From assembly GCF_000745125.1 (NCBI RefSeq), contig NZ_JQNF01000005.1, positions 372,001 to 436,000 of the forward strand: DNA of 64,000 bases, in the 5' to 3' direction. Below the pieces are notes generated by a model, which ran no database searches, had not been told where the DNA came from, and saw only the letters and a list, made by a program, of their open reading frames with translations. The translations under genes were made by a program, and so were the position numbers. Every line of letters begins with the position of its first letter. The stretch's first letter is position 1. The stretch comes from Carnobacterium jeotgali MS3 (GTDB taxonomy: Bacteria > Bacillota > Bacilli > Lactobacillales > Carnobacteriaceae). Of this stretch, positions 1 to 64,000 are shown piece after piece.

Positions 1-87
1 GTGGAAGGAATCATTGATCAAATTTACGTTACTAATGATGATGTTATTGAAACAGGAGATTTATTAATTGAGATAAAAGTTAAATAA
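1..87 (+). CDS. pycA: C-terminal end of a biotin-dependent enzyme, probably pyruvate carboxylase (partial)
   Basis: Only the last 28 codons are present; the gene runs in from the left edge. The encoded tail, with the motif ETGDLLIEI, is the final beta strands of a biotinyl (biotin-carrier) domain. A pyruvate carboxylase ends this way, and in Bacillus-type genomes pycA lies just upstream of the ylb cluster that follows here, so PycA is the best guess. Pyruvate carboxylase makes oxaloacetate from pyruvate and bicarbonate. The biotin-accepting lysine lies outside the window. A biotin carrier of another carboxylase or decarboxylase cannot be excluded from this fragment. Confidence 0.65.
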   Translation: MEGIIDQIYVTNDDVIETGDLLIEIKVK

Positions 88-185
88 ATCTTAAGTAGAC
101 TAATGGACTATAAAAGCTGACTTGTTAAAATAGAAGAAATTGTAGTTTAGAATACTTTAGCTACCAAATTGAGGAGGCTAAATGA

Positions 186-1367
186 GTGAAGACCTTTTTA
201 AGAGCCTTGCCTTTGGTTATTATTATGCTGTGTGCCACTTACTGGCTACCAGAAATTATTTCCAAAAATCCAGCTGATATTATCACGCCAAAAGAAGAAA
301 GTGAATCGATTCAATCGGATTCTTTTGACTATCAAACAACGGATTTAAAGCCTGAACAACTGCCAATTTCAGGTTTAGGCAGTTATATAGGGCAAAAAGT
401 CGAAAATTTCACCGGAAAGTTTGGTGAGCCAAGTCGAAAAGATCCGACTAGTTACGATGAGGAACAGTGGATTTTTGGGGAAGATGAAACGGACTATATT
501 CAATTAGGAGTAAAAAACGGCGTAATCACGAATTTATTTGCATTGGGATCTAATTTAGATGTTGCGCCCTTTAAAATTGGCATGTCTATTACAGAGGTAT
601 TTCAAATTGCTAGTTTTTATCCAACTTATACTGTAGAGAGCCAAGATGAGCAAGTGACTTTGGAATTAACAGAAAGAGATTTGAACTATCGACCGCTCAT
701 TGCTTTTGATAATCAAACATTTGCGGTATTAATGATGGATCGTTCGACAAACAATATTACTGCAGTTCGCTATTTGGATGCTGCATCTTTACTTCAGTTA
801 GGCGTATATGATAATGGTTCTGTAGCCAGTAAAAACGCTGCTATTAAAATGGATGAAGCAAAGCAACAAGCAATTAGTGAAGCCAATAAAAATCAAGTAT
901 ATGAGATAGTATATATCTTGCGTCAAAGGTATGAGCTGCCTGCTTTGAGTCAAAGTGATGCTTTATCTGAAGTTGCTCAAAACATCTTTGTTGATCATGA
1001 AGCGCAGCTGTCTCGTCAAACAGAAGAAAGCAACTCTGCTGAATCGACAAGTTCTAGTGAACCTGAAACGAGTGATTCTGCTTCTATTGAAACATTTATC
1101 CTTGAAGATGAACGTGCACCTAATCAAGATAAAGTAGATCAAGAGATTCAATCGCTCACTAGTGACCAAATAGAACTCACTTTACAAGAAACCGATTTGA
1201 AACTAAATGAAGTTCGGGTTTTGTATTCAAATCAGAAAACGGATATGACTTGGTTGGTAACAAATTGGTTCACACTTGAAACTGAACGGAATTTTCTAAT
1301 GGATGAAAAAATGGTAGAGATTGGCATAGCGTATCGTGATGAGGATATCTTACTCATTCTTCATTAA
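186..1367 (+). CDS. Secreted or membrane-anchored CAP-associated-domain protein (YlbC-like), CAP domain apparently degenerate
   Basis: 393 residues. The GTG start at 186 follows a GAGGAGG site at 171-177; the ATG at 182 is in another frame. Residues 5-22 form a hydrophobic N-terminal signal or anchor. Residues about 60-205 resemble the CAP-associated N-terminal domain found in Bacillus YlbC-type proteins. A CAP/SCP-like start follows (EIVYILRQRYELPALS, with SEVAQNIFVDHEAQLS), but the usual conserved histidine/glutamate core is not seen. In its place is a Ser/Glu-rich stretch around residues 278-300. Its position between pycA and ylbG matches ylbC. The function is unknown; a cell-surface role is inferred. 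Confidence 0.7.
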   Translation: MKTFLRALPLVIIMLCATYWLPEIISKNPADIITPKEESESIQSDSFDYQTTDLKPEQLPISGLGSYIGQKVENFTGKFGEPSRKDPTSYDEEQWIFGEDETDYIQLGVKNGVITNLFALGSNLDVAPFKIGMSITEVFQIASFYPTYTVESQDEQVTLELTERDLNYRPLIAFDNQTFAVLMMDRSTNNITAVRYLDAASLLQLGVYDNGSVASKNAAIKMDEAKQQAISEANKNQVYEIVYILRQRYELPALSQSDALSEVAQNIFVDHEAQLSRQTEESNSAESTSSSEPETSDSASIETFILEDERAPNQDKVDQEIQSLTSDQIELTLQETDLKLNEVRVLYSNQKTDMTWLVTNWFTLETERNFLMDEKMVEIGIAYRDEDILLILH

Positions 1368-1419
1368 AAAAATAGGTTTAGTCTAAAGAATAAAAGTTTA
1401 ATAAAAGAGGAGGGAAGAT

Positions 1420-1731
1420 ATGGAGTTAGCCACAAATGAAAGACAAGGAATCATTGTTTGGGTATACAGTCTAAGACACTTTAAAACACTTAAACGTTTT
1501 GGGTTGATTCATTATGCTTCTCGGAGAATGAAATATGTTGTGATGTATATTAATCAAGCGGATGTAGAAATGACACAAAAAAAGCTAGCAGAACTTCATT
1601 TTGTTCGAAAAGTAGAATTGTCATACAGACCCTTTATTAATTTGGATTTTAAAGATTTTTTTGGAAAAGAAAACAAAAGTGCTAGTAAAGAGCAGAGTGA
1701 AGATAGCGATTCTAAAGAAACCGTTTTTTAA
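1420..1731 (+). CDS. ylbG: YlbG-family protein (DUF2129)
   Basis: 103 residues starting at ATG 1420 behind an AGAGGAGGG site. The N-terminal 85 residues (RQGIIVWVYSLRHFKTLKRF, then a YRPFINLDF segment) match the small cytosolic YlbG family found next to rsmD and coaD in Firmicutes. The tail is acidic and serine-rich, as expected for a disordered end. The family has no established biochemical function. It is followed by a hairpin terminator, so it is not tightly co-transcribed with rsmD. Confidence 0.85.
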   Translation: MELATNERQGIIVWVYSLRHFKTLKRFGLIHYASRRMKYVVMYINQADVEMTQKKLAELHFVRKVELSYRPFINLDFKDFFGKENKSASKEQSEDSDSKETVF

Positions 1732-1735
1732 TCAT

Positions 1736-1779
1736 AAATGCTAAACAAATCGATAGATACATCGGTTTGTTTAGCATTT
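1736..1779 (+). terminator. Hairpin terminator after ylbG
   Basis: AATGCTAAACAAA pairs with TTTGTTTAGCATT around a loop of about 20 bases. The hairpin lies just after the ylbG stop. The following T run is short and broken, so termination may be partial. Confidence 0.65.
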
Positions 1780-1840
1780 AGTTTTATGGAAGATGTTTCT
1801 GTTTAAATCGGTAAATTGAAAAACGAAAGGAAGTTTAAAG

Positions 1841-2413
1841 ATGCGAATTATTACAGGTGAATACGGAGGCAGAAAATTAAAGGCTGTTCCTGGAAACAAT
1901 ACGAGACCAACGACGGATAAAGTGAAAGAATCTATCTTTAATATCATTGGTCCTTATTTTGACGGCGGAGTTTGTTTGGATTTATTTGCTGGAAGTGGCG
2001 GATTGGCTATCGAAGCTGTTTCTCGTGGGATGGAAAAAGCAGTGTTAATTGATCAAGATCCGCTAGCTATTAAAACAATCAAAGAAAATATTAGTGTAAC
2101 AAAAGAAGCGGACAAATTTGATGTTTATCGTAACGATGCCAATCGTGCAATTACATTATTAAAAGGAAATAAAAAATTCGATCTTTTATTTTTAGATCCT
2201 CCATACGCTAAGCAAGAAATTGAAAAGCAAATTGAAAAAATAATTGATTCTGAATTATTAAATGATAAAGCGATTATCATTTGTGAGTTAGATAAACGTA
2301 CACAATTGAAAGAGGTTATTGGAGCAGCAACTGTTTTTAGACAAGAATTTTATGGAGCAAGTCAGATTGTTATGTATGAATATAACAGTGAAGAGGAGGA
2401 AACAAATGGATAA
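1841..2413 (+). CDS. rsmD: 16S rRNA (guanine966-N2)-methyltransferase
   Basis: 190 residues, the usual RsmD length. It methylates N2 of G966 of 16S rRNA in the assembling 30S subunit, using S-adenosylmethionine. The SAM-binding glycine-rich loop DLFAGSGGL is at residues 47-55 and the amino-methyltransferase motif DPPY at 119-122. The start ATG follows GAAAGGAAG. The 3' end overlaps coaD by 8 bases, suggesting translational coupling, an arrangement common in Firmicutes. Confidence 0.95.
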
Positions 2414-2891
2414 AATAGCTTTGTTTCCCGGGAGTTTTGACCCTTTTACCAATGGTCATTTAGACACTGTCGAAAGAGCGTCAAAGTTATTTGATCAAGT
2501 TGTAATAGCCGTTGCAACTAATTCAACTAAAAATGCATTGTTTTCTTTAGAAGAAAAAATCACGTTTATAAAAAAAGCAGTCGAACACATTGAAAATGTC
2601 AGTGTAACCGAGCATAGTGGTGGGCTAACAGTTAATCTAGCAAAGAAAATCGGTGCGGTAACTTTATTAAGAGGATTGCGGAACAATGCGGACTTTGAGT
2701 ATGAATCGACGATTGCAACAATGAATAAAATTCAACATAAGGATATTGAAACGATGTTTTTAATGTCAAATGAGAAATACCGTTTCTTAAGTTCAAGCTT
2801 AATTAAAGAAGTAGCGATGTTCGGAGGAGATGTTTCTAGTCTTGTTCCAGCGGGTGTTAATGAAGCCATAAAAATAAAATACCAAAAATAA
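2406..2891 (+). CDS. coaD: Phosphopantetheine adenylyltransferase
   Basis: 161 residues from ATG 2406, preceded by GAAGAGGAGG within the end of rsmD; a longer reading frame exists upstream but lacks the family N-terminus. CoaD transfers AMP from ATP to 4'-phosphopantetheine, the penultimate step of coenzyme A synthesis. The nucleotidyltransferase TxGH signature is at residues 15-18 within [15 protein letters not shown] is at 89-93, and the second nucleotide-binding motif is the [10 protein letters not shown] segment at 126-135. The earlier CoA steps (coaBC) are at 42.7 kb. Confidence 0.97.
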
Positions 2892-2934
2892 ACGCAAATG
2901 ATGGATAAATTTATGCATACAGAGGGTGAATGGA

Positions 2935-3978
2935 ATGAACGCTAAGGGAAAAAAGAAACGGAAAGACCTGTTTATTTTACTAATTGTCGTGATTCTTTTA
3001 GGAATACTTGTGCCAATTCCTTATTATATAGAAGGACCTGGCTCGGCGGTTCAGCTAAACGAATTAGTAAAAGTCAATAATAAAACAGATCAAGAAGCTG
3101 GTCATTTTATGTTGACGACAGTTGCTATTCGCAGAGCTACTCCATTGACGTATTTTATGAGATACTTGCCTTTTCATGAAGGGCTAACCAAAGAAGAGCT
3201 TTATGGAACAGGCACTTCTGATGCAGAATATACAAATTTGCAACATTATTATATGACTAGTTCCATTAATTCAGCTATTGAATTAGCTTATGATGCAGCT
3301 GAAGAATCCTATCAGCTGAGTTACAATGGAGTTTATATTATGTCAATTTTAGAAGGTTCTGATTTTGACGATAAGTTAGAAGTTGGGGATACCATTCTTT
3401 CGCTTGATGGGCAAACGTTTGCTAGTTCTGCTGAATTTATTGATTATGTTCAACAACAAAGCATTGATCAAAAAATTGAAGTAGCCTATGAGCGCGATGG
3501 TAAAAAACACACAACATCAGGTAAATTGATGGAAATGCCCGAAACTAAAAAAGCGGGTTTAGGTATTTCTTTAGTAGACAACACTTCAATTGAAACAGAT
3601 ATCCCGGTAGCTATAGATGCTGGAGAAATTGGAGGCCCGTCAGCTGGTTTTATGTTTGCTTTACAGATATATACACAATTAACTGGTGAAGATTTGCGCG
3701 ATGGTCATGAAATTGCGGGTACAGGAACGATAGCACCAGATGGAACAATAGGTCGCATTGGTGGAATTGATAAAAAAGTTGTAGCAGCTAGCAAAGAAGG
3801 CGCATCAATCTTTTTTGCACCAGATGATACCATTGATCCAGTGATTCAAGCCAATTACCCTGATATGACTTCTAACTATCAAGAAGCCCTCAAAGCGGCA
3901 AAAAAAATTGATACAAAAATGAAAATAGTTCCTGTTAAAACATTTCAAGATGCAATTGATTATTTAGAAGGCTTATAA
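2935..3978 (+). CDS. ylbL: Membrane-anchored PDZ / Lon-type serine protease (YlbL/SepM-like)
   Basis: 347 residues if started at ATG 2935, which is better spaced from AGAGGGTG at 2921-2928 than the GTG at 2926. A single N-terminal transmembrane helix (about 12-28) is followed by an extracytoplasmic region, a PDZ domain (about 130-200) and a Lon-like proteolytic domain. The catalytic dyad is probably Ser236 in GEIGGPSAGF and Lys281 in GGIDKKVV, 45 residues apart as in the family. Relatives include B. subtilis YlbL and streptococcal SepM, which trims a competence peptide. Whether this one does so cannot be told from the sequence. Confidence 0.9.
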   Translation: MNAKGKKKRKDLFILLIVVILLGILVPIPYYIEGPGSAVQLNELVKVNNKTDQEAGHFMLTTVAIRRATPLTYFMRYLPFHEGLTKEELYGTGTSDAEYTNLQHYYMTSSINSAIELAYDAAEESYQLSYNGVYIMSILEGSDFDDKLEVGDTILSLDGQTFASSAEFIDYVQQQSIDQKIEVAYERDGKKHTTSGKLMEMPETKKAGLGISLVDNTSIETDIPVAIDAGEIGGPSAGFMFALQIYTQLTGEDLRDGHEIAGTGTIAPDGTIGRIGGIDKKVVAASKEGASIFFAPDDTIDPVIQANYPDMTSNYQEALKAAKKIDTKMKIVPVKTFQDAIDYLEGL

Positions 3979-4004
3979 TCCCATAAAATGAAATGAACGA
4001 ATAA

Positions 4005-4044
4005 GAAAAAAGGCTAGGACGAAAAAATGTCCTAGCCTTTTTTT
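4005..4044. terminator. Bidirectional terminator between ylbL and the convergent gene
   Basis: AAAAGGCTAGGAC and GTCCTAGCCTTTT form a strong stem with an A-rich 8-base loop. An A run on one side and a T run on the other let it work in both directions, ending ylbL on the plus strand and the TspO-like gene on the minus strand. Confidence 0.9.
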
Positions 4045-4052
4045 GTGAATTT

Positions 4053-4799
4053 TTAAAAATGATATGGATTTTTTTTAGTTGTTCCACGATTAATGACGAA
4101 TGAAGCAATGATTCCTATCAAAAGGATAACAGCTAAAACAATTGTGACCAATGCGATTAAACGGTGATCAGGCAAGTTTTTTGTAAATATCCCATACATT
4201 GCCCAAACAAATACTAATACAATAGCCCAATCTTTTAAATAAAAAATAATTCCTAATCCCACCAGAGTGGTCAAACCTAAGAGTGCATAGGTTAATACTG
4301 TTTGAATGCTTGTTTCAATTCCAACGCTAGCAACTAACCAATAACTGAAATTTGTGATTGTAGCAACGATAATCCATCCTAAGTAAAGTGAAATAGGAAT
4401 GAGATAGAGCATGGAAGAAGAAGCTTTTTTTTGAGCTTGATATAAAAAGATAAGCGCTAAAAGCAGTAAGAAGATAATAATAAAAGCAATACCGTCTAAA
4501 AGAAAATGCCAAACTAAAATCCAACTCGTATTAAGTAAACAAGTTAATAAAAATCCCCAGTATTGTGAAGGACTTAAAGTTTGCTTTTTAAAACTAACAC
4601 TTAACAGCCATAACAACAGCGCTAAGTAAATGACTCCCCAAATGCTAAAAATGAATCCCGCTGGAGTAAAAAACACATCATGCATATCTGAGATTTCACC
4701 CGTTTGGTAACCGTTTATTGGGAGAATGTTCGCTAAAGCGTTTACAGCAATCATGAGTACATAAGCTGCATAGAGTACAATTTGTTTTCCGATAGTCAT
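4053..4799 (-). CDS. TspO/MBR-like (tryptophan-rich sensory) integral membrane protein
   Basis: 248 residues, start ATG at 4799 with GGGGTGACGAG upstream. It is almost entirely hydrophobic, with about seven predicted membrane segments. The FFTPAGFIFSIWGVIYL segment near residues 45-61 is the aromatic-rich motif seen in TspO/MBR-related proteins, but the protein is longer than a typical five-helix TspO. No catalytic residues are recognisable and ligand and role are unknown. It is transcribed alone, convergent to ylbL and divergent from comEA. Confidence 0.6.
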   Translation of the reverse strand: MTIGKQIVLYAAYVLMIAVNALANILPINGYQTGEISDMHDVFFTPAGFIFSIWGVIYLALLLWLLSVSFKKQTLSPSQYWGFLLTCLLNTSWILVWHFLLDGIAFIIIFLLLLALIFLYQAQKKASSSMLYLIPISLYLGWIIVATITNFSYWLVASVGIETSIQTVLTYALLGLTTLVGLGIIFYLKDWAIVLVFVWAMYGIFTKNLPDHRLIALVTIVLAVILLIGIIASFVINRGTTKKNPYHF

Positions 4800-4898
4800 C
4801 TCGTCACCCCTTATTTAATAGTGTTCTTTAATCTACTCAACCATACTACAATTTTGTAAAAAAATAAATTAAAGCGACTGTTTAAAAGAAAATAAGCT

Positions 4899-4910
4899 TT
4901 TTTACGCATA
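4899..4910 (+). promoter_or_regulatory. Possible competence sigma factor (ComX/SigX) box upstream of comEA
   Basis: TTTTTACGCATA differs by one base from the T-tract plus TACGAATA core of the streptococcal cin-box, which replaces the -10 element at SigX-dependent late competence promoters. It sits 36 bases before the comEA start, a typical distance. No good sigma-A -35/-10 pair is obvious here. The identification rests on one short motif. Confidence 0.45.
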
Positions 4911-4946
4911 GTATTTATAGAAGGACTCGAAAAGGAGTGTAAGGGG

Positions 4947-5660
4947 ATGTTGAAAACTAGCAAAGAATGGTTTGTCAAAAAAAGATTACTGATTGAAATA
5001 GGTCTGCTTGTTTGTTTGATTCTCAGTATAGTAGGGGTTAGTTTTCTATTTTTTAAAGATGCAAAAGCAGTCGAAGAACCTTCAACTATGATGAGTTATT
5101 TGGCAAGTGAAAATAAAAGTTCAAAAAATTCGATTCAAATGGAACAAAGTTCTGAAAGTCTCATAGATAAAATGTATGTTGATGTCAAAGGAGCCGTATA
5201 CTTTCCTGGGGTGTATGAAGTGACAAGTGATATGCGATTGATTGATGCGATTAAACTAGCTGGTGGATTTAGTGAGAAAGCCAATCAGAATCCAGTTAAC
5301 TTATCATTGAAATTAACAGATCAAATGGTCATATTCATTTCAGAAGTCGGAACAGAAGAATCAGAAGAAACAAATGAAGCAGTCAAAGAACCTTCAGCAG
5401 CTGTTATTGAAGAAACTGTGATTACGCTACCTAAAGAAAGTGAGGGAAATACAAATGCTACAAAAGTGAATATCAATCTTGCAGACGCTATCGAATTGCA
5501 GCAATTATCTGGAATAGGTGAAAAAAAAGCAGAACAAATCGTACTTTATAGACAAGAAAATGGTTCTTTTCAAACAATTGAAGATTTGAAAAATGTGTCC
5601 GGTATTGGAGAAAAAACTTTTGAAGCATTAAAAGCGAGTGTGACAGTGGGCAGTGACTAA
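4947..5660 (+). CDS. comEA: DNA receptor for transformation ComEA
   Basis: 237 residues from ATG 4947 behind AAAGGAG. It is a membrane-anchored protein that binds double-stranded DNA outside the cell and hands it to the ComEC channel. The order is a transmembrane helix (14-36), a linker, an SLBB domain (about 77-131), a Glu/Thr-rich linker, and two helix-hairpin-helix motifs (LSGIGEKKA at 187-195, VSGIGEKTF at 217-225) that contact the DNA backbone. It appears intact. comEB and comEC follow, separated by a 113-base gap that holds its own promoter. Confidence 0.95.
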   Translation: MLKTSKEWFVKKRLLIEIGLLVCLILSIVGVSFLFFKDAKAVEEPSTMMSYLASENKSSKNSIQMEQSSESLIDKMYVDVKGAVYFPGVYEVTSDMRLIDAIKLAGGFSEKANQNPVNLSLKLTDQMVIFISEVGTEESEETNEAVKEPSAAVIEETVITLPKESEGNTNATKVNINLADAIELQQLSGIGEKKAEQIVLYRQENGSFQTIEDLKNVSGIGEKTFEALKASVTVGSD

Positions 5661-5685
5661 AAAGAGCAGAAATAAAAATGAAGTG

Positions 5686-5714
5686 TTGAAAGTCTTAATG
5701 GCCTTTTGTATACT
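5686..5714 (+). promoter_or_regulatory. Sigma-A type promoter for comEB-comEC
   Basis: TTGAAA at 5686-5691 and TATACT at 5709-5714 are separated by 17 bases, in the gap after comEA. This suggests that comEB-comEC can be transcribed independently of the comEA promoter. Confidence 0.6.
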
Positions 5715-5773
5715 TGAGAAAATGTTTAAGATAATTGAATAGCTTAAACGGATAAATTAGTAGGAGGATGAGT

Positions 5774-6289
5774 ATGACGGAACGCATACCATGGGATCAG
5801 TATTTTATGTCTCAAAGCTTATTGCTGTCTTTACGAAGTACCTGTACGCGATTAACTGTTGGAGCAACAATTGTAAGAGAGAAAAGAATTATTGCGGGAG
5901 GTTATAACGGTTCGGTTAGTGGAGATGTACACTGCATAGATGAAGGTTGTTATGTCGTTGACGGTCATTGTTTGAGAACAATACATGCAGAAATGAACGC
6001 CATTCTTCAATGTGCAAAATTTGGCGCACAAACTCAAGGTGCTGAAATATACGTTACTCATTTTCCGTGCTTACAGTGTACAAAAATGATTATTCAAGCG
6101 GGTATAACTAAAATATATTATTTAGAAGATTACCATAATGATCCTTATGCATTAAAGTTGATTGAACAAGCCCATGTTCAATGTCAAAAAGTTGCACTTC
6201 CAAAAGATTTTTTCCAACAACTCGATTTCACTACAAAGACACAAAGTAGTTTAAATCGTAGTGATGGCACATACCAATCCAATAGTTGA
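5774..6289 (+). CDS. comEB: dCMP deaminase family protein ComEB
   Basis: 171 residues from ATG 5774. The in-frame ATG at 5768 touches the GGAGG site, so the later start is preferred. It is a zinc-dependent deaminase converting dCMP to dUMP. Zinc ligands and the catalytic acid are His71 and Glu73 (HAEMNA) and Cys99/Cys102 (PCLQC). It sits between comEA and comEC as in Bacillus, although in B. subtilis ComEB is dispensable for transformation. Its stop codon overlaps the comEC start by 4 bases. Confidence 0.93.
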   Translation: MTERIPWDQYFMSQSLLLSLRSTCTRLTVGATIVREKRIIAGGYNGSVSGDVHCIDEGCYVVDGHCLRTIHAEMNAILQCAKFGAQTQGAEIYVTHFPCLQCTKMIIQAGITKIYYLEDYHNDPYALKLIEQAHVQCQKVALPKDFFQQLDFTTKTQSSLNRSDGTYQSNS

Positions 6290-8634
6290 AGGGATATGCC
6301 CTTTTTTCAGCCATCTCCTGTTTATTGTGCGCGATTATTGTATTAACAACGCACTGGTTAAGCTATCTTTTACTTTTTATTTGGCTAATTCGGTTGGCAG
6401 CTACACGCAGAAAAGAATTGATTATTTATACTTGTTTGCTAATGAGTGCAACCTTTTTTTTTGCAGGATTTGAAAAGAATCATAACCGAACCGCCTTACT
6501 TGCAGAAGACCAATTATTTTTAATTGAACTCGATCCAAACAAGCTGAAGATTGATGGAGATCAAATTCAATTTTATGGCACGGTTAAAGAAGCCGGAACA
6601 AAGGTAAAACTTGCTGAAAAAGTGGTTGTTTTTTATCGATTATCTACTGAAGAAGAAAAGAATAATTGGAAGAAACAACAAAAGGTAGAAGATTTTATAG
6701 TGACGGGTTCTTTAGCTAAACCTGAAAAAAATAGAAATTTAAATCAATTTGATTACCATCGTTATTTGTACCGCAATAAAATCCATTGGATAGTAGAAGC
6801 GACTACTATTGATATCCATTCTGAACTACAGCAACAAACTTTTTTTGATAAACTAAATTTAAAAAATTTAAGACAAAATATCTTAGCTCATATTGAAAGT
6901 GAAACAACAGCTACTATTGCAAGTTACATAAAAACGCTGTTGTTTGCGGATACTAGCTCGATTGATGATCAAGTGATGAGCGGGTATAAAGAAATTGGTA
7001 TTATTCATTTATTGAGTATTTCTGGCTTACACATTCAATTTTTTATAACAGGTCTAACCTATATTCTTTGGCGATTAGGTGTGACACGAGAACGAACCTA
7101 TTTACTCTTATTGATTTTTCTACCATTATATGGCAGTTTAACCGGTTGGGGAACAAGTATTTTCAGAGCTATTGTAATGAGTTTACTCAGTCAAACAGGT
7201 GCACGTATTCGAAAACCTATTTCTGGTCTAGATGCATGGTCGTGGACGTTAATTTTTGGACTTTGGCTAAACCCTTATCAAATTTTTTCTATCGGCTTTC
7301 AGTTAAGCTATTTACTCAGCTTAACGTTAATGTTATTTTCGGACTCTTTGTTCAATCGGTCAAAACTGGCTAGTATAAATAATGTGGTTATTTCATTTAT
7401 ACTAACCCTTATTTCTATTCCAATTCTCAGCTTTCACTTTTTTGAGTTCTCATGGATAGGAATGTTTGCTAATTTAATTTTTGTTCCATTATTTACTTGG
7501 GTGGTCATGCCATTATCAATCTTCCTCTTTGCGAGTTCTTATCTGCTTTCAGGAACGCTTTTTTTTCATTTCCTGTCAAATTTAATGGAAAGTTTATTGG
7601 AGATGACTGAATGGCTGGTTTTAAAAATTAAACTCTTTCCATACAGTACGATTGTTACAGGCAAAGTTCCCTTTGGTTTATTCATCCTAATGATCATCGG
7701 ATTGATTCTTTTTATTGTGGCTTTAGAGGGGCGAAAAAAAATAAAACGTTCCGTGGTTTTACTAGTAGTTGTTTTCACTATTTTTATTTATTACCAAAAA
7801 TACAACCCTTTTGGAGAAGTTTTGGTATTAGATGTCGGTCAAGGAGATGCTATTTTAATTAAAAAGCCTTTTGGAGCCGGCGTATACCTGATTGATACGG
7901 GCGGAGCAATGGCATTTGAAAAAGAAGAATGGCAAATAAGAAAAAAACAATCCACTGTGGCAAGCCGAGTGTTAATACCCGTCATTAAGTCTTTAGGAGT
8001 GACGCAAATAGACCAAGTATTTATTACGCATGGTGATGAAGACCACATGGGTGAATTAAAAGAACTAGCCGAGAGCATTAACATTAAAAAGCTGATTTTC
8101 CCTGTAGGTACAACAAAAAAACAACCATTTTATGAAGCAGCACAAACATTAGAAAAGAACGGAACAAAATTAAGTGCACTTACGGCTGAAAATACGCAAA
8201 AGCAACTTTTTGGCCCTTCATTAGCAGTATTATGGCCCTTGAAAGCTGGTGAGGGCGAAAACAATGATTCATTAGTCCTGTACGGGAAAATAGGAGACTA
8301 CTATTGGTTGTTTCCTGGAGATATTGAGGAAGCCGGAGAAGCAGAACTAGCGGCTCTCTATCCTAACTTAAGAGTGGATATCTTAAAAGTTGCCCATCAT
8401 GGAAGCCAAACGTCGACTAGTGAGAAATTCGTTCAACAATTAAATCCTAAAATTGCATTAATATCTTGTGGATTAAACAACCGCTACAATCACCCGAATG
8501 AAGCTGTTATGGAAAGATTTGTTGAGTTGAATACAACTGTTTACCGCACTGATTTGCAAGGTAGTTTTAGGTATACGTATTCCGATGATTTGACGCGAGT
8601 GAAAGAAAGAGACTTTCAGACAATTCTAAAATAG
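6286..8634 (+). CDS. comEC: DNA uptake channel ComEC (DNA internalisation protein)
   Basis: 782 residues, full length for the family. It forms the membrane pore that passes single-stranded transforming DNA. The order is an N-terminal hydrophobic region with an extracellular DUF4131/OB-like part, a multi-helix Competence domain (about 215-480, with LLSISGLHIQF and GWGTSIFRA), and a C-terminal metallo-beta-lactamase domain starting at VLDVGQGD (514-521), with THGDEDH (581-587) and a later HHGSQTS. An in-frame TAG at 6283 makes the TTG at 6286 the first possible start. There is no strong ribosome-binding site, so coupling to comEB translation is likely. Confidence 0.94.
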   Translation: MKGYALFSAISCLLCAIIVLTTHWLSYLLLFIWLIRLAATRRKELIIYTCLLMSATFFFAGFEKNHNRTALLAEDQLFLIELDPNKLKIDGDQIQFYGTVKEAGTKVKLAEKVVVFYRLSTEEEKNNWKKQQKVEDFIVTGSLAKPEKNRNLNQFDYHRYLYRNKIHWIVEATTIDIHSELQQQTFFDKLNLKNLRQNILAHIESETTATIASYIKTLLFADTSSIDDQVMSGYKEIGIIHLLSISGLHIQFFITGLTYILWRLGVTRERTYLLLLIFLPLYGSLTGWGTSIFRAIVMSLLSQTGARIRKPISGLDAWSWTLIFGLWLNPYQIFSIGFQLSYLLSLTLMLFSDSLFNRSKLASINNVVISFILTLISIPILSFHFFEFSWIGMFANLIFVPLFTWVVMPLSIFLFASSYLLSGTLFFHFLSNLMESLLEMTEWLVLKIKLFPYSTIVTGKVPFGLFILMIIGLILFIVALEGRKKIKRSVVLLVVVFTIFIYYQKYNPFGEVLVLDVGQGDAILIKKPFGAGVYLIDTGGAMAFEKEEWQIRKKQSTVASRVLIPVIKSLGVTQIDQVFITHGDEDHMGELKELAESINIKKLIFPVGTTKKQPFYEAAQTLEKNGTKLSALTAENTQKQLFGPSLAVLWPLKAGEGENNDSLVLYGKIGDYYWLFPGDIEEAGEAELAALYPNLRVDILKVAHHGSQTSTSEKFVQQLNPKIALISCGLNNRYNHPNEAVMERFVELNTTVYRTDLQGSFRYTYSDDLTRVKERDFQTILK

Positions 8635-8706
8635 TTCATGAATAGTCTTGCTAAATAATTTAATGCTTTGTACCATAGAGGCAAGATAAGAAAGTGGTGG
8701 AACAGA

Positions 8707-9750
8707 GTGAATCTTGTATCAGAATTAACAAAAATAAAAAATGGCACAATTGCTACAGTTTATATTGTATTAGGAACAGAGTCCTACTTAGCTAGTGTAG
8801 CAAGAAAAACGCTGCTAGATAATTTATTAAAAGAAGAAGAACTGGAACTGAACTATGGCGCTTACGACATGGAAGAAGTGTCTATTGGAACTGCCTTAGA
8901 AGATGCAGAATCTATTCCATTTTTTGGTGAACGCCGCGTTGTTTTCGTCGACAGACCGGTTTTCTTAACAGGTGAAAAAACAAAATCAAAGATAGAGCAT
9001 GATTTGAAATGGTTCGAAAACTATTTAACCCGTCCTTCAGAGTCAACTACGCTTGTACTCTTTGCACCATACGAAAAATTAGATGAACGTAAGAAGATAA
9101 CCAAGTTACTCAAAAAAACAGCCACAGTACTTGAAGTTAATGCTTTATCAGAAAAAGAAATGCGAAAATATATTAAAGATACGATTTCAAATGAAGGGTA
9201 TCGGTATTCACCAGAAGCATTTGAATTGTTTATTCAATTAACAGATGCAAAGTTATCAGTAGCCATGGGAGAGTTGCCTAAGCTATTTCTTTACGCACAA
9301 GAAACTAAATTTATCACAATAGAAGCTGTTCAAGAATTAGTGGCTAAATCGTTAGAACAAAACATATTCGCCTTAAATGAATACGTCTTGAAGAAAGATG
9401 TAGGACAAGCATTAAACTTGTATCAAGATCTGTTGCTGCAAAAAGAAGATCCAATCAAAATAAATGCAATCATGACTGCTCAATTCCGATTGCTGATTCA
9501 AGTTAAAATTTTAGAGAAAAAAGGCTACCAACAAGGGGATATTGCTAAACTATTGAAAACACATCCTTACCGGGTAAAATTAGCTATTCAGCAAATGAGG
9601 AAAATCAAGGAATACGCATTAGTAGAAGCCTATAATGGGTTAATTGATGCTGAGTATCGATTGAAAACTGGTAAAGGCGATAAAGAAATGCAGTTTGAAC
9701 TATTTGTTTTGCAGTATGCTCAAAAAAAGTTGGTAAATAAACCTAGATAG
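8707..9750 (+). CDS. holA: DNA polymerase III delta subunit
   Basis: 347 residues from GTG 8707, the same length as B. subtilis YqeN/HolA; the frame extends upstream without family similarity. It is the clamp-loader wrench that opens the beta sliding clamp during replication. The N-terminal AAA+-like region lacks a functional P-loop, as usual for delta (YIVLGTESYLA near the start). The PFFGERRVVFV segment is characteristic, and a helical collar domain forms the C-terminus. The position between comEC and rpsT is conserved in Firmicutes. Confidence 0.93.
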   Translation: MNLVSELTKIKNGTIATVYIVLGTESYLASVARKTLLDNLLKEEELELNYGAYDMEEVSIGTALEDAESIPFFGERRVVFVDRPVFLTGEKTKSKIEHDLKWFENYLTRPSESTTLVLFAPYEKLDERKKITKLLKKTATVLEVNALSEKEMRKYIKDTISNEGYRYSPEAFELFIQLTDAKLSVAMGELPKLFLYAQETKFITIEAVQELVAKSLEQNIFALNEYVLKKDVGQALNLYQDLLLQKEDPIKINAIMTAQFRLLIQVKILEKKGYQQGDIAKLLKTHPYRVKLAIQQMRKIKEYALVEAYNGLIDAEYRLKTGKGDKEMQFELFVLQYAQKKLVNKPR

Positions 9751-9801
9751 CGGAGTTTAGAATAATATAGCTATCAAGTAAAAAAACTTTACACATTTTT
9801 A

Positions 9802-9830
9802 TTGCATTGAAGCGTGTCTTTATGTATAAT
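9802..9830 (+). promoter_or_regulatory. Promoter of rpsT
   Basis: TTGCAT (9802-9807), a 17-base spacer and TATAAT (9825-9830) lie 68 bases before the rpsT start. This is the best sigma-A match in the holA-rpsT gap. Confidence 0.8.
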
Positions 9831-9897
9831 TGAGTTTGTTGAAACAACTGGAATAGACTATTTTAAGTTGTAAATAATTGAAAGTGGGGTGAATCAA

Positions 9898-10152
9898 ATG
9901 CCAAACATCGAAGCTGCAATCAAACGTGTTCGTACTTCTGAGAAATCAGCTATACAAAACAACGTTCAAAAAAGTTCAATGCGTACTGCTATTAAAAAAT
10001 ACGTTCAAGCTATTGAAGCAGGTAACGAAAACTCTGAACAATTACTTAAAGAAGCAATCAAATCAATTGACATGGCTGCATCTAAAGGATTGATTCATAA
10101 AAATAAAGCTAACCGTGACAAATCTCGTTTAACTGCTAAATTAGCTAAATAA
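9898..10152 (+). CDS. rpsT: 30S ribosomal protein S20
   Basis: 84 residues from ATG 9898; the in-frame GTG at 9889 lies inside the ribosome-binding region AAAGTGGGGTG. It is a basic three-helix protein binding the 5' domain of 16S rRNA. The N-terminus [17 protein letters not shown] and the [16 protein letters not shown] segment are family hallmarks. It is monocistronic, with its own promoter and terminator. Confidence 0.97.
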
Positions 10153-10180
10153 GAGGTCATAGTTATATAGAGTCATTAGA

Positions 10181-10222
10181 AAAGTCGCAAATGCCTGATT
10201 AGTCAGGTGTTGCGGCTTTTTT
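10181..10222 (+). terminator. Terminator of rpsT
   Basis: AAGTCGCAAATGCCTGA pairs with TCAGGTGTTGCGGCTT around a 4-base loop and is followed by TTTTTT. One internal mismatch is seen. Confidence 0.9.
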
Positions 10223-10308
10223 AGTCTATAAAAGAGCTCTATCTCCATTTTTTTTCTATAGTAATTTAAATAAAATTAGCGATAATCTAGGCAACCTTAT
10301 CTAATTAG

Positions 10309-10340
10309 TTGTAAGAACACATGTTCAGTGCTAGAATAAT
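10309..10340 (+). promoter_or_regulatory. SOS promoter of uvrB with LexA (DinR) box
   Basis: TTGTAA (10309-10314) and TAGAAT (10332-10337) are 17 bases apart. Inside the spacer lies the perfect palindrome GAACACATGTTC at 10315-10326. It fits the Gram-positive LexA consensus GAAC-RNRY-GTTC at every position. LexA bound here would block RNA polymerase until SOS induction. Confidence 0.88.
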
Positions 10341-10419
10341 AAAGTAGAATTGAAATAGTATGTCTTACATGGAATAAGATTCATTTAGAATTAATAGAAG
10401 CACGAGGAGGTACGTAAAA

Positions 10420-12414
10420 ATGCCAAAAGACCAATTTGAACTGGTTTCTAAATACCAGCCAAGTGGTGATCAGCCGGCTGCAATCAAAAAACTAATTGCC
10501 GGTATCGAATCAGGAACGAAGGAACAAACTTTACTAGGTGCCACTGGAACAGGTAAAACTTTTACGGTCTCAAATGTTATTAAAGAAGTAAATAAACCGA
10601 CGTTAGTTATTGCTCATAATAAAACATTAGCAGGGCAATTGTACGGAGAATTTAAAGAGTTTTTCCCAGATAATGCGGTAGAGTATTTCGTGAGTTATTA
10701 TGACTATTATCAGCCAGAAGCTTATGTTCCTTCAAGCGATACGTTTATTGAAAAAGAATCAAGTGTGAATGATGAAATAGACAAATTGCGTCATTCAGCA
10801 ACGAGTGCTTTATTAGAAAGAAGAGATGTTATTGTAGTGGCATCTGTTTCTTGCATCTATGGATTAGTCAATCCTGAAGATTACCGGGATCATGTGCTTT
10901 CTTTACGTGTCGGGGCTGAAATGAACCGAGATGAAATGTTGCGACGCTTAGTAGACATGCAATTTGAGCGCAATGATATTGATTTTCAACGTGGCCGTTT
11001 TCGTGTTAGAGGAGACGTTGTAGAAATCTTTTTAGCTTCTCGTGACAGTGAGGCGATACGTGTAGAGTTCTTTGGTGATGAGATTGATCGTATCAGAGAA
11101 GTAGATGTGCTAACAGGTGAGGTCAAAGCGGATGTTCAACACGTTCCTATCTTTCCGGCTACTCACTTTGTTGCCAATGATGAACAAACTAGGTCAGCTA
11201 TTAAAAATATCCAAGAAGAGCTAGAAGAACGATTAAAAGAATTGCGTGCGGAAGATAAATTGATTGAAGCCCAACGATTAGAACAACGAACGAACTATGA
11301 TTTGGAAATGCTGTTAGAAATGGGCTATTGTTCTGGAATCGAAAACTATTCTAGGCACATGGATGGACGGAAACCTGGTGAAGCACCCTATACATTGATT
11401 GACTTCTTTCCAGATGATTTTTTAATTGTAATCGATGAGTCTCATATCACCATGTCTCAAATTAGAGGAATGTACAATGGCGATAGAGCTAGAAAACAAC
11501 AATTAATCGACTATGGTTTTAGATTACCTAGTGCTTTGGATAACCGACCGCTTCGCTTGGAAGAATTTGAGAATCACGTCAATCAAATTATGTATATTTC
11601 AGCTACACCAGGACCGTACGAATTAGAAAGAGCTCCAGAAGTGATTGAACAGATTATTCGTCCTACAGGATTGTTAGATCCAATTATAGAAGTGCGTCCA
11701 ATTAAAGGACAAATTGATGATTTGATTGGTGAAATAAATGAACGATCTGAAAAGAATGAGCGTGTCTTCATCACGACATTGACTAAGAAAATGTCAGAAG
11801 ATCTAACCGATTATTTGAAAGAAGTGGGAATTAAAGTTGCTTATCTGCATAGTGAAATAAAAACACTTGAACGAACGGAGATTATTCGAGACCTACGTTT
11901 AGGTGTATATGATGTGTTAATCGGAATCAACTTATTGCGTGAAGGAATCGATGTGCCAGAAGTATCGCTGGTCATTATTTTAGATGCAGATAAAGAAGGT
12001 TTCCTAAGAAGTGAACGTTCCCTTGTTCAGACTATCGGGCGAGCTGCACGTAATGAAAATGGGAGAGTAATTATGTATGCAGATCGAATAACAGATTCTA
12101 TGCGAGCGGCTATATCGGAAACCGGAAGACGTCGTGAAACGCAAGAAGAATACAACGAAAAACATGGCATTACTCCTAAGACAATCATTAAAGACATTCG
12201 TGATTTAATTTCGATTACTTCTGTAGTAAAAGGTGACGATGAGGGAGCCTCTGGTCTAGAAAATATTGCTAAAATGACTAGGGCACAACGTTTAGAATTA
12301 ATTGATGGTTTAGAACTAGAAATGAAAGTAGCTGCAAAAGAATTAAACTTTGAAAAGGCTGCTAATTTAAGAGATATGGTGTTAGAAATAACAGCTCAAT
12401 ATAAATTAAAATAA
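10420..12414 (+). CDS. uvrB: UvrABC excinuclease subunit B
   Basis: 664 residues, start ATG 10420 with GAGGAGG. It is the damage-verification helicase of nucleotide excision repair. It is loaded by UvrA, melts DNA around the lesion and recruits UvrC. Walker A GATGTGKT is at 40-47, the beta-hairpin segment [12 protein letters not shown] near 93-104 inserts between strands, Walker B is in the LIVIDESH stretch, and a UVR domain at the C-terminus contacts UvrC. uvrA, usually next door, is not within the following sequence; rpsO and pnp follow instead. A LexA box in the promoter makes it an SOS gene. Confidence 0.98.
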
Positions 12415-12472
12415 AAAACACTTAAATAATAGAAGAAAAAATTTCCAAATCAAAAATTCTGATTAAAAAAAC

Positions 12473-12501
12473 TTGCATTTTCTTATTGAGTCTAGTAAAA
12501 T
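12473..12501 (+). promoter_or_regulatory. Promoter of rpsO
   Basis: TTGCAT (12473-12478), 17 bases, TAAAAT (12496-12501), in the gap after uvrB. A transcript would begin near 12508 and carry a leader of about 90 bases. Confidence 0.75.
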
Positions 12502-12507
12502 TCAAGA

Positions 12508-12596
12508 GTGTACTAAACACATACCTTTTACTTGGTAAAACGACTCACCAACGTCTACTCAGTAGGAGGAAAAAATCAGGAAAGAGGTGCTTAGAA
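12508..12596 (+). promoter_or_regulatory. Structured rpsO leader, possible S15 autoregulatory site
   Basis: The leader contains a 6-bp hairpin, TTTTAC/GTAAAA (12526-12540), and a CTAC/GTAG mini-hairpin. The latter abuts a strong Shine-Dalgarno-like GGAGG at 12565-12569 that has no start codon at the right distance. The real site GAAAGAGGTG lies downstream. S15 represses its own translation through leader RNA in several bacteria. That this leader does so is inference. Confidence 0.35.
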
Positions 12597-12866
12597 ATGT
12601 CAATTTCTAAAGAACGTAAAAATGAAATCATCACTGAATACGCAATCCACGAAGGAGATACAGGTTCTCCCGAAGTACAAGTTGCTGTATTAACAGCTGA
12701 GATTAATCACTTAAATGAACACGCACGTGTTCACAAAAAAGACCACCATTCTTATCGTGGACTTATGAAAAAAATTGGTCACCGTCGTAACTTGCTTGCG
12801 TACCTACGCAACAAAGATATTACTCGTTACCGTGAATTGATTCAAAGATTAGGTCTACGTCGTTAA
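12597..12866 (+). CDS. rpsO: 30S ribosomal protein S15
   Basis: 89 residues from ATG 12597, the standard S15 length; the frame is open further upstream but that part is leader. It binds the 16S rRNA central-domain three-way junction early in 30S assembly. The signature helices include [12 protein letters not shown] and a [11 protein letters not shown] motif. pnp lies downstream, the same order as in many bacteria, but a terminator separates them. Confidence 0.98.
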
Positions 12867-12884
12867 TTTTTCGTAGTCTATTTA

Positions 12885-12918
12885 GAAGCGAGATTCTAAC
12901 GAATCTCGCTTCATTTTG
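12885..12918 (+). terminator. Terminator of rpsO
   Basis: GAAGCGAGATTC (12885-12896), loop TAAC, GAATCTCGCTTC (12901-12912), then ATTTTGT. The perfect 12-bp stem has only a short T run, so some readthrough into pnp is possible. Confidence 0.8.
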
Positions 12919-12955
12919 TATGTAAATAAAAAAGCTGTTTATTTTGTTGTCCATC

Positions 12956-13012
12956 CTACTATACAAATGTGAAGATTTAACCTAACGTTAAATACTGACA
13001 TTTGTTTAGTAG
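12956..13012 (+). promoter_or_regulatory. Long interrupted hairpin upstream of pnp
   Basis: The two arms pair in three blocks. CTACTA/TAGTAG (6 bp) and ACAAATGT/ACATTTGT (8 bp) are separated by a T-T mismatch. After a 4x4 internal loop comes ATTTAAC/GTTAAAT (7 bp) around a 5-base loop. It ends 52 bases before the pnp start. In E. coli a pnp leader hairpin cut by RNase III underlies PNPase autoregulation. A similar role here is inference from position. Confidence 0.5.
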
Positions 13013-13064
13013 TCTGTTTGGAAATGACGAATAAGAGCTTCAATAAAAAGGAGAAATGCACACA

Positions 13065-15173
13065 ATGACAGAGAAACAAATTTTTACTAAAGAATGGGCA
13101 GGGCGTACACTAACAATCGAAGTTGGACAATTAGCGAAACAAGCTAATGGAGCAACTTTGATTCGCTATAATGATACTGTCGTGTTATCTGCAGCAGTAG
13201 CTAGCAAAAAAGCGAAAGATGTTGATTTCTTTCCTTTAACTGTAAATTATGATGAAAAAATGTATTCAGTCGGTAAAATTCCAGGGGGCTTTATTAAAAG
13301 AGAAGCACGCCCAAGTGAATATGCGACCTTAACAGCTCGCTTAATTGACCGTCCAATTCGTCCAATGTTTGCAGAAGGATTTCGTAATGAAGTTCAAATC
13401 ACAAACACTGTTATGTCAGTTGATCAAAACTGTTCTCCAGCATTTTCAGCAATGTTCGGTTCTTCTTTATCACTAGCTATTTCTGATATTCCATTTAATG
13501 GACCTATTGCTAGTGTTGATGTTGGCCGCGTTGATGGAGAATATATCATTAACCCAACAGTAGAGCAAGAAGCATTATCAGATATCCATTTAACTGTTGC
13601 AGGAACAAAAGATGCCATTAACATGGTTGAAAGTGGAGCTGCGGAAGTTTCAGAAGAAGATATGCTAGGTGCTTTGATGTTTGGACACAGAGCGATTCAA
13701 GAACTAGTCGCTTTCCAAGAAGAAATTGTGTCTGCTGTCGGAAAAGAAAAAATGAATATTCAATTGTTGCAAATTGATGCAGATTTAGAAAAAGAAGTAA
13801 ATGATGCTTACCAATCTAAAATGATTGCAGCTATTCAAACAGAAGAAAAATTAGCTCGTGAAGAAAATATTGAAGCTGTTAAAGAAGAAGCAATGGCTTT
13901 TTATGAAGAGCACTATCAAGAACATGCTGAAGCTAAACGAATCAACAAAGAAGTAAAACAAATTGTTGAAGATATGGAAAAAAATGAAGTGCGTCGTTTA
14001 ATTACAGTCGACAAAATTAGACCAGATGGCCGTAAAATCGATGAAATTCGCTCTTTAGCTTCTGAAATTGGACTTTTACCAAGAGCACATGGTTCTGGTT
14101 TGTTCACACGTGGGCAAACACAAGCTTTATCAGTTGCTACGTTAGCTCCATTAGGCGAACATCAAATTATTGATGGCCTTGGTGTTGAAAACAGCAAACG
14201 TTTCATTCATCACTATAACTTCCCTCAATACTCTGTAGGAAGTACTGGACCATCACGTGGACCAGGTCGTCGTGAAATTGGACATGGAGCATTAGGAGAA
14301 CGTGCGTTGTCACAAGTTATTCCAAGTGAAGAAGATTTCCCTTACATGATTCGTTTAGTTGCTGAAGTTCTTGAATCAAACGGTTCTTCATCACAAGCAA
14401 GTATTTGTGCGGGCACATTAGCTTTAATGGATGCTGGTGTACCAATCAAAGCTCCAGTTGCTGGAATCGCTATGGGTCTAGTTAAAGAAGGCGAAAATTA
14501 TACTGTCTTAACAGATATCCAAGGGTTGGAAGATCACTTAGGCGATATGGACTTTAAAGTAGCCGGTACAAGCAAAGGAATTACGGCTCTTCAAATGGAT
14601 ATTAAAATAGAAGGTATCACTGAACAAATTTTAGAAGAAGCATTAATTCAAGCTAAGAAAGCAAGAATGGAAATTTTAAATGAATTGACTTCTACAATTG
14701 CTGAACCGCATGAAGAGTTAAGTGCATTTGCTCCTAAAATTGAAATGATGCAAATTAAACCGGAAAAAATCAAAGTTGTTATTGGCCGTGGTGGCGACCA
14801 AATTAATGCGATTATTGATGAAACCGGTGTTAAAATTGATATCGATCAAGAAGGAAAAATTAGTATTGCCTCTGAAGATGCTGCTATGATTAAACGCGCT
14901 AAAGAAATTATCGAAGAGTTAACAAAAGACATCGAAGTCGGTAAAGTTTATTCTGGAAAAGTAAAACGAATTGAAAAATTTGGAGCTTTTGTTGAAATTG
15001 CTAAAGGCAAAGATGGTTTACTTCATATTTCTGAAATAGCTAACGAACGTGTTGCTAAAGTTGAAGATGTTTTGGCTTTAGGAGAAGTAATGGACGTTAA
15101 AGTTATCGAAATCGATAAACAAGGAAGAATTAACCTTTCTCGTAAAGTATTATTGAAAACTGAAGAAAAGTAA
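13065..15173 (+). CDS. pnp: Polyribonucleotide nucleotidyltransferase (PNPase)
   Basis: 702 residues from ATG 13065, which is 11 bases after AAGGAG; the in-frame ATG at 13056 is too close to it. It is a phosphorolytic 3'-5' exoribonuclease of RNA decay and competence-related processing. Two RNase PH-like domains (about 10-215 and 310-540) flank a helical linker. A KH domain carries [10 protein letters not shown] near 571 and an S1 domain begins near residue 624 ([19 protein letters not shown]). It is full length. It is preceded by a long hairpin that may regulate it. Confidence 0.98.
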
Positions 15174-15181
15174 AAATGAGT

Positions 15182-15222
15182 AAAAAAAGAACCCAATTTT
15201 TTTAATTGGGTTCTTTTTTTTT
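15182..15222. terminator. Bidirectional terminator between pnp and the convergent hydrolase gene
   Basis: AAAAAAAGAACCCAATT pairs with AATTGGGTTCTTTTTTT around a T-rich loop. A and T runs flank it on the two sides, so it can end both convergent genes. Confidence 0.9.
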
Positions 15223-15226
15223 GGAC

Positions 15227-15982
15227 TTAATTTTCTTCAAGCGATGTTAACCATTCTACTAATTGGTTAACGGTCTCTTCTTGTTGTTGTTCAGCTGAAA
15301 TACTACCAGGATTATCGCCTTCTTGGTCTCCGTAATCGCCAAATCCAGCATGATTGCCTCCTTCAATAGTGTAAAATAGAGTGGATTCTGGTAAGTATTT
15401 TTTCCCATCTTGATAGGCTTCTTTATCAACTACACCATCATTAGAGCCGATTATAGAAATAACGGACAATGGTAAATTATCTAGACGACCATTTTCGTCT
15501 GGATAACTAGCTAACAAGAAAACGCCTTTTAATTGTTTGGTAGTTGCTGCATGTGCAAAACGACTAGCCATAACACCGCCTAAGGAATGGCCACCAATAA
15601 CGTAATCGCCAATTTTTTCATCAGCGATAACAGCTTCCGCTTTGTTTTTATCAGTAACGGCAAGGTTTAAAGCATGTTTAACAAGGTAAACGGGGTAACC
15701 TTGTGTAGCTAGCTTAGCTGCAATTGTGCTATAACTTTTTTCTTCTACTAATCCTCCTTGATAAAATATGACAGATGTATCCTGTTGACATTTATTATTC
15801 AAGGGGAGAAAAATAAGTGCATCGTTTGTTTCTTTAACGGTGTATTGACTGGTAGATTCAGTTTCTTTTAGCGTTTCGTTTAAAGGTTGATAAGTCCTAG
15901 TGTGTAACAGAAACAGACCACCTAAAAAGAGTAACACCAACAGTACTAAACAAATGATTAAAACTTTGTATTTGCGCTTCAT
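15227..15982 (-). CDS. Membrane-anchored alpha/beta hydrolase
   Basis: 251 residues from ATG 15982, with GAGGAG eight bases upstream. An N-terminal helix (7-26) anchors or exports it. The extracytoplasmic part has an alpha/beta hydrolase fold: nucleophile elbow GHSLGG at 131-136 (Ser133), with likely acid Asp182 in GSNDGVVD and likely base His211 in GGNHAGFG. It resembles the Abhydrolase_5 type predicted esterases and lipases. The substrate is unknown. It is divergent from asd and appears monocistronic. Confidence 0.82.
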   Translation of the reverse strand: MKRKYKVLIICLVLLVLLFLGGLFLLHTRTYQPLNETLKETESTSQYTVKETNDALIFLPLNNKCQQDTSVIFYQGGLVEEKSYSTIAAKLATQGYPVYLVKHALNLAVTDKNKAEAVIADEKIGDYVIGGHSLGGVMASRFAHAATTKQLKGVFLLASYPDENGRLDNLPLSVISIIGSNDGVVDKEAYQDGKKYLPESTLFYTIEGGNHAGFGDYGDQEGDNPGSISAEQQQEETVNQLVEWLTSLEEN

Positions 15983-16025
15983 AGGTTCTCCTCTCATCTT
16001 AATTGAATAGAGTGATATACAAAAA

Positions 16026-16120
16026 GTGTAGCACAATTTTTTTAAATTCGTTAGATAAATGAAACAAAAAAAGGCGAATAACCTACATTTATATAAATTT
16101 CTTTGGAATTGTGCTAAAAT
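16026..16120. promoter_or_regulatory. Divergent extended -10 promoters for the hydrolase and asd genes
   Basis: The same core AATTGTGCTA occurs on the plus strand at 16107-16116, reading on into TGCTAAAAT toward asd. It also occurs on the minus strand at 16029-16038, reading on into TGCTACACT toward the hydrolase. Both look like TGN-extended -10 elements with poor -35 boxes. The 10-bp inverted identity could be chance or a shared control site. Confidence 0.4.
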
Positions 16121-16190
16121 GTATATTGGGAGCACACGTAGTTAATAGATAATATGAAAATTTAATTTCGTAATTAGGAGAGATAAAATT

Positions 16191-17240
16191 ATGACTGGAT
16201 ATACTATTGCAGTTGTGGGAGCAACTGGAGCTGTAGGAACAAAAATGATTCAAATGTTGGAACAAGCTACATTTCCGATAAAAAGTGTGAAACTTTTAGC
16301 ATCTAAACGTTCTGCTGGAAAAAAGATACTTTTTAAAGGTAAAGAAGCAGAAATTCAAGAAACAACAGCTGAATCTTTTGAAAATGTTGATATTGCCTTG
16401 TTTAGTGCTGGCGGATCAATCTCAAAACAATTTGCACCGGAAGCTGTAAAACGTGGGGCAGTTGTTATTGACAACACGAGTGCTTATCGAATGGATTCAG
16501 AAGTACCATTAGTCGTTCCAGAAGTAAATGAAGAAGCCGTTCGTTCTCATAAAGGAATCATTGCTAATCCGAACTGTTCAACTATCCAAATGATGGTCGC
16601 ACTTGAACCTATTCGTAAGCAATATGGCTTAGATCGTATTATTGTTTCTACTTACCAAGCAGTAAGTGGAGCAGGTATTTCTGCGGTGAAAGAAATGAAA
16701 GAACAAGCACAGAAGATGCTAAATGAAGAACCTTATGAAGCAACTATTTTGCCATCTGGGGGAGATAAAAAACATTTCCCAATCGCTTTTAATGCTTTAC
16801 CGCAAATTGATTTATTTACGGAAGATGGTTATACATTTGAAGAATTAAAAATGATTAATGAAACTAAAAAAATTATGAGCGATGATAAAATAAAAGTTTC
16901 TGCTACTTGTGTTCGTATTCCAGTTGTTTCAGGACACTCAGAATCTGTTTATATTGAAGTAAAAGAAGATGGAGCTAGTGTGTCTGCTCTCCAAGATATT
17001 TTGAGAAATGCACCTGGTGTAGTCCTTCAAGATGATCCATCTAATCAAATTTACCCAACAGCATTGGCAGCAGCAGGTAAGAAAGAAACGTTTGTTGGAA
17101 GAATCCGTAAAGACAGAGATGAAGATAAAGGTTTTCACATGTGGATTGTTTCTGATAACTTATTAAAAGGGGCAGCTTGGAACTCAGTTCAAATTGCTGA
17201 AAGTCTACACAAGCTAGGGTTAATCAAAGTAAGTAACTAA
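16191..17240 (+). CDS. asd: Aspartate-semialdehyde dehydrogenase
   Basis: 349 residues. It reduces aspartyl phosphate to aspartate semialdehyde with NADPH, the branch point to lysine/diaminopimelate, threonine and methionine. The NADP-binding loop GATGAVG is at 10-16 and the catalytic Cys129 in NPNCSTIQM. Start ATG 16191 follows TAGGAGAG. dapA follows 23 bases after the stop, so the pair feeds the diaminopimelate branch. No aspartokinase gene is adjacent. Confidence 0.97.
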
Positions 17241-17263
17241 ATTTAAAATAAAGGGTGATTTTG

Positions 17264-18142
17264 ATGGATTTAAGAAAAGCTCGCATTATAACAGCTATGA
17301 CAACTCCATTTAATGAACAAGGATTAGTTGATTATGAACAATTAGAAAAACTAATCAATTTTTTACTTGAAAATGGAACTGAAGGATTAGTAGTGGGCGG
17401 AACAACCGGCGAATCTCCTACATTAGCTCATGAAGAAAAAATTGCTTTATATCGTAAAACGGTCGAGTTAACGGCAGGACGTGTTCCAATCATTGCTGGT
17501 ACGGGATCATTCAACACGGCTGAAACGATTGCTTTTACCAAAGAAGTTGAAGCTATCTCGGGTATTGATGCAGCATTAGTAGTCGTTCCTTACTATAATA
17601 AACCTAATCAAGCGGGTTTATATGCTCATTTTGAAGCTGTAGCAGCTAGTACAACCTTGCCAATTATCATTTATAATGTACCTGGACGTACGAGTGTTTC
17701 TATTGATCCTAAGACGACAATTAAACTTTCTGCTATAAAAAATATAATTGGTGTAAAAGAATGTTTGGGTCTAGATGCTTTGAGTGAAGAAATTGAAAAA
17801 ACGTCTGATGACTTTTTAGTCTATACTGGTGAAGACGGAAATGCTTTCCCTGCCAAATGTATCGGTGCAACTGGTGTTATTTCTGTAGCCAGTCATGTAT
17901 TAGGGAATGATATTGCTAAAATGTATGATCTTTTAGAAGAAGGTTCTCTAGCTGAAGCAGCATCGATGCATCGTCAATTAGTACCAAAAATGACTAGTTT
18001 GTTCACTGTGCCATCTCCGGCGCCTGTGAAATTTGCATTGAATCATTTAGGTATTCATGTAGGCGGAACAAGATTGCCATTAGTGGCATGCACAAAAGAA
18101 GAAGAAGCACATATATTGAAAGAATTAAATTGGACAAAATAA
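17264..18142 (+). CDS. dapA: 4-hydroxy-tetrahydrodipicolinate synthase
   Basis: 292 residues from ATG 17264 behind AAGGGTG; the in-frame GTG at 17255 lies within that site. It condenses pyruvate with aspartate semialdehyde, committing flux to lysine and peptidoglycan diaminopimelate. The Schiff-base lysine is Lys165 in GVKECLG. Thr47/Thr48 in GGTTGES, Tyr137 in IIYNVPGR and Arg142 complete the active site. It lies in an operon-like run with asd and rnjB. Confidence 0.97.
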   Translation: MDLRKARIITAMTTPFNEQGLVDYEQLEKLINFLLENGTEGLVVGGTTGESPTLAHEEKIALYRKTVELTAGRVPIIAGTGSFNTAETIAFTKEVEAISGIDAALVVVPYYNKPNQAGLYAHFEAVAASTTLPIIIYNVPGRTSVSIDPKTTIKLSAIKNIIGVKECLGLDALSEEIEKTSDDFLVYTGEDGNAFPAKCIGATGVISVASHVLGNDIAKMYDLLEEGSLAEAASMHRQLVPKMTSLFTVPSPAPVKFALNHLGIHVGGTRLPLVACTKEEEAHILKELNWTK

Positions 18143-18176
18143 AACTAAAAAAATTGAAAGCAAGAGAGGTGAAGAA

Positions 18177-19856
18177 ATGAGCACAATCAAAATTATCCCA
18201 CTAGGCGGTGTACGCGAAAATGGAAAAAACATGTACGCGGTTGAGGTGGATGAAGACATATTTGTTTTAGACTGTGGATTAATGTATCCTGAAACAGAAT
18301 TACTAGGAATTGATGTAGTCATTCCTGACTTTAGTTATTTAGAAGAAAATAGAAACCGTGTTACTGGAGTATTTCTAACACACGGACACGAAGATGCGAT
18401 TGGAGCATTGCCTTATTTTCTTCAAAAATTTGATGTTCCGGTATTTGGAACTGAATTAACAATAGCTTTAGCAAAATTATTTGTTGAAAAAGATAGTCAA
18501 ACAAGTACATTTGATGATTACCATATCATTGATGAAAACACTGAAATTGAATTTGGAGATGTGATTGCTAGTTTCTTTAGAACAACTCATACCATTCCTG
18601 ATTCTGTTGGAATAGCGCTTAAAACAACTGAAGGAAGCATTGTTTACACCGGTGATTTCAAGTTTGATCAAAGTGCAAAACCAATGTACCAAAGTAATTT
18701 ATCTCGTATCGCTGATATTGGAAAAAGCAAAGTTTTAGCGTTATTAAGCGACTCAAGTGAAGCTGAAAGTCCAGTAGAAAACATAAGTGATTTAAAAGTA
18801 GCAGAAGAAGTATTGGATACATTCCAAAATGCTACTGGCCGAATCATTGTTGCAAGTGTTGCAAGCAATATCTTACGTATTCAACAAGTACTAGATGCTG
18901 CTCACAAATCACATAAGAAAATTTTTATTACTGGAAGCAACCTTGAAGAAATCGTTCAAATAGCAATAGAGTTAAATAAATTGCAGTTACCAAATGAAGA
19001 TTTAATTGTTCCTATAACAGATATTGAAAAATACACTGATCAAGAAATCGTTGTGTTAGAAACAGGAGCAACAGGCGAACCGATTAAAACATTGTCACGT
19101 ATGGCAAAAGGGAAGCACACTCAAGTAAACATAAAAGAGGGCGATTTAGTTTACATCGTAACAAGTCCTTCAACGGCAATGGAAGTAACCGTTGCTCAAA
19201 CAGAAAATATGATTTATCGTGCTGGAGGAACAGTTAAGCAAATTTCAGATAATTTGAAAGCTTCTGGACATGCTACTCCTAACGATTTAAAATTAATGAT
19301 CAACTTGATCAAGCCGACTTATTTTATTCCCGTACAAGGCGAATATCGTAAGCTTTCTGCTCACGCAGAACTTGCTCACGAAGTAGGAATGTCTTACAAA
19401 AACATTTTTATACCTGGTAAAGGTGACATCATGGAATACAAAAATGACCGCATGCACGTAGCAGGTCAAGTGACCGTGGGCAATACAATGGTTGATGGTA
19501 TTGGAATCGGTGATATTGGAAATATCGTTTTACGTGATCGTAAGTTGTTATCTGAAGACGGTATATTTGTAGCAGTAGTTACTATTAACCGCAGAAAGAG
19601 CAAAATTATCTCAGGTCCTGAAGTTATGACTAGAGGTTTCGTATACGTTAAAGAAAACACTGATTTAATCAATCAAAGTAATGAAATTATTCGAGAAGTA
19701 GTAGAAGAAAATTTAAACAGAAAAGAATTTGAATGGAGCCGTCTAAAACAAGAAATTAGAGATGCTTTAAACAAACATCTTTATGAACAAACACGTAGAC
19801 GTCCAGTAATTTTGCCAATTATTATGGAAACAAGTTCACGTAACCGCAAAAATTAA
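18177..19856 (+). CDS. rnjB: Ribonuclease J2-like protein
   Basis: 559 residues: beta-lactamase, beta-CASP and C-terminal domains of the RNase J family, which process and degrade RNA as 5'-3' exonuclease/endonuclease complexes. The metal motif reads HGHEDA (69-74) rather than HGHEDH, so the last histidine is replaced by alanine. RNase J2 paralogues are known for such a weakened site. The asd-dapA-rnjB order also matches the J2 locus of Bacillus. It probably pairs with an intact RNase J1 encoded elsewhere. Start ATG 18177 has GAGAGGTG upstream. Confidence 0.9.
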   Translation: MSTIKIIPLGGVRENGKNMYAVEVDEDIFVLDCGLMYPETELLGIDVVIPDFSYLEENRNRVTGVFLTHGHEDAIGALPYFLQKFDVPVFGTELTIALAKLFVEKDSQTSTFDDYHIIDENTEIEFGDVIASFFRTTHTIPDSVGIALKTTEGSIVYTGDFKFDQSAKPMYQSNLSRIADIGKSKVLALLSDSSEAESPVENISDLKVAEEVLDTFQNATGRIIVASVASNILRIQQVLDAAHKSHKKIFITGSNLEEIVQIAIELNKLQLPNEDLIVPITDIEKYTDQEIVVLETGATGEPIKTLSRMAKGKHTQVNIKEGDLVYIVTSPSTAMEVTVAQTENMIYRAGGTVKQISDNLKASGHATPNDLKLMINLIKPTYFIPVQGEYRKLSAHAELAHEVGMSYKNIFIPGKGDIMEYKNDRMHVAGQVTVGNTMVDGIGIGDIGNIVLRDRKLLSEDGIFVAVVTINRRKSKIISGPEVMTRGFVYVKENTDLINQSNEIIREVVEENLNRKEFEWSRLKQEIRDALNKHLYEQTRRRPVILPIIMETSSRNRKN

Positions 19857-19860
19857 GTAG

Positions 19861-19907
19861 AAAAAGAACTCTTATTGCCTCTAAAGGCGATAAGAGTTCT
19901 TTTTTCT
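19861..19907 (+). terminator. Terminator after rnjB
   Basis: AAGAACTCTTATTGCCT pairs with AGGCGATAAGAGTTCTT around a 4-base loop and runs into TTTTTT. One internal mismatch is seen. Confidence 0.92.
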
Positions 19908-19918
19908 TTAGCAATGGA

Positions 19919-19956
19919 CAAAAAAAGAGCAATCACAAAATGTGAATGCTCTTTAA
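19919..19956 (-). terminator. Terminator of the opuA operon
   Basis: Read on the minus strand, AAAGAGCATTCACA pairs with TGTGATTGCTCTTT (one mismatch) and is followed by seven Ts. It lies 17 bases after the opuAC stop. Confidence 0.85.
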
Positions 19957-19972
19957 CGTTATTAATAATAGA

Positions 19973-20869
19973 CTATTTTGCTACGCCTTCAGTCCATTCA
20001 GCAACACGTTCAGGATTTTCTTCAATCCACGTTTCTGCTGCAACTTCAGGATCTTCTCCTTCAGAAATCTCTAGCATAATGCTTTCCATTTCTTCAGTAG
20101 TCCAATTAAATTGGTCTAACACTTGGTTAGCTTCAGGCATATCTTCTTCAAGACCTTCACGAGCCATAGTATTGATTGTTTCTGCTTCTCCAAATGAACC
20201 TTCAGGATCTTCAAGATACTTCAAGTCATAAGTGGCAAACATCCAGTGTGGAGACCAACCAGTAATAACAATTTCTTCTTTGTTTTTAATAGCTTGACCT
20301 AATTCAACTGTCATTGCTCCAGATGAAGATGTTTCAAGTTTCCATTCACTCAAATTATCGTAATCCGTTAAGGCTGTTTCAGTTGCGGCAACAACGCCAG
20401 CACCTGGTTCAATACCTGTAATCGTCATTTTAGCTTCATCAGTAAGGTCATCCATAGAATTAACATCCATGTACTCAGGAACAACTAAACCAACTAAAGC
20501 ACCTTCTAAGTTAGGTCCTAAGTTAACCATTTGATTGCCGTATTCTTCAAACTGAGAACCGTGTGTTGCGGGTAACCATGCAGCTACCATAGCATCAGCG
20601 TCACCGCTAGCTACAGCTTGCCACATTACAGCGTTATCTAAAGGTGTTAACTTTACGTCATAACCTAAGTCTTCTAGAACTTTACCGATAACATTAGTAG
20701 AAGCGACTTCAGTATCCCATTCTACATATGCTAGTTCAATTTCTTTTCCTTGTCCAACAGAAGAAGCTTGATCCTCTGTTGATGTTTTTTCTGTTGAGCA
20801 GCCTGCTGCAACTAATGATAATCCTAAGCCTGCTGTAAGACCTAAATGTTTCCAGTTAAATTTTTTCAT
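19973..20869 (-). CDS. opuAC: Glycine betaine ABC transporter substrate-binding lipoprotein
   Basis: 298 residues. The N-terminus is a lipoprotein signal ending in LVAAGC, so the mature protein is lipid-linked outside the membrane. It captures glycine betaine, or a related quaternary ammonium solute, for import by OpuAA/OpuAB. The mature part has the OpuAC-type fold, including the WQAVASGDADAMVAAWLP stretch with cage-forming tryptophans. It is encoded as a separate protein rather than fused to the permease, as in Bacillus and unlike Lactococcus. It is last in the opuA operon. Confidence 0.92.
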   Translation of the reverse strand: MKKFNWKHLGLTAGLGLSLVAAGCSTEKTSTEDQASSVGQGKEIELAYVEWDTEVASTNVIGKVLEDLGYDVKLTPLDNAVMWQAVASGDADAMVAAWLPATHGSQFEEYGNQMVNLGPNLEGALVGLVVPEYMDVNSMDDLTDEAKMTITGIEPGAGVVAATETALTDYDNLSEWKLETSSSGAMTVELGQAIKNKEEIVITGWSPHWMFATYDLKYLEDPEGSFGEAETINTMAREGLEEDMPEANQVLDQFNWTTEEMESIMLEISEGEDPEVAAETWIEENPERVAEWTEGVAK

Positions 20870-20934
20870 AACGGGTAAATCTCTCCTTTATAATTAATTC
20901 TTTAAATAAACGGTCTTTAGTAGTCTAAAACGTA

Positions 20935-21780
20935 TTACTTTTTATTTAGTTTTTGTGTCAAACGGTCAATAATGATAGCTAGAACAACTAAGCCTAAACC
21001 AGATACAAATCCTGTTCCGACTTGAGCACGTTGCAAGGATGATAAGACTTCTCTACCAAGACCTGGAGCGCCAATCATTGAAGCGATAACGACCATTGAT
21101 AAAGCTAACATAACAGTCTGATTGATTCCAGCCATAATAGTTGATTTTGCTAAAGGCAATTCGACTTTAAATAATTTTTGAGCACCAGTGCTCCCAAAAG
21201 ATTCAGCAGCTTCAACTAATTCATCCGAAACTTGTCTGATTCCAAGGTTAGTAAAACGAACAGTTGGTGGAATAGCGAATATTAGAGAAGCGAATACCCC
21301 AGGAACCATACCAATCCCAAAGAAAGCAACGGCTGGAATGAGATAAACAAACGCAGGCATTGTTTGCATGAAATCAAGAACAGGAGCAATAATCGTATTT
21401 GCTACTTTATTTTTAGCCATCAAGATTCCAAACGGAACTCCGATGATAACTGACAATAAACTGGCAACTAAGACTAAGGTCAACGTGTTCATTAAATCTG
21501 ACCAAAGACCTTGGTTATAAATAAACCAAAGACCTACGATTGAAAATGCTGCTAGCCCGAATTTCTTTCTTGAAGCAATAAAGGCAATTACAGCAACAAT
21601 CAAAATAAACAATAGGGGTGGAACCAGTAATAAAGTTTCTGTTACAAATTCCATAGCTATTTCAGAATATTTTTGAATGGGATCAAACAAAAAGGCAAAT
21701 GTATCTGTTAACCAACTTGTAAAGTTTTCAACCCCATCTGCTACAGGTAATTTTGGAATTGCATCTAATAAACTAGACAT
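20935..21780 (-). CDS. opuAB: Glycine betaine ABC transporter permease
   Basis: 281 residues from the ATG at 21780. This start overlaps the opuAA stop by 8 bases and has GTGAGG nine bases before it; an in-frame ATG at 21807 lies deeper inside opuAA. It is an integral membrane permease with about seven helices and a typical binding-protein-dependent transport loop ([20 protein letters not shown]) that contacts the ATPase. It imports glycine betaine with OpuAA and OpuAC. Overlap with opuAA suggests translational coupling. Confidence 0.92.
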
Positions 21781-22969
21781 TTTCAAGAACCTCACTTTCT
21801 CCTGCAAGAGCAGCTATTACAGCACCTCTTACAATAATACCAACTAATTTCCCTTCATCGACAACTGCTACTGGAGTAGTTGAGTCATGGATAACTGAAA
21901 AAATGTCATTCATCGAAGTCGTTCTAGTAACAGTTGGAATATCACTTTTAACGATGCTTTCAATTGATTGAATATTTTTCTTGCGAGCATCCGAAGCATC
22001 TTCAGCAGTGATGTAACCTAAAAGATTGCGTTGGCCATCTACGACCAACATACTAGATATTCCTTCATTACGCATTTGCTCTAAGGCAAAGCGAGGTCCG
22101 TGATTTTTAATGTTTAATGTTTCAGGACGTTGCATGATATTCTCGGCTGTTAACACCTTAGAACGATCAACATCTTCAACAAATTTTTCAACATAATCAT
22201 TTGCAGGATGAGTGAGTATTTCTTCAGGTGAGCCGATTTGTACAATTGAGCCATCTTTCATTAAGGCAATTTTGTCACCGATTCTTAAAGCTTCATTTAA
22301 ATCATGTGTAATAAAAATGATCGTTTTTTTAACATTGGATTGAAGTTCTATTAGTTCATCTTGCATTTCACGACGAATTAAAGGATCTAATGCAGAGAAA
22401 GCTTCATCCATTAATAAAATTTCAGGGTCATTAGCTAGAGCACGTGCTAATCCAACTCTTTGCTGCATTCCGCCAGATAGTTGATTAGGGTATTGATCTT
22501 TGTAGTCGCCTAAACCAGCATTATCTAAAGCTTTTTGAGCCTTTTTTTGTCTTTCAGCTTTATCCATGCCTTGAATTTCTAATCCGTATTCGGTGTTTTC
22601 TAAAATAGTTCGATGAGGAAAGAGACCAAAGTTTTGGAAAACCATACTTAATTTCTCTCTTCTGACTTGACGTAAAGCTTTTTTATCCATCGTTGATAAA
22701 TTTTCGCCATCGATAAAAATATTTCCTTTAGTTGGGTCAATTAGGCGATTAAACATACGAACAAGTGTTGATTTTCCACTACCGGATAAGCCCATGATAA
22801 CGAAAATTTCACCCTCTTCAACGGTAAAACTAACATCATTAACACCAACTGTGACCCCTGTTTCTTTGAGGATTTCTTGCTTAGATTTTTTTTGTTCTAA
22901 CAATTCTAAGGCTTGTGTTGTCTTTTTACCAAAAACCTTTGTTACATGTTCAATAGTTATCTTTGACAA
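21773..22969 (-). CDS. opuAA: Glycine betaine ABC transporter ATPase with tandem CBS domains
   Basis: 398 residues from TTG at 22969 with AAGGAG nine bases upstream; codons further upstream are unlikely. Walker A is GLSGSGKST, the ABC signature is LSGGMQQR and Walker B is [12 protein letters not shown]. Two CBS domains fill the last 120 residues. In OpuA of Lactococcus the CBS pair senses ionic strength and binds cyclic di-AMP, so similar gating is expected here. It is first in the opuA operon; no clear promoter is seen upstream. Confidence 0.93.
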
Positions 22970-23418
22970 AATAACAGCTCCTTTTCTTTTCTTTTTATTT
23001 ATGAGTGTCAACTAGTAAATCAAAAATGATTAAGAGAGAATCCAAACATAAATTGACTAGCAAACCATCCTGTGAGGCGGTTTATTTCAAATTTTTTCCC
23101 CTGAAAAAAACGACAACTATTCACAAAAAAAAATAGTTCCAAATGACACGCAATAATTAGTGTAACATGAATAGATAAAAATGAAAAACCAAACCATTTT
23201 CAAAAATAAGCTTTAAGACCTTTATTTTGCCTTAATAACAGACCTTAGAGGAGGGACGAAAAAAAAGAAAAAACTTTTTTTTGAGGTTGTTTTTCTTCTT
23301 TTATAGTGAAATTCTCCAAAAAAAAACAGGCATAATTTAGACATAAAACTTGTGGTTTTTTAGTCTGATTGTTAGACTTATTTAAGTAGTCTAATGGGTA
23401 AAAAGAGGTGAATGTTCG
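22970..23418. other. 449-base non-coding spacer between opuAA and the HD-domain gene
   Basis: Very AT-rich, with poly-A and poly-T tracts at 23123-23133 and 23261-23300. I see no gene. It holds small inverted repeats (AAACC/GGTTT near 23062-23083, AACTATT/AATAGTT near 23115-23137). A weak promoter candidate for the HD gene is TTGTGG at 23350 with TAGACT at 23373. I could not find a convincing minus-strand promoter for opuA. Confidence 0.5.
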
Positions 23419-24084
23419 ATGCTAACAAAAATGCAGAAAATAATCATAAAAGAGACAGAAGAATATGTTTATCAATTATTAAAAGATGATCCTAGTGGTC
23501 ACGATTGGTGGCATATCCAGCGTGTTAGAAACTTAGCCAAAAATATCGCAGAAAAGGAGCAAGGAACGATTGATCTTTTTGTTTGTGAAATGGCGGCTTT
23601 GTTGCATGACGTAGCGGATGGCAAACTAAATAAAACAGAAGCTGAAGGCGAAAAAAAAGTTAGAAATTGGCTTTCACGCTATTCATTGACTGGAAAAGAA
23701 AAGGAAGAGATTTTGAAAATTATTCTTCATATGTCTTACAAAGGTGGAACCAATAAAGTAGTATTGTCTTCTATAGAAGGCAAAATTGTTCAGGATGCAG
23801 ATCGCTTAGATGCAATTGGTGCGATTGGAATTGCACGAACAATGGCTTACTCGGGTTCAAAAAATCGTCTGATCCATGATCCAGCTAAAGTAGCGCGGGA
23901 AAATCTTACAATAGAAGAATATCGTTCAGGGGAAGATACTGCGATTATGCATTTCTATGAAAAATTGTTAAAATTAAAAGAGGGTATGAATACAACTATT
24001 GGAAAACAATTAGCGGAAAAAAGACACGCTTATATGGAAAATTACTTAACTGAATTTTACGCTGAATGGGATGGGGAAAGATAA
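23419..24084 (+). CDS. HD-domain phosphohydrolase (YpgQ/YedJ-type)
   Basis: 221 residues, start ATG 23419 with AAAGAGGTG. The metal-binding HD signature is His32 (HDWWHIQRV), His63-Asp64 (LLHDVAD) and a later Asp in IVQDADRLDAIG. This pattern matches the YpgQ/YedJ branch of HD hydrolases. B. subtilis YpgQ hydrolyses nucleoside triphosphates to monophosphates, but the cellular substrate here is unknown. An acetyltransferase gene follows after 56 bases. Confidence 0.85.
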   Translation: MLTKMQKIIIKETEEYVYQLLKDDPSGHDWWHIQRVRNLAKNIAEKEQGTIDLFVCEMAALLHDVADGKLNKTEAEGEKKVRNWLSRYSLTGKEKEEILKIILHMSYKGGTNKVVLSSIEGKIVQDADRLDAIGAIGIARTMAYSGSKNRLIHDPAKVARENLTIEEYRSGEDTAIMHFYEKLLKLKEGMNTTIGKQLAEKRHAYMENYLTEFYAEWDGER

Positions 24085-24140
24085 GAGTTGGATGAAAAGA
24101 TTAATCTGATTTGAAATCATGCGTTATAGGAGGTAAATTT

Positions 24141-24626
24141 ATGGATGGAGCAGAAGAACTGATATTGGTTGAAGCAACTGTAGGCGATATTTATAGAATA
24201 GAGAATTATGGCATAGAAGAAAATTCATATACAGTTGCGCCCATGGACGGGATGACTGAAAGTTTGCATGAATATGAAAAACACCCAATTTTAATGTTAT
24301 ACGAAGATAAAATGGTTGGTTTTTTTATCCTTCAAACTGGAGAATCTATTCTACGATATACGTCAAATCCTCAAGCAATATTATTGAAAGCCCATTCAGT
24401 TGATAAGCGTTATCAGCAACAAGGCTATGGGAAACTAGCAATGGAAAAATTGCCTGAATTTATAAAAGAACATTTTCCTTCTATTAATGAGATTATTTTA
24501 TTGATTGATTATGATAATATTAGTGGTCAAATGATGTATTTAAAATCAGGCTTTAAAGATACCACAAATAAAGTGAAAGAATTAGACGGATATAAATTTA
24601 TCTATTCTAAATCTTTAACTAGCTAA
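24141..24626 (+). CDS. GNAT-family N-acetyltransferase
   Basis: 161 residues from ATG 24141 behind TAGGAGG; the open frame continues upstream but lacks a good site. The acetyl-CoA-binding motif is HSVDKRYQQQGYGKLA (the RxxGxG-type loop). The last third matches the GNAT fold (IDYDNISGQMMYLKSGF). It probably acetylates a small molecule or a protein N-terminus; the substrate cannot be inferred. It lies between the HD gene and the TPP riboswitch. Confidence 0.85.
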   Translation: MDGAEELILVEATVGDIYRIENYGIEENSYTVAPMDGMTESLHEYEKHPILMLYEDKMVGFFILQTGESILRYTSNPQAILLKAHSVDKRYQQQGYGKLAMEKLPEFIKEHFPSINEIILLIDYDNISGQMMYLKSGFKDTTNKVKELDGYKFIYSKSLTS

Positions 24627-24651
24627 ATAAACAATGAAAAGAGTAAGAAGA

Positions 24652-24680
24652 TTGACAATGTTTTGTAATCACCGTATTAT
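24652..24680 (+). promoter_or_regulatory. Promoter of the thiT riboswitch transcript
   Basis: TTGACA (24652-24657), 17 bases, TATTAT (24675-24680), about 30 bases upstream of the TPP aptamer. Confidence 0.88.
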
Positions 24681-24711
24681 AAGACATGTAAGAAAAAATT
24701 GAATGAACAAC

Positions 24712-24804
24712 CATCACAAAGGGGTGCTGTTAAAAGCTGAGATTGAATCCATTGATTCTAACCCTTGGAACCTGTTCGTTAGTACGAGCGTAGGGATTGT
24801 GACG
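24712..24804 (+). promoter_or_regulatory. TPP riboswitch (thi-box) controlling thiT
   Basis: All hallmark segments are present in order: P1 arms TCACAA/TTGTGA, GGGGTGC, GCTGAGA, ACCCTTGGAACCTG, and GCGTAGGGA. It senses thiamine pyrophosphate. It is followed by a terminator hairpin and then thiT, so ligand binding should favour termination and shut off thiamine uptake. Confidence 0.97.
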
Positions 24805-24836
24805 GGGACGAACTATTATTCTTTAACATGATAATT

Positions 24837-24892
24837 CGAGCTCCTCCTTTGATGTGTGGCACTGTTCAACACATTGAAGGAGGAGCTTTTTT
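24837..24892 (+). terminator. Riboswitch expression-platform terminator overlapping the thiT ribosome-binding site
   Basis: GCTCCTCCTT pairs with AAGGAGGAGC and ATGTGT with ACACAT in a long hairpin followed by seven Ts. The 3' arm contains the AAGGAGG used for thiT translation, and the TTG start codon falls at the end of the T tract. The hairpin could therefore block both transcription and ribosome binding. Confidence 0.93.
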
Positions 24893-25461
24893 TGAATAAT
24901 AATCGCTTACGCGTTTGGCTAGAAGGGACACTTTTTGCCGCTTTAGCTATTGTATTGTCTTTGATTCCAACCAATATTGGAACAGGTTTTACCATCTCTT
25001 TAGGTATGATTCCGCTAATGCTTTTTGCTTTTAGACAGGGCATTGTAGCAGCGACAGCAGCGGGTTTTTTATGGGGAGTATTGCATTTTTTACTGGGAAT
25101 TGCGAGCATCTTACACCCCTTGCAAGGTTTTATAGAATATTTTGTGGCATTTGCATTTGTTGGTTTTGCGGGCGTTGTTATGAAACCCTTGCAGGCAGCT
25201 TTTAAAGAAAACAATAGAGTGAAGCAGTATCAATACATCATAATAGGAACAATAGTTGGGACAATTGCTCGGTTTTTCTGGCATTTTATTGCAGGTTACT
25301 ACTTTTGGGGGAGCTACGCACCAGAAGGTATGAACCCGGTATGGTATTCTTTTATTGCGAATGGTGGAAGTGCATTAGCAACGGGAATCGTTACAAGTAT
25401 AGTGCTAGGTGTCATAGCCAAAACGACTCCGACATTGTTTACGACAAATTATAAAAAATAG
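24892..25461 (+). CDS. thiT: Thiamine ECF transporter substrate-binding component
   Basis: 189 residues from TTG 24892, eight bases after GGAGG. It is a six-helix S-component that binds thiamine with very high affinity and works with the shared EcfAA'T energising module encoded elsewhere. Its length and hydrophobic profile match ThiT (about 180 residues). Conserved aromatic residues appear in GFLWGVLHF and FWGSYAPEGMNP. The TPP riboswitch upstream confirms the assignment. It supplies thiamine for ThiN at 53.8 kb. Confidence 0.93.
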   Translation: MNNNRLRVWLEGTLFAALAIVLSLIPTNIGTGFTISLGMIPLMLFAFRQGIVAATAAGFLWGVLHFLLGIASILHPLQGFIEYFVAFAFVGFAGVVMKPLQAAFKENNRVKQYQYIIIGTIVGTIARFFWHFIAGYYFWGSYAPEGMNPVWYSFIANGGSALATGIVTSIVLGVIAKTTPTLFTTNYKK

Positions 25462-25540
25462 TATTAGAAGTAGTTATAGCTTTTGTTTATGAGTAATAAT
25501 TACCAAAAAAGGCTAACACAGAACCGACTAAAATAAACGA

Positions 25541-25574
25541 AAAGAGATTAGATGTTTGTCTAATCTCTTTTTTT
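25541..25574 (+). terminator. Terminator after thiT
   Basis: AAAGAGATTAGA pairs with TCTAATCTCTTT, then a run of Ts follows. The hairpin is about 80 bases past the thiT stop. Confidence 0.9.
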
Positions 25575-25670
25575 GACAAATTATTTCTAATAAACGGTTA
25601 GTTTCTAGTAGCTAAAAAAAAAATAGCATAGTAAGATTAGACCATAACAAAGTTGGAGAGGAATAAATCG

Positions 25671-27122
25671 ATGAATATACTTATTTACATACTTTTGGGA
25701 GCTTATTTTTTGAATACCATTCTTTCCATTATTACCGTATTTCGTGAAAAACGCGATATTGCAGCTACTTGGGCATGGTTGCTCGTATTAATTCTTTTAC
25801 CAGGTATAGGCTTTATTTTTTATTTGTTTATTGGGAAAAAAATGAATCGTGAAAAAATATTCGATATTAAGTCCCAAGAAAATATCGGAATGCCAGAGCT
25901 CGTTCAAGCTCAAAAAGAAATGTTGGCTGATGATGAAGGGTTATTATCAGATAAACAAGCTACAGAAAATGCAAAAGAAATGGCTAGTTTATTTTTAGAA
26001 AGTGATGAATCTATTTTAACAAAAGGCAATAAGGTTGAGTTATTTACGGATGGTGAAAAAAAATTCGATTCTTTAATAGAAGATATTTCTAAAGCGGAAC
26101 ACCATATCCATATGATTTATTATATTATCCATAATGATAAAATAGGAAAACGAGTGCTTAACGCATTAGAAGAACGGGCAGCTGCTGGGGTTGATGTCTT
26201 AGTGATATATGATGCGCTAGGTTCCAGGTCATTAAAACCTAGTTTCTTCAAAAAGTTAGAAAAATTAGGTGGGAAAGCAGAACCTTTCTTTGGATCGAAA
26301 TTTCCTATTATTAATTTACGTTTTAACTATCGTAATCACCGTAAAATTGTAATTATTGACGGGAAAATTGGCTATACTGGTGGGTTTAATGTAGGAGACG
26401 AATACTTAGGAGAATACAAAAAATTTGGCTATTGGAGAGATACCCATTTAAAAATTCAAGGAAATGCAGTCCTTGCTTTGCAAAGTCGCTTTTTGATGGA
26501 TTGGAATGCAGCAGTACCTAAACACAAATTAGAATATGAAGAAAATTATTTCCCATTGATTGATAAAGCAGGCCATTCTAATATTCAAATTGTATCAAGT
26601 GGACCTGACTCAGACCTTGAACAAATAAAAAAAGGGTATATCAAGATGATTAGTATGGCAAAAGAATCTGTTTTTATTCAAACACCTTATTTTGTTCCAG
26701 ATGATTCTGTTTTGGAATCAATCCAGATTGCTGTAATGTCAGGTATAGATGTTAAAATCATGATACCGAATAAACCCGATCATCCTTTTATCTACCGTGC
26801 AACTATGTACTACGCAGCAGCTATGGTAGCTGTTGGAGCAGAAGTTTATATTTACGATAATGGGTTTTTACATGCTAAAACAGTTGTTGTTGATGGAACC
26901 ATATGTTCAATAGGTACCGCTAATTTTGATATTAGAAGTTTTAAACTGAATTTTGAAGTAAATACATTTATTTATGATCACAAAATCGCGCAACAACAAC
27001 AACAATTTTTCTATGAAGATATGGAGAAAAGTTATCAATTAACGCAAGAAATATTAGATAATCAGTCTAAATGGTTAAAATTCAAACAAACATTTTCACG
27101 ATTATTTTCCCCTATATTGTAG
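25671..27122 (+). CDS. cls: Cardiolipin synthase
   Basis: 483 residues from ATG 25671, 12 bases after GGAGAGG. It joins two phosphatidylglycerols into cardiolipin at the membrane. Two N-terminal transmembrane helices (about 2-24 and 33-54) are followed by two phospholipase D domains. The HKD motifs are His223-Lys225-Asp230 (NHRKIVIIDG) and His401-Lys403-Asp408 (LHAKTVVVDG). Length and layout are standard. It is monocistronic, flanked by terminators. Cardiolipin content often rises with salt, which fits the osmolyte importer next door. Confidence 0.95.
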   Translation: MNILIYILLGAYFLNTILSIITVFREKRDIAATWAWLLVLILLPGIGFIFYLFIGKKMNREKIFDIKSQENIGMPELVQAQKEMLADDEGLLSDKQATENAKEMASLFLESDESILTKGNKVELFTDGEKKFDSLIEDISKAEHHIHMIYYIIHNDKIGKRVLNALEERAAAGVDVLVIYDALGSRSLKPSFFKKLEKLGGKAEPFFGSKFPIINLRFNYRNHRKIVIIDGKIGYTGGFNVGDEYLGEYKKFGYWRDTHLKIQGNAVLALQSRFLMDWNAAVPKHKLEYEENYFPLIDKAGHSNIQIVSSGPDSDLEQIKKGYIKMISMAKESVFIQTPYFVPDDSVLESIQIAVMSGIDVKIMIPNKPDHPFIYRATMYYAAAMVAVGAEVYIYDNGFLHAKTVVVDGTICSIGTANFDIRSFKLNFEVNTFIYDHKIAQQQQQFFYEDMEKSYQLTQEILDNQSKWLKFKQTFSRLFSPIL

Positions 27123-27180
27123 AAATCTAATAAAAATGAACAAAGCATAAAGTGGCATTTTTATTAAAAAATCTGATTTA

Positions 27181-27227
27181 AGAGAGACTAGAGCAGCTAT
27201 AAGTTGCTGTAGTCTCTCTTTTTTTAT
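27181..27227 (+). terminator. Terminator after cls
   Basis: AGAGAGACTA and CAGC pair with GTTG and TAGTCTCTCT in a slightly bulged hairpin followed by TTTTTTT. Confidence 0.88.
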
Positions 27228-27257
27228 GAGGAGATCTTAATCTAAAAATCGTCATGT

Positions 27258-27286
27258 TTGAATAGCTGTCGGATGTTTGAGATAAT
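27258..27286 (+). promoter_or_regulatory. Promoter of the opuC operon
   Basis: TTGAAT (27258-27263), 17 bases, GATAAT (27281-27286), about 48 bases before opuCA. Confidence 0.7.
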
Positions 27287-27333
27287 AAAATTACTTATGG
27301 TCAAAAAAGAAACTATATAATGAGGTGAATGGT

Positions 27334-28515
27334 TTGATAGAATTTAAAAATGTTTCCAAAGTATATAAAGGTGGTAAAAAAGCCGTTAACAATGTTAATC
27401 TCACATTTAATGATGGAGAGTTCATTGTATTTATTGGAACAAGTGGAAGTGGGAAAACAACTTCAATGCGTATGATTAACCGAATGATTGAACCAACATC
27501 AGGTCAGATTTTGATTAACGGGGAAGACATCATGAAAAGAGACCCTGTTCAATTAAGAAGAGAAATAGGCTATGTTATTCAACAAATTGGATTGATGCCT
27601 CACATGACAATCTATGACAATATCGTCATGGTTCCTAAGCTGCTAAAGTGGCCAGAAGACAAACAGCGTGAATCTGCGGAACGTTTGCTTGCAAAAGTAG
27701 ATTTGCCAAAAGATTTTTTGACGCGTTATCCAGCTGAACTTTCTGGCGGACAACAACAAAGAATTGGTGTCATTCGTGCTTTAGCGGCTAATCAAGATAT
27801 TATTTTGATGGATGAACCATTTGGAGCACTAGATCCAATCACTAGAGATGCTCTACAAGAACTAGTAAAAGAGTTGCAAGAAGAAATGGGGAAAACCTTT
27901 ATTTTTGTAACACATGATATGGATGAAGCTTTAAAATTAGCTGATCGTATCGTTATTATGCAAAATGGAGAAGTCGTACAATTTGATACTCCAGATAATA
28001 TTTTGGCTGAACCAGCCAATCAATTCGTTGAAGATTTTATTGGAGAAGACCGCTTAATTCAAGCGAGACCAAATATCCAAACGGTTGATCAAGTGATGAT
28101 AAAAAATCCGATTTCAGTGACTCCTGGAAAATCTCTTTCAGAAGCTATCCGTATCATGAGAGATAAGCGAGTGGATTCGCTATTTGTAACGGATGACGCT
28201 GGTGTTTTAAAAGGATATGTTGATATTGAAAGAATTGACCGTAACCGTAAACGTGCTACAAGCGTAGGCGATATTATGATAGATAAAGTTTACTTTGTTC
28301 GAGAAGGAACTCTTTTGAGAGACACAGTTCAAAGAATTCTAAAACGTGGTTTTAAGAACATTCCAGTTGTGGATAATAAAGGTCGCTTAATTGGTTTGGT
28401 TACTCGTACATCATTAGTAGATGTTGTTTACGATACAATCTGGGGTGAGGAAGAAGAAGAACTGGCAAAAGCTAGTGTTTTTGAAACGACCATTCCTGAA
28501 GAAAGCAAAGAATAG
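27334..28515 (+). CDS. opuCA: Betaine/carnitine/choline ABC transporter ATPase with CBS domains
   Basis: 393 residues from TTG 27334, six bases after GAGGTG; an in-frame GTG at 27325 lies inside that site. Walker A is GTSGSGKTT, the signature is [10 protein letters not shown] and Walker B is [11 protein letters not shown]. The C-terminal 130 residues form two CBS domains. In Listeria the OpuCA CBS pair binds cyclic di-AMP and inhibits carnitine uptake, so a similar control is expected. It is the first gene of a four-gene operon encoding the whole transporter. Confidence 0.95.
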
Positions 28516-28529
28516 AGGAGGGAAAAATA

Positions 28530-29165
28530 ATGGCTGATTTTTTTGCAACAAATGGCTCTGATTTACTCCTGAAAACATGGGAACATCTTTATATTTCTGC
28601 ATTTGCATTGGCGTTAGGTGTAATAGTAGCGGTCCCTTTAGGAGTTTTATTAACAAGGTTTGAAAAAAGTGCTAAATTCATTATTGGTTTAGCCACGATT
28701 TTACAAACGGTTCCTTCACTAGCACTGTTGGCTTTAATGATTCCTCTTTTTGGGGTTGGTAAAGTTCCTGCAATCGTTGCATTATTTATTTATTCATTAT
28801 TGCCTATACTGAGAAATACTTATATAGGGATGAATGGAGTAGATGTTAATTTACGAGACGCGGGTAAAGGAATGGGTATGACAAACTTTCAAATGATTCG
28901 TAATGTTGAATTGCCTCAAGCAGCACCCGTTATTATGGCAGGGATCCGGTTATCCGGCGTTTATGTTATCTCATGGGCTGCTTTAGCGTCTTATATTGGT
29001 GCTGGTGGGTTAGGTGATTTTATCTTCAATGGTTTGAATCTTTTTATACCTAGTTTGATTATTGGTGGAACCATTCCTGTGACTCTTCTTGCATTATTGG
29101 CAGATTTTGGACTAGGAAAACTAGAAAAAAAAGTAACACCTAGAACCGTGCAAGAAAATGAATAG
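28530..29165 (+). CDS. opuCB: OpuC transporter permease subunit 1
   Basis: 211 residues, ATG 28530 with GAGGAGGG upstream. It is an integral membrane protein with about six helices. The ATPase-contact loop is [20 protein letters not shown]. It pairs with OpuCD to form the channel for quaternary ammonium osmoprotectants. It lies 14 bases after opuCA and just before opuCC. Confidence 0.94.
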
Positions 29166-29178
29166 GAGGGCTTCAACT

Positions 29179-30123
29179 ATGAATAAAATTCAAAAAATTG
29201 CTGCCCTTTTTGTGGCAGTACTACTATTAAGCAGTTGTTCTTTACCTGGTTTAGGTGGCGGATTTAACGAAGAAGGTATTACGATTACTGGTGGTTCTAC
29301 TACCGAACAACAAATTGTAGGGTATATTGTTGAAGGAATGGTTGAACATTACATTGATATTGATGCTCAAATCGTCAACAATTTAGGTTCATCCTCTCTA
29401 AATCATCAAGCTTTAATTGGCGGAGATGCAAATGTAGCTGCTATAAAATATACGGGAACTTCTTTAACAGGTGAATTAGGTCAAGCGCCTATTACTGATC
29501 CTGAGAAAGCATTAGACTTAGTTATTGATGGATTTGCTGATAAATTTGACCAAAAATGGTTCCCAACATATGGTTTTGCAAATACGTATGCTTTTATGGT
29601 GACAAAAGAACTTGCAGATGAGTATGATTTAGTCACTATAAGTGATTTAGAAGAGATTGCTGGAGAACTAAATGCAGGAGTAGATACCTCTTGGATGGAA
29701 CGCGAGGGAGACGGTTATGATGCGTTTTTAGAAACGTATCAATTTGATTTCAACCGTGTGTATCCTATGCAAATCGGTTTGGTCTATAATGCATTACAAG
29801 CAAATGAAATGGATGTCGTTTTAGGTTATTCAACGGATGGACGTATTAAAAGTTATGACTTAGTAGTTTTGGAAGATGATAAGCAATTATTCCCTCCTTA
29901 TGATGCCAGCCCAGTTGCGACTTTTGAAGTTTTAGAAGCTTATCCTGAGTTAAATGAAATATTATTGAAATTACAAAATTCAATAACAGATGAAAAAATG
30001 CAAGAATTAAACTTTATTTCAGATAACAATTTAATTGAGCCAAAAGTTGTAGCCGATGATTTCTTGAAAGAAAACAACTATTTTGAATCTGTTGATGTAA
30101 ATGAAGAAGGAGGCACCCAATAA
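29179..30123 (+). CDS. opuCC: OpuC substrate-binding lipoprotein
   Basis: 314 residues from ATG 29179, nine bases after AGGAGG; the frame is open for seven more codons upstream. The signal peptide ends in LLLSSC, a lipobox, so it is membrane-tethered outside. The mature domain is a type II periplasmic-binding fold of the OpuCC/ProX family (GITITGGSTTEQQIVG near the mature start). It binds betaine, carnitine or choline-type solutes. The stop overlaps the opuCD start by one base. Confidence 0.94.
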   Translation: MNKIQKIAALFVAVLLLSSCSLPGLGGGFNEEGITITGGSTTEQQIVGYIVEGMVEHYIDIDAQIVNNLGSSSLNHQALIGGDANVAAIKYTGTSLTGELGQAPITDPEKALDLVIDGFADKFDQKWFPTYGFANTYAFMVTKELADEYDLVTISDLEEIAGELNAGVDTSWMEREGDGYDAFLETYQFDFNRVYPMQIGLVYNALQANEMDVVLGYSTDGRIKSYDLVVLEDDKQLFPPYDASPVATFEVLEAYPELNEILLKLQNSITDEKMQELNFISDNNLIEPKVVADDFLKENNYFESVDVNEEGGTQ

Positions 30124-30797
30124 TGGATATGACACAAATGAATATGTGGGAACAGTTAATTTTTTATTTTTCTGAAAATGGGTTATACATCTGGAGCCAA
30201 TTTATTCGTCACTTCTTGATATCAATTTATGGTGTACTTTTTGCTGGAATTATTGGAATCCCACTTGGTTTTTGGATTTCTCGTCATGGTAAACTAGCAG
30301 ACTGGGTCATTGGTGCGGCTAATGTCATCCAAACGATTCCTTCATTGGCCATGTTATCTATTTTAATGTTAGGTTTAGGGTTAGGTGTGAATACCGTTGT
30401 GACAACAGTATTTTTATACTCATTATTGCCAATCATAAAAAATACCTACGCAGGAGTTCAAAGCGTAGATAAAAATATCTTGGATTCTGGTAAAGGAATG
30501 GGTATGACAAGATGGCAATTAACTTATATAGTCGAACTTCCACTAGCTTTATCTATTATTATGGCCGGAATTCGTAATGCTATGGTAGTGGGTATTGGGG
30601 TAACAGCGATTGGAACCTTTATTGGAGCTGGTGGTTTAGGTGATATCATTACTAGAGGAGTCAATGTGACCGATGGTGGAGCTATCATTCTTGCAGGTGC
30701 TATCCCAACGGCACTAATGGCAGTGATTAGTGATCTCTTTTTAGGATGGATTGAGAAAAAATTGGATCCAACAAAAAACAAAAAAATATTGTCTTAA
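30123..30797 (+). CDS. opuCD: OpuC transporter permease subunit 2
   Basis: 224 residues starting at ATG 30123, overlapping the opuCC stop in a TAATG junction, with GAAGGAGG upstream. About six membrane helices are predicted. The ATPase-contact loop is DSGKGMGMTRWQLTYIVELP, very similar to that of OpuCB, as expected for paralogous permeases. It is the last gene of opuCABCD and a strong terminator follows. Confidence 0.94.
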   Translation: MDMTQMNMWEQLIFYFSENGLYIWSQFIRHFLISIYGVLFAGIIGIPLGFWISRHGKLADWVIGAANVIQTIPSLAMLSILMLGLGLGVNTVVTTVFLYSLLPIIKNTYAGVQSVDKNILDSGKGMGMTRWQLTYIVELPLALSIIMAGIRNAMVVGIGVTAIGTFIGAGGLGDIITRGVNVTDGGAIILAGAIPTALMAVISDLFLGWIEKKLDPTKNKKILS

Positions 30798-30842
30798 TGC
30801 TATTCAATACCTAGGCTATTGTGTGGCAAAAATAAAATACTT

Positions 30843-30879
30843 GAAAACTCTCCTTTCATTGCAAAGGAGAGTTTTTTTT
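30843..30879 (+). terminator. Terminator of the opuC operon
   Basis: AAAACTCTCCTTT pairs with AAAGGAGAGTTTT around a short loop and is followed by a T run of eight. Confidence 0.93.
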
Positions 30880-30913
30880 CACCAAATGACTTAGATATGA
30901 AAAGGTAAAAAAA

Positions 30914-31240
30914 TCAAGGTAATCGGATATGTCTTATATCACTAGGAAGAACCAGATACGTCATATGATTTAGTGGGTTTTCTAAAATAATTTGAGGTCT
31001 TTTAGAAGATGTAGATCGGATATAACCTGTAACCTCAGTGAAATCAGAATGATGGGCTAATTGATTTAATTGTAAAATGATTTTTCTTTTTTTAGTAAAG
31101 GCTTGATTTAAGAAATAAGTAAGTTGCTCTTCGGGCATTTGTGGTAAAAGCGCTAGTTCATTAGCTGTATTAAATAAGAAAAACTTTTTTTGAAGATAGG
31201 TAAATGGATGAACTGGTTCTTCTAAAGTATTTTTTTTCAT
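30914..31240 (-). CDS. YolD-like protein under SOS control
   Basis: 108 residues from ATG 31240, with GGAGG nine bases upstream; the frame stays open further upstream without a ribosome site. The second half has the YolD-like layout (FTEVTGYIRS, then a strand and LVLPSDIRHIRL). The family is often encoded beside error-prone Y-family DNA polymerases, but no polymerase is adjacent here. Its promoter carries LexA boxes, so it belongs to the DNA-damage response. The molecular role of the family is not established. Confidence 0.72.
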   Translation of the reverse strand: MKKNTLEEPVHPFTYLQKKFFLFNTANELALLPQMPEEQLTYFLNQAFTKKRKIILQLNQLAHHSDFTEVTGYIRSTSSKRPQIILENPLNHMTYLVLPSDIRHIRLP

Positions 31241-31252
31241 CTTTATTCCTCC

Positions 31253-31302
31253 GAACGTTTGTTTGATATTTATATTATACGAACAAACGTTCAACAAAGC
31301 AA
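31253..31302 (-). promoter_or_regulatory. SOS promoter of the YolD-like gene with two LexA boxes
   Basis: On the minus strand TTGCTT (31302-31297) and TATAAT (31279-31274) are 17 bases apart. The spacer holds GAACAAACGTTC at 31281-31292, a full match to GAAC-RNRY-GTTC. A second, imperfect box, GAACGTTTGTTT, at 31253-31264 lies just downstream, over the expected transcript start region. Confidence 0.88.
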
Positions 31303-31399
31303 GTTGTTTAATTATTTTTTAAAAGTTTCTATTTCAGTGAAAAAATGGCATAATGAAAAGGAAGAATCTATAGATTTATGAAAAAAAGGGGTTTTAGCA

Positions 31400-32269
31400 A
31401 TGGATTATAAGATTATCGCAGATTCATGTTGTGATTTGCCATTAGATTTTATAAAAGAAAATGATATTGAAATTATCAGTTTAATCATTAATATTGATGG
31501 GAAAGATTTAGTAGACGATATGGGAAAAACATTCGATAGAGATGCATTTTTCGAACAATTAAAAAATGGCTCAATGGCTACTAGCTCCCAAGTTAATATT
31601 GGAACATTTATGGAAACCTTTAAGAAGTATGTCGAAATAGGGCAACCAGTTATATTTTTAGGATTATCTTCTGCATTAAGTGGTTCATACAATAATGCTT
31701 TAACAGCTGTCAAAATGTTGGAAGAAGAATATGAGAACGTAGATATAACGATAATCGATACTAAAGCAGCTTGTTTAGGTGAAGGGTTATTAGTCTATGA
31801 AGCTGTAAATAGAAAAAAAGAAGGTCAATCTTTAGCTGAAGTCGTTAATTGGCTAGAAGAATACAAAATGAAACTTCATTCTTGGGTAACCGTTGACGAT
31901 ATCAAACACCTTGAACGAACTGGAAGAGTAAATTCCGTTTCAGCTACACTAGGAAGTGTTTTAAATGTTAAGCCAATTATAGTTATGAATGAAAAGGGAG
32001 GCTTAGTACCTTTTGCTAAAGTAAGAGGTAGAAAAAAATCGTTGCTTTATTTAATTAATAAAACAGTTGAGGGAATAATCAATCCTGAAAATCAAACCAT
32101 TTTTATTGGTCATGTAGGAGTTCCAGAAGAAGCTGAATGGATCAAGGAAGAAATTAACTCGAAAATCAAAGTGAAAGATATACAAGTATATCCGTATGGT
32201 CCAACTATTGCATCACATACTGGATTCGGATCTATTGCCTTATTTTCTTTTGGTGAAGTAAGAAAATAA
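31400..32269 (+). CDS. fakB: DegV-family fatty-acid-binding protein (FakB-type)
   Basis: 289 residues from ATG 31400. DegV proteins hold a single fatty acid in a deep pocket and, as FakB, present it to the kinase FakA for phosphorylation. Typical segments are IIADSCCDLP at the N-terminus, ATSSQVN near 62 and FLGLSSALSGSYNNA near 92-106, plus GRVNSVSATLGS. It is monocistronic. The partner kinase FakA and PlsX, which use the same acyl-phosphate pool, are at 55.6 and 59.9 kb. Which fatty acid it prefers cannot be read from the sequence. Confidence 0.85.
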   Translation: MDYKIIADSCCDLPLDFIKENDIEIISLIINIDGKDLVDDMGKTFDRDAFFEQLKNGSMATSSQVNIGTFMETFKKYVEIGQPVIFLGLSSALSGSYNNALTAVKMLEEEYENVDITIIDTKAACLGEGLLVYEAVNRKKEGQSLAEVVNWLEEYKMKLHSWVTVDDIKHLERTGRVNSVSATLGSVLNVKPIIVMNEKGGLVPFAKVRGRKKSLLYLINKTVEGIINPENQTIFIGHVGVPEEAEWIKEEINSKIKVKDIQVYPYGPTIASHTGFGSIALFSFGEVRK

Positions 32270-32603
32270 GGAGTATTTAAAATTTAATAATGTCTTAATA
32301 AACAAGAAAAAATGTCGATATACTAATGAAAGTAGATTATTTGCTTTTTTTATTTATCTAAGTATTTATGGACCTTTTTTATCTAAAAATAAGATTAAAC
32401 GTATAAAGATAGTTGGTGAAAAAACGCTTTATACGTTGATGTCAAGGTGTTTATAATTTGACAAGTAGAGAGTGCTATGTTAAGTTATGCTTAGTTGAAT
32501 AAAAAACAATGGTTGGGCATTTGCTTTCAAGGATAAATTCTTCAAGGGGTGAGAAGAATAGTTCTTAGTGATGCCTTTTTTTGCATTTTAAGGAGGTGTA
32601 TGA
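32270..32603 (+). promoter_or_regulatory. Control region of the V-ATPase operon: inverted repeat, promoter candidates
   Basis: 334 bases without a gene. It holds an 11-bp perfect inverted repeat, AACGTATAAAG (32398-32408) and CTTTATACGTT (32427-32437). Two promoter candidates follow: TATAAT at 32452-32457 with a poor -35 overlapping the repeat, and TTGACA at 32458-32463 with a weak -10 (TAAGTT at 32481). A structured leader follows. The repeat is well placed to be an operator. Confidence 0.5.
32515..32582 (+). promoter_or_regulatory. Structured leader with terminator-like end before ntpF
   Basis: GGCAT (32516-32520) can pair with ATGCC (32571-32575), which is followed by seven Ts. The loop encloses ATTCTTC/GAAGAAT (32537-32559), which competes with an alternative AAGAA/TTCTT hairpin. 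This resembles an attenuator, but the closing stem is only 5 bp. Confidence 0.35.
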
Positions 32604-32930
32604 ATGAGTATAGAAGCAATTGAATACGTTAAAGAAGCGGAAGAAAGAGCCCAGAAAATAGAAGTTAATGGAGAAAAAAAGATTCAAGAAATTAGTCAAT
32701 CCATTAATGAAGAAATTAAAAAAAGTAGTCAAAATATGCAACAGGAATTAGACGCGTATGAAGCAGATCAACAAGGACTGTTTCGTGATCGTTTAGCAAT
32801 AGAAAAACAAGCTGTTGATCAAGAACAGTCTCTTGAGGTCGAAGCAATACTTCGATCTGTTGAGAATAGACAAAACAGTATTGTTGATCATATTGTAAAG
32901 GAGGTAAGCACTCACTATGGCAATAGCTAA
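32604..32930 (+). CDS. ntpF: V-type ATPase peripheral stalk subunit G
   Basis: 108 residues from ATG 32604 with AGGAGG. It is an almost uninterrupted, highly charged alpha helix (coiled coil), as in the G/H stalk subunit that pairs with subunit E to hold the catalytic head against rotation. It is first in the operon, the position of ntpF in Enterococcus hirae. Its 3' end overlaps ntpI by 14 bases. Confidence 0.82.
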   Translation: MSIEAIEYVKEAEERAQKIEVNGEKKIQEISQSINEEIKKSSQNMQQELDAYEADQQGLFRDRLAIEKQAVDQEQSLEVEAILRSVENRQNSIVDHIVKEVSTHYGNS

Positions 32931-34878
32931 GATGAAACAAATGACACTTTTAGCGGAGCAAGAAAATAAGGATTCTTTATTAAAAGCTGTACAAGAATTA
33001 CAAAAGCTTGAAATGGTTGAATTATCTACATTAGAAGAATCTGAATTTCTTGATTACTATTCAACCGATACAGCGCCTCAAAAACGTGTTGAGTATGAAG
33101 AAAAGTTAAAAGAAATTCAGGCAACTCTAAATTTCTTAAATCAACATATTTCTCAACCAGGTATGATTGCTAAGTTGAAAAAAGGTCGTGAAGAGTACAC
33201 TCTCGAAGAACTTGAAAGTCATGTCTGTCATTCAGATCTTAATCATACTATCATTGAGTTAGGAAAAATAGAAAAAAGACTGGTTGAATTAGATCAGAAG
33301 AAAAAAAATCTTGGAGAAAAAGAAGAATTTCTTCGGAAATGGCAAAATATGACTTTTAATCCTAATGATTTAAAAACCTTTCAATTAATGTCTGGAACGG
33401 TTGGAAGTATATCTTCTGGTAACGTAGAGAACTTTGAAAAAGAAGTTGAAGCAATAGAAAATAGTTATTTAGAAAAAATATTTCATTATAAAGACGAAGC
33501 TTCCTATCTAGTATTAGTACCAAAAAAATTAAACTCTTTAATGGAAGAAGTTTTTGAACGTTTCCAATTATCTAAATTGTTTTATCCTTATAAACAGACT
33601 CCTCTAGATGAATTGAAAGTAGTTCTTAAAGAAGTTAGTGATTTACGTAAAGAAGAAGCTAAATTAAAAGACACAATAAAAACATTTAAAGAAAAAGTCA
33701 TAGATCTCCAACTTGGTGAAGAATATTACTACAATTTAGTTGAAAGAGAAATAGGGAAAACTTTATTACTAAATGGTAGTGATTTATTTATTTTGAATGG
33801 TTGGCTAGAAGAGGAACGAATTCCGGAATTAAACAGCCTTTTAGATGAACATGTTGGAAAAGATGGTTATGTCGTTCTTGCGGATGAAATAAAATTTAAG
33901 AACTATGCTAAAGTACCTGTAGTATTGAAAAATAGTAAATTAGTTAAACCGTTTGAAAGTATTACAGAAATGTATAGTATGCCTAAATATGATGATGTCG
34001 ATCCTACTCCATTTATGATGCCATTTTACTTTGTCTTTTTTGGAATGATGAGTGCAGATTTAGGGTATGGAGTATTACTTTGGTTGGCAACTCTAATTGG
34101 ATCTAAAGTGTTCAAGTTTGATAAGGGTATGAAGAACTTTGTCCAACTCTTTCACTATTTGTCTTATTCAGTAATTGCTTGGGGAGTTATTTATGGAAGT
34201 TTCTTTGGATATGACCTGCCATTCCAACTATTGTCGATTACGAATGATGTCATAACCATTTTGATTTTATCTGTAGTATTTGGTTTTATCCAGTTAGTAT
34301 ATGGATTGCTTTTAAATGGTGGACTAAAATGGCGTAAACAACAAAGATCATCTAGTTATATTGATGGAACAGCATGGGCTCTTATCTTATTAGGTATTGG
34401 TCTTTTAGTAATCAATATGGTCATTTGGAATAATGACCTTGTACAAATGATTTCTTTAGTTGTAATCATTGCCAATGTTATTGGAATTGTATTGGTAACT
34501 ATGTTGGCATCTGACAATAAAGCAATGGGTTTTGGACTAGGGCTTTATAATATTTATGGAGCAACCAATTATGTTGGAGATTTAGTCAGCTATACTCGTT
34601 TAATGGCATTAGGCGTTTCAGGTGGAAGTATTGCGGTAGCTTTTAATTCTATTGTAGACATTTTCCCACCAGTAATGAAATTTACGATAGGTGCATTATT
34701 GTTTATCGTCTTACACTCATTAAACATTTTCTTAACCTACTTAAGTGCTTATATTCATACAATAAGACTTCAGTATGTTGAGTTTTTCGGTAAATTTTAT
34801 GAAGGTGGAGGACGATCATTAGATCCTTTTAAAACCTTCGAAAAACATATTTATTTAAAAAATAGAACCAACAAATAA
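32917..34878 (+). CDS. ntpI: V-type ATPase membrane subunit a (I)
   Basis: 653 residues from ATG 32917, 12 bases after AAGGAGG. The N-terminal half (about 1-365) is a cytosolic stalk-binding arm with long coiled coils. The C-terminal half has about seven or eight membrane helices and forms the ion half-channels next to the c-ring. The YVGDLVSYTRLMALGVSGG segment contains the essential arginine (YTRL) that faces the rotor glutamate. It is full length. Confidence 0.95.
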   Translation: MAIAKMKQMTLLAEQENKDSLLKAVQELQKLEMVELSTLEESEFLDYYSTDTAPQKRVEYEEKLKEIQATLNFLNQHISQPGMIAKLKKGREEYTLEELESHVCHSDLNHTIIELGKIEKRLVELDQKKKNLGEKEEFLRKWQNMTFNPNDLKTFQLMSGTVGSISSGNVENFEKEVEAIENSYLEKIFHYKDEASYLVLVPKKLNSLMEEVFERFQLSKLFYPYKQTPLDELKVVLKEVSDLRKEEAKLKDTIKTFKEKVIDLQLGEEYYYNLVEREIGKTLLLNGSDLFILNGWLEEERIPELNSLLDEHVGKDGYVVLADEIKFKNYAKVPVVLKNSKLVKPFESITEMYSMPKYDDVDPTPFMMPFYFVFFGMMSADLGYGVLLWLATLIGSKVFKFDKGMKNFVQLFHYLSYSVIAWGVIYGSFFGYDLPFQLLSITNDVITILILSVVFGFIQLVYGLLLNGGLKWRKQQRSSSYIDGTAWALILLGIGLLVINMVIWNNDLVQMISLVVIIANVIGIVLVTMLASDNKAMGFGLGLYNIYGATNYVGDLVSYTRLMALGVSGGSIAVAFNSIVDIFPPVMKFTIGALLFIVLHSLNIFLTYLSAYIHTIRLQYVEFFGKFYEGGGRSLDPFKTFEKHIYLKNRTNK

Positions 34879-35385
<507 letters not shown>

Positions 35386-35434
35386 TCATAATGATTCCAT
35401 TTATAGTGAAAATAGAAAGAATGGAGGCGTGGAA

Positions 35435-36016
35435 ATGTCAGATTTAAAACTATTGACAGAACGTTTGATTGAAAATAAAAAAGCTGAAGTACAAGTAAAA
35501 ATCAAAGAAGCCGAAGCTGAAAAAGCTCAGTTGCTTGAAGAGTCAGCTCGGAGTCTAGCTGAAGAAAAAGCGAAACAAATCAGTTTAATTGATTCACGGT
35601 TGGCAAGGAAGTTTGAACAAGACAAGCATACGTTGCAAATCAATAAGCGAAATGAATTGCTTTCTGAAAAGCAAAAAATGTTAAAGCTTGTTTTTAATAA
35701 AGCTGAAGAACAAATGAATCAATGGACTGATACGGAGTTCCAACAGTTTTTATTGTCTGTTCTAAAACAGCATAAAGATAGTGAATCTATTGAATTGATA
35801 CTAGGCCAATATTCTATCGATAAAGTATCAGACGACTGGATTAATAAAGTAGCTAAAGAAGTGGTCGATATTCAATTATCTGCTGAAACAATTTCTAGAA
35901 AAAATGGATTCATCCTTAAAAAGACTGGAATAGAGTACAACTATCTTTTTGATGAATTAGTTAAAGATATTAAAGGACAACTTGTTTCATCAGTTTCAAA
36001 ACAATTATTTGATTAA
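35435..36016 (+). CDS. ntpE: V-type ATPase peripheral stalk subunit E
   Basis: 193 residues from ATG 35435, seven bases after GGAGG; the in-frame GTG at 35429 is too close. A long charged N-terminal coiled coil (about 1-100) is followed by a globular C-terminal domain that binds the top of the A3B3 head. It pairs with NtpF in the stator. Divergence is typical for the subunit; operon position supports the call. Confidence 0.88.
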   Translation: MSDLKLLTERLIENKKAEVQVKIKEAEAEKAQLLEESARSLAEEKAKQISLIDSRLARKFEQDKHTLQINKRNELLSEKQKMLKLVFNKAEEQMNQWTDTEFQQFLLSVLKQHKDSESIELILGQYSIDKVSDDWINKVAKEVVDIQLSAETISRKNGFILKKTGIEYNYLFDELVKDIKGQLVSSVSKQLFD

Positions 36017-36031
36017 AAAGGAGAGGAAATA

Positions 36032-37036
36032 ATGAAATCAACAGACTTTGTTGGCGCAAATACACGCGTTCGCGTATATGAAAGTAGTCTCCTTAGAAAT
36101 GATCAATATGAACGGATGTTACAAGCAAGTAATTTTGAAGAAGCAGTGAATGTGTTAAAAGATACTCCTTATCGAAATGATGTTGAAGAATTGAAGGAGA
36201 CTAAGAATTACGATACGCTGTTGATGAATGAATTGCAGTCTGTCTATACTGATTTATTTAAGATTTCTCCTAATCCTAAGTTAATTGAGTTATTTTCATT
36301 GCGTTACTCTTATCATAATTTAAAAGTTTTGTTAAAAGAAAAGCTTACTAAAAAAGATTTAGATGCATTGCTTATAGATATAGGGAGTGTACCTACTTCA
36401 GTATTAAGACAAGCAGTTGAAACAAAGAGCTCAAGCGATTTAGATAACGATTATTTAATCAGTATTCGTGAGGCAGCCGATTCTTATGAGGAATACAAAA
36501 ATAGCCAAGCCGTTGATATTATCCTAGATCGCCGCTATTTTACTCATTTAAGACATCTAGCAGAAAGTCTGGCTGATACTAAAATTTTAGATCTAGTGAC
36601 TTTTTATATTGATTTGAATAATCTGTCTACTTTAACAAGAGCAATTCGCCAAAAAAGAACGCGCAATTTCTTAACAACTATTCTATCTAGCTCTGGGACG
36701 ATACCTAAAGAGCAACTTGTTCAAATTGGAGCAGATAATTTAGTCAATGCAGGTAAAAAACTGGCAGAAACTAAATATAAAAACATTATTTTAGCTTCAA
36801 TTAATGATGAAACAAAAGAGTTATCGCCAGAAAAAATAGATTTAGAGACAGATAATGCTTTTATTAATCGCATAAAAGATGCTAAACTTGAAGTTTTTGG
36901 TCCCTTACCAGTGATTGCTTATCTCTATGCTAAAGAGAATGAAGTGAAGAATTTGAGACTAATTTTAGTTGGTAAAGAAAATGATCTTCCCGTTGAAGCT
37001 ATTAGAGAAAGGATGCGAATGAATTATGGCTCATAA
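36032..37036 (+). CDS. ntpC: V-type ATPase subunit d (C)
   Basis: 334 residues, ATG 36032 behind AAGGAGAGG. It is a mostly helical socket protein of the V-ATPase C/AC39 family that sits on the c-ring and receives the central shaft (NtpD/NtpG). The N-terminal ANTRVRVYESSLL and the C-terminal EVKNLRLILVGK segments are typical. It overlaps ntpG by 11 bases. Confidence 0.92.
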   Translation: MKSTDFVGANTRVRVYESSLLRNDQYERMLQASNFEEAVNVLKDTPYRNDVEELKETKNYDTLLMNELQSVYTDLFKISPNPKLIELFSLRYSYHNLKVLLKEKLTKKDLDALLIDIGSVPTSVLRQAVETKSSSDLDNDYLISIREAADSYEEYKNSQAVDIILDRRYFTHLRHLAESLADTKILDLVTFYIDLNNLSTLTRAIRQKRTRNFLTTILSSSGTIPKEQLVQIGADNLVNAGKKLAETKYKNIILASINDETKELSPEKIDLETDNAFINRIKDAKLEVFGPLPVIAYLYAKENEVKNLRLILVGKENDLPVEAIRERMRMNYGS

Positions 37037-37337
37037 GATTGGTGTAGTAGGAGATAAAGATTCTATCTTACCATTTAAAATGCTAGGCTTTGATGTTTTT
37101 TTCGCATCCGAAGCAAAAGAAGCTAGAACAACGATTGATCGATTAGCAACAGAAAATTATGGCATTATTTACTTAACTGAACCATTAGGTAAGTTGATTC
37201 CTGATACCATAAAACGATACGATGAAGAGATTTCGCCTGCTATTATATTGATTCCGAATCATTTAGGATCATTAGATATTGGTAAAAAGCGAATTCAAGA
37301 AAATGTTGAAAAAGCTGTCGGTCAAAATATTTTATAG
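37026..37337 (+). CDS. ntpG: V-type ATPase shaft subunit F
   Basis: 103 residues. It is a small Rossmann-like protein that joins subunit D in the central rotor shaft and modulates ATP hydrolysis. The N-terminus MAHKIGVVGDKDSILPFKML and the ITEPL-type segment (IIYLTEPLGKLIP) are characteristic. It overlaps the end of ntpC, so translation is probably coupled. Confidence 0.92.
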   Translation: MAHKIGVVGDKDSILPFKMLGFDVFFASEAKEARTTIDRLATENYGIIYLTEPLGKLIPDTIKRYDEEISPAIILIPNHLGSLDIGKKRIQENVEKAVGQNIL

Positions 37338-37349
37338 GGGGTTACGAGT

Positions 37350-39125
37350 TTGAAAATAGGAAGAATTGTTAGTGTTTCCGGTCCTTTAGTTACAGCTGAA
37401 GGAATGGAAGAAGCAAATATCCAAGATATTTGTAAAGTCGGTAAATTAGGTCTAATTGGCGAAATTATTGAAATGCGTGGCAATGTAGCCTCAATTCAAG
37501 TTTATGAAGAAACATCTATGATTGGACCTGGAGAACCAGTTGAAACGACAGGAGATGCGCTATCTGTTGAATTGGCTCCTGGGATGATTGCACAAATGTT
37601 TGATGGAATTCAACGACCTCTCGATAAATTTATGGAAAAAACGGATAGTAATTTTTTAGTTCGCGGAGTCAGTATTGAAGCTTTAGACCGAACAAAAAAA
37701 TGGGAATTCACACCAACTGTTACAGTTGGCCAAAAAGTATCTACAGGAGATATCGTAGGTTCAGTTCCCGAAACTAAAGTAATTTCTCATAAAATCATGG
37801 TTCCACATGGTATTGAAGGAACAATAAAAACTATTGAACAAGGTCAATTTGATATTAATGAAACAATTTATAGTATTGAAACTACAGATGGTGTAAAAGA
37901 GTTTACGATGATGCAAAAATGGCCTGTTCGTCATGGTCGTCCAACGGCTAAAAAATTAAATCCAGTTGAACCAATGGTAACTGGGCAACGTGTTATTGAC
38001 ACGTTATTCCCAGTAGCTAAAGGCGGATCAGCAGCTGTACCAGGTCCATTTGGAGCGGGTAAAACGGTTGTTCAGCATCAAATTGCAAAATGGGCGGATG
38101 TTGATTTAGTTGTTTATGTTGGTTGTGGTGAACGTGGAAACGAAATGACAGACGTAATCAATGAGTTTCCAGAATTGATTGACCCTAATACAGGAGAATC
38201 AATCATGGAAAGAACAATTTTGATTGCCAATACTTCTAATATGCCAGTTGCGGCTCGTGAAGCTTCAATATACACCGGAATCACTATTGCAGAATACTTC
38301 CGTGACATGGGTTACAGTGTAGCTATCATGGCGGATTCTACTTCTCGTTGGGCAGAAGCATTACGCGAAATGTCTGGACGTTTAGAAGAGATGCCAGGAG
38401 ACGAAGGATATCCCGCTTATTTAGGTAGCCGTATTGCAGAATACTACGAACGTGCGGGTAAAGTAATCACATTAGGTTCTGAAGGCAGAGAAGGCAGTAT
38501 AACAGCTATTGGTGCTGTATCCCCTCCAGGAGGAGATACATCTGAACCGGTAACTCAAAATACATTACGTGTTGTAAAAGTTTTTTGGAGCTTAGATAAT
38601 TTATTGGCTCAAAGACGTCATTTCCCTTCAATTGATTGGTTGACTTCTTATTCTCTTTACTCAAATGAATTAAATGCTTATATAGGAAAAGCTCTTGATA
38701 AAGATTGGTCTGCTATGGTTACAAGAACAAAAGCACTTTTACAAGATGAGTCTGAATTAGATGAAATTGTACGTCTAGTCGGAGTGGATTCTTTATCTGA
38801 AAAAGACCGTTTGAAATTAGAAACAGCTAAAATGATTCGTGAAGACTTCTTGCAACAAAATGCTTTTGATGATGTTGATACGTATACTTCAAGAGAAAAA
38901 CAATACGAAATGTTAGCGACTATTTTGAACTTTGAAGATGAAGCAAGAGCAGGTATGGAACTTGGTGCTTACTTTGCTGAAATTATGAAAGGTACATCAG
39001 CTGTTCGTGAACAAATCGCTAAATCAAAATACTTCCCTGAAGAACAAATCAGTAAATTTGAAGTGTTAAGAAAAGACATTAAAGAGGCTATACATGAAGT
39101 TGTTTCAAAAGGAGGTATGGAATAG
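37350..39125 (+). CDS. ntpA: V-type ATPase catalytic subunit A
   Basis: 591 residues from TTG 37350 with AGGGGG upstream. It is the ATP-hydrolysing subunit of the A3B3 head. The P-loop GPFGAGKT is at 232-239 with Lys238, and the family-specific bulge (non-homologous region) lies around 110-200. Other landmarks are GCGERGNEM and [13 protein letters not shown]. Its length equals that of E. hirae NtpA to within a few residues. ntpB starts directly after its stop. Confidence 0.97.
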
Positions 39126-40502
39126 ATGCTCAAAGAATATCGCACAATAAATGAAGTTGTAGGACCTTTAATGGCTGTTGAAGGCGTAGAAGGTGTCAAA
39201 TTTGATGAATTAGTTGAAATACAAATGCAAAACGGCGAAAAAAGACGTGGACAAGTTCTTGAAATTGATGGCGATAAAGCTATGGTTCAGATCTTTGAAG
39301 GATCAAGTGGAATTAACTTGAAAGATACCAAAGTCCGCTTTTTAGGAAGACCGTTATCTTTAGATGTTTCTGAAGACATGGTTGGACGTGTATTCGATGG
39401 AATGGGACGCGTAAATGATAATGGCCCAGAATTAATTCCTGAGAAAACATTAGATATCAATGGTGAAGCAATCAATCCTATGGCTCGTGACTACCCAGAT
39501 GAATTTATTCAAACAGGTATTTCTTCTATTGACCATTTAAATACATTAGTTCGTGGACAAAAATTGCCTGTATTTTCAGGATCTGGTCTGCCACACAAAG
39601 AACTAGCCGCTCAAATTGCTCGTCAAGCGACTGTAAAAAATTCGGATGAAAAATTTGCCGTTGTTTTTGCAGCTATTGGGATTACTTTTGAAGAAGCTGA
39701 ATTCTTTATGGAAGACTTCCGTAAAACTGGCGCAATCGATCGTTCAGTTATGTTTATCAATTTAGCGGATGATCCTGCTATTGAACGTATTGCAACGCCT
39801 AAAATGGCATTGACTGCAGCAGAATATTTAGCTTATGAAAAAGATATGCATGTACTAGTTATTATGACTGATATGACAAACTACTGTGAAGCTTTACGTG
39901 AAATTTCAGCAGCACGTCGTGAAGTTCCTGGTCGTCGTGGTTACCCTGGATATCTTTATACTAACTTGGCTACCTTATATGAACGTGCGGGTCGCCTTGT
40001 AGGAGGAAAAGGATCAGTAACTCAAATTCCTATTTTAACAATGCCGGAAGATGATAAAACTCATCCGATTCCAGATTTAACAGGATACATCACTGAAGGA
40101 CAATTGATTTTGTCTCGTGAACTATACAATAGTGGTGTTCAACCACCAATTGATGTACTGCCTTCTCTTTCTCGTTTGAAAGATAAAGGAACAGGTGAAG
40201 GTAAGACTAGAAAAGACCATGCAGCAACGATGAACCAATTATTCGCTGCTTACGCTCAAGGAAAACAAGCGAAAGAGCTTGCGGTTGTTTTAGGAGATTC
40301 TGCATTATCAGCAGAAGATAAAATGTTTGCAGAATTTGCGAATCGTTTTGAAAAAGAGTATGTGAATCAAGGGAATTACACAAATCGTACAATTGAGGAA
40401 ACATTGGACTTAGGATGGGAATTGTTATCTATTCTGCCACGGACTGAATTGAAACGTATTAAAGACGATATGTTAGACGAATACCTGCCGAAAGGGGAGT
40501 AA
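39126..40502 (+). CDS. ntpB: V-type ATPase non-catalytic subunit B
   Basis: 458 residues, ATG 39126 immediately after the ntpA stop, with GGAGG fifteen bases upstream. It is the non-catalytic partner in the A3B3 ring and contributes an arginine finger to each active site. It lacks a canonical P-loop ([13 protein letters not shown] at the equivalent place), as expected for B subunits. The [19 protein letters not shown] segment is conserved. Confidence 0.97.
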
Positions 40503-40508
40503 GTCTAA

Positions 40509-41135
40509 ATGGTAAAGTTAAATGTAAATCCCACAAGAATGGAATTAGCGACATTAAAAGCAAAACTAAGTACAGCAAATCGCGGACACAAATTATTAAA
40601 AGATAAACAAGATGAATTAATGAGACAATTTATTTTATTGATTCGAAGAAATAATGAGTTACGTGCAGAAGTTGAAACGAAGTTGACCAAAGCGATGCAA
40701 TCTTTTGTAATGGCTAAAGCACTCTTGAACGAAAAATTTATTGAAGAGTTAGTAGCTATCCCACCTCGGAGTGTTAGTCTTGATTTGTATGAAAAAAATA
40801 TTATGAGTGTAAAAGTGCCTGTAATGAATTTCAAGTACGATGATAATGAAGACTCTGAAGAATTGGTCTATGGTTACCTTAATTCTAATAGTGAATTAGA
40901 TACATCTATTGAGCAAATGGCAGATGTGCTCAAACAACTATTGGAATTGTCTGAAATAGAAAAGACATGTCAATTAATGGCTGATGAGATTGAAAAAACT
41001 CGTCGTCGAGTAAATGCTCTAGAATACATGACGATTCCTCGTTATGAAGAAACCATCTATTTCATTCAAATGAAATTAGATGAAAGTGAACGAGCTGCGA
41101 TTACTCGATTGATGAAAGTTAAAGACATGGGTTAA
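40509..41135 (+). CDS. ntpD: V-type ATPase shaft subunit D
   Basis: 208 residues. It is a long antiparallel coiled coil forming the rotating shaft inside A3B3. The N-terminus [18 protein letters not shown] and the C-terminal [15 protein letters not shown] segment are diagnostic. It is the last gene of this operon. The E. hirae downstream genes ntpH and ntpJ (K+ transporter) are absent and a terminator follows. Confidence 0.95.
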
Positions 41136-41142
41136 AAAAGTG

Positions 41143-41194
41143 AAAATAAACATCAAATCAGGGGTTTTATCCTTGAATTGATGTTTATTTTTTT
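41143..41194 (+). terminator. Terminator of the V-ATPase operon
   Basis: AAAATAAACATCAA pairs with TTGATGTTTATTTT, with a smaller inner pairing GGG/TCC, and is followed by a T run. Confidence 0.9.
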
Positions 41195-41361
41195 GGGGAA
41201 ACGTGATTGGTATGGCTTAGTAAATGGGGAATTAAAAAATAGAATTAGTACCTAAAAAAATAAAAAGCTATAAGAAAATGGGATTTTATGCTAAACTGGA
41301 GAATAAGTTATCTTTAACAGATAAAAATGAGAAGTAGATATAGATTGTTGAGGTGTTTATA

Positions 41362-41577
41362 ATGAATCAAAAAATTTCATTTGAGATTTTGGAAGAATTA
41401 GCAGTTCTTTCTGAAAACACTAAAGGATGGCGCAAAGAATTAAATTTAGTGCGTTGGAATGAAAATCCTCCTAAGTTTGACATTCGTGAATGGAGTCCTG
41501 ACCATGAAAAAATGGGAAAAGGTATCACGTTCACAAATGAGGAAATGGATGTTCTTAAACAATTTTTAAATACTTAA
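41362..41577 (+). CDS. PC4-like (YdbC-type) single-stranded DNA-binding protein
   Basis: 71 residues from ATG 41362, six bases after GAGGTG; the GTG at 41353 lies inside that site. The VRWNENPPKFDIREWSPDH stretch and GKGITFTNEEMDVLKQFL are the PC4/p15 coactivator fold, whose lactococcal member YdbC binds single-stranded nucleic acid. It is a stand-alone small gene before gmk. A role in DNA repair, uptake or transcription is plausible but not shown by the sequence. Confidence 0.82.
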   Translation: MNQKISFEILEELAVLSENTKGWRKELNLVRWNENPPKFDIREWSPDHEKMGKGITFTNEEMDVLKQFLNT

Positions 41578-41653
41578 ACAAAATGGAATTTGTTGAATCT
41601 GGATAATGGGTAAGAAATATTTCGAACATTTTAAGGATAGGAAGGATTTTGAC

Positions 41654-42268
41654 ATGACTGAACGTGGACTTTTAATTGTTCTTTCTGGACCATCTGGCGT
41701 AGGAAAAGGGACAGTAAGACAGGCAATATTTGAAAGCGACGACAACGATTTTGATTATTCAATTTCAATGACAACTCGCAAGCAAAGAGTAGGGGAAATA
41801 GATGAAGTAGATTACTTTTTCAGAACAAAAAAAGAATTTGAAGCTTTAATTGAAAGTGGAGGATTGTTGGAATATGCTGAATATGTAGGAAACTACTACG
41901 GGACTCCACTTGAATACGTTGAAAAAACGTTACAAAGCGGTAAAGACGTGTTTTTAGAAATAGAAGTTCAAGGAGCCCTTCAAGTTCGTGAAAAAATGCC
42001 TGAAGGAATATTTATCTTTTTAACACCACCAGATTTAAAAGAATTAAAATCGCGCATCGTTGGTCGTGGGACAGACGAAATGGCTATAATTGAACAACGT
42101 ATGACAAAAGCAATTGAAGAAATTGATTTAATGCGTTATTATGATTATGCGGTTGAAAATGATAAAGTTGAAAATGCTGTAAGAAAAATCAAGCAAATCA
42201 TTGAAAGTGAACACTTAAAAGTTTCACGCGTCATACAGCGTTATAAAAAAATGATCGAGGAGTTGTAA
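41654..42268 (+). CDS. gmk: Guanylate kinase
   Basis: 204 residues from ATG 41654, behind GGAAGGA; the open frame runs 16 codons further upstream but the family N-terminus starts here. It phosphorylates GMP to GDP with ATP. The P-loop is GPSGVGKG at 12-19 and the GMP-binding loop is [19 protein letters not shown]. It also helps limit GMP pools after (p)ppGpp action. rpoZ follows 5 bases later. Confidence 0.97.
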
Positions 42269-42273
42269 AAATC

Positions 42274-42489
42274 ATGATGTTAGAACCATCTATTGATAGC
42301 TTATTAGAAAAAATTGAATCTAAGTATTCATTGGTTACATTAGCAAGCAAACGAGCACATGAACTTGATGAAGGTTCAATGCCAATGTTAGAAAAATACC
42401 GTTCACACAAAAATGTTGGACGTGCTTTAGAAGAAATTAATAATGGTGATTTAGTTATTGATCCAATAACTGTTGGACCAGAAGAATAA
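42274..42489 (+). CDS. rpoZ: RNA polymerase omega subunit
   Basis: 71 residues; ATG 42274 and the next codon ATG 42277 are equally plausible starts. Omega stabilises the beta' subunit in the RNA polymerase core. The family core is [20 protein letters not shown] followed by [10 protein letters not shown]. The gmk-rpoZ pair is conserved across Firmicutes. Confidence 0.95.
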
Positions 42490-42501
42490 GATATCTAACT
42501 T

Positions 42502-42545
42502 AAAGTGCTTCAAAGTAATGTTTTTCTTACTTTGAAGCACTTTTG
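42502..42545 (+). terminator. Terminator of gmk-rpoZ
   Basis: AAAGTGCTTCAAAGTAA pairs with TTACTTTGAAGCACTTTT, a 17-bp perfect stem with a T-rich loop and a short T tail. Confidence 0.92.
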
Positions 42546-42678
42546 TCTTGAAAATAAATGCAATCAGAATGGGTTAATGCTAAGAATTATAGGATAGTTA
42601 AGACAAATGGTTCTATTTCTAGTAAAATAAAGAAGAGAAGCATCACTAATTTCAAGGCTCTATCAGGGGGGTTATCAG

Positions 42679-43884
42679 TTGTTAAAAGGAAAGAAAGTAG
42701 CAGTGTATGTTACCGGAGGGATTGCAGTTTATAAAGTCTCTGATTTGGTAAGACGCTTAATAAAAGCAGGAGCTACTGTGAAAGTAGCAATGACAATGTC
42801 TGCAACTGAATTTGTTACACCGTTGACCTTTCAAATATTAAGTAAGCACCATGTGTATACAGATACTTTTGATGAACGTGAGGGAGATAAAGTCAGTCAT
42901 ATCCACTTAGCTGATTGGTCTGATTTAGCAATTGTAGCGCCAGCAACGGCCAATACAATTGCTAAAATTGCACAAGGTATTGCGGATAATTTCGTGACTA
43001 CAGCATTATTGGCTACGACAGCACCTATTTTTATTGTTCCCGCTATGAATCAACATATGCTTGAAAATGCGGCAACAGTTAGAAATATGCAACTACTAGA
43101 AGCTGACGGGCATTTTATTATGGAAACTGATACAGGTTTCTTAGCTGAAGGTTATGAAGGCAAAGGCCGTTTTCCTGAACCAGAAAAAATTATTGAAACG
43201 GTTCAAGCATTTTTATTAAATAAAGAAATGGATTTGCCATTAAAAAATAAAAAAGTCGTTATAACTGCTGGAGGAACAAAAGAACGAATTGATCCTGTTC
43301 GCTTCATTACAAATGATTCATCAGGGAAAATGGGTTATAGTTTAGCAATTGCTGCACGTAATCTAGGAGCTGATGTTTGTTTGATTTCGACGTCTAAAGT
43401 ATTACAAAAACCATATGGCGTAACGTTAATCCAAGTTGAAACGGCAGAACAAATGCACCAGGCTATTAATAAAGAATTTGATAAAGCCTCCATTATTATT
43501 ATGGCAGCTGCAGTATCTGACTATCGTCCAAAAAAAGTCGAAACGAATAAAATCAAGAAAAATGAGCAAGAAATGACACTTGCTTTAATAAAAAATACGG
43601 ATATACTAGCTACACTTGGTAGCCAAAAGAAAGAACAATTTTTAATAGGATTTGCTGCAGAAACAACGAATGTTGAGGAATACGCTAGAGGAAAATTGAT
43701 TAAGAAAAATGCCGATATGATTGTGGCAAATGACGTATCTAAAGCACATGCAGGATTCAACAAAGATACAAATGAAGTCACTATTTTTATGGTAGATGAA
43801 AAACCTATCGAATTAACAGTGAAAAGTAAACAGATGATAGCTGAGGAAATTTTAGCTGTTGCTCTTACTAAAATGAAAAAATAA
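42679..43884 (+). CDS. coaBC: Bifunctional phosphopantothenoylcysteine decarboxylase / phosphopantothenate-cysteine ligase
   Basis: 401 residues from TTG 42679 after AGGGGGG. The N-terminal flavoprotein decarboxylase CoaC (about 1-180) has the active His74 in SHIHLADW and the PAMNQHM motif near 120. The C-terminal CoaB ligase begins near 185 (VVITAGGTKERIDPVRF). Together they turn phosphopantothenate and cysteine into phosphopantetheine, which CoaD uses. Oddity: where E. coli Dfp has catalytic Cys158 in ACGxxGxGR, this protein has Glu157 in LAEGYEGKGR. Confidence 0.93.
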   Translation: MLKGKKVAVYVTGGIAVYKVSDLVRRLIKAGATVKVAMTMSATEFVTPLTFQILSKHHVYTDTFDEREGDKVSHIHLADWSDLAIVAPATANTIAKIAQGIADNFVTTALLATTAPIFIVPAMNQHMLENAATVRNMQLLEADGHFIMETDTGFLAEGYEGKGRFPEPEKIIETVQAFLLNKEMDLPLKNKKVVITAGGTKERIDPVRFITNDSSGKMGYSLAIAARNLGADVCLISTSKVLQKPYGVTLIQVETAEQMHQAINKEFDKASIIIMAAAVSDYRPKKVETNKIKKNEQEMTLALIKNTDILATLGSQKKEQFLIGFAAETTNVEEYARGKLIKKNADMIVANDVSKAHAGFNKDTNEVTIFMVDEKPIELTVKSKQMIAEEILAVALTKMKK

Positions 43885-43898
43885 AGGTGTGAGAATGA

Positions 43899-46313
43899 GT
43901 GGTTTCAATTGCTAAAGTAATTGTGGATGTTCCAACAATGCAGACGAACAAACCTTATGACTACCGTATTCCAGAAGAATTCGAACAAGACATTGTTCGA
44001 GGAATGCGTGTTGCTGTTCCCTTTGGTAAGGGGACGAGACAAGTCCAAGGTTTTGTTGTAGAAATTACTCACTCAACAGATTATGAAGGCGAGTTAAAAC
44101 CAATTGTTGGGTTGATGGATCTAACAGCGGTTCTTGACGAAGAAATGCTGCTGTTAGGAAAAGCGATGGCTAGCAAAACCTATGCTTTTCAGATAACGTG
44201 TTACCAAACAATGTTGCCAGCAATATTGAAAGCGAAATATGAAAAAAGAATCCGATTGATTGACGAAATTCCAGAAGAGTTATTTTTTGAGTTGTTTAAA
44301 GGGAAAAATGAAATCAGTTGGGATGAAGCAGAAGAAAGAGCCATTTTACCACAGCTGATTGAGTTGAAGAAAAAAGAAGCTGTTGAAGTAATCTATGAAG
44401 TCAAAAACCAAGCAAAGACAAAGAAGAAACGAACGATTCAAGCTAGTTTGTCTTTTGAACAATTAGAGGATGAGAAAATTGCTTTAGGCAAACGTGGTCC
44501 AAAAAAACGATTGCTTTTAGATGTTCTACAGTCGCTAAATGATCAAACAATCAATGTGAGTGATATTACTACTGCAACAACTCTTACTACAACGGATATT
44601 CGAGCAGGGGAGAAAAAAGGCTGGTTGACAATTAAAGAAGTCGAAGTTTACCGTGACCCTTTTAAAGATCATTCGTTTAAACAGACGGTATCTTTCCAAC
44701 TGAATGAAGGACAAGAAAAAGCAATTCAGCCTATATTAAAAGCTGTTTCTGAGGAACGACCAGAAGTATTTTTGTTAAAAGGGGTAACGGGTAGCGGCAA
44801 AACCGAAATTTATTTACAAACTATTGCCCAAACACTTCAAAATAATAAGAGTGCATTGATGCTTGTGCCTGAAATAGCTTTAACGCCTCAAATGGTCAAT
44901 CATTTTAAAGGCCGATTTGGAGAAGAAGTAGCGGTGCTACACAGTGGTTTATCTGTTGGCGAAAAATATGACGAATGGCGTAAGATTGAACGAGGCGAAG
45001 CACGTGTAGTCGTAGGAGCTCGTTCCTCTATTTTTGCCCCGGTTAAAAACATCGGAGTCATCATTATCGATGAAGAGCATGAAGCGACTTATAAGCAAGA
45101 TGAGAACCCCAGATATCATGCTAGAGATGTAGCAGTTTGGAGAGCAAATTACCACAATTGTCCGGTTATTTTAGGGAGTGCGACGCCTTCATTAGAATCA
45201 AGGGCTAGAGCTCAAAAAAAAGTTTATACATTATTGGAATTGCCAACTCGAGTGAATAAAAAAGAATTGCCTGATGTTGAAATTGTAGACATGAGAGAGG
45301 AAGCTAAACAAGCAAATCGCAGCAGTTTTTCCATGCTTTTACAAGAAAAAATTCGAGATCGAATAGCAAAAAAAGAGCAGATTGTTTTGCTATTGAATCG
45401 ACGCGGTTATTCTTCTTTTGTCATGTGTCGGGATTGTGGATTTGTTTTACCTTGTCCAAATTGTGATATTTCGTTGACGTTGCATATGGATACAAAGACA
45501 ATGAAATGCCATTATTGTGGTCATGAGGAAAAGATTCCGCATACTTGTCCAAGTTGTAAAAGCAACAAGATTCGGTATTATGGTACGGGAACACAAAAAA
45601 TTGAAGAAGAACTAAAAGACGTTTTGCCTGAAGCAAAAGTAATCCGTATGGATGTCGACACAACACGGAAAAAAGGAGCACATGAGAAATTATTAGCTTC
45701 TTTTGGTAAAGGTGAGGCAGACATTTTACTAGGCACACAAATGATTGCAAAAGGGTTAGACTTTCCTAATATCACACTTGTTGGCGTTTTAAATGCAGAC
45801 ACAGGTTTAGGTCTCCCAGACTTTAGAGCCAGTGAGCGAACGTTTCAGTTATTAACACAAGTGAGTGGACGTGCTGGAAGAGCTGAGCTAACCGGTGAAG
45901 TAATCGTCCAAACCTTTAATCCTGAACACTATGCAATTCAGTTAGCAAAAGATCACGACTACGATACATTTTATAAAAAAGAGATGTCATTAAGGCACCG
46001 TGGAAACTATCCGCCTTATTTCTATACGATTTTGATTACGACCAGTCATGAGAAAGAACTTGAAGCAGCGAAGAAAATGCAACAAATCGTTCAATTTATT
46101 AAACCGCAATTACAACCAGAAACCATCTTGTTGGGTCCAACACCAAAAGCTGTTGCCCGCATGAATAACCGGTATTATTATCAAACAATTATTAAATATA
46201 AGAGTGAACCGCATTTAAAAGCGATTCTGCAAAGTATTTTAATGGAATCACAACGAGAAATGGCTAAAGGGTTACAGATTGCTATTGACTCTGAACCAAT
46301 GAATTTTATCTAA
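43899..46313 (+). CDS. priA: Primosomal replication restart helicase
   Basis: 804 residues from GTG 43899 with AAAGGTG upstream. PriA recognises stalled forks and reloads the replicative helicase. An N-terminal 3' DNA-binding domain (about 1-105) is followed by a winged helix and a superfamily 2 helicase core with Walker A GVTGSGKTE and Walker B IIIDEEH. A zinc module of eight cysteines follows (CRDCG, CPNC, CHYCG, CPSC). It is intact. def, fmt and rsmB follow, as in Bacillus. Confidence 0.97.
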   Translation: MVSIAKVIVDVPTMQTNKPYDYRIPEEFEQDIVRGMRVAVPFGKGTRQVQGFVVEITHSTDYEGELKPIVGLMDLTAVLDEEMLLLGKAMASKTYAFQITCYQTMLPAILKAKYEKRIRLIDEIPEELFFELFKGKNEISWDEAEERAILPQLIELKKKEAVEVIYEVKNQAKTKKKRTIQASLSFEQLEDEKIALGKRGPKKRLLLDVLQSLNDQTINVSDITTATTLTTTDIRAGEKKGWLTIKEVEVYRDPFKDHSFKQTVSFQLNEGQEKAIQPILKAVSEERPEVFLLKGVTGSGKTEIYLQTIAQTLQNNKSALMLVPEIALTPQMVNHFKGRFGEEVAVLHSGLSVGEKYDEWRKIERGEARVVVGARSSIFAPVKNIGVIIIDEEHEATYKQDENPRYHARDVAVWRANYHNCPVILGSATPSLESRARAQKKVYTLLELPTRVNKKELPDVEIVDMREEAKQANRSSFSMLLQEKIRDRIAKKEQIVLLLNRRGYSSFVMCRDCGFVLPCPNCDISLTLHMDTKTMKCHYCGHEEKIPHTCPSCKSNKIRYYGTGTQKIEEELKDVLPEAKVIRMDVDTTRKKGAHEKLLASFGKGEADILLGTQMIAKGLDFPNITLVGVLNADTGLGLPDFRASERTFQLLTQVSGRAGRAELTGEVIVQTFNPEHYAIQLAKDHDYDTFYKKEMSLRHRGNYPPYFYTILITTSHEKELEAAKKMQQIVQFIKPQLQPETILLGPTPKAVARMNNRYYYQTIIKYKSEPHLKAILQSILMESQREMAKGLQIAIDSEPMNFI

Positions 46314-46361
46314 CAGATACACTCGATTCAGCTAAAGAAACGAAAAGAAAGAAGGCTAATT

Positions 46362-46856
46362 ATGTCCGTTTTACCGATTCTAAAATACCCTGATCCAATG
46401 CTGATTACACCTACAAAAGAAGTAACAGAAATTACAGATGAAATTGTTCAACTATTGGAAGATATGTATGAAACAATGGTTGCAAATGATGGAATTGGGA
46501 TTGCTGCTCCACAAGTAAATAGCAATCTTAGACTAGCTATCGTAGAAATTGATGAAGAATCAGGCTTGTATGAGATGATTAATCCGCGAATCGTACATGC
46601 TACTGGGGAAACAATTGACGTTGAAGGCTGTTTAAGTTTTCCAGAAGTATTTGGGACGATAAAAAGAGCAGATACAATTGTTTTAAGGTACTACGATCGC
46701 AATGGGGATGAGTTTGAAGTCGAAGCAGATGACTACCTCTCACGTGCTTTTCAGCATGAGTTGGAGCACTTGGATGGAAAGTTATTTACTGATAAAATCA
46801 TTCAAAAGATTAACCCAGAAGATTTAGAAAGTTATATGGAGGCGAATTTAGAATGA
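46362..46856 (+). CDS. def: Peptide deformylase
   Basis: 164 residues. It removes the formyl group from the initiator methionine of new proteins. All three motifs are present: GIGIAAPQ (44-51), EGCLSFPE with metal ligand Cys90, and HELEH (132-136) with His132, Glu133 and His136. EGCLS-P makes it a type 1 enzyme. Its stop overlaps the fmt start (ATGA), pairing deformylation with formylation. Confidence 0.96.
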   Translation: MSVLPILKYPDPMLITPTKEVTEITDEIVQLLEDMYETMVANDGIGIAAPQVNSNLRLAIVEIDEESGLYEMINPRIVHATGETIDVEGCLSFPEVFGTIKRADTIVLRYYDRNGDEFEVEADDYLSRAFQHELEHLDGKLFTDKIIQKINPEDLESYMEANLE

Positions 46857-47806
46857 TAAAAATCATATTTATGGGGACTCCTGCTTTTTCAGTCCCAATA
46901 CTTGAAGCATTAATTGATTCAGAATATGAAGTGATTGCTGTTGTATCCCAACCGGATAGACCTGTGGGTAGAAAAAAAGTATTAACTGCTTCACCAGTCA
47001 AAGCTGCAGCAGTTAAGCATGGATTGCCTATTTTTCAACCAGAAAAAATTTCAGGTTCACCCGAAATGGATGCACTAATTGCACTAGAGCCAGATTTAAT
47101 CGTTACTGCAGCATTTGGGCAATTTTTACCGCAAAAATTATTATCAGTTCCTAAATACGGAGCGATTAATGTGCATGCTTCATTACTGCCTAAATATCGC
47201 GGTGGAGCTCCTGTTCACTATGCTCTTATGCAAGGAGAAAAAGAGACCGGCGTTTCTATTATGTATATGGAGAAAAAAATGGATGCAGGAGATATTCTTT
47301 CACAAAAATCATTAGAAATTACCAGAGATGATGATGTTGGGACATTATTTGATCGATTAAGTCTGTTAGGTAAAGAATTATTAATGGATACTTTGCCTAA
47401 ATTATTAGCAGGAGACATTACACCGGTAAAACAAGATGAAGCAAAAGTTACTTTTTCACCCAATATTAAGCGTGAAGAAGAGATGATAGATTGGAATAAA
47501 ACAGCAACTGAAGTAGATTTTCAAGTTCGCGGCATGCGTCCTTGGCCGGTAGCGTATACGGAGTTAGAAGGAAATAGACTAAAATTATGGGATGTAACGC
47601 CTACTGAAGAAGTAACAACGGCTGCTCCTGGAACGATTATACGAATCGAAAAAGAGGCAATCTATTTGGCATGTGGAAATCAAACCGTTTTAAAAATCAA
47701 CGAAGTCCAACCAGCTGGGAAAAGTAAAATGACTGTTATGGCTTTCTTAAGTGGAGTAGGAAACCAACTAAAAGTTGGAGAAATGGTAGGGGTATATGGA
47801 AACTAA
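46853..47806 (+). CDS. fmt: Methionyl-tRNA formyltransferase
   Basis: 317 residues from ATG 46853, with GGAGGCG upstream. It formylates initiator Met-tRNA using 10-formyltetrahydrofolate. The N-terminal hydrolase-like domain has FMGTPAFSVP and the active-site INVHASLLPKYRGGAPVH stretch; an OB-like C-terminal domain binds tRNA. The end overlaps rsmB by 11 bases. Confidence 0.96.
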   Translation: MIKIIFMGTPAFSVPILEALIDSEYEVIAVVSQPDRPVGRKKVLTASPVKAAAVKHGLPIFQPEKISGSPEMDALIALEPDLIVTAAFGQFLPQKLLSVPKYGAINVHASLLPKYRGGAPVHYALMQGEKETGVSIMYMEKKMDAGDILSQKSLEITRDDDVGTLFDRLSLLGKELLMDTLPKLLAGDITPVKQDEAKVTFSPNIKREEEMIDWNKTATEVDFQVRGMRPWPVAYTELEGNRLKLWDVTPTEEVTTAAPGTIIRIEKEAIYLACGNQTVLKINEVQPAGKSKMTVMAFLSGVGNQLKVGEMVGVYGN

Positions 47807-49172
47807 TCAAGAGCCACAAAAAAGAAATGTCAAAAAAACAAGTCGTTATTTAGCTATGTCAATTTTAGAACGGACTGATAAAACGGGTTCATATTCTAAT
47901 TTGCTTATTAACGAGGCGATTCAAAAAAATAAGTTGAGTGCAGCTGATGCTCGCTTATTAACCGAATTGGTATATGGCGTTTTGCAACGGAAATTAACTT
48001 TAGATTTTTATTTATCTTCATTTCTAGCTGAAGATAAAAAAATTGATATCTGGGTTCGCAATCTATTAAGATTGTCAATTTATCAAATGATTTATTTAGA
48101 TAAAATACCGGTACATGCGATTTTATTTGAAGCAGTTGAAGTAGCTAAGAAAAAAGGGCATATCGGAATCAGTAAATTTATTAACGGCGTTTTAAGAAAC
48201 GCTGATCGTAAAGGTTTCTCTAGCATTGAAACAATTAAGGATCCTATGGAACGTTTAAGCATTGAATTGAGCATGCCAAAATGGCTAGTCGAAAAATTCA
48301 CTGAGGACATTGGCTTAGAAGAAACTAAAAAAATGGGTGAATCTCTGCTTCGTCCGAGCCATTCAAGCGCTCGAGTAAATGAGAAGTTTTTGACAGTGGA
48401 AGAAGCTTTAGAAGCTATGGAAGAAGAAGGATTTGACGTTCGTAAAAGTGCTATTTCACCAGTTGGTATCGTCAGTGATGGTGGACATTTTGCTTCCTCT
48501 CCTTTATTTCAATCAGGTCAATTAACGATTCAAGATGAATCTTCTCAACTAGTTGCGCCTGCTTTACAACTAGAACCACATCATCAAGTTTTAGATGCTT
48601 GTGCTGCGCCAGGTGGAAAAACAACTCATATTGCTTCATATTTATCTGCTGAAGAAGGCGGAAAAGTAACGGCACTTGATCTGCATGAGCATAAAGTAGC
48701 TTTGATTACTGAAAACGCCAAAAGAATGCATGTTGAAGATGTTGTTACAGCAATGAAACTGGATGCTAGAAATGTAGACCAAGAGTTTTCTGATGAACAG
48801 TTTGATCGCATATTAGTTGATGCGCCTTGTTCTGGTCTAGGATTAATGAGACGTAAACCAGATATTAAGTATACTAAAAAAGAAAAAGACTTATTAAATT
48901 TGCAAAAAGTTCAGTTGGGTATTTTAGAACAAGTCGCTCCAAAACTAAAAGTAGGTGGACTTTTAGTTTACAGTACGTGTACAATAGCAAATGAGGAAAA
49001 TAAAGATACAGTTGACAAGTTTTTATCGTTACACACTGACTTTGAACAAGTTTCTGTCAAAGTTGAAGACTCGCTAACTAGATGTATAAAAAATGGATCT
49101 CTTCAACTTTATCCGCATGATTTTGGAACAGATGGCTTTTTTATCAGCTGTCTAAGAAAAGTACAGAAATAA
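47796..49172 (+). CDS. rsmB: 16S rRNA (cytosine967-C5)-methyltransferase
   Basis: 458 residues. An N-terminal NusB-like RNA-binding domain (about 10-135) precedes a SAM-dependent RNA m5C methyltransferase domain. The SAM loop is DACAAPGGKTTH. The two catalytic cysteines lie in DAPCSGLG and VYSTCTI. In Bacillus rlmN follows at this locus; here it is missing and stp comes next after a hairpin-containing gap. Confidence 0.95.
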   Translation: METNQEPQKRNVKKTSRYLAMSILERTDKTGSYSNLLINEAIQKNKLSAADARLLTELVYGVLQRKLTLDFYLSSFLAEDKKIDIWVRNLLRLSIYQMIYLDKIPVHAILFEAVEVAKKKGHIGISKFINGVLRNADRKGFSSIETIKDPMERLSIELSMPKWLVEKFTEDIGLEETKKMGESLLRPSHSSARVNEKFLTVEEALEAMEEEGFDVRKSAISPVGIVSDGGHFASSPLFQSGQLTIQDESSQLVAPALQLEPHHQVLDACAAPGGKTTHIASYLSAEEGGKVTALDLHEHKVALITENAKRMHVEDVVTAMKLDARNVDQEFSDEQFDRILVDAPCSGLGLMRRKPDIKYTKKEKDLLNLQKVQLGILEQVAPKLKVGGLLVYSTCTIANEENKDTVDKFLSLHTDFEQVSVKVEDSLTRCIKNGSLQLYPHDFGTDGFFISCLRKVQK

Positions 49173-49186
49173 GCGATTCAAAAGTT

Positions 49187-49232
49187 AAAACAAATAAACG
49201 GGAAGTTCTTTTCCCGTTTGATTTGTTTTTTA
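49187..49232 (+). terminator. Terminator after rsmB
   Basis: ACAAATAAACGGGAA pairs with TTCCCGTTTGATTTGT (one bulge) and is followed by TTTTT. Confidence 0.88.
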
Positions 49233-49255
49233 AGTAATTGTTGAGTATGTCTATT

Positions 49256-49309
49256 TCTGTATCATTTCACTACGGCTTGTTTATTCAAGCCGTAGTGAAA
49301 TGATACAGA
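49256..49309. repeat. Perfect 24-bp inverted repeat (hairpin) between rsmB and stp
   Basis: The arms at 49256-49279 and 49286-49309 are perfectly complementary, with a 6-base loop TTTATT. Arm landmarks are CTGTATCATTTC, CACTACGGCTTG and the reverse complement. No T run follows on either strand, so it is not a usual terminator, and a normal terminator already ends rsmB 24 bases upstream. It lies 63 bases before stp. Confidence 0.9.
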
Positions 49310-49371
49310 GAGTGAATAACCAATCGAAATTTTAATAAGAAACAAATTAGTGAAAGGTATGAGGTGGAACA

Positions 49372-50133
49372 ATGGAAGTTGTATTTCGCAGTGATACTGG
49401 TAAAAAGAGAAAGAATAATCAAGATTTTGCTGGTTACTTTATCAATAAAAACAATATTATGCTAGCGATTCTTTGTGATGGAATGGGTGGGCATCGAGGC
49501 GGAGATGTTGCAAGTGAAATGGCCGTATCTCAATTAGGACATTCATGGGAGGAATCGACTGTTCAGAATGCTGAACAAGTCACACAATGGATGTTGACCA
49601 GAATTAGTCGCGAAAACAAACGCATTTTAGAAAAATCACGTCAATTTTCTGATTTGGAAGGAATGGGGACTACGCTTGTTGCAACAGCATTGGTCGATCA
49701 AGAATTTGTGATTGCGAATATTGGCGACAGCAGAGGGTACCACTACACTGCCGGACGTTTTAACCAAGTAACTGAAGATCATTCATTGGTTAATGAACTA
49801 GTAAAAAGCGGCGAAATTTCTTTGAAAGATGCCGAAAATCATCCTAGAAAAAATGTTTTGACTCGTTCTCTAGGTGTAACAGATGAGATAGATATTGATG
49901 TAACGATTTTACCGGCCTTGCCAAATGATCAAATGTTACTTTGTTCAGATGGATTAACAAATATGGTTGAGGATCAAGAGATAAAAGATATTTTAAGCAC
50001 TAATAAATCGGCTGAAGAAAAAATAGATACGTTGATAGATGTGGCTAATGACCGTGGAGGGTTAGATAACATAACGATCATATTGGTTCAGACAAAAATA
50101 GAAGGGAGGGACAGCAGTCATGGAAATGGGTAA
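49372..50133 (+). CDS. stp: PP2C-type serine/threonine protein phosphatase
   Basis: 253 residues, ATG 49372 after GGTATGAGGTGG. It is a cytosolic metal-dependent phosphatase that reverses phosphorylation by the neighbouring PASTA kinase. PP2C motifs visible are SDTGKKRKNNQD, CDGMGGHRGGDVAS with Asp36, ANIGDSRGY and LCSDGLTNMV. It overlaps prkC by 14 bases, so kinase and phosphatase are translationally linked, as in other Firmicutes. Confidence 0.96.
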   Translation: MEVVFRSDTGKKRKNNQDFAGYFINKNNIMLAILCDGMGGHRGGDVASEMAVSQLGHSWEESTVQNAEQVTQWMLTRISRENKRILEKSRQFSDLEGMGTTLVATALVDQEFVIANIGDSRGYHYTAGRFNQVTEDHSLVNELVKSGEISLKDAENHPRKNVLTRSLGVTDEIDIDVTILPALPNDQMLLCSDGLTNMVEDQEIKDILSTNKSAEEKIDTLIDVANDRGGLDNITIILVQTKIEGRDSSHGNG

Positions 50134-52102
50134 AAAGCTAAACGGTCGTTACAAAATAATTGGAACAGTTGGTTCTGGTGGCATGGCAAATGTTTATCTT
50201 GCAAGAGATCTTATTCTCGAAAGAGATGTAGCGGTTAAAGTATTGCGCTTTGACTTTAGAGACGATCAAGATACAATCCGTCGATTTAAACGGGAAGCAT
50301 TAGCTGCAACAGAATTGATTCATCCAAATATTGTAAGTGTATATGATGTAGGAGAAGAAGAAAACAACCAATACATTGTTATGGAGTATATCAAAGGCAT
50401 GGATTTAAAACATTATATCCATAGTAATTTTCCTATACCCTACCAAAAAGTTCTAGATATTATGAGACAAATTCTTGCAGCCGTTGCAGAAGCTCATAAT
50501 AATCGGATTATTCATAGGGATCTAAAACCCCAAAATGTTTTAATAGATGAGTCAGGCGTCGTTAAAATAACAGATTTTGGTATAGCAGTAGCGTTATCAC
50601 AAACGTCTATTACACAAACGAATTCTTTATTGGGATCAGTCCATTATCTTTCGCCAGAACAAGCAAGAGGAGGAATGGCAACCAACCAATCAGATATCTA
50701 TTCATTAGGGATTATTTTATATGAATTGTTAACAGGAAATGTTCCTTTTGAAGGCGAATCTGCTGTGTCGATTGCTTTAAAGCATTTCCAAGAATCCCTT
50801 CCATCAGTGAAAGATTTTGATCATCGTATTCCACAGTCTTTAGAAAATGTTGTTCTTAAAGCAACGGCAAAAGAAACGATTGACAGATATCGTTCCGCTC
50901 AAGAAATGGCTGCTGATTTAGCCACCTCTTTATCGCCTAAAAGAATTAATGAATCAAAATTTTCCCCAGCCAGTTTGATGGAGAAAACAAAAATATTGGA
51001 ACCTATTGTTCCTGTAGCGCCTATTGCTTTAGCCGAAGAGAAAGTAGAACCGTCTAAAAGTGAAAAGCAAACTAAAGAAACAAAAAAAGATAAAAAGCCA
51101 AAGAAAAAGAAGTGGAAGATATTTTGGCTTACAGTATTGTTGCTCATACTCATTGTTACAGGTGGAATGGTTGCTTTTGCTCTTTCAGCGCCAAAAGATA
51201 TCTCTGTACCAGATGTAATAGGAATGTCCGAAAAGGAAGCCAAAGAGGCTCTTTCAACCGCTAATTTGCAAGTTAGCCAGACTATCATAGAGACAAGCGA
51301 AGATGTCGAAGAAGGACTTGTAACAAGAACAGATCCTGAAACCGGTACAACTGTTAAAGAGGAAACGGATATTAACTTATATATTAGTTCTGGAAAAGAG
51401 ACTGTTTCATTTAAAGACTATACAGGTGAACCTTATGAAGAAGTTCGAGCTGAACTGATGGAGCAAGGCTTTACTACTGAACGAGTTGATGAAAGCAGTG
51501 ATACGGTTCCAGAAGGCTCTATTATTGAACAAAGTATAGCTGAAGATGAAGAGGTTGTTCCAAGTGAAACAACCGTTACATTAACAGTTAGCACGGGCGA
51601 AGCTAGATTTGAAATGAAAGATCTAACGGGTTATTCTGAAAAAGGTGTACAAGTCTATGCAGATGAAAATGGGTTGTCTGTAACTTTTAAAGAAGAATAT
51701 TCTAATGATATTTTAGAAGGACAAGTCATCTCGCAAGACCCTGCAGCAGGAGAACTGTTGTCTAGCGGCGCTTCGTTCTCAGTCGTGATTTCATTGGGTA
51801 AAGAACCGGAACAAACATTTTCAAAAACGGTAACGATTCCTTACGCGAAACCCAAAAAAACAGATTCTGAAGCAGCGGTATCTGGCAGCGAATCCCAAGA
51901 GTCAGCTCCTATACCAAATGAGATTGTTATTTACATCAAAGATAAAGAACACTCTTTAGAGAATGAATTTCAAAAATTTACGATTACTGAAAATTTTGAA
52001 ACTGTCATTCCATTTATTCTCCAAGAAGGTGAAACTGGAACGTATCGGATTGAACGTGATGGAGAAGTTATAGATGAAAATACCAATGTTACAATTGACT
52101 AA
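50120..52102 (+). CDS. prkC: PASTA-domain membrane serine/threonine kinase
   Basis: 660 residues. The kinase domain (about 8-270) has the GSGGMANVY loop, Lys40, HRDLKPQN (Asp134), DFG (Asp152) and a Thr-rich activation segment at 162-167. A basic juxtamembrane linker leads to one transmembrane helix (about 334-356). Three extracellular PASTA repeats (about 358-430, 431-498, 499-565) sense muropeptides or lipid II. About 90 further extracellular residues form a strand-rich C-terminal extension. It controls cell wall growth and division. Confidence 0.96.
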   Translation: MEMGKKLNGRYKIIGTVGSGGMANVYLARDLILERDVAVKVLRFDFRDDQDTIRRFKREALAATELIHPNIVSVYDVGEEENNQYIVMEYIKGMDLKHYIHSNFPIPYQKVLDIMRQILAAVAEAHNNRIIHRDLKPQNVLIDESGVVKITDFGIAVALSQTSITQTNSLLGSVHYLSPEQARGGMATNQSDIYSLGIILYELLTGNVPFEGESAVSIALKHFQESLPSVKDFDHRIPQSLENVVLKATAKETIDRYRSAQEMAADLATSLSPKRINESKFSPASLMEKTKILEPIVPVAPIALAEEKVEPSKSEKQTKETKKDKKPKKKKWKIFWLTVLLLILIVTGGMVAFALSAPKDISVPDVIGMSEKEAKEALSTANLQVSQTIIETSEDVEEGLVTRTDPETGTTVKEETDINLYISSGKETVSFKDYTGEPYEEVRAELMEQGFTTERVDESSDTVPEGSIIEQSIAEDEEVVPSETTVTLTVSTGEARFEMKDLTGYSEKGVQVYADENGLSVTFKEEYSNDILEGQVISQDPAAGELLSSGASFSVVISLGKEPEQTFSKTVTIPYAKPKKTDSEAAVSGSESQESAPIPNEIVIYIKDKEHSLENEFQKFTITENFETVIPFILQEGETGTYRIERDGEVIDENTNVTID

Positions 52103-52108
52103 AATGCG

Positions 52109-52149
52109 AAAGATCAAAGAACTGATTTCAAGTTCTTTGATCTTTTTTT
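52109..52149 (+). terminator. Terminator of stp-prkC
   Basis: AAAGATCAAAGAACT pairs with AGTTCTTTGATCTTT (loop GATTTCA region) and runs into TTTTT. Confidence 0.93.
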
Positions 52150-52245
52150 CGTCTAAAATAAATGAAATTTGTATGATTAAAATCTTGCTTTCTGGAGATT
52201 CATTCAGTAGAGTAGAACTGAGAGCACGTATTAGGAGGGGTTTTA

Positions 52246-53148
52246 TTGCCGGAAGGTCAAATTAGAAAAGCGTTAAGTGGATTTTATTATGTATATTATA
52301 AAGGTGAAACCTATCAAACTAGAGGGAGAGGGAACTTTCGAAAAAGAGATCTAACACCTTTAGTTGGCGATTATGTTTTATTTGAAAGTGGCAATTTAAA
52401 AGAAGGTGTCGTGCAAGAACTATTACCTAGAAAAAATGAATTAGTTCGCCCGCCTGTAGCAAATGTTGATATTGGTGTTGTGGTTATGTCAGCTATTGAG
52501 CCCAATTTTTCAACGAATTTATTAGACCGCTTTTTGGTCACATTAGAAAGTAAAAGAATCCAAGCCATTATCTACATTAGTAAAATTGATTTATTGACAG
52601 ATGAAACGTTGCAACAAATAAAAGAAAAACAACGAGAATATGAAAAAATTGGCTATTCAATAGTCGTACCGGAACAAAAAGACAATAAAAAATCATTAGA
52701 GGAATTGGTTTCTTATTTTCCTGATAAATTAACAGTCTTTATGGGCCAATCAGGAGCAGGGAAATCGACACTGCTAAATAGCATCGCACCGGATTTGTTG
52801 TTGAAAACGGCTGAGATTTCAAGCTCTCTGGGACGTGGGAAACATACAACAAGGCATGTTGAATTATTGCCTTTATATAACGGGTTAGTAGCAGATACTC
52901 CTGGTTTTAGTTCAATCGATTTTTTAGAACTTGAGCCAGAAGAACTTTCTGCTTGTTTTCCTGAATTTGTTGAGGTACAAGATGAATGCCGATTCAGAGG
53001 ATGTATGCACAAAAAGGAACCTGGATGCCAGGTGAAAAAAGAAGTAGAATTAAATACAATACCAGAATACCGCTACCAGCATTATTTGCAATTTTTAAAT
53101 GAAATTGAAAGTCGAAAACCAAGATATGATAATAAAGATAAGAAATGA
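52246..53148 (+). CDS. rsgA: Ribosome small-subunit-dependent GTPase A
   Basis: 300 residues from TTG 52246, five bases after AGGAGGGG. It is a circularly permuted GTPase that checks late 30S assembly. The order is an N-terminal OB fold, then GTPase motifs G4, G1 (GQSGAGKST) and G3 (DTPGF), and a zinc finger with Cys/His ligands in DECRFRGCMHKKEPGC. rpe starts 10 bases later. Confidence 0.95.
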   Translation: MPEGQIRKALSGFYYVYYKGETYQTRGRGNFRKRDLTPLVGDYVLFESGNLKEGVVQELLPRKNELVRPPVANVDIGVVVMSAIEPNFSTNLLDRFLVTLESKRIQAIIYISKIDLLTDETLQQIKEKQREYEKIGYSIVVPEQKDNKKSLEELVSYFPDKLTVFMGQSGAGKSTLLNSIAPDLLLKTAEISSSLGRGKHTTRHVELLPLYNGLVADTPGFSSIDFLELEPEELSACFPEFVEVQDECRFRGCMHKKEPGCQVKKEVELNTIPEYRYQHYLQFLNEIESRKPRYDNKDKK

Positions 53149-53158
53149 GGATGAAATA

Positions 53159-53809
53159 ATGAAACTAGCACCATCTATTTTAAGTGCAGACTTTGCAAAT
53201 TTAGCAAGAGATATCCGTTTAGTAGAAGACGGAGGGGCTGATTATATTCATGTGGATGTAATGGATGGGCATTTTGTGCCAAACATTACGTTTGGAGCTG
53301 ACACAGTAGCGGCTATTCGTCCGGTAACTAAACTACCTTTAGATTGTCATTTAATGGTTGAATATCCAGAAAATCACGTTAAGAATTTCGCTAAAGCAGG
53401 CGCAGATATTATTACGATACATGCTGAAAGTACGCCTCACATTCATCGGGTGCTTCAATTGATAAAAGATCAAGGTGTTAAAGCCGGAATTGCAGTTAAT
53501 CCGGGTACACCAATCGAATCATTGATTCATGTATTAGGTTTAGTTGATTTGGTACTAGTTATGACTGTTAATCCAGGTTATGGTGGACAAAGTTTTATTC
53601 TTGAAACACTTAAAAAAATACAAGCAGCAAAAGAGTTGAAGGATAGAGAAGGGTATACTTATGAAATCGAAGTTGACGGAGGGATAGCCGAACAGACTGC
53701 TAAGCAATGCAAAGAAGCGGGAGCATCTGTTTTTGTTGCTGGTTCTTACATTTATAATGCAGAAGACCCGACAAATCAAATGGCTATCCTAAGGGGTGCG
53801 GTAAAATAA
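53159..53809 (+). CDS. rpe: Ribulose-phosphate 3-epimerase
   Basis: 216 residues from ATG 53159 with GAGGATG; an open frame 20 codons longer overlaps rsgA and is not used. It interconverts ribulose-5-phosphate and xylulose-5-phosphate in the pentose phosphate pathway. The TIM-barrel signatures are APSILSADF, HVDVMDGHFVPN and VNPGYGGQSF. It lies in the rsgA-rpe-thiN run typical of Firmicutes. Confidence 0.96.
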   Translation: MKLAPSILSADFANLARDIRLVEDGGADYIHVDVMDGHFVPNITFGADTVAAIRPVTKLPLDCHLMVEYPENHVKNFAKAGADIITIHAESTPHIHRVLQLIKDQGVKAGIAVNPGTPIESLIHVLGLVDLVLVMTVNPGYGGQSFILETLKKIQAAKELKDREGYTYEIEVDGGIAEQTAKQCKEAGASVFVAGSYIYNAEDPTNQMAILRGAVK

Positions 53810-53810
53810 A

Positions 53811-54470
53811 ATGGGACAACATCTTGCTATTATGGTAGGTGGACCTTGTGAGCAAATTCCATCACTAAAAGACATCCATTCGAAAGAACTCATTTGGATA
53901 GGTGTTGACAGAGGAGCTGTTCGTTTATTAGAACAAGGAATTGTTCCACAGATAGCACTTGGAGATTTTGATTCTGTTACAAAAGAAGAATTAAAACACA
54001 TAAAAAAAGAAATTGCTGATGTTCGAATTTACCAAGCTGAAAAAGATGAAACTGATACGGAATTGGCTGTCCAAATTGCTTTTGATGAATTTAAACCAGA
54101 AAGTGTCTCTATTTATGGAACAACTGGTGGAAGAATGGATCATCTGTTAAATAATATCTATATGATATTCCAGCCAAAACTTTTCCAGTATGCTTCTAAA
54201 ATCCGCTTGTTAGACGTCCAAAATACGATTTCTTATTTTACGTCTGGTACACATAGTTTGACGAAAGAACAAGATAAAAAGTATCTAGCGTTTGTCTGTT
54301 TATCTCCAGTGAAACAATTGACAATTAAAGATGCGAAGTATCGTTTAACAAATACAAATTTTGTTCATCCGATTTCTTTGGCAAGTAATGAATTTGTCAC
54401 TAATACAGTTTCTTTTTCTTTTGAATCAGGAGTAATAGCTGTTATTCAAAGTAAAGATAATGAAACATAA
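53811..54470 (+). CDS. thiN: Thiamine pyrophosphokinase
   Basis: 219 residues, ATG 53811 one base after the rpe stop, with AAGGGGTG upstream. It makes thiamine pyrophosphate from imported thiamine and ATP. Catalytic acidic motifs are ALGDFDSV and KDETDTELA, and a glycine-rich YGTTGGRMDH follows. The product is the ligand of the TPP riboswitch that controls thiT at 24.9 kb. Confidence 0.94.
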   Translation: MGQHLAIMVGGPCEQIPSLKDIHSKELIWIGVDRGAVRLLEQGIVPQIALGDFDSVTKEELKHIKKEIADVRIYQAEKDETDTELAVQIAFDEFKPESVSIYGTTGGRMDHLLNNIYMIFQPKLFQYASKIRLLDVQNTISYFTSGTHSLTKEQDKKYLAFVCLSPVKQLTIKDAKYRLTNTNFVHPISLASNEFVTNTVSFSFESGVIAVIQSKDNET

Positions 54471-54491
54471 GAATAACGAGTAACAAATTGA

Positions 54492-54650
54492 GGCTCTGTG
54501 TTTTTAGTGCAGAAAGATGAATTTAATTGATGCACAACATTTCTGGAGGAATAGGATGGTTAGCCCTGTGGGCACTCAGGGCGAAATCTATCATGGTTGT
54601 AAGCAGTTAAAGTAGCAACACTACGACTAAGAGCTCTAAGTGAATGAAAT
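54492..54650 (-). mobile_element. Truncated, decayed copy of an ISL3-family-derived miniature element
   Basis: Read on the minus strand this stretch aligns with the element at 57391-57650. Shared blocks include CTGCTTACAA.CATGATAGA, GAGTGCCCACAG/GAATGCCCACAG, CCTATTCCTCCAGAA and TAAATTCATCT, then an end reading AGAGCC (GGCTCT at 54492-54497 on the plus strand). The transposase-start end is missing and about 30 internal bases are deleted. No coding function remains. It sits between thiN and rpmB. Confidence 0.72.
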
Positions 54651-54666
54651 AGTTGAAAAAAACCAA

Positions 54667-54708
54667 ACAAAAAGAACCTTCTCCATAACGATGGGAAAGG
54701 TTCTTTTT
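54667..54708. terminator. Bidirectional terminator between the element remnant and rpmB
   Basis: AAAGAACCTT and CCAT pair with ATGG and AAGGTTCTTT. The T run is better on the plus strand (six Ts), with five Ts on the minus strand after rpmB. Confidence 0.85.
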
Positions 54709-54717
54709 TCAGTAAAA

Positions 54718-54906
54718 TTATACGCGTGCAACTTTACCAGATTTAAGAGCTCGAGCAGATACCCAAACTTTTTTAGGTGATCCATCAACCATGATACGAA
54801 CTTTTTGTAAGTTAGCACCCCAAGTACGTTTTGTTTTGTTCATAGCGTGAGAGCGGTTGTTTCCGCTTCTTGCTTTACGTCCTGTAATTGCACATTCTTT
54901 AGCCAT
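54718..54906 (-). CDS. rpmB: 50S ribosomal protein L28
   Basis: 62 residues from ATG 54906 with AAAGGAGG upstream; the longer upstream frame is leader. It is a small basic protein of the large subunit. The hallmark is [21 protein letters not shown] followed by [12 protein letters not shown]. As in Bacillus it is the one gene in this region on the opposite strand, between thiN and the asp23-like gene. Confidence 0.97.
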
Positions 54907-54967
54907 TAGTCTTTCCTCCTTTGCCGATATATCGAAGCAAAGCTTCAATCAATACTCATACTTCAAT

Positions 54968-54996
54968 AATTTATCACAATTTACTTGCCTTTGCAA
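54968..54996 (-). promoter_or_regulatory. Promoter of rpmB
   Basis: On the minus strand TTGCAA (54996-54991), 17 bases, TAAATT (54973-54968). A small GAAGC/GCTTC hairpin lies in the leader at about 54936-54950. Confidence 0.65.
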
Positions 54997-55102
54997 CAAG
55001 TTTCTTTCAAGGGAATTTACTTGACAGTCTTTTTTAATTCCTTATTGTCGTTTAAATGAGGATTAAATTATGGAAACTTAGTTTTTCTTTTCTTAATCGG
55101 TC

Positions 55103-55111
55103 TGCTATGAT
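55103..55111 (+). promoter_or_regulatory. Extended -10 promoter of the asp23-like gene
   Basis: TGCTATGAT fits a TGN-extended -10 element 53 bases upstream of the start; its -35 is poor. A consensus -35 TTGACA also occurs at 55021 with only TATTGT 16 bases later. Confidence 0.45.
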
Positions 55112-55163
55112 AAAATATAGAATAGTAATTTATGGCTTGCTAGCCAAGAGGAGGATTTTTAAC

Positions 55164-55526
55164 ATGGCAGTTAAAATCAAAACACAATATGGAACAATAG
55201 ATATTTCAAACGAAGTTATAGCAACTGTTGTCGGCGGTGCAGCAACCGAAATTTTTGGAATTGTTGGTATGGCAAGTAAAAGCCAAATACGTGATAATTT
55301 AAATGATATATTAAAAAAAGAAAATTATTCACGTGGAGTAATTGTGCGACAAGAAGATAATGGTGTAGCAGTTGATATTTATATTATCGTTAGTTATGGA
55401 ATAAAGATTTCTGAAGTCAGCCGTAATGTGCAAGAGATTGTAAAATACAATTTAGAAACCATGTTAGGTGTTACTGCTAATACTGTAAATGTTTATGTTC
55501 AAGGTGTTCGTGTATTAAATGACTAA
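55164..55526 (+). CDS. Asp23/Gls24-family envelope stress protein (YloU-like)
   Basis: 120 residues from ATG 55164 with GAGGAGG; the frame is open upstream into non-coding sequence. The Asp23/DUF322 fold is visible (YGTIDISNEVIATVVGGAA, then VDIYIIVSYGIKISEVS). Family members are abundant small proteins linked to cell envelope homeostasis. The gene always precedes fakA/yloV in Firmicutes, which suggests a lipid connection. Confidence 0.9.
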   Translation: MAVKIKTQYGTIDISNEVIATVVGGAATEIFGIVGMASKSQIRDNLNDILKKENYSRGVIVRQEDNGVAVDIYIIVSYGIKISEVSRNVQEIVKYNLETMLGVTANTVNVYVQGVRVLND

Positions 55527-55594
55527 TAAAGAATTATCAAAGAAGAAATAGTTACTATAACGTTAGTGAAAAGTAACTTAGGAGGATATATGTA

Positions 55595-57268
55595 GTGAAA
55601 GTTACAAAATTAGAAGGTAAACAGTTTCGCTTAATGATAGCAACAGGAGCTAATCGTTTAGATAAAAATGCGGAATATGTAAACTCATTAAATGTTTTTC
55701 CAGTTCCAGATGGTGATACAGGAACAAATATGAATTTATCATTGGCTAGTGGAGCAAAAGCAGTTTCAAATACAGCTTCTGAAAGTGTCGGCGATTTGTC
55801 AGCGGCGCTATCTAAAGGTTTATTAATGGGAGCTCGTGGGAATTCTGGAGTTATTTTGTCTCAATTATTTAGAGGATTCGGTAAAGCTATTGAAAATAAA
55901 GAAACGTTGTCTTCTAAAGATTTGTCTGAAGCCTTTACTAGAGGTGTTGAAGCGGCATATAAAGCGGTCATGAAACCCGTAGAAGGTACGATTTTAACGG
56001 TAGCTCGTGAATCTGCTAAAGCTGGTGAAAAGAAAGCAAAAGAAACAGATGATGTTGTTGAGGTAATGGAAGCAGTTGTACGCGGAGCTAAGAAATCTTT
56101 AGCTAGAACGCCTGATTTACTACCTGTACTAAAGGAAGTTGGCGTTGTGGATAGTGGTGGACAAGGACTATTATTCATTTATGAAGGATTCTTAGAAGTA
56201 TTATCTGGAAAAGTTATCGAAGAAGATATCCATCAACCATCTGCTCAAGAAATGTCAGAATTGGTTAATGCTGAACACCATAAAAGTGTTTCAAATCACA
56301 TTCATACTGAAGATATTACATTTGGTTATTGTACCGAAATCATGGTTGAAATTGGCAAAGGTGAAACAGTAGATAGCGAATTTGACTATGATACATTCCG
56401 TAACCATTTAAACGAAATCGGCGATTCTTTACTCGTGGTTTCTGATGACGATATCATTAAAGTTCACGTTCATACAGAACATCCAGGCGAAGTTATGAAT
56501 TATGGTCAAAAATTTGGTTCATTACTCAAAATAAAAGTTGATAATATGCGTGTTCAACATGAAACGATTCTTGAAAATGAGTCGCAACAACCTGTTGTAA
56601 AAGCAGCTAAAACACCTTATGGCATTATTGCAGTTGCTGCAGGAGAAGGCGTTCAAAACTTGTTTAAAAGTTTAGGCGTGGACTATGTCATCAGTGGTGG
56701 ACAAACAATGAATCCAAGTACAGAAGATATTCTTAAAGCGATTGAAGAAGTGAATGCTGAAAAAGTAATCATCTTACCAAATAATAAAAATATCTTTATG
56801 GCAGCAGATCAAGCTGCTGAAGTTAGTGACTTATCAGTGGTCGTTATTCCTAGTAAAACAGTGTCACAAGGCATGACTGCTATGCTAGCATTCAATGAAT
56901 TGAATGATTTAGATACCAATAAGGCTGAAATGATGAATGAATTGGCTAATGTTGTTAGTGGCCAAGTTACGAATGCTGTAAGAGATACAGAAATCGATGG
57001 CATGAAAATCAAAAAAGATGATTTTATGGGAATTATTGAAGGGAAAATCAAAGTCTCTCAATCAAACCGTAAAACTGTTACAATTGAAACCTTGAAACAA
57101 ATGATATCAGAAGATAGTGAAATTGTGACGATTTTACTTGGAGAAGATAGTGATGCAAGTGAAGCTGCTGAAATCGCTGCTGAAATTGAAAAACTATTTG
57201 AAGAAGTAGAAGTAGAAATTCATGATGGTCAACAACCAGTCTATCCTTATATCTTGTCGGTAGAATAA
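55595..57268 (+). CDS. fakA: Fatty acid kinase catalytic subunit (DAK2/YloV family)
   Basis: 557 residues from GTG 55595 behind AGGAGG. FakA phosphorylates fatty acids held by FakB (DegV) proteins, giving acyl phosphates that enter phospholipid synthesis with PlsX/PlsY. An N-terminal DhaL-like ATP-binding domain (about 8-200) holds PVPDGDTGTNM and MGARGNSGVI. A middle domain has the HVHTEHPG motif and a C-terminal DegV-like domain follows. FakB candidate at 31.4 kb, PlsX at 59.9 kb. Confidence 0.93.
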   Translation: MKVTKLEGKQFRLMIATGANRLDKNAEYVNSLNVFPVPDGDTGTNMNLSLASGAKAVSNTASESVGDLSAALSKGLLMGARGNSGVILSQLFRGFGKAIENKETLSSKDLSEAFTRGVEAAYKAVMKPVEGTILTVARESAKAGEKKAKETDDVVEVMEAVVRGAKKSLARTPDLLPVLKEVGVVDSGGQGLLFIYEGFLEVLSGKVIEEDIHQPSAQEMSELVNAEHHKSVSNHIHTEDITFGYCTEIMVEIGKGETVDSEFDYDTFRNHLNEIGDSLLVVSDDDIIKVHVHTEHPGEVMNYGQKFGSLLKIKVDNMRVQHETILENESQQPVVKAAKTPYGIIAVAAGEGVQNLFKSLGVDYVISGGQTMNPSTEDILKAIEEVNAEKVIILPNNKNIFMAADQAAEVSDLSVVVIPSKTVSQGMTAMLAFNELNDLDTNKAEMMNELANVVSGQVTNAVRDTEIDGMKIKKDDFMGIIEGKIKVSQSNRKTVTIETLKQMISEDSEIVTILLGEDSDASEAAEIAAEIEKLFEEVEVEIHDGQQPVYPYILSVE

Positions 57269-57269
57269 T

Positions 57270-57322
57270 TAAAAGACAAAAATAGATCGGGATTTTATTC
57301 CATTCCTATTTTTGTCTTTTTT
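57270..57322 (+). terminator. Terminator after fakA
   Basis: AAAAGACAAAAATA pairs with TATTTTTGTCTTTT, with a small inner GGA/TCC pairing, followed by a T run. Confidence 0.9.
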
Positions 57323-57390
57323 AGTGGTAGTAGATAAATCGATTCGATTGTTCCATACACTAATGTGTAGTTGTCTACTGTGCAAAAAGA

Positions 57391-57650
57391 GGCTCTTCGT
57401 CAAATAGTATGGATGCTTCTAAAAATTCTTTAGGAATAGACGGATTTGCTTGTAAGAGCCCTGGTACCGTCTTAAGCCTAAAGTTGTCATGGTTGTTGCT
57501 GCTTCAGCTGCTTACAAACATGATAGACTTGGGCATGAATGCCCACAGTGCTACCCTTTCATTTTTTTACAGGGCTACAAGCAATCCTATTCCTCCAGAA
57601 GTGTTAAGTATGAACTAAATTCATCTATCAACATTAAAAAATATAGAGCC
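57391..57650 (+). mobile_element. Miniature element derived from an ISL3-family insertion sequence
   Basis: 260 bases starting GGCTCTTCGTCAAATAGT, an ISL3-type terminal repeat, and ending ATATAGAGCC. Flanks read CAAAAAGA (57383-57390) and AAAAAAGA (57651-57658), an imperfect 8-bp duplication, the size ISL3 elements make. Inside, broken frames encode pieces resembling the transposase N-terminus (NSLGIDGFACKSPGTVL, then KVVMVVAASAAYKHDRL and ECPQC) with a frame change between them. No transposase core is present, so it cannot move by itself. Confidence 0.75.
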
Positions 57651-57679
57651 AAAAAAGAATACAATAAGGGAGGTAAGAG

Positions 57680-57716
57680 ACAGATTTAAGCGTAGATTTT
57701 ATAGCTTTAAATCTGT
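57680..57716 (+). promoter_or_regulatory. 10-bp hairpin between a ribosome-binding site and the recG start
   Basis: ACAGATTTAA (57680-57689) and TTAAATCTGT (57707-57716) are perfectly complementary with a 17-base loop. GGGAGG lies just upstream at 57668-57673, while the ATG at 57726 has no site directly before it. Folding would bring the two within about 15 bases. Confidence 0.55.
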
Positions 57717-57725
57717 TGAAAATAT

Positions 57726-59774
57726 ATGACTAAATCAATTTATGATTCTGTTTCTGTCCTCCCTTACGTTGGAGAAAAACGTTTAGAGGCTCTGCATCAA
57801 TTAGGGATTCATACAATCAATGATTTGCTGTCTCATTATCCAATTCGCTATGAAGATATCCAAGAGCGTGATTTATTAGAGATAGAAGATCAAGAAAAGG
57901 TCACGTTAAAAGGAAATGTTGTTTCAGAAGCAGTAGTCAGTCGCTTTGGTCCTAAAAAGAATCGTTTGTCGTTTCGTTTAATAATTGAACATGCTGTGAT
58001 TTCTGTTACTTTTTTTAATCAAGCTTACTTGAAAAGTAAAATCGTGACGGGAGAAGAAATAGCTGTTTTTGGTAAATGGGATGCAAAAAGAAAAAGTTTA
58101 ACCGGTATAAAAATCTTAGGAACCCGTTCAGATTCTGAAAAGGGAGATTTCGAATCCGTATATAGCGCCAATAAACACATTAAGCAAAGTACTATTTTGC
58201 AGTTGATTACTGAAGCATACAACCTTTATCAAGATCACATTCCGGAGGTCGTACCACCGGAATTAAGAATTAAATACAGATTGATTTCTCATCGAGATGC
58301 CGTTTATGCCATGCATTTTCCAGCTTCAGAGAAGCAAAAAAAACAAGCTAGAAGAGAAGTTGTATTTGAAGAATTTTTATTGTATCAAATGCGCATGCAA
58401 ATTGTACGTAAAAAACAAAAAGCAATGGGTAAAGGAAATACACTCAATTACAATGTAACGGATTTGAGAAATTTTATTGAGACATTGCCTTTTGAATTAA
58501 CAAAAGCCCAGAAACGAGTAGTGAATGAAATCTGTAGCGACTTAAGACAACCTATTCATATGCATCGCCTGCTTCAAGGAGATGTTGGGAGCGGTAAGAC
58601 AATTGTGGCTGCAATCGCGTTATACGCCGCTACAAACGTCGGTGTCCAATCGGCCTTAATGGTACCGACTGAAATTCTTGCTGAACAACATATGGAAAGT
58701 TTGTCGGAATTGTTTAATCCTCTTGAAGTCCGGATAGATTTGTTGACGGGTTCTACGAAGACAAAAGATCGGCGTTTGATTTTAGAACAATTGGCCAATG
58801 GCGAATTAGATGTTCTAATCGGTACACATGCCTTGATTCAACAAGATGTTTATTTTTCTAAATTAGGTTTAGTCATTACAGATGAACAACATCGCTTTGG
58901 AGTGAATCAACGAAAATTATTAAGAGATAAGGGTAAAGATGCGGATGTCTTATTTATGACGGCTACTCCCATTCCTCGAACATTAGCTATTACAGCATAT
59001 GGAGAAATGGATGTATCAATTATTGATGAAATGCCTGCTGGAAGAATCCCAATTCAAACCACGTGGATTAAACCACAAAATTTTGAAAAAACGCTAGAAT
59101 TTATTGAACTTCAGTTAAGAAAAGGGTCGCAAGCGTATGTTATTTGTCCTTTGATTGAAGAATCAGAAACCATGGATGTTAAAAATGCGACTGATATCTA
59201 TGAAAAACTAACCGCTTATTATGGCGATCGTTTTCAAGTAGGGTTGTTGCATGGGAAAATGAAATCAAGCGAAAAAGAAAGCACTATGGAAAATTTCAAA
59301 GAAAAAAAACTACAGGTCCTTGTTTCGACAACCGTTATTGAAGTAGGGGTAAATGTTCCTAATGCAACGACCATGATCATTTATGATGCCGATCGTTTTG
59401 GACTGTCTCAATTGCATCAGTTAAGAGGCCGTGTTGGTCGTGGAGATAAAGAATCTTATTGTATTCTTGTTGCAAATCCTAAAACAGAAAATGGGATGGA
59501 ACGCATGAAAATAATGACCGAAACAACTGATGGTTTTATACTCAGTGAAAAAGATTTAGAGCTGAGAGGGCCTGGAGATTTATTTGGCAATAAACAATCG
59601 GGTTTGCCAGATTTTAAAATTGGAGATATTATAGGCGATTTTGGAGCTTTAGAAGCAGCAAGACAAGAAGCGAATCAACTGGTTAATCAAAAAGATTTCC
59701 TTACAAATGAAGTGTACCAACAACTTAGAGAAGCGGTTGGGTTTAATGAATTAGAAGGATTAGATTTCAATTGA
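57726..59774 (+). CDS. recG: ATP-dependent DNA helicase RecG
   Basis: 682 residues. It reverses stalled forks and processes Holliday junctions. The N-terminal wedge/OB domain (about 60-150) grips branched DNA; the superfamily 2 motor has Walker A GDVGSGKT, motif II DEQH and the TRG-type C-terminal motif region. An in-frame TGA at 57717 fixes ATG 57726 as the first possible start. The Bacillus sdaAB-sdaAA genes normally upstream are absent; a miniature IS element lies there instead. Confidence 0.96.
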   Translation: MTKSIYDSVSVLPYVGEKRLEALHQLGIHTINDLLSHYPIRYEDIQERDLLEIEDQEKVTLKGNVVSEAVVSRFGPKKNRLSFRLIIEHAVISVTFFNQAYLKSKIVTGEEIAVFGKWDAKRKSLTGIKILGTRSDSEKGDFESVYSANKHIKQSTILQLITEAYNLYQDHIPEVVPPELRIKYRLISHRDAVYAMHFPASEKQKKQARREVVFEEFLLYQMRMQIVRKKQKAMGKGNTLNYNVTDLRNFIETLPFELTKAQKRVVNEICSDLRQPIHMHRLLQGDVGSGKTIVAAIALYAATNVGVQSALMVPTEILAEQHMESLSELFNPLEVRIDLLTGSTKTKDRRLILEQLANGELDVLIGTHALIQQDVYFSKLGLVITDEQHRFGVNQRKLLRDKGKDADVLFMTATPIPRTLAITAYGEMDVSIIDEMPAGRIPIQTTWIKPQNFEKTLEFIELQLRKGSQAYVICPLIEESETMDVKNATDIYEKLTAYYGDRFQVGLLHGKMKSSEKESTMENFKEKKLQVLVSTTVIEVGVNVPNATTMIIYDADRFGLSQLHQLRGRVGRGDKESYCILVANPKTENGMERMKIMTETTDGFILSEKDLELRGPGDLFGNKQSGLPDFKIGDIIGDFGALEAARQEANQLVNQKDFLTNEVYQQLREAVGFNELEGLDFN

Positions 59775-59854
59775 GATTCAATCATGATTAGTGGTAAAAT
59801 TTAATAGAACGTAAAGTTCAGAAACATTGGAAGTTCACTAGGGAGGCAAATGAT

Positions 59855-60865
59855 TTGAAAATTGCAGTAGATGCTATGGGCGGAGATAACGCTCCAAAAG
59901 CAATCGTAGAAGGTATTATGATGGCAGTTAAAGAATATAAAGATATTGAATTTATTTTATATGGAAAAGAAGACTCTATCAGAAAATACTTAACAGATGA
60001 AACAAACATTACCATCGTTCATACAGATGAAAAAATTATGAGTGAAGATGACCCAGTTCGCGCTGTACGCCGCAAAAAAAATGCTTCAATGGTATTGGCT
60101 GCGCAAGCCGTTAAAGACAAAAAAGCAGATGCCCTATTTTCTGCGGGAAACACTGGTGCATTATTGACTGCGGGCTTATTGATTATCGGAAGAATCAAAG
60201 GGATTGATCGTCCAGGTTTATTGGTGACGTTACCTGTAATTGGAAAAGAAGATGAAACGTTCAATTTAATGGACGTTGGTGCAAATGCGGATACCAAACC
60301 TGAAAATATCAATCAATATGCAATATTAGGCAGTTATTATGCTCAATTTGTTAGAGGAGTAAAAAATCCAAGAGTTGGTTTGTTAAACAATGGAACAGAA
60401 GAGAATAAAGGAAATGATGTGACTAAGAGAGCTTATCAACTTTTAGCAAACAATGCAGATATTAATTTTATTGGAAACATAGAGGCTCGTGAATTGCTTA
60501 GTGGTGTAGCTGATGTAGTGGTGACAGATGGTTACACTGGAAATGCTGTCTTAAAGACAATTGAAGGTACGGCTTTATCTATGATGAAACTTATCAAAAA
60601 TGCTGTATATGAAAATGGGACAAAAGCTAAATTAGGTGGCTTGTTATTAAAAGATAGTTTTTCTAATATGAAGGATGTCTTAGATTATTCTACACATGGT
60701 GGAGCCGTATTATTTGGTGTTAAAGCACCAGTGATTAAGACACATGGATCAACGGAGAAAGAAGCGGTCTATTATACTATTAGACAAATTCATGAAATGT
60801 TAGATTCTCATGTTATTGATGATTTAGTTCACCATTTTGAAGAGAAACAAGTATCTGCTGATTAA
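59855..60865 (+). CDS. plsX: Phosphate acyltransferase PlsX
   Basis: 336 residues from TTG 59855 with GGGAGG upstream. It makes acyl phosphate from acyl-ACP for glycerol-3-phosphate acylation by PlsY, the first step of phospholipid synthesis. The N-terminus [19 protein letters not shown] and [12 protein letters not shown] are diagnostic. In Bacillus fapR precedes and fabD-fabG follow; here acpP follows directly. Confidence 0.96.
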
Positions 60866-60904
60866 ATCTTATTTTATAAGAAAAAGGCAGCTCAAAAAAA
60901 ATAG

Positions 60905-60934
60905 TTGGACAATATCTGTGAATATCGTTAAAAT
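60905..60934 (+). promoter_or_regulatory. Promoter of acpP
   Basis: TTGGAC (60905-60910), 18 bases, TAAAAT (60929-60934), in the plsX-acpP gap, about 60 bases before the start codon. Confidence 0.6.
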
Positions 60935-60992
60935 AAATAAAGCGACGTAATTTGTGTTTAAATATAAAAAGTTGAAAACGGAGGTATATATA

Positions 60993-61235
60993 TTGTCTAA
61001 TAGTGAAACTTTCGAAAAAATAAAAAAAATTATTGTTGAAAGATTTGGCATTGATGAAGAAAAAGTTACTAAAGAACTTACATTTAAAGAAGATCTTGGT
61101 GCTGATTCGCTTGATATCGTAGAATTGGTTATGGAATTAGAAGATGTTTTCGGAACGGAAATATCTGACGAAGATGCTGAAATAATTACTACAGTTGGAG
61201 ATGCAGTAACTTACATCGAAGAACACAAAAATTAA
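60993..61235 (+). CDS. acpP: Acyl carrier protein
   Basis: 80 residues from TTG 60993, with ACGGAGG eight bases upstream. It is an acidic four-helix carrier of growing fatty acids. The phosphopantetheine attachment serine lies in [13 protein letters not shown]. Its position next to plsX and rnc is conserved. The phosphopantetheine arm derives from the CoA path of coaBC and coaD in this window. A second ACP may exist in a fab cluster elsewhere. Confidence 0.95.
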
Positions 61236-61244
61236 TGAAATTTC

Positions 61245-61288
61245 AAGAGCCCCTGAGCTTATCAATAAGTCAGAGGCTCTTTTTTTTA
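61245..61288 (+). terminator. Terminator after acpP
   Basis: AAGAGCC, CTGA and TTAT pair with ATAA, CAG and GGCTCTT in a bulged hairpin followed by eight Ts. Confidence 0.9.
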
Positions 61289-61421
61289 TCGAAAAAAAAG
61301 ATTGAGTTTTCAATAAGCATTTTCTTCGTTAGCGCTACTAAGCTAGAAATGGTTTATTTTTGTGTACAAACACAGTATAATGATAAAGCGTAAAGAAATA
61401 TTTAAAGAAAGGGAGAATATA

Positions 61422-62117
61422 ATGGATGAAGCATTTTTAACACATTTAAAAACTAAATTTGGTTTGGTTTTTCAAGACCTTTCTTATTTAGAAGAAGCAT
61501 TTACCCATTCATCATATGTGAATGAGCACAGGAACCTTAAATTGAAAGATAATGAAAGAATTGAATTTTTAGGAGATGCTGTTTTAGAATTAACGGTGTC
61601 AAGATTTTTGTACGAATTATATCCTAATGTACCTGAAGGGAAATTAACTCGATTGAGAGCGACTATCGTCTGTGAAGCGAGTTTTAGTCAATTTGCAAAA
61701 GAGTACGAATTCGATCAATTTATTCGTTTAGGTAAAGGTGAAGAACGCATGAATGGCCGAAAACGACCTGCCTTGCTTTGCGATTTGTTCGAATCTTTTG
61801 TTGGTGCATTATACCTAGATCAAGGATTAGACGGCGTATTATTTTTTCTTGAACAAACAATCTTTCCAAAAATTAAGTCCGGTGCTTTCTCACATGTGAT
61901 GGATCATAAAACAAATTTACAAGAATTTTTACAACAAAAAGGTGAAATTGAAATTGAATATAATTTGGTGGATGAAATAGGTCCAGCACATCAAAAAGCG
62001 TTTGTGGTAGAAGTACTTGCTGAAGGTCAACTATTAGGCCAAGGTCAAGGGAAAACAAAAAAAGCGGCTGAACAAGTAGCAGCTGAAAATGCATTGCTTA
62101 CTTTACAAGAAAAATAG
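61422..62117 (+). CDS. rnc: Ribonuclease III
   Basis: 231 residues from ATG 61422 behind AAAGGGAG; the frame is open 20 codons upstream but without a better site. It cleaves double-stranded RNA in rRNA precursors and structured leaders. The catalytic signature ERIEFLGDAVLEL is at 45-57 (Glu45, Asp52), a second acidic site is in CDLFESFVGALY, and a C-terminal dsRNA-binding domain spans about 160-230. TATAAT at 61376-61381 is a likely -10. smc follows 24 bases after the stop. Confidence 0.97.
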   Translation: MDEAFLTHLKTKFGLVFQDLSYLEEAFTHSSYVNEHRNLKLKDNERIEFLGDAVLELTVSRFLYELYPNVPEGKLTRLRATIVCEASFSQFAKEYEFDQFIRLGKGEERMNGRKRPALLCDLFESFVGALYLDQGLDGVLFFLEQTIFPKIKSGAFSHVMDHKTNLQEFLQQKGEIEIEYNLVDEIGPAHQKAFVVEVLAEGQLLGQGQGKTKKAAEQVAAENALLTLQEK

Positions 62118-62141
62118 TACAGGGGAAAGGAGCCAGTAGTT

Positions 62142-64000
62142 GTGCAATTAAAAAGAATAGACATCGCTGGTTTCAAATCGTTTGCAGATAAAACGACAAT
62201 TGAGTTTCACGATGGTGTAACAGCTGTTGTTGGACCTAATGGAAGCGGAAAAAGCAATATAACAGAAGCCATTCGCTGGGTTTTGGGTGAACAATCAGCG
62301 AGGAACTTACGTGGCGGAAAAATGAATGATATTATCTTTTCGGGATCAGATACAAGGAAATCAGTTAATTTAGCTGAAGTTACCTTGATACTAGAAAACG
62401 AAGATCATTTTTTACCGTTAGAATTTAGCGAAATAAGCATTACTAGACGTTTGCATCGAAATGGTGAAAGCGAATTTTATTTAAACAAGCAAGCTTGTCG
62501 GTTAAAAGACATTGTAGACCTATTTATGGATTCTGGCTTAGGCAAAGAGTCTTTTTCAATCATCTCGCAAGGGAAAGTTGAAAGTATATTCAATAGCAAA
62601 CCTGAAGAGAGACGGTCTATATTTGAAGAAGCAGCTGGTGTTTTGAAGTATAAAACACGTAAAAAAAAGGCCGAACAAAAGTTAACGGAAACGGAAGAAA
62701 ATTTAAACCGTGTTCAAGACATTGTTTATGAACTAGAAGGACAAGTTGAACCTTTAAGAGAACAAAGCAGTGTAGCTAAAGACTTTTTACTATACAAAGA
62801 ACAATTGTCTGAAATGGATATTGCTTTGATGGTCGTTGAGATTGAGCAATTGAAAGTCGATTGGGATGAAAGTAAAAAAGAAATGCTTTCTTTTGAAGAA
62901 CAATTGGCTGAAAAGAAGCAAAATTTATTAGAGTGTGAGAATCAATTAAAAGTTAAACGCGAACAAAAGATGAACTTGACGGAAACAATAGAAGAAACTC
63001 AATTGCAATTAGTCCAAGCGATTCAATTGTTTGAACAGACGGAAGGCCAAAAAAATGTTTTATCTGAGCGCAATAAATACACTACCGAAAATCTTCAGCA
63101 ACTTGAAACGTCTAAAGAACTATCAAATCAAAGAATCGTTCAATTAGAGCAGGAATTAGAAACAATCAATGAAGAGCTTGTGGTAAAAAGCGAACAAGAA
63201 AAACAATTAAAAATAGCCTTCCTAGCTGCAGAAAAAGAGGCTTTATCTCTTTCGGGGAATTCAAAAGAAACGATTGAGAGTTTGCGAGATGAATATGTTG
63301 ATTTGATGCAAAAACAAACTAGCTTAAGAAATGAGCAAAGTTACCTTGAACGCAATTCTTATCAATTGGCACAAAAAACGTTGAAATCAGATGCATCGGT
63401 TACTGAACTCGAAAAAAATATAGCGGAAATAACACTCCATTTTAAGGAAATCGCTCAGGAGCTATCAGATACTCAACAAGAAATTGCTCAAAAATTATTG
63501 CTTTATCAAGAGCAACAAGCCAGTATACAAATGAAACGACAAGCGTTAGAAACGAATGAAACACGCATGTATGATGCTTTAAAAGTGGTGCAGCAAGCAA
63601 AAGCTAAAAAAGAAAGTCTAAAAGAACTAAATGAAGACTATGCAGGCTTTTATCAAGGAGTTAAAGAAGTTTTAAAACGAAAAAAAGAGATTGGCGGCAT
63701 TATCGGAGCCGTTGCTGAATTGATTGAAGTACCCAAACAAGCTGAACTGGCTATTGACATAGCACTTGGTGCAGCAAGCCAAAACATCATTGTTCAAGAT
63801 GAACAAAGTGGCCGTAAAGGGATTCAATATTTGAAACAAAAAAGAGTTGGGAGAGCAACGTTCTTACCGCTAACAACTATTAAAGCTCGGCAGTTGCCAA
63901 TATCTGTAGAAACTAAAGCCCGTAATTGTGAAGGTTTCTTAGGTATTGCGAGCCAATTGATTGCTTATCCTGAAACGGTTGCGACGGTCATTCAAAATTT
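62142..64000 (+). CDS. smc: Chromosome segregation ATPase SMC (5' part)
   Basis: The first 619 codons and two bases are present; the gene continues past the right edge. GTG 62142 lies nine bases after AAGGAG. Walker A is GPNGSGKSN near residues 32-40. A Q-loop ISQGKVE region follows, and then a long coiled coil from about 165 to 505. The hinge domain begins near 515 (GGIIGAVAELIEVP) and is cut by the window end. SMC with ScpA/ScpB compacts and separates chromosomes. The rnc-smc order is conserved. Confidence 0.96.
   Translation, partial: MQLKRIDIAGFKSFADKTTIEFHDGVTAVVGPNGSGKSNITEAIRWVLGEQSARNLRGGKMNDIIFSGSDTRKSVNLAEVTLILENEDHFLPLEFSEISITRRLHRNGESEFYLNKQACRLKDIVDLFMDSGLGKESFSIISQGKVESIFNSKPEERRSIFEEAAGVLKYKTRKKKAEQKLTETEENLNRVQDIVYELEGQVEPLREQSSVAKDFLLYKEQLSEMDIALMVVEIEQLKVDWDESKKEMLSFEEQLAEKKQNLLECENQLKVKREQKMNLTETIEETQLQLVQAIQLFEQTEGQKNVLSERNKYTTENLQQLETSKELSNQRIVQLEQELETINEELVVKSEQEKQLKIAFLAAEKEALSLSGNSKETIESLRDEYVDLMQKQTSLRNEQSYLERNSYQLAQKTLKSDASVTELEKNIAEITLHFKEIAQELSDTQQEIAQKLLLYQEQQASIQMKRQALETNETRMYDALKVVQQAKAKKESLKELNEDYAGFYQGVKEVLKRKKEIGGIIGAVAELIEVPKQAELAIDIALGAASQNIIVQDEQSGRKGIQYLKQKRVGRATFLPLTTIKARQLPISVETKARNCEGFLGIASQLIAYPETVATVIQN

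Follow-up and report, generated by a model that had tools for sequence, protein, structure and literature searches.

The window, by which we mean the whole 64,000-nt stretch of DNA analysed, carries a 54-base palindrome in the gap between rsmB and the stp-prkC gene pair, which encodes a cell-wall-sensing kinase (prkC) and its phosphatase (stp), in the following arrangement.

47796-49172, forward strand: rsmB, 16S rRNA methyltransferase, the upstream gene (Pfam Methyltr_RsmB-F 3e-59, NusB 6.6e-32)
49195-49228, forward strand: T-tailed intrinsic terminator of rsmB
49238-49265, forward strand: candidate promoter TTGTTG-16-TATCAT (hypothesis), its -10 hexamer within the left arm of the palindrome
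49256-49279, forward strand: left arm, 24 nt, its outer 16 bp invariant in five species
49280-49285, no strand: loop (spacer), 6 nt, constant in length and variable in sequence, inverted in species G001
49286-49309, forward strand: right arm, 24 nt, its outer 16 bp invariant in five species
49362-49367, forward strand: ribosome-binding site of stp, AGGTGG, read directly
49372-50133, forward strand: stp, PP2C-type phosphatase, the first gene past the palindrome (Pfam PP2C_2 2.4e-16)
50120-52102, forward strand: prkC, PASTA Ser/Thr kinase, overlapping the end of stp (Pfam Pkinase 4e-55, PASTA 1.3e-42)

The two arms are complementary at all 24 positions across the 6-nt loop and no T run follows them, the tail reading GAGAGTGAATAA. 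Both features had been described in the original prediction and both are confirmed, as is the conventional terminator that it placed just upstream, at the end of rsmB. The region folds with a z-score of -10.5, some 10 standard deviations below shuffled sequence, which excludes a chance origin. The stem had also been described as exceeding every terminator in the window, and it is indeed the longest perfect inverted repeat there, but length in itself is no distinction, long stems being common genome-wide. A survey of 864 kb of the window genome (G000), one third of the whole, gave 34 perfect hairpins of at least 20 bp, reaching 26 bp, so that a long stem is normal for a terminator in this genome. 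Terminators in these 864 kb are often perfect stems of 20-26 bp, preceded by an A tract and followed by a T tract, and so look bidirectional. The stp palindrome is the sole perfect hairpin of at least 18 bp in the 864 kb that has neither tract; the others are flanked by tracts as terminators are. With arms of at least 13 bp, four tract-free hairpins were found in the same sequence: the stp palindrome, a palindrome before rex, a 14-bp case, and a 17-bp perfect hairpin (L080:2159-2200) about 260 nt upstream of an ORF that by eye resembles a transposase.

Intrinsic terminators consist of a G+C-rich hairpin followed by a T run. The palindrome resembles those of G000 in being a long perfect stem in an intergenic gap, but differs in having no T or A tract and in lying before a gene start, behind a separate T-tailed terminator. 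It could still be imagined to terminate, attenuate or block transcription as a backup to the rsmB terminator, a role that its very stable stem directly behind that terminator would suit. We consider this improbable, since neither strand of the palindrome has a T run, the other long hairpins of G000 do carry A or T tracts, and a T-tailed terminator or long stem is already present upstream in all six species of the genus that were analysed. Searches against Rfam gave no match above the gathering score, the sub-threshold matches being mostly of the microRNA type that is typical for perfect hairpins.

The palindrome is present in five of these six species of the genus, once in the window genome and once in each of four others, always between rsmB and stp and 56-62 nt upstream of the stp ATG; it is thus single-copy, kept at stp and not peculiar to one strain. 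The other 12 genomes of the family lack it; an stp orthologue was found in these as in all 18 family genomes searched. It is absent also from other genera among 395 genomes of the order, apart from one weak match (G064) that we reject, as it spans part of one arm and the loop and by eye resembles coding sequence. A covariance-model search of 295 order genomes returned the genus only, plus four matches elsewhere (E 4e-4 to 5e-3 per genome) in about the number expected by chance; those in G097 and G043 were rejected as relatives, not being located at stp. Searches of plasmids and viral contigs returned no copy, and the one match in the phage collection is spurious and partial, covering 30 bases.

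These results bear on the origins that the original prediction had offered. Dispersed repeats of the REP or MITE type have several copies per genome, which the palindrome does not, and its single copy, together with the plasmid, viral and phage searches, speaks against that idea. Confinement to one genus does mean that it arose or was gained there, as a mobile palindrome, a repeat family or the scar of a lost gene would have been, but its single copy, its constant place and the lack of relatives in plasmids, viral contigs and phages largely refute such readings, and we now find them scarcely credible. Against a scar in particular, the stem is nearly unchanged between species at saturating divergence, and rlmN is missing from this place in the order relatives checked. 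The prediction's remark that rlmN occupies this place in Bacillus-type genomes is beside the point, since in 11 order relatives checked it is rsmB, not rlmN, that precedes stp. Its suggestion of a regulatory hairpin before stp-prkC, by contrast, is backed by position and conservation. Among the titles and abstracts returned by PMC searches on the stp-prkC operon none reports such an element, and we know of none of this kind described upstream of these genes.

How strongly is the palindrome conserved? As a yardstick we used the four-fold degenerate sites of four neighbouring genes, at which the window species and the other species of the genus agree in 47-54% of cases. Between all pairs of species the stems are identical at 45-48 of their 48 positions, against 36-49 of about 60 in the downstream flank. 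Arm and loop lengths are constant in the five species, 22 of the 24 stem pairs never vary, and not one of the 120 pair cells holds a G-U pair. Variation is confined to the inner part of the stem, with one double change from C-G to A-U, which keeps the pairing, and one A-C mismatch in G002. Set against the orthologous places in G004, the 34 long perfect hairpins of G000 have stem identities with a median of about 0.8; the stp palindrome reaches 0.96, which ranks fourth, and its alignment score is the highest of the 34. In part of the same species the terminators after prkC and rsmB are altered in sequence. Stem conservation alone is nevertheless suggestive rather than conclusive, because some T-tailed terminators are conserved too, such as that after rpoZ (window 42502-42543), where five species share one and the same stem while mostly agreeing at only about half of their four-fold sites.

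Does this constraint act on RNA or on DNA? A duplex of about 26 bp in the stp-prkC leader, cut by RNase III or shielding the 5' end, might set the stability of the mRNA, in which case transcripts would begin upstream or read through the rsmB terminator, and thus carry the duplex. The fold is very stable (about -38 to -43 kcal/mol) in each of the five species that have it, the double change preserves pairing, and the distance to the stp start is fixed. There is also precedent, in that leaders occluding the 5' end stabilise mRNAs in Bacilli, the aprE and ermC leaders being 5' stem-loop stabilisers of Firmicutes (reviewed in PMC3997798). Like them, the stp palindrome is a stable stem-loop in the leader region, outside the ribosome-binding site; those stabilisers, however, rely on structure near a mapped 5' end, whereas the stp palindrome is known from sequence, and this sequence is itself conserved beyond pairing. 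A structured leader should show compensatory changes beyond chance and a stem that is kept while its sequence drifts, and neither pattern is seen: covariation is not significant, as 345 of 500 shuffles reach the level of the one double change, and the mismatch in G002 breaks a pair. Pairing alone, moreover, leaves the invariant outer arms and the absence of G-U pairs unexplained, and the terminators at the same loci have changed sequence freely in part of the species. The invariant outer arms and the lack of any G-U pair favour constraint on the DNA sequence over RNA pairing alone. We regard a leader hairpin of this kind as the main rival to a DNA site, though less likely than not.

Three further candidates were rejected. 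In the window species an ORF beginning at an ATG near 49248, a possible leader peptide, reads through the palindrome, but it is not conserved, since the sequences of the other species, read by hand, have in-frame stops (for example CAC TAA, with a C-to-A change). In G000 the left arm could alternatively pair with TAGTGAAA, which precedes the ribosome-binding site, but on inspection this is not kept in G001, G004 or G005. A T-box or riboswitch in the longer gap of G002 and G004 gave no Rfam match.

A parallel is found in the same genome. The only other conserved T-free palindrome in the 864 kb is the one before rex, TCAATATAATTGTGATTAACATCACAATTATATTGA (L113:10585-10620; G000 C5:290585-290620), which is 36 bp long, perfect and tract-free, and sits behind a terminator, with the rex ORF 39 nt further on. 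It contains TTGTGA-N6-TCACAA, which we take to be the Rex box. The downstream ORF encodes both Rex domains (Pfam PF06971 and PF02629), and the palindrome was matched in all six species, partly in G003. Both palindromes are perfect and T-free, stand behind a terminator shortly before a gene start, are conserved in the genus, and show an inverted spacer and a symmetric double change. They differ in length (36 against 54 bp), in the recognisable core of the Rex operator and in the conserved promoter-like TTGAGT-17-TATGAT downstream of it; furthermore stp, unlike rex, does not encode a DNA-binding protein. To our knowledge the stp palindrome matches no motif, and none of dif, parS or the known operator motifs fits it.

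The symmetric changes need not reflect RNA structure. In G001 the rex palindrome has a symmetric double change in its arms and a spacer inverted from TAAC to GTTA; likewise the spacer of the stp palindrome is CTTATT in G005 and, inverted, AATAAG in G001. Template switching between inverted repeats gives both spacer inversion and homogenisation of the arms (PMC8604942; PMC8794818), and such switching during replication probably helps to keep the arms identical here and flips the spacer. Since paired changes and inverted loops both occur at the rex DNA operator of the same genomes, they are no proof of RNA function. It might even be argued that the palindrome has no function and is kept perfect solely by template-switch repair, the inverted spacer of G001 being the product described for this process (PMC8604942) and the same type of inversion being seen at rex. 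Template switching equalises the arms, however, and does not hold their sequence across species at about 50% four-fold identity, which makes this explanation very unlikely.

The setting of the palindrome points to a regulatory role. Among 56 sampled order genomes of other genera, stp mostly begins 9-40 nt after the preceding gene; a few have longer gaps, and in none of them was a hairpin of at least 11 bp found within about 400 nt upstream of stp. In the 11 relatives checked, rsmB ends 9-28 nt before stp (10 identified by motif, one as an equivalent ORF). In the palindrome-bearing species the gap is about 185-330 nt and opens with a T-tailed terminator or long stem; all six species have a hairpin or long stem with a T run after rsmB, its sequence differing in three. 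In G004 (L072:5405-5619) and G005 (L073:5052-5267) this terminator has grown to an imperfect stem of about 200 nt (about -57 kcal/mol) that ends in a T run, the G004 copy having no Rfam match. Because the rsmB terminator precedes the palindrome, a separate promoter for stp-prkC is expected within the ~140 nt that remain, the largest part of which is the palindrome. The pair TTGTTG-16-TATCAT scores best in G000, G002 and G004, near-best in G005 and poorly in G001, and no candidate score is higher than the 95% level of shuffled sequences. The rest of the gap yielded no conserved promoter, and by eye an opposite-strand promoter would have no -35 at a suitable distance. We infer that the palindrome overlaps the stp-prkC promoter, with TATCAT in the left arm as the candidate -10 element.

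From these comparisons of sequence and position we conclude that the palindrome is probably a genus-specific cis-regulatory element of stp-prkC rather than a repeat or scar, or a site that simply stops transcription. More tentatively, the likeliest of the readings considered is that it acts as a DNA operator overlapping the promoter. Operators combine dyad symmetry near a promoter with conservation of sequence across species, and both are found here, the nearness of the promoter following from the preceding terminator. An ancestral close-packed rsmB-stp operon would have been split in the genus by the rsmB terminator, and expression of the kinase and phosphatase would be governed by a DNA-binding regulator, dimeric or tetrameric, that recognises the palindrome. 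Were transcription to start near 49272, the inner stem (ACGGCUUG-loop-CAAGCCGU) would form a hairpin at the very 5' end of the transcript and could make the transcript more stable. Several points tell against an operator: 54 bp is long for a single one, the candidate promoter does not rise above shuffled sequence, and some T-tailed terminators are conserved in sequence too. Recurrence of the 16-bp half-site is not clearly above control, nor is that of the inner 18-bp core, which recurs only with mismatches, so that no regulon or regulator was found. The lack of further copies does not exclude an operator, since nearly every genome likewise yields just one copy of the full rex palindrome in the same DNA search. 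A more specific proposal is that a dedicated novel regulator, with one site per genome, puts the PASTA kinase/phosphatase operon under separate transcriptional control in this one genus; on present sequence evidence we would call this rather unlikely.

The one species without the palindrome, G003, also lacks codons 1-41 of stp, including the DGMGG metal-binding motif, while its prkC is open. Its truncated stp (L052; G003:C2:1644262-1644897, reverse strand) has the ribosome-binding site joined directly to codon 42, apparently through a deletion between GAGGTGGA and GAGGCGGA, so that the phosphatase is probably inactive, or else the assembly is wrong. The absence of the palindrome looks like loss, because the sister of G003 in the tree, G001, has it. 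This joint loss of palindrome and stp start, a single case, fits a link between them and proves nothing.

As an element the palindrome is of a known kind. Work on PASTA kinases and their phosphatases has mainly concerned their activity; in this genus stp-prkC appears to have given up its tight association with rsmB and to have acquired a control element that is strongly conserved, so that the pair may be under transcriptional regulation of its own. The palindrome could be used as bait for its putative regulator and, with its counterpart at rex, it serves as a bacterial case in which the spacer of a perfect palindrome has been inverted.
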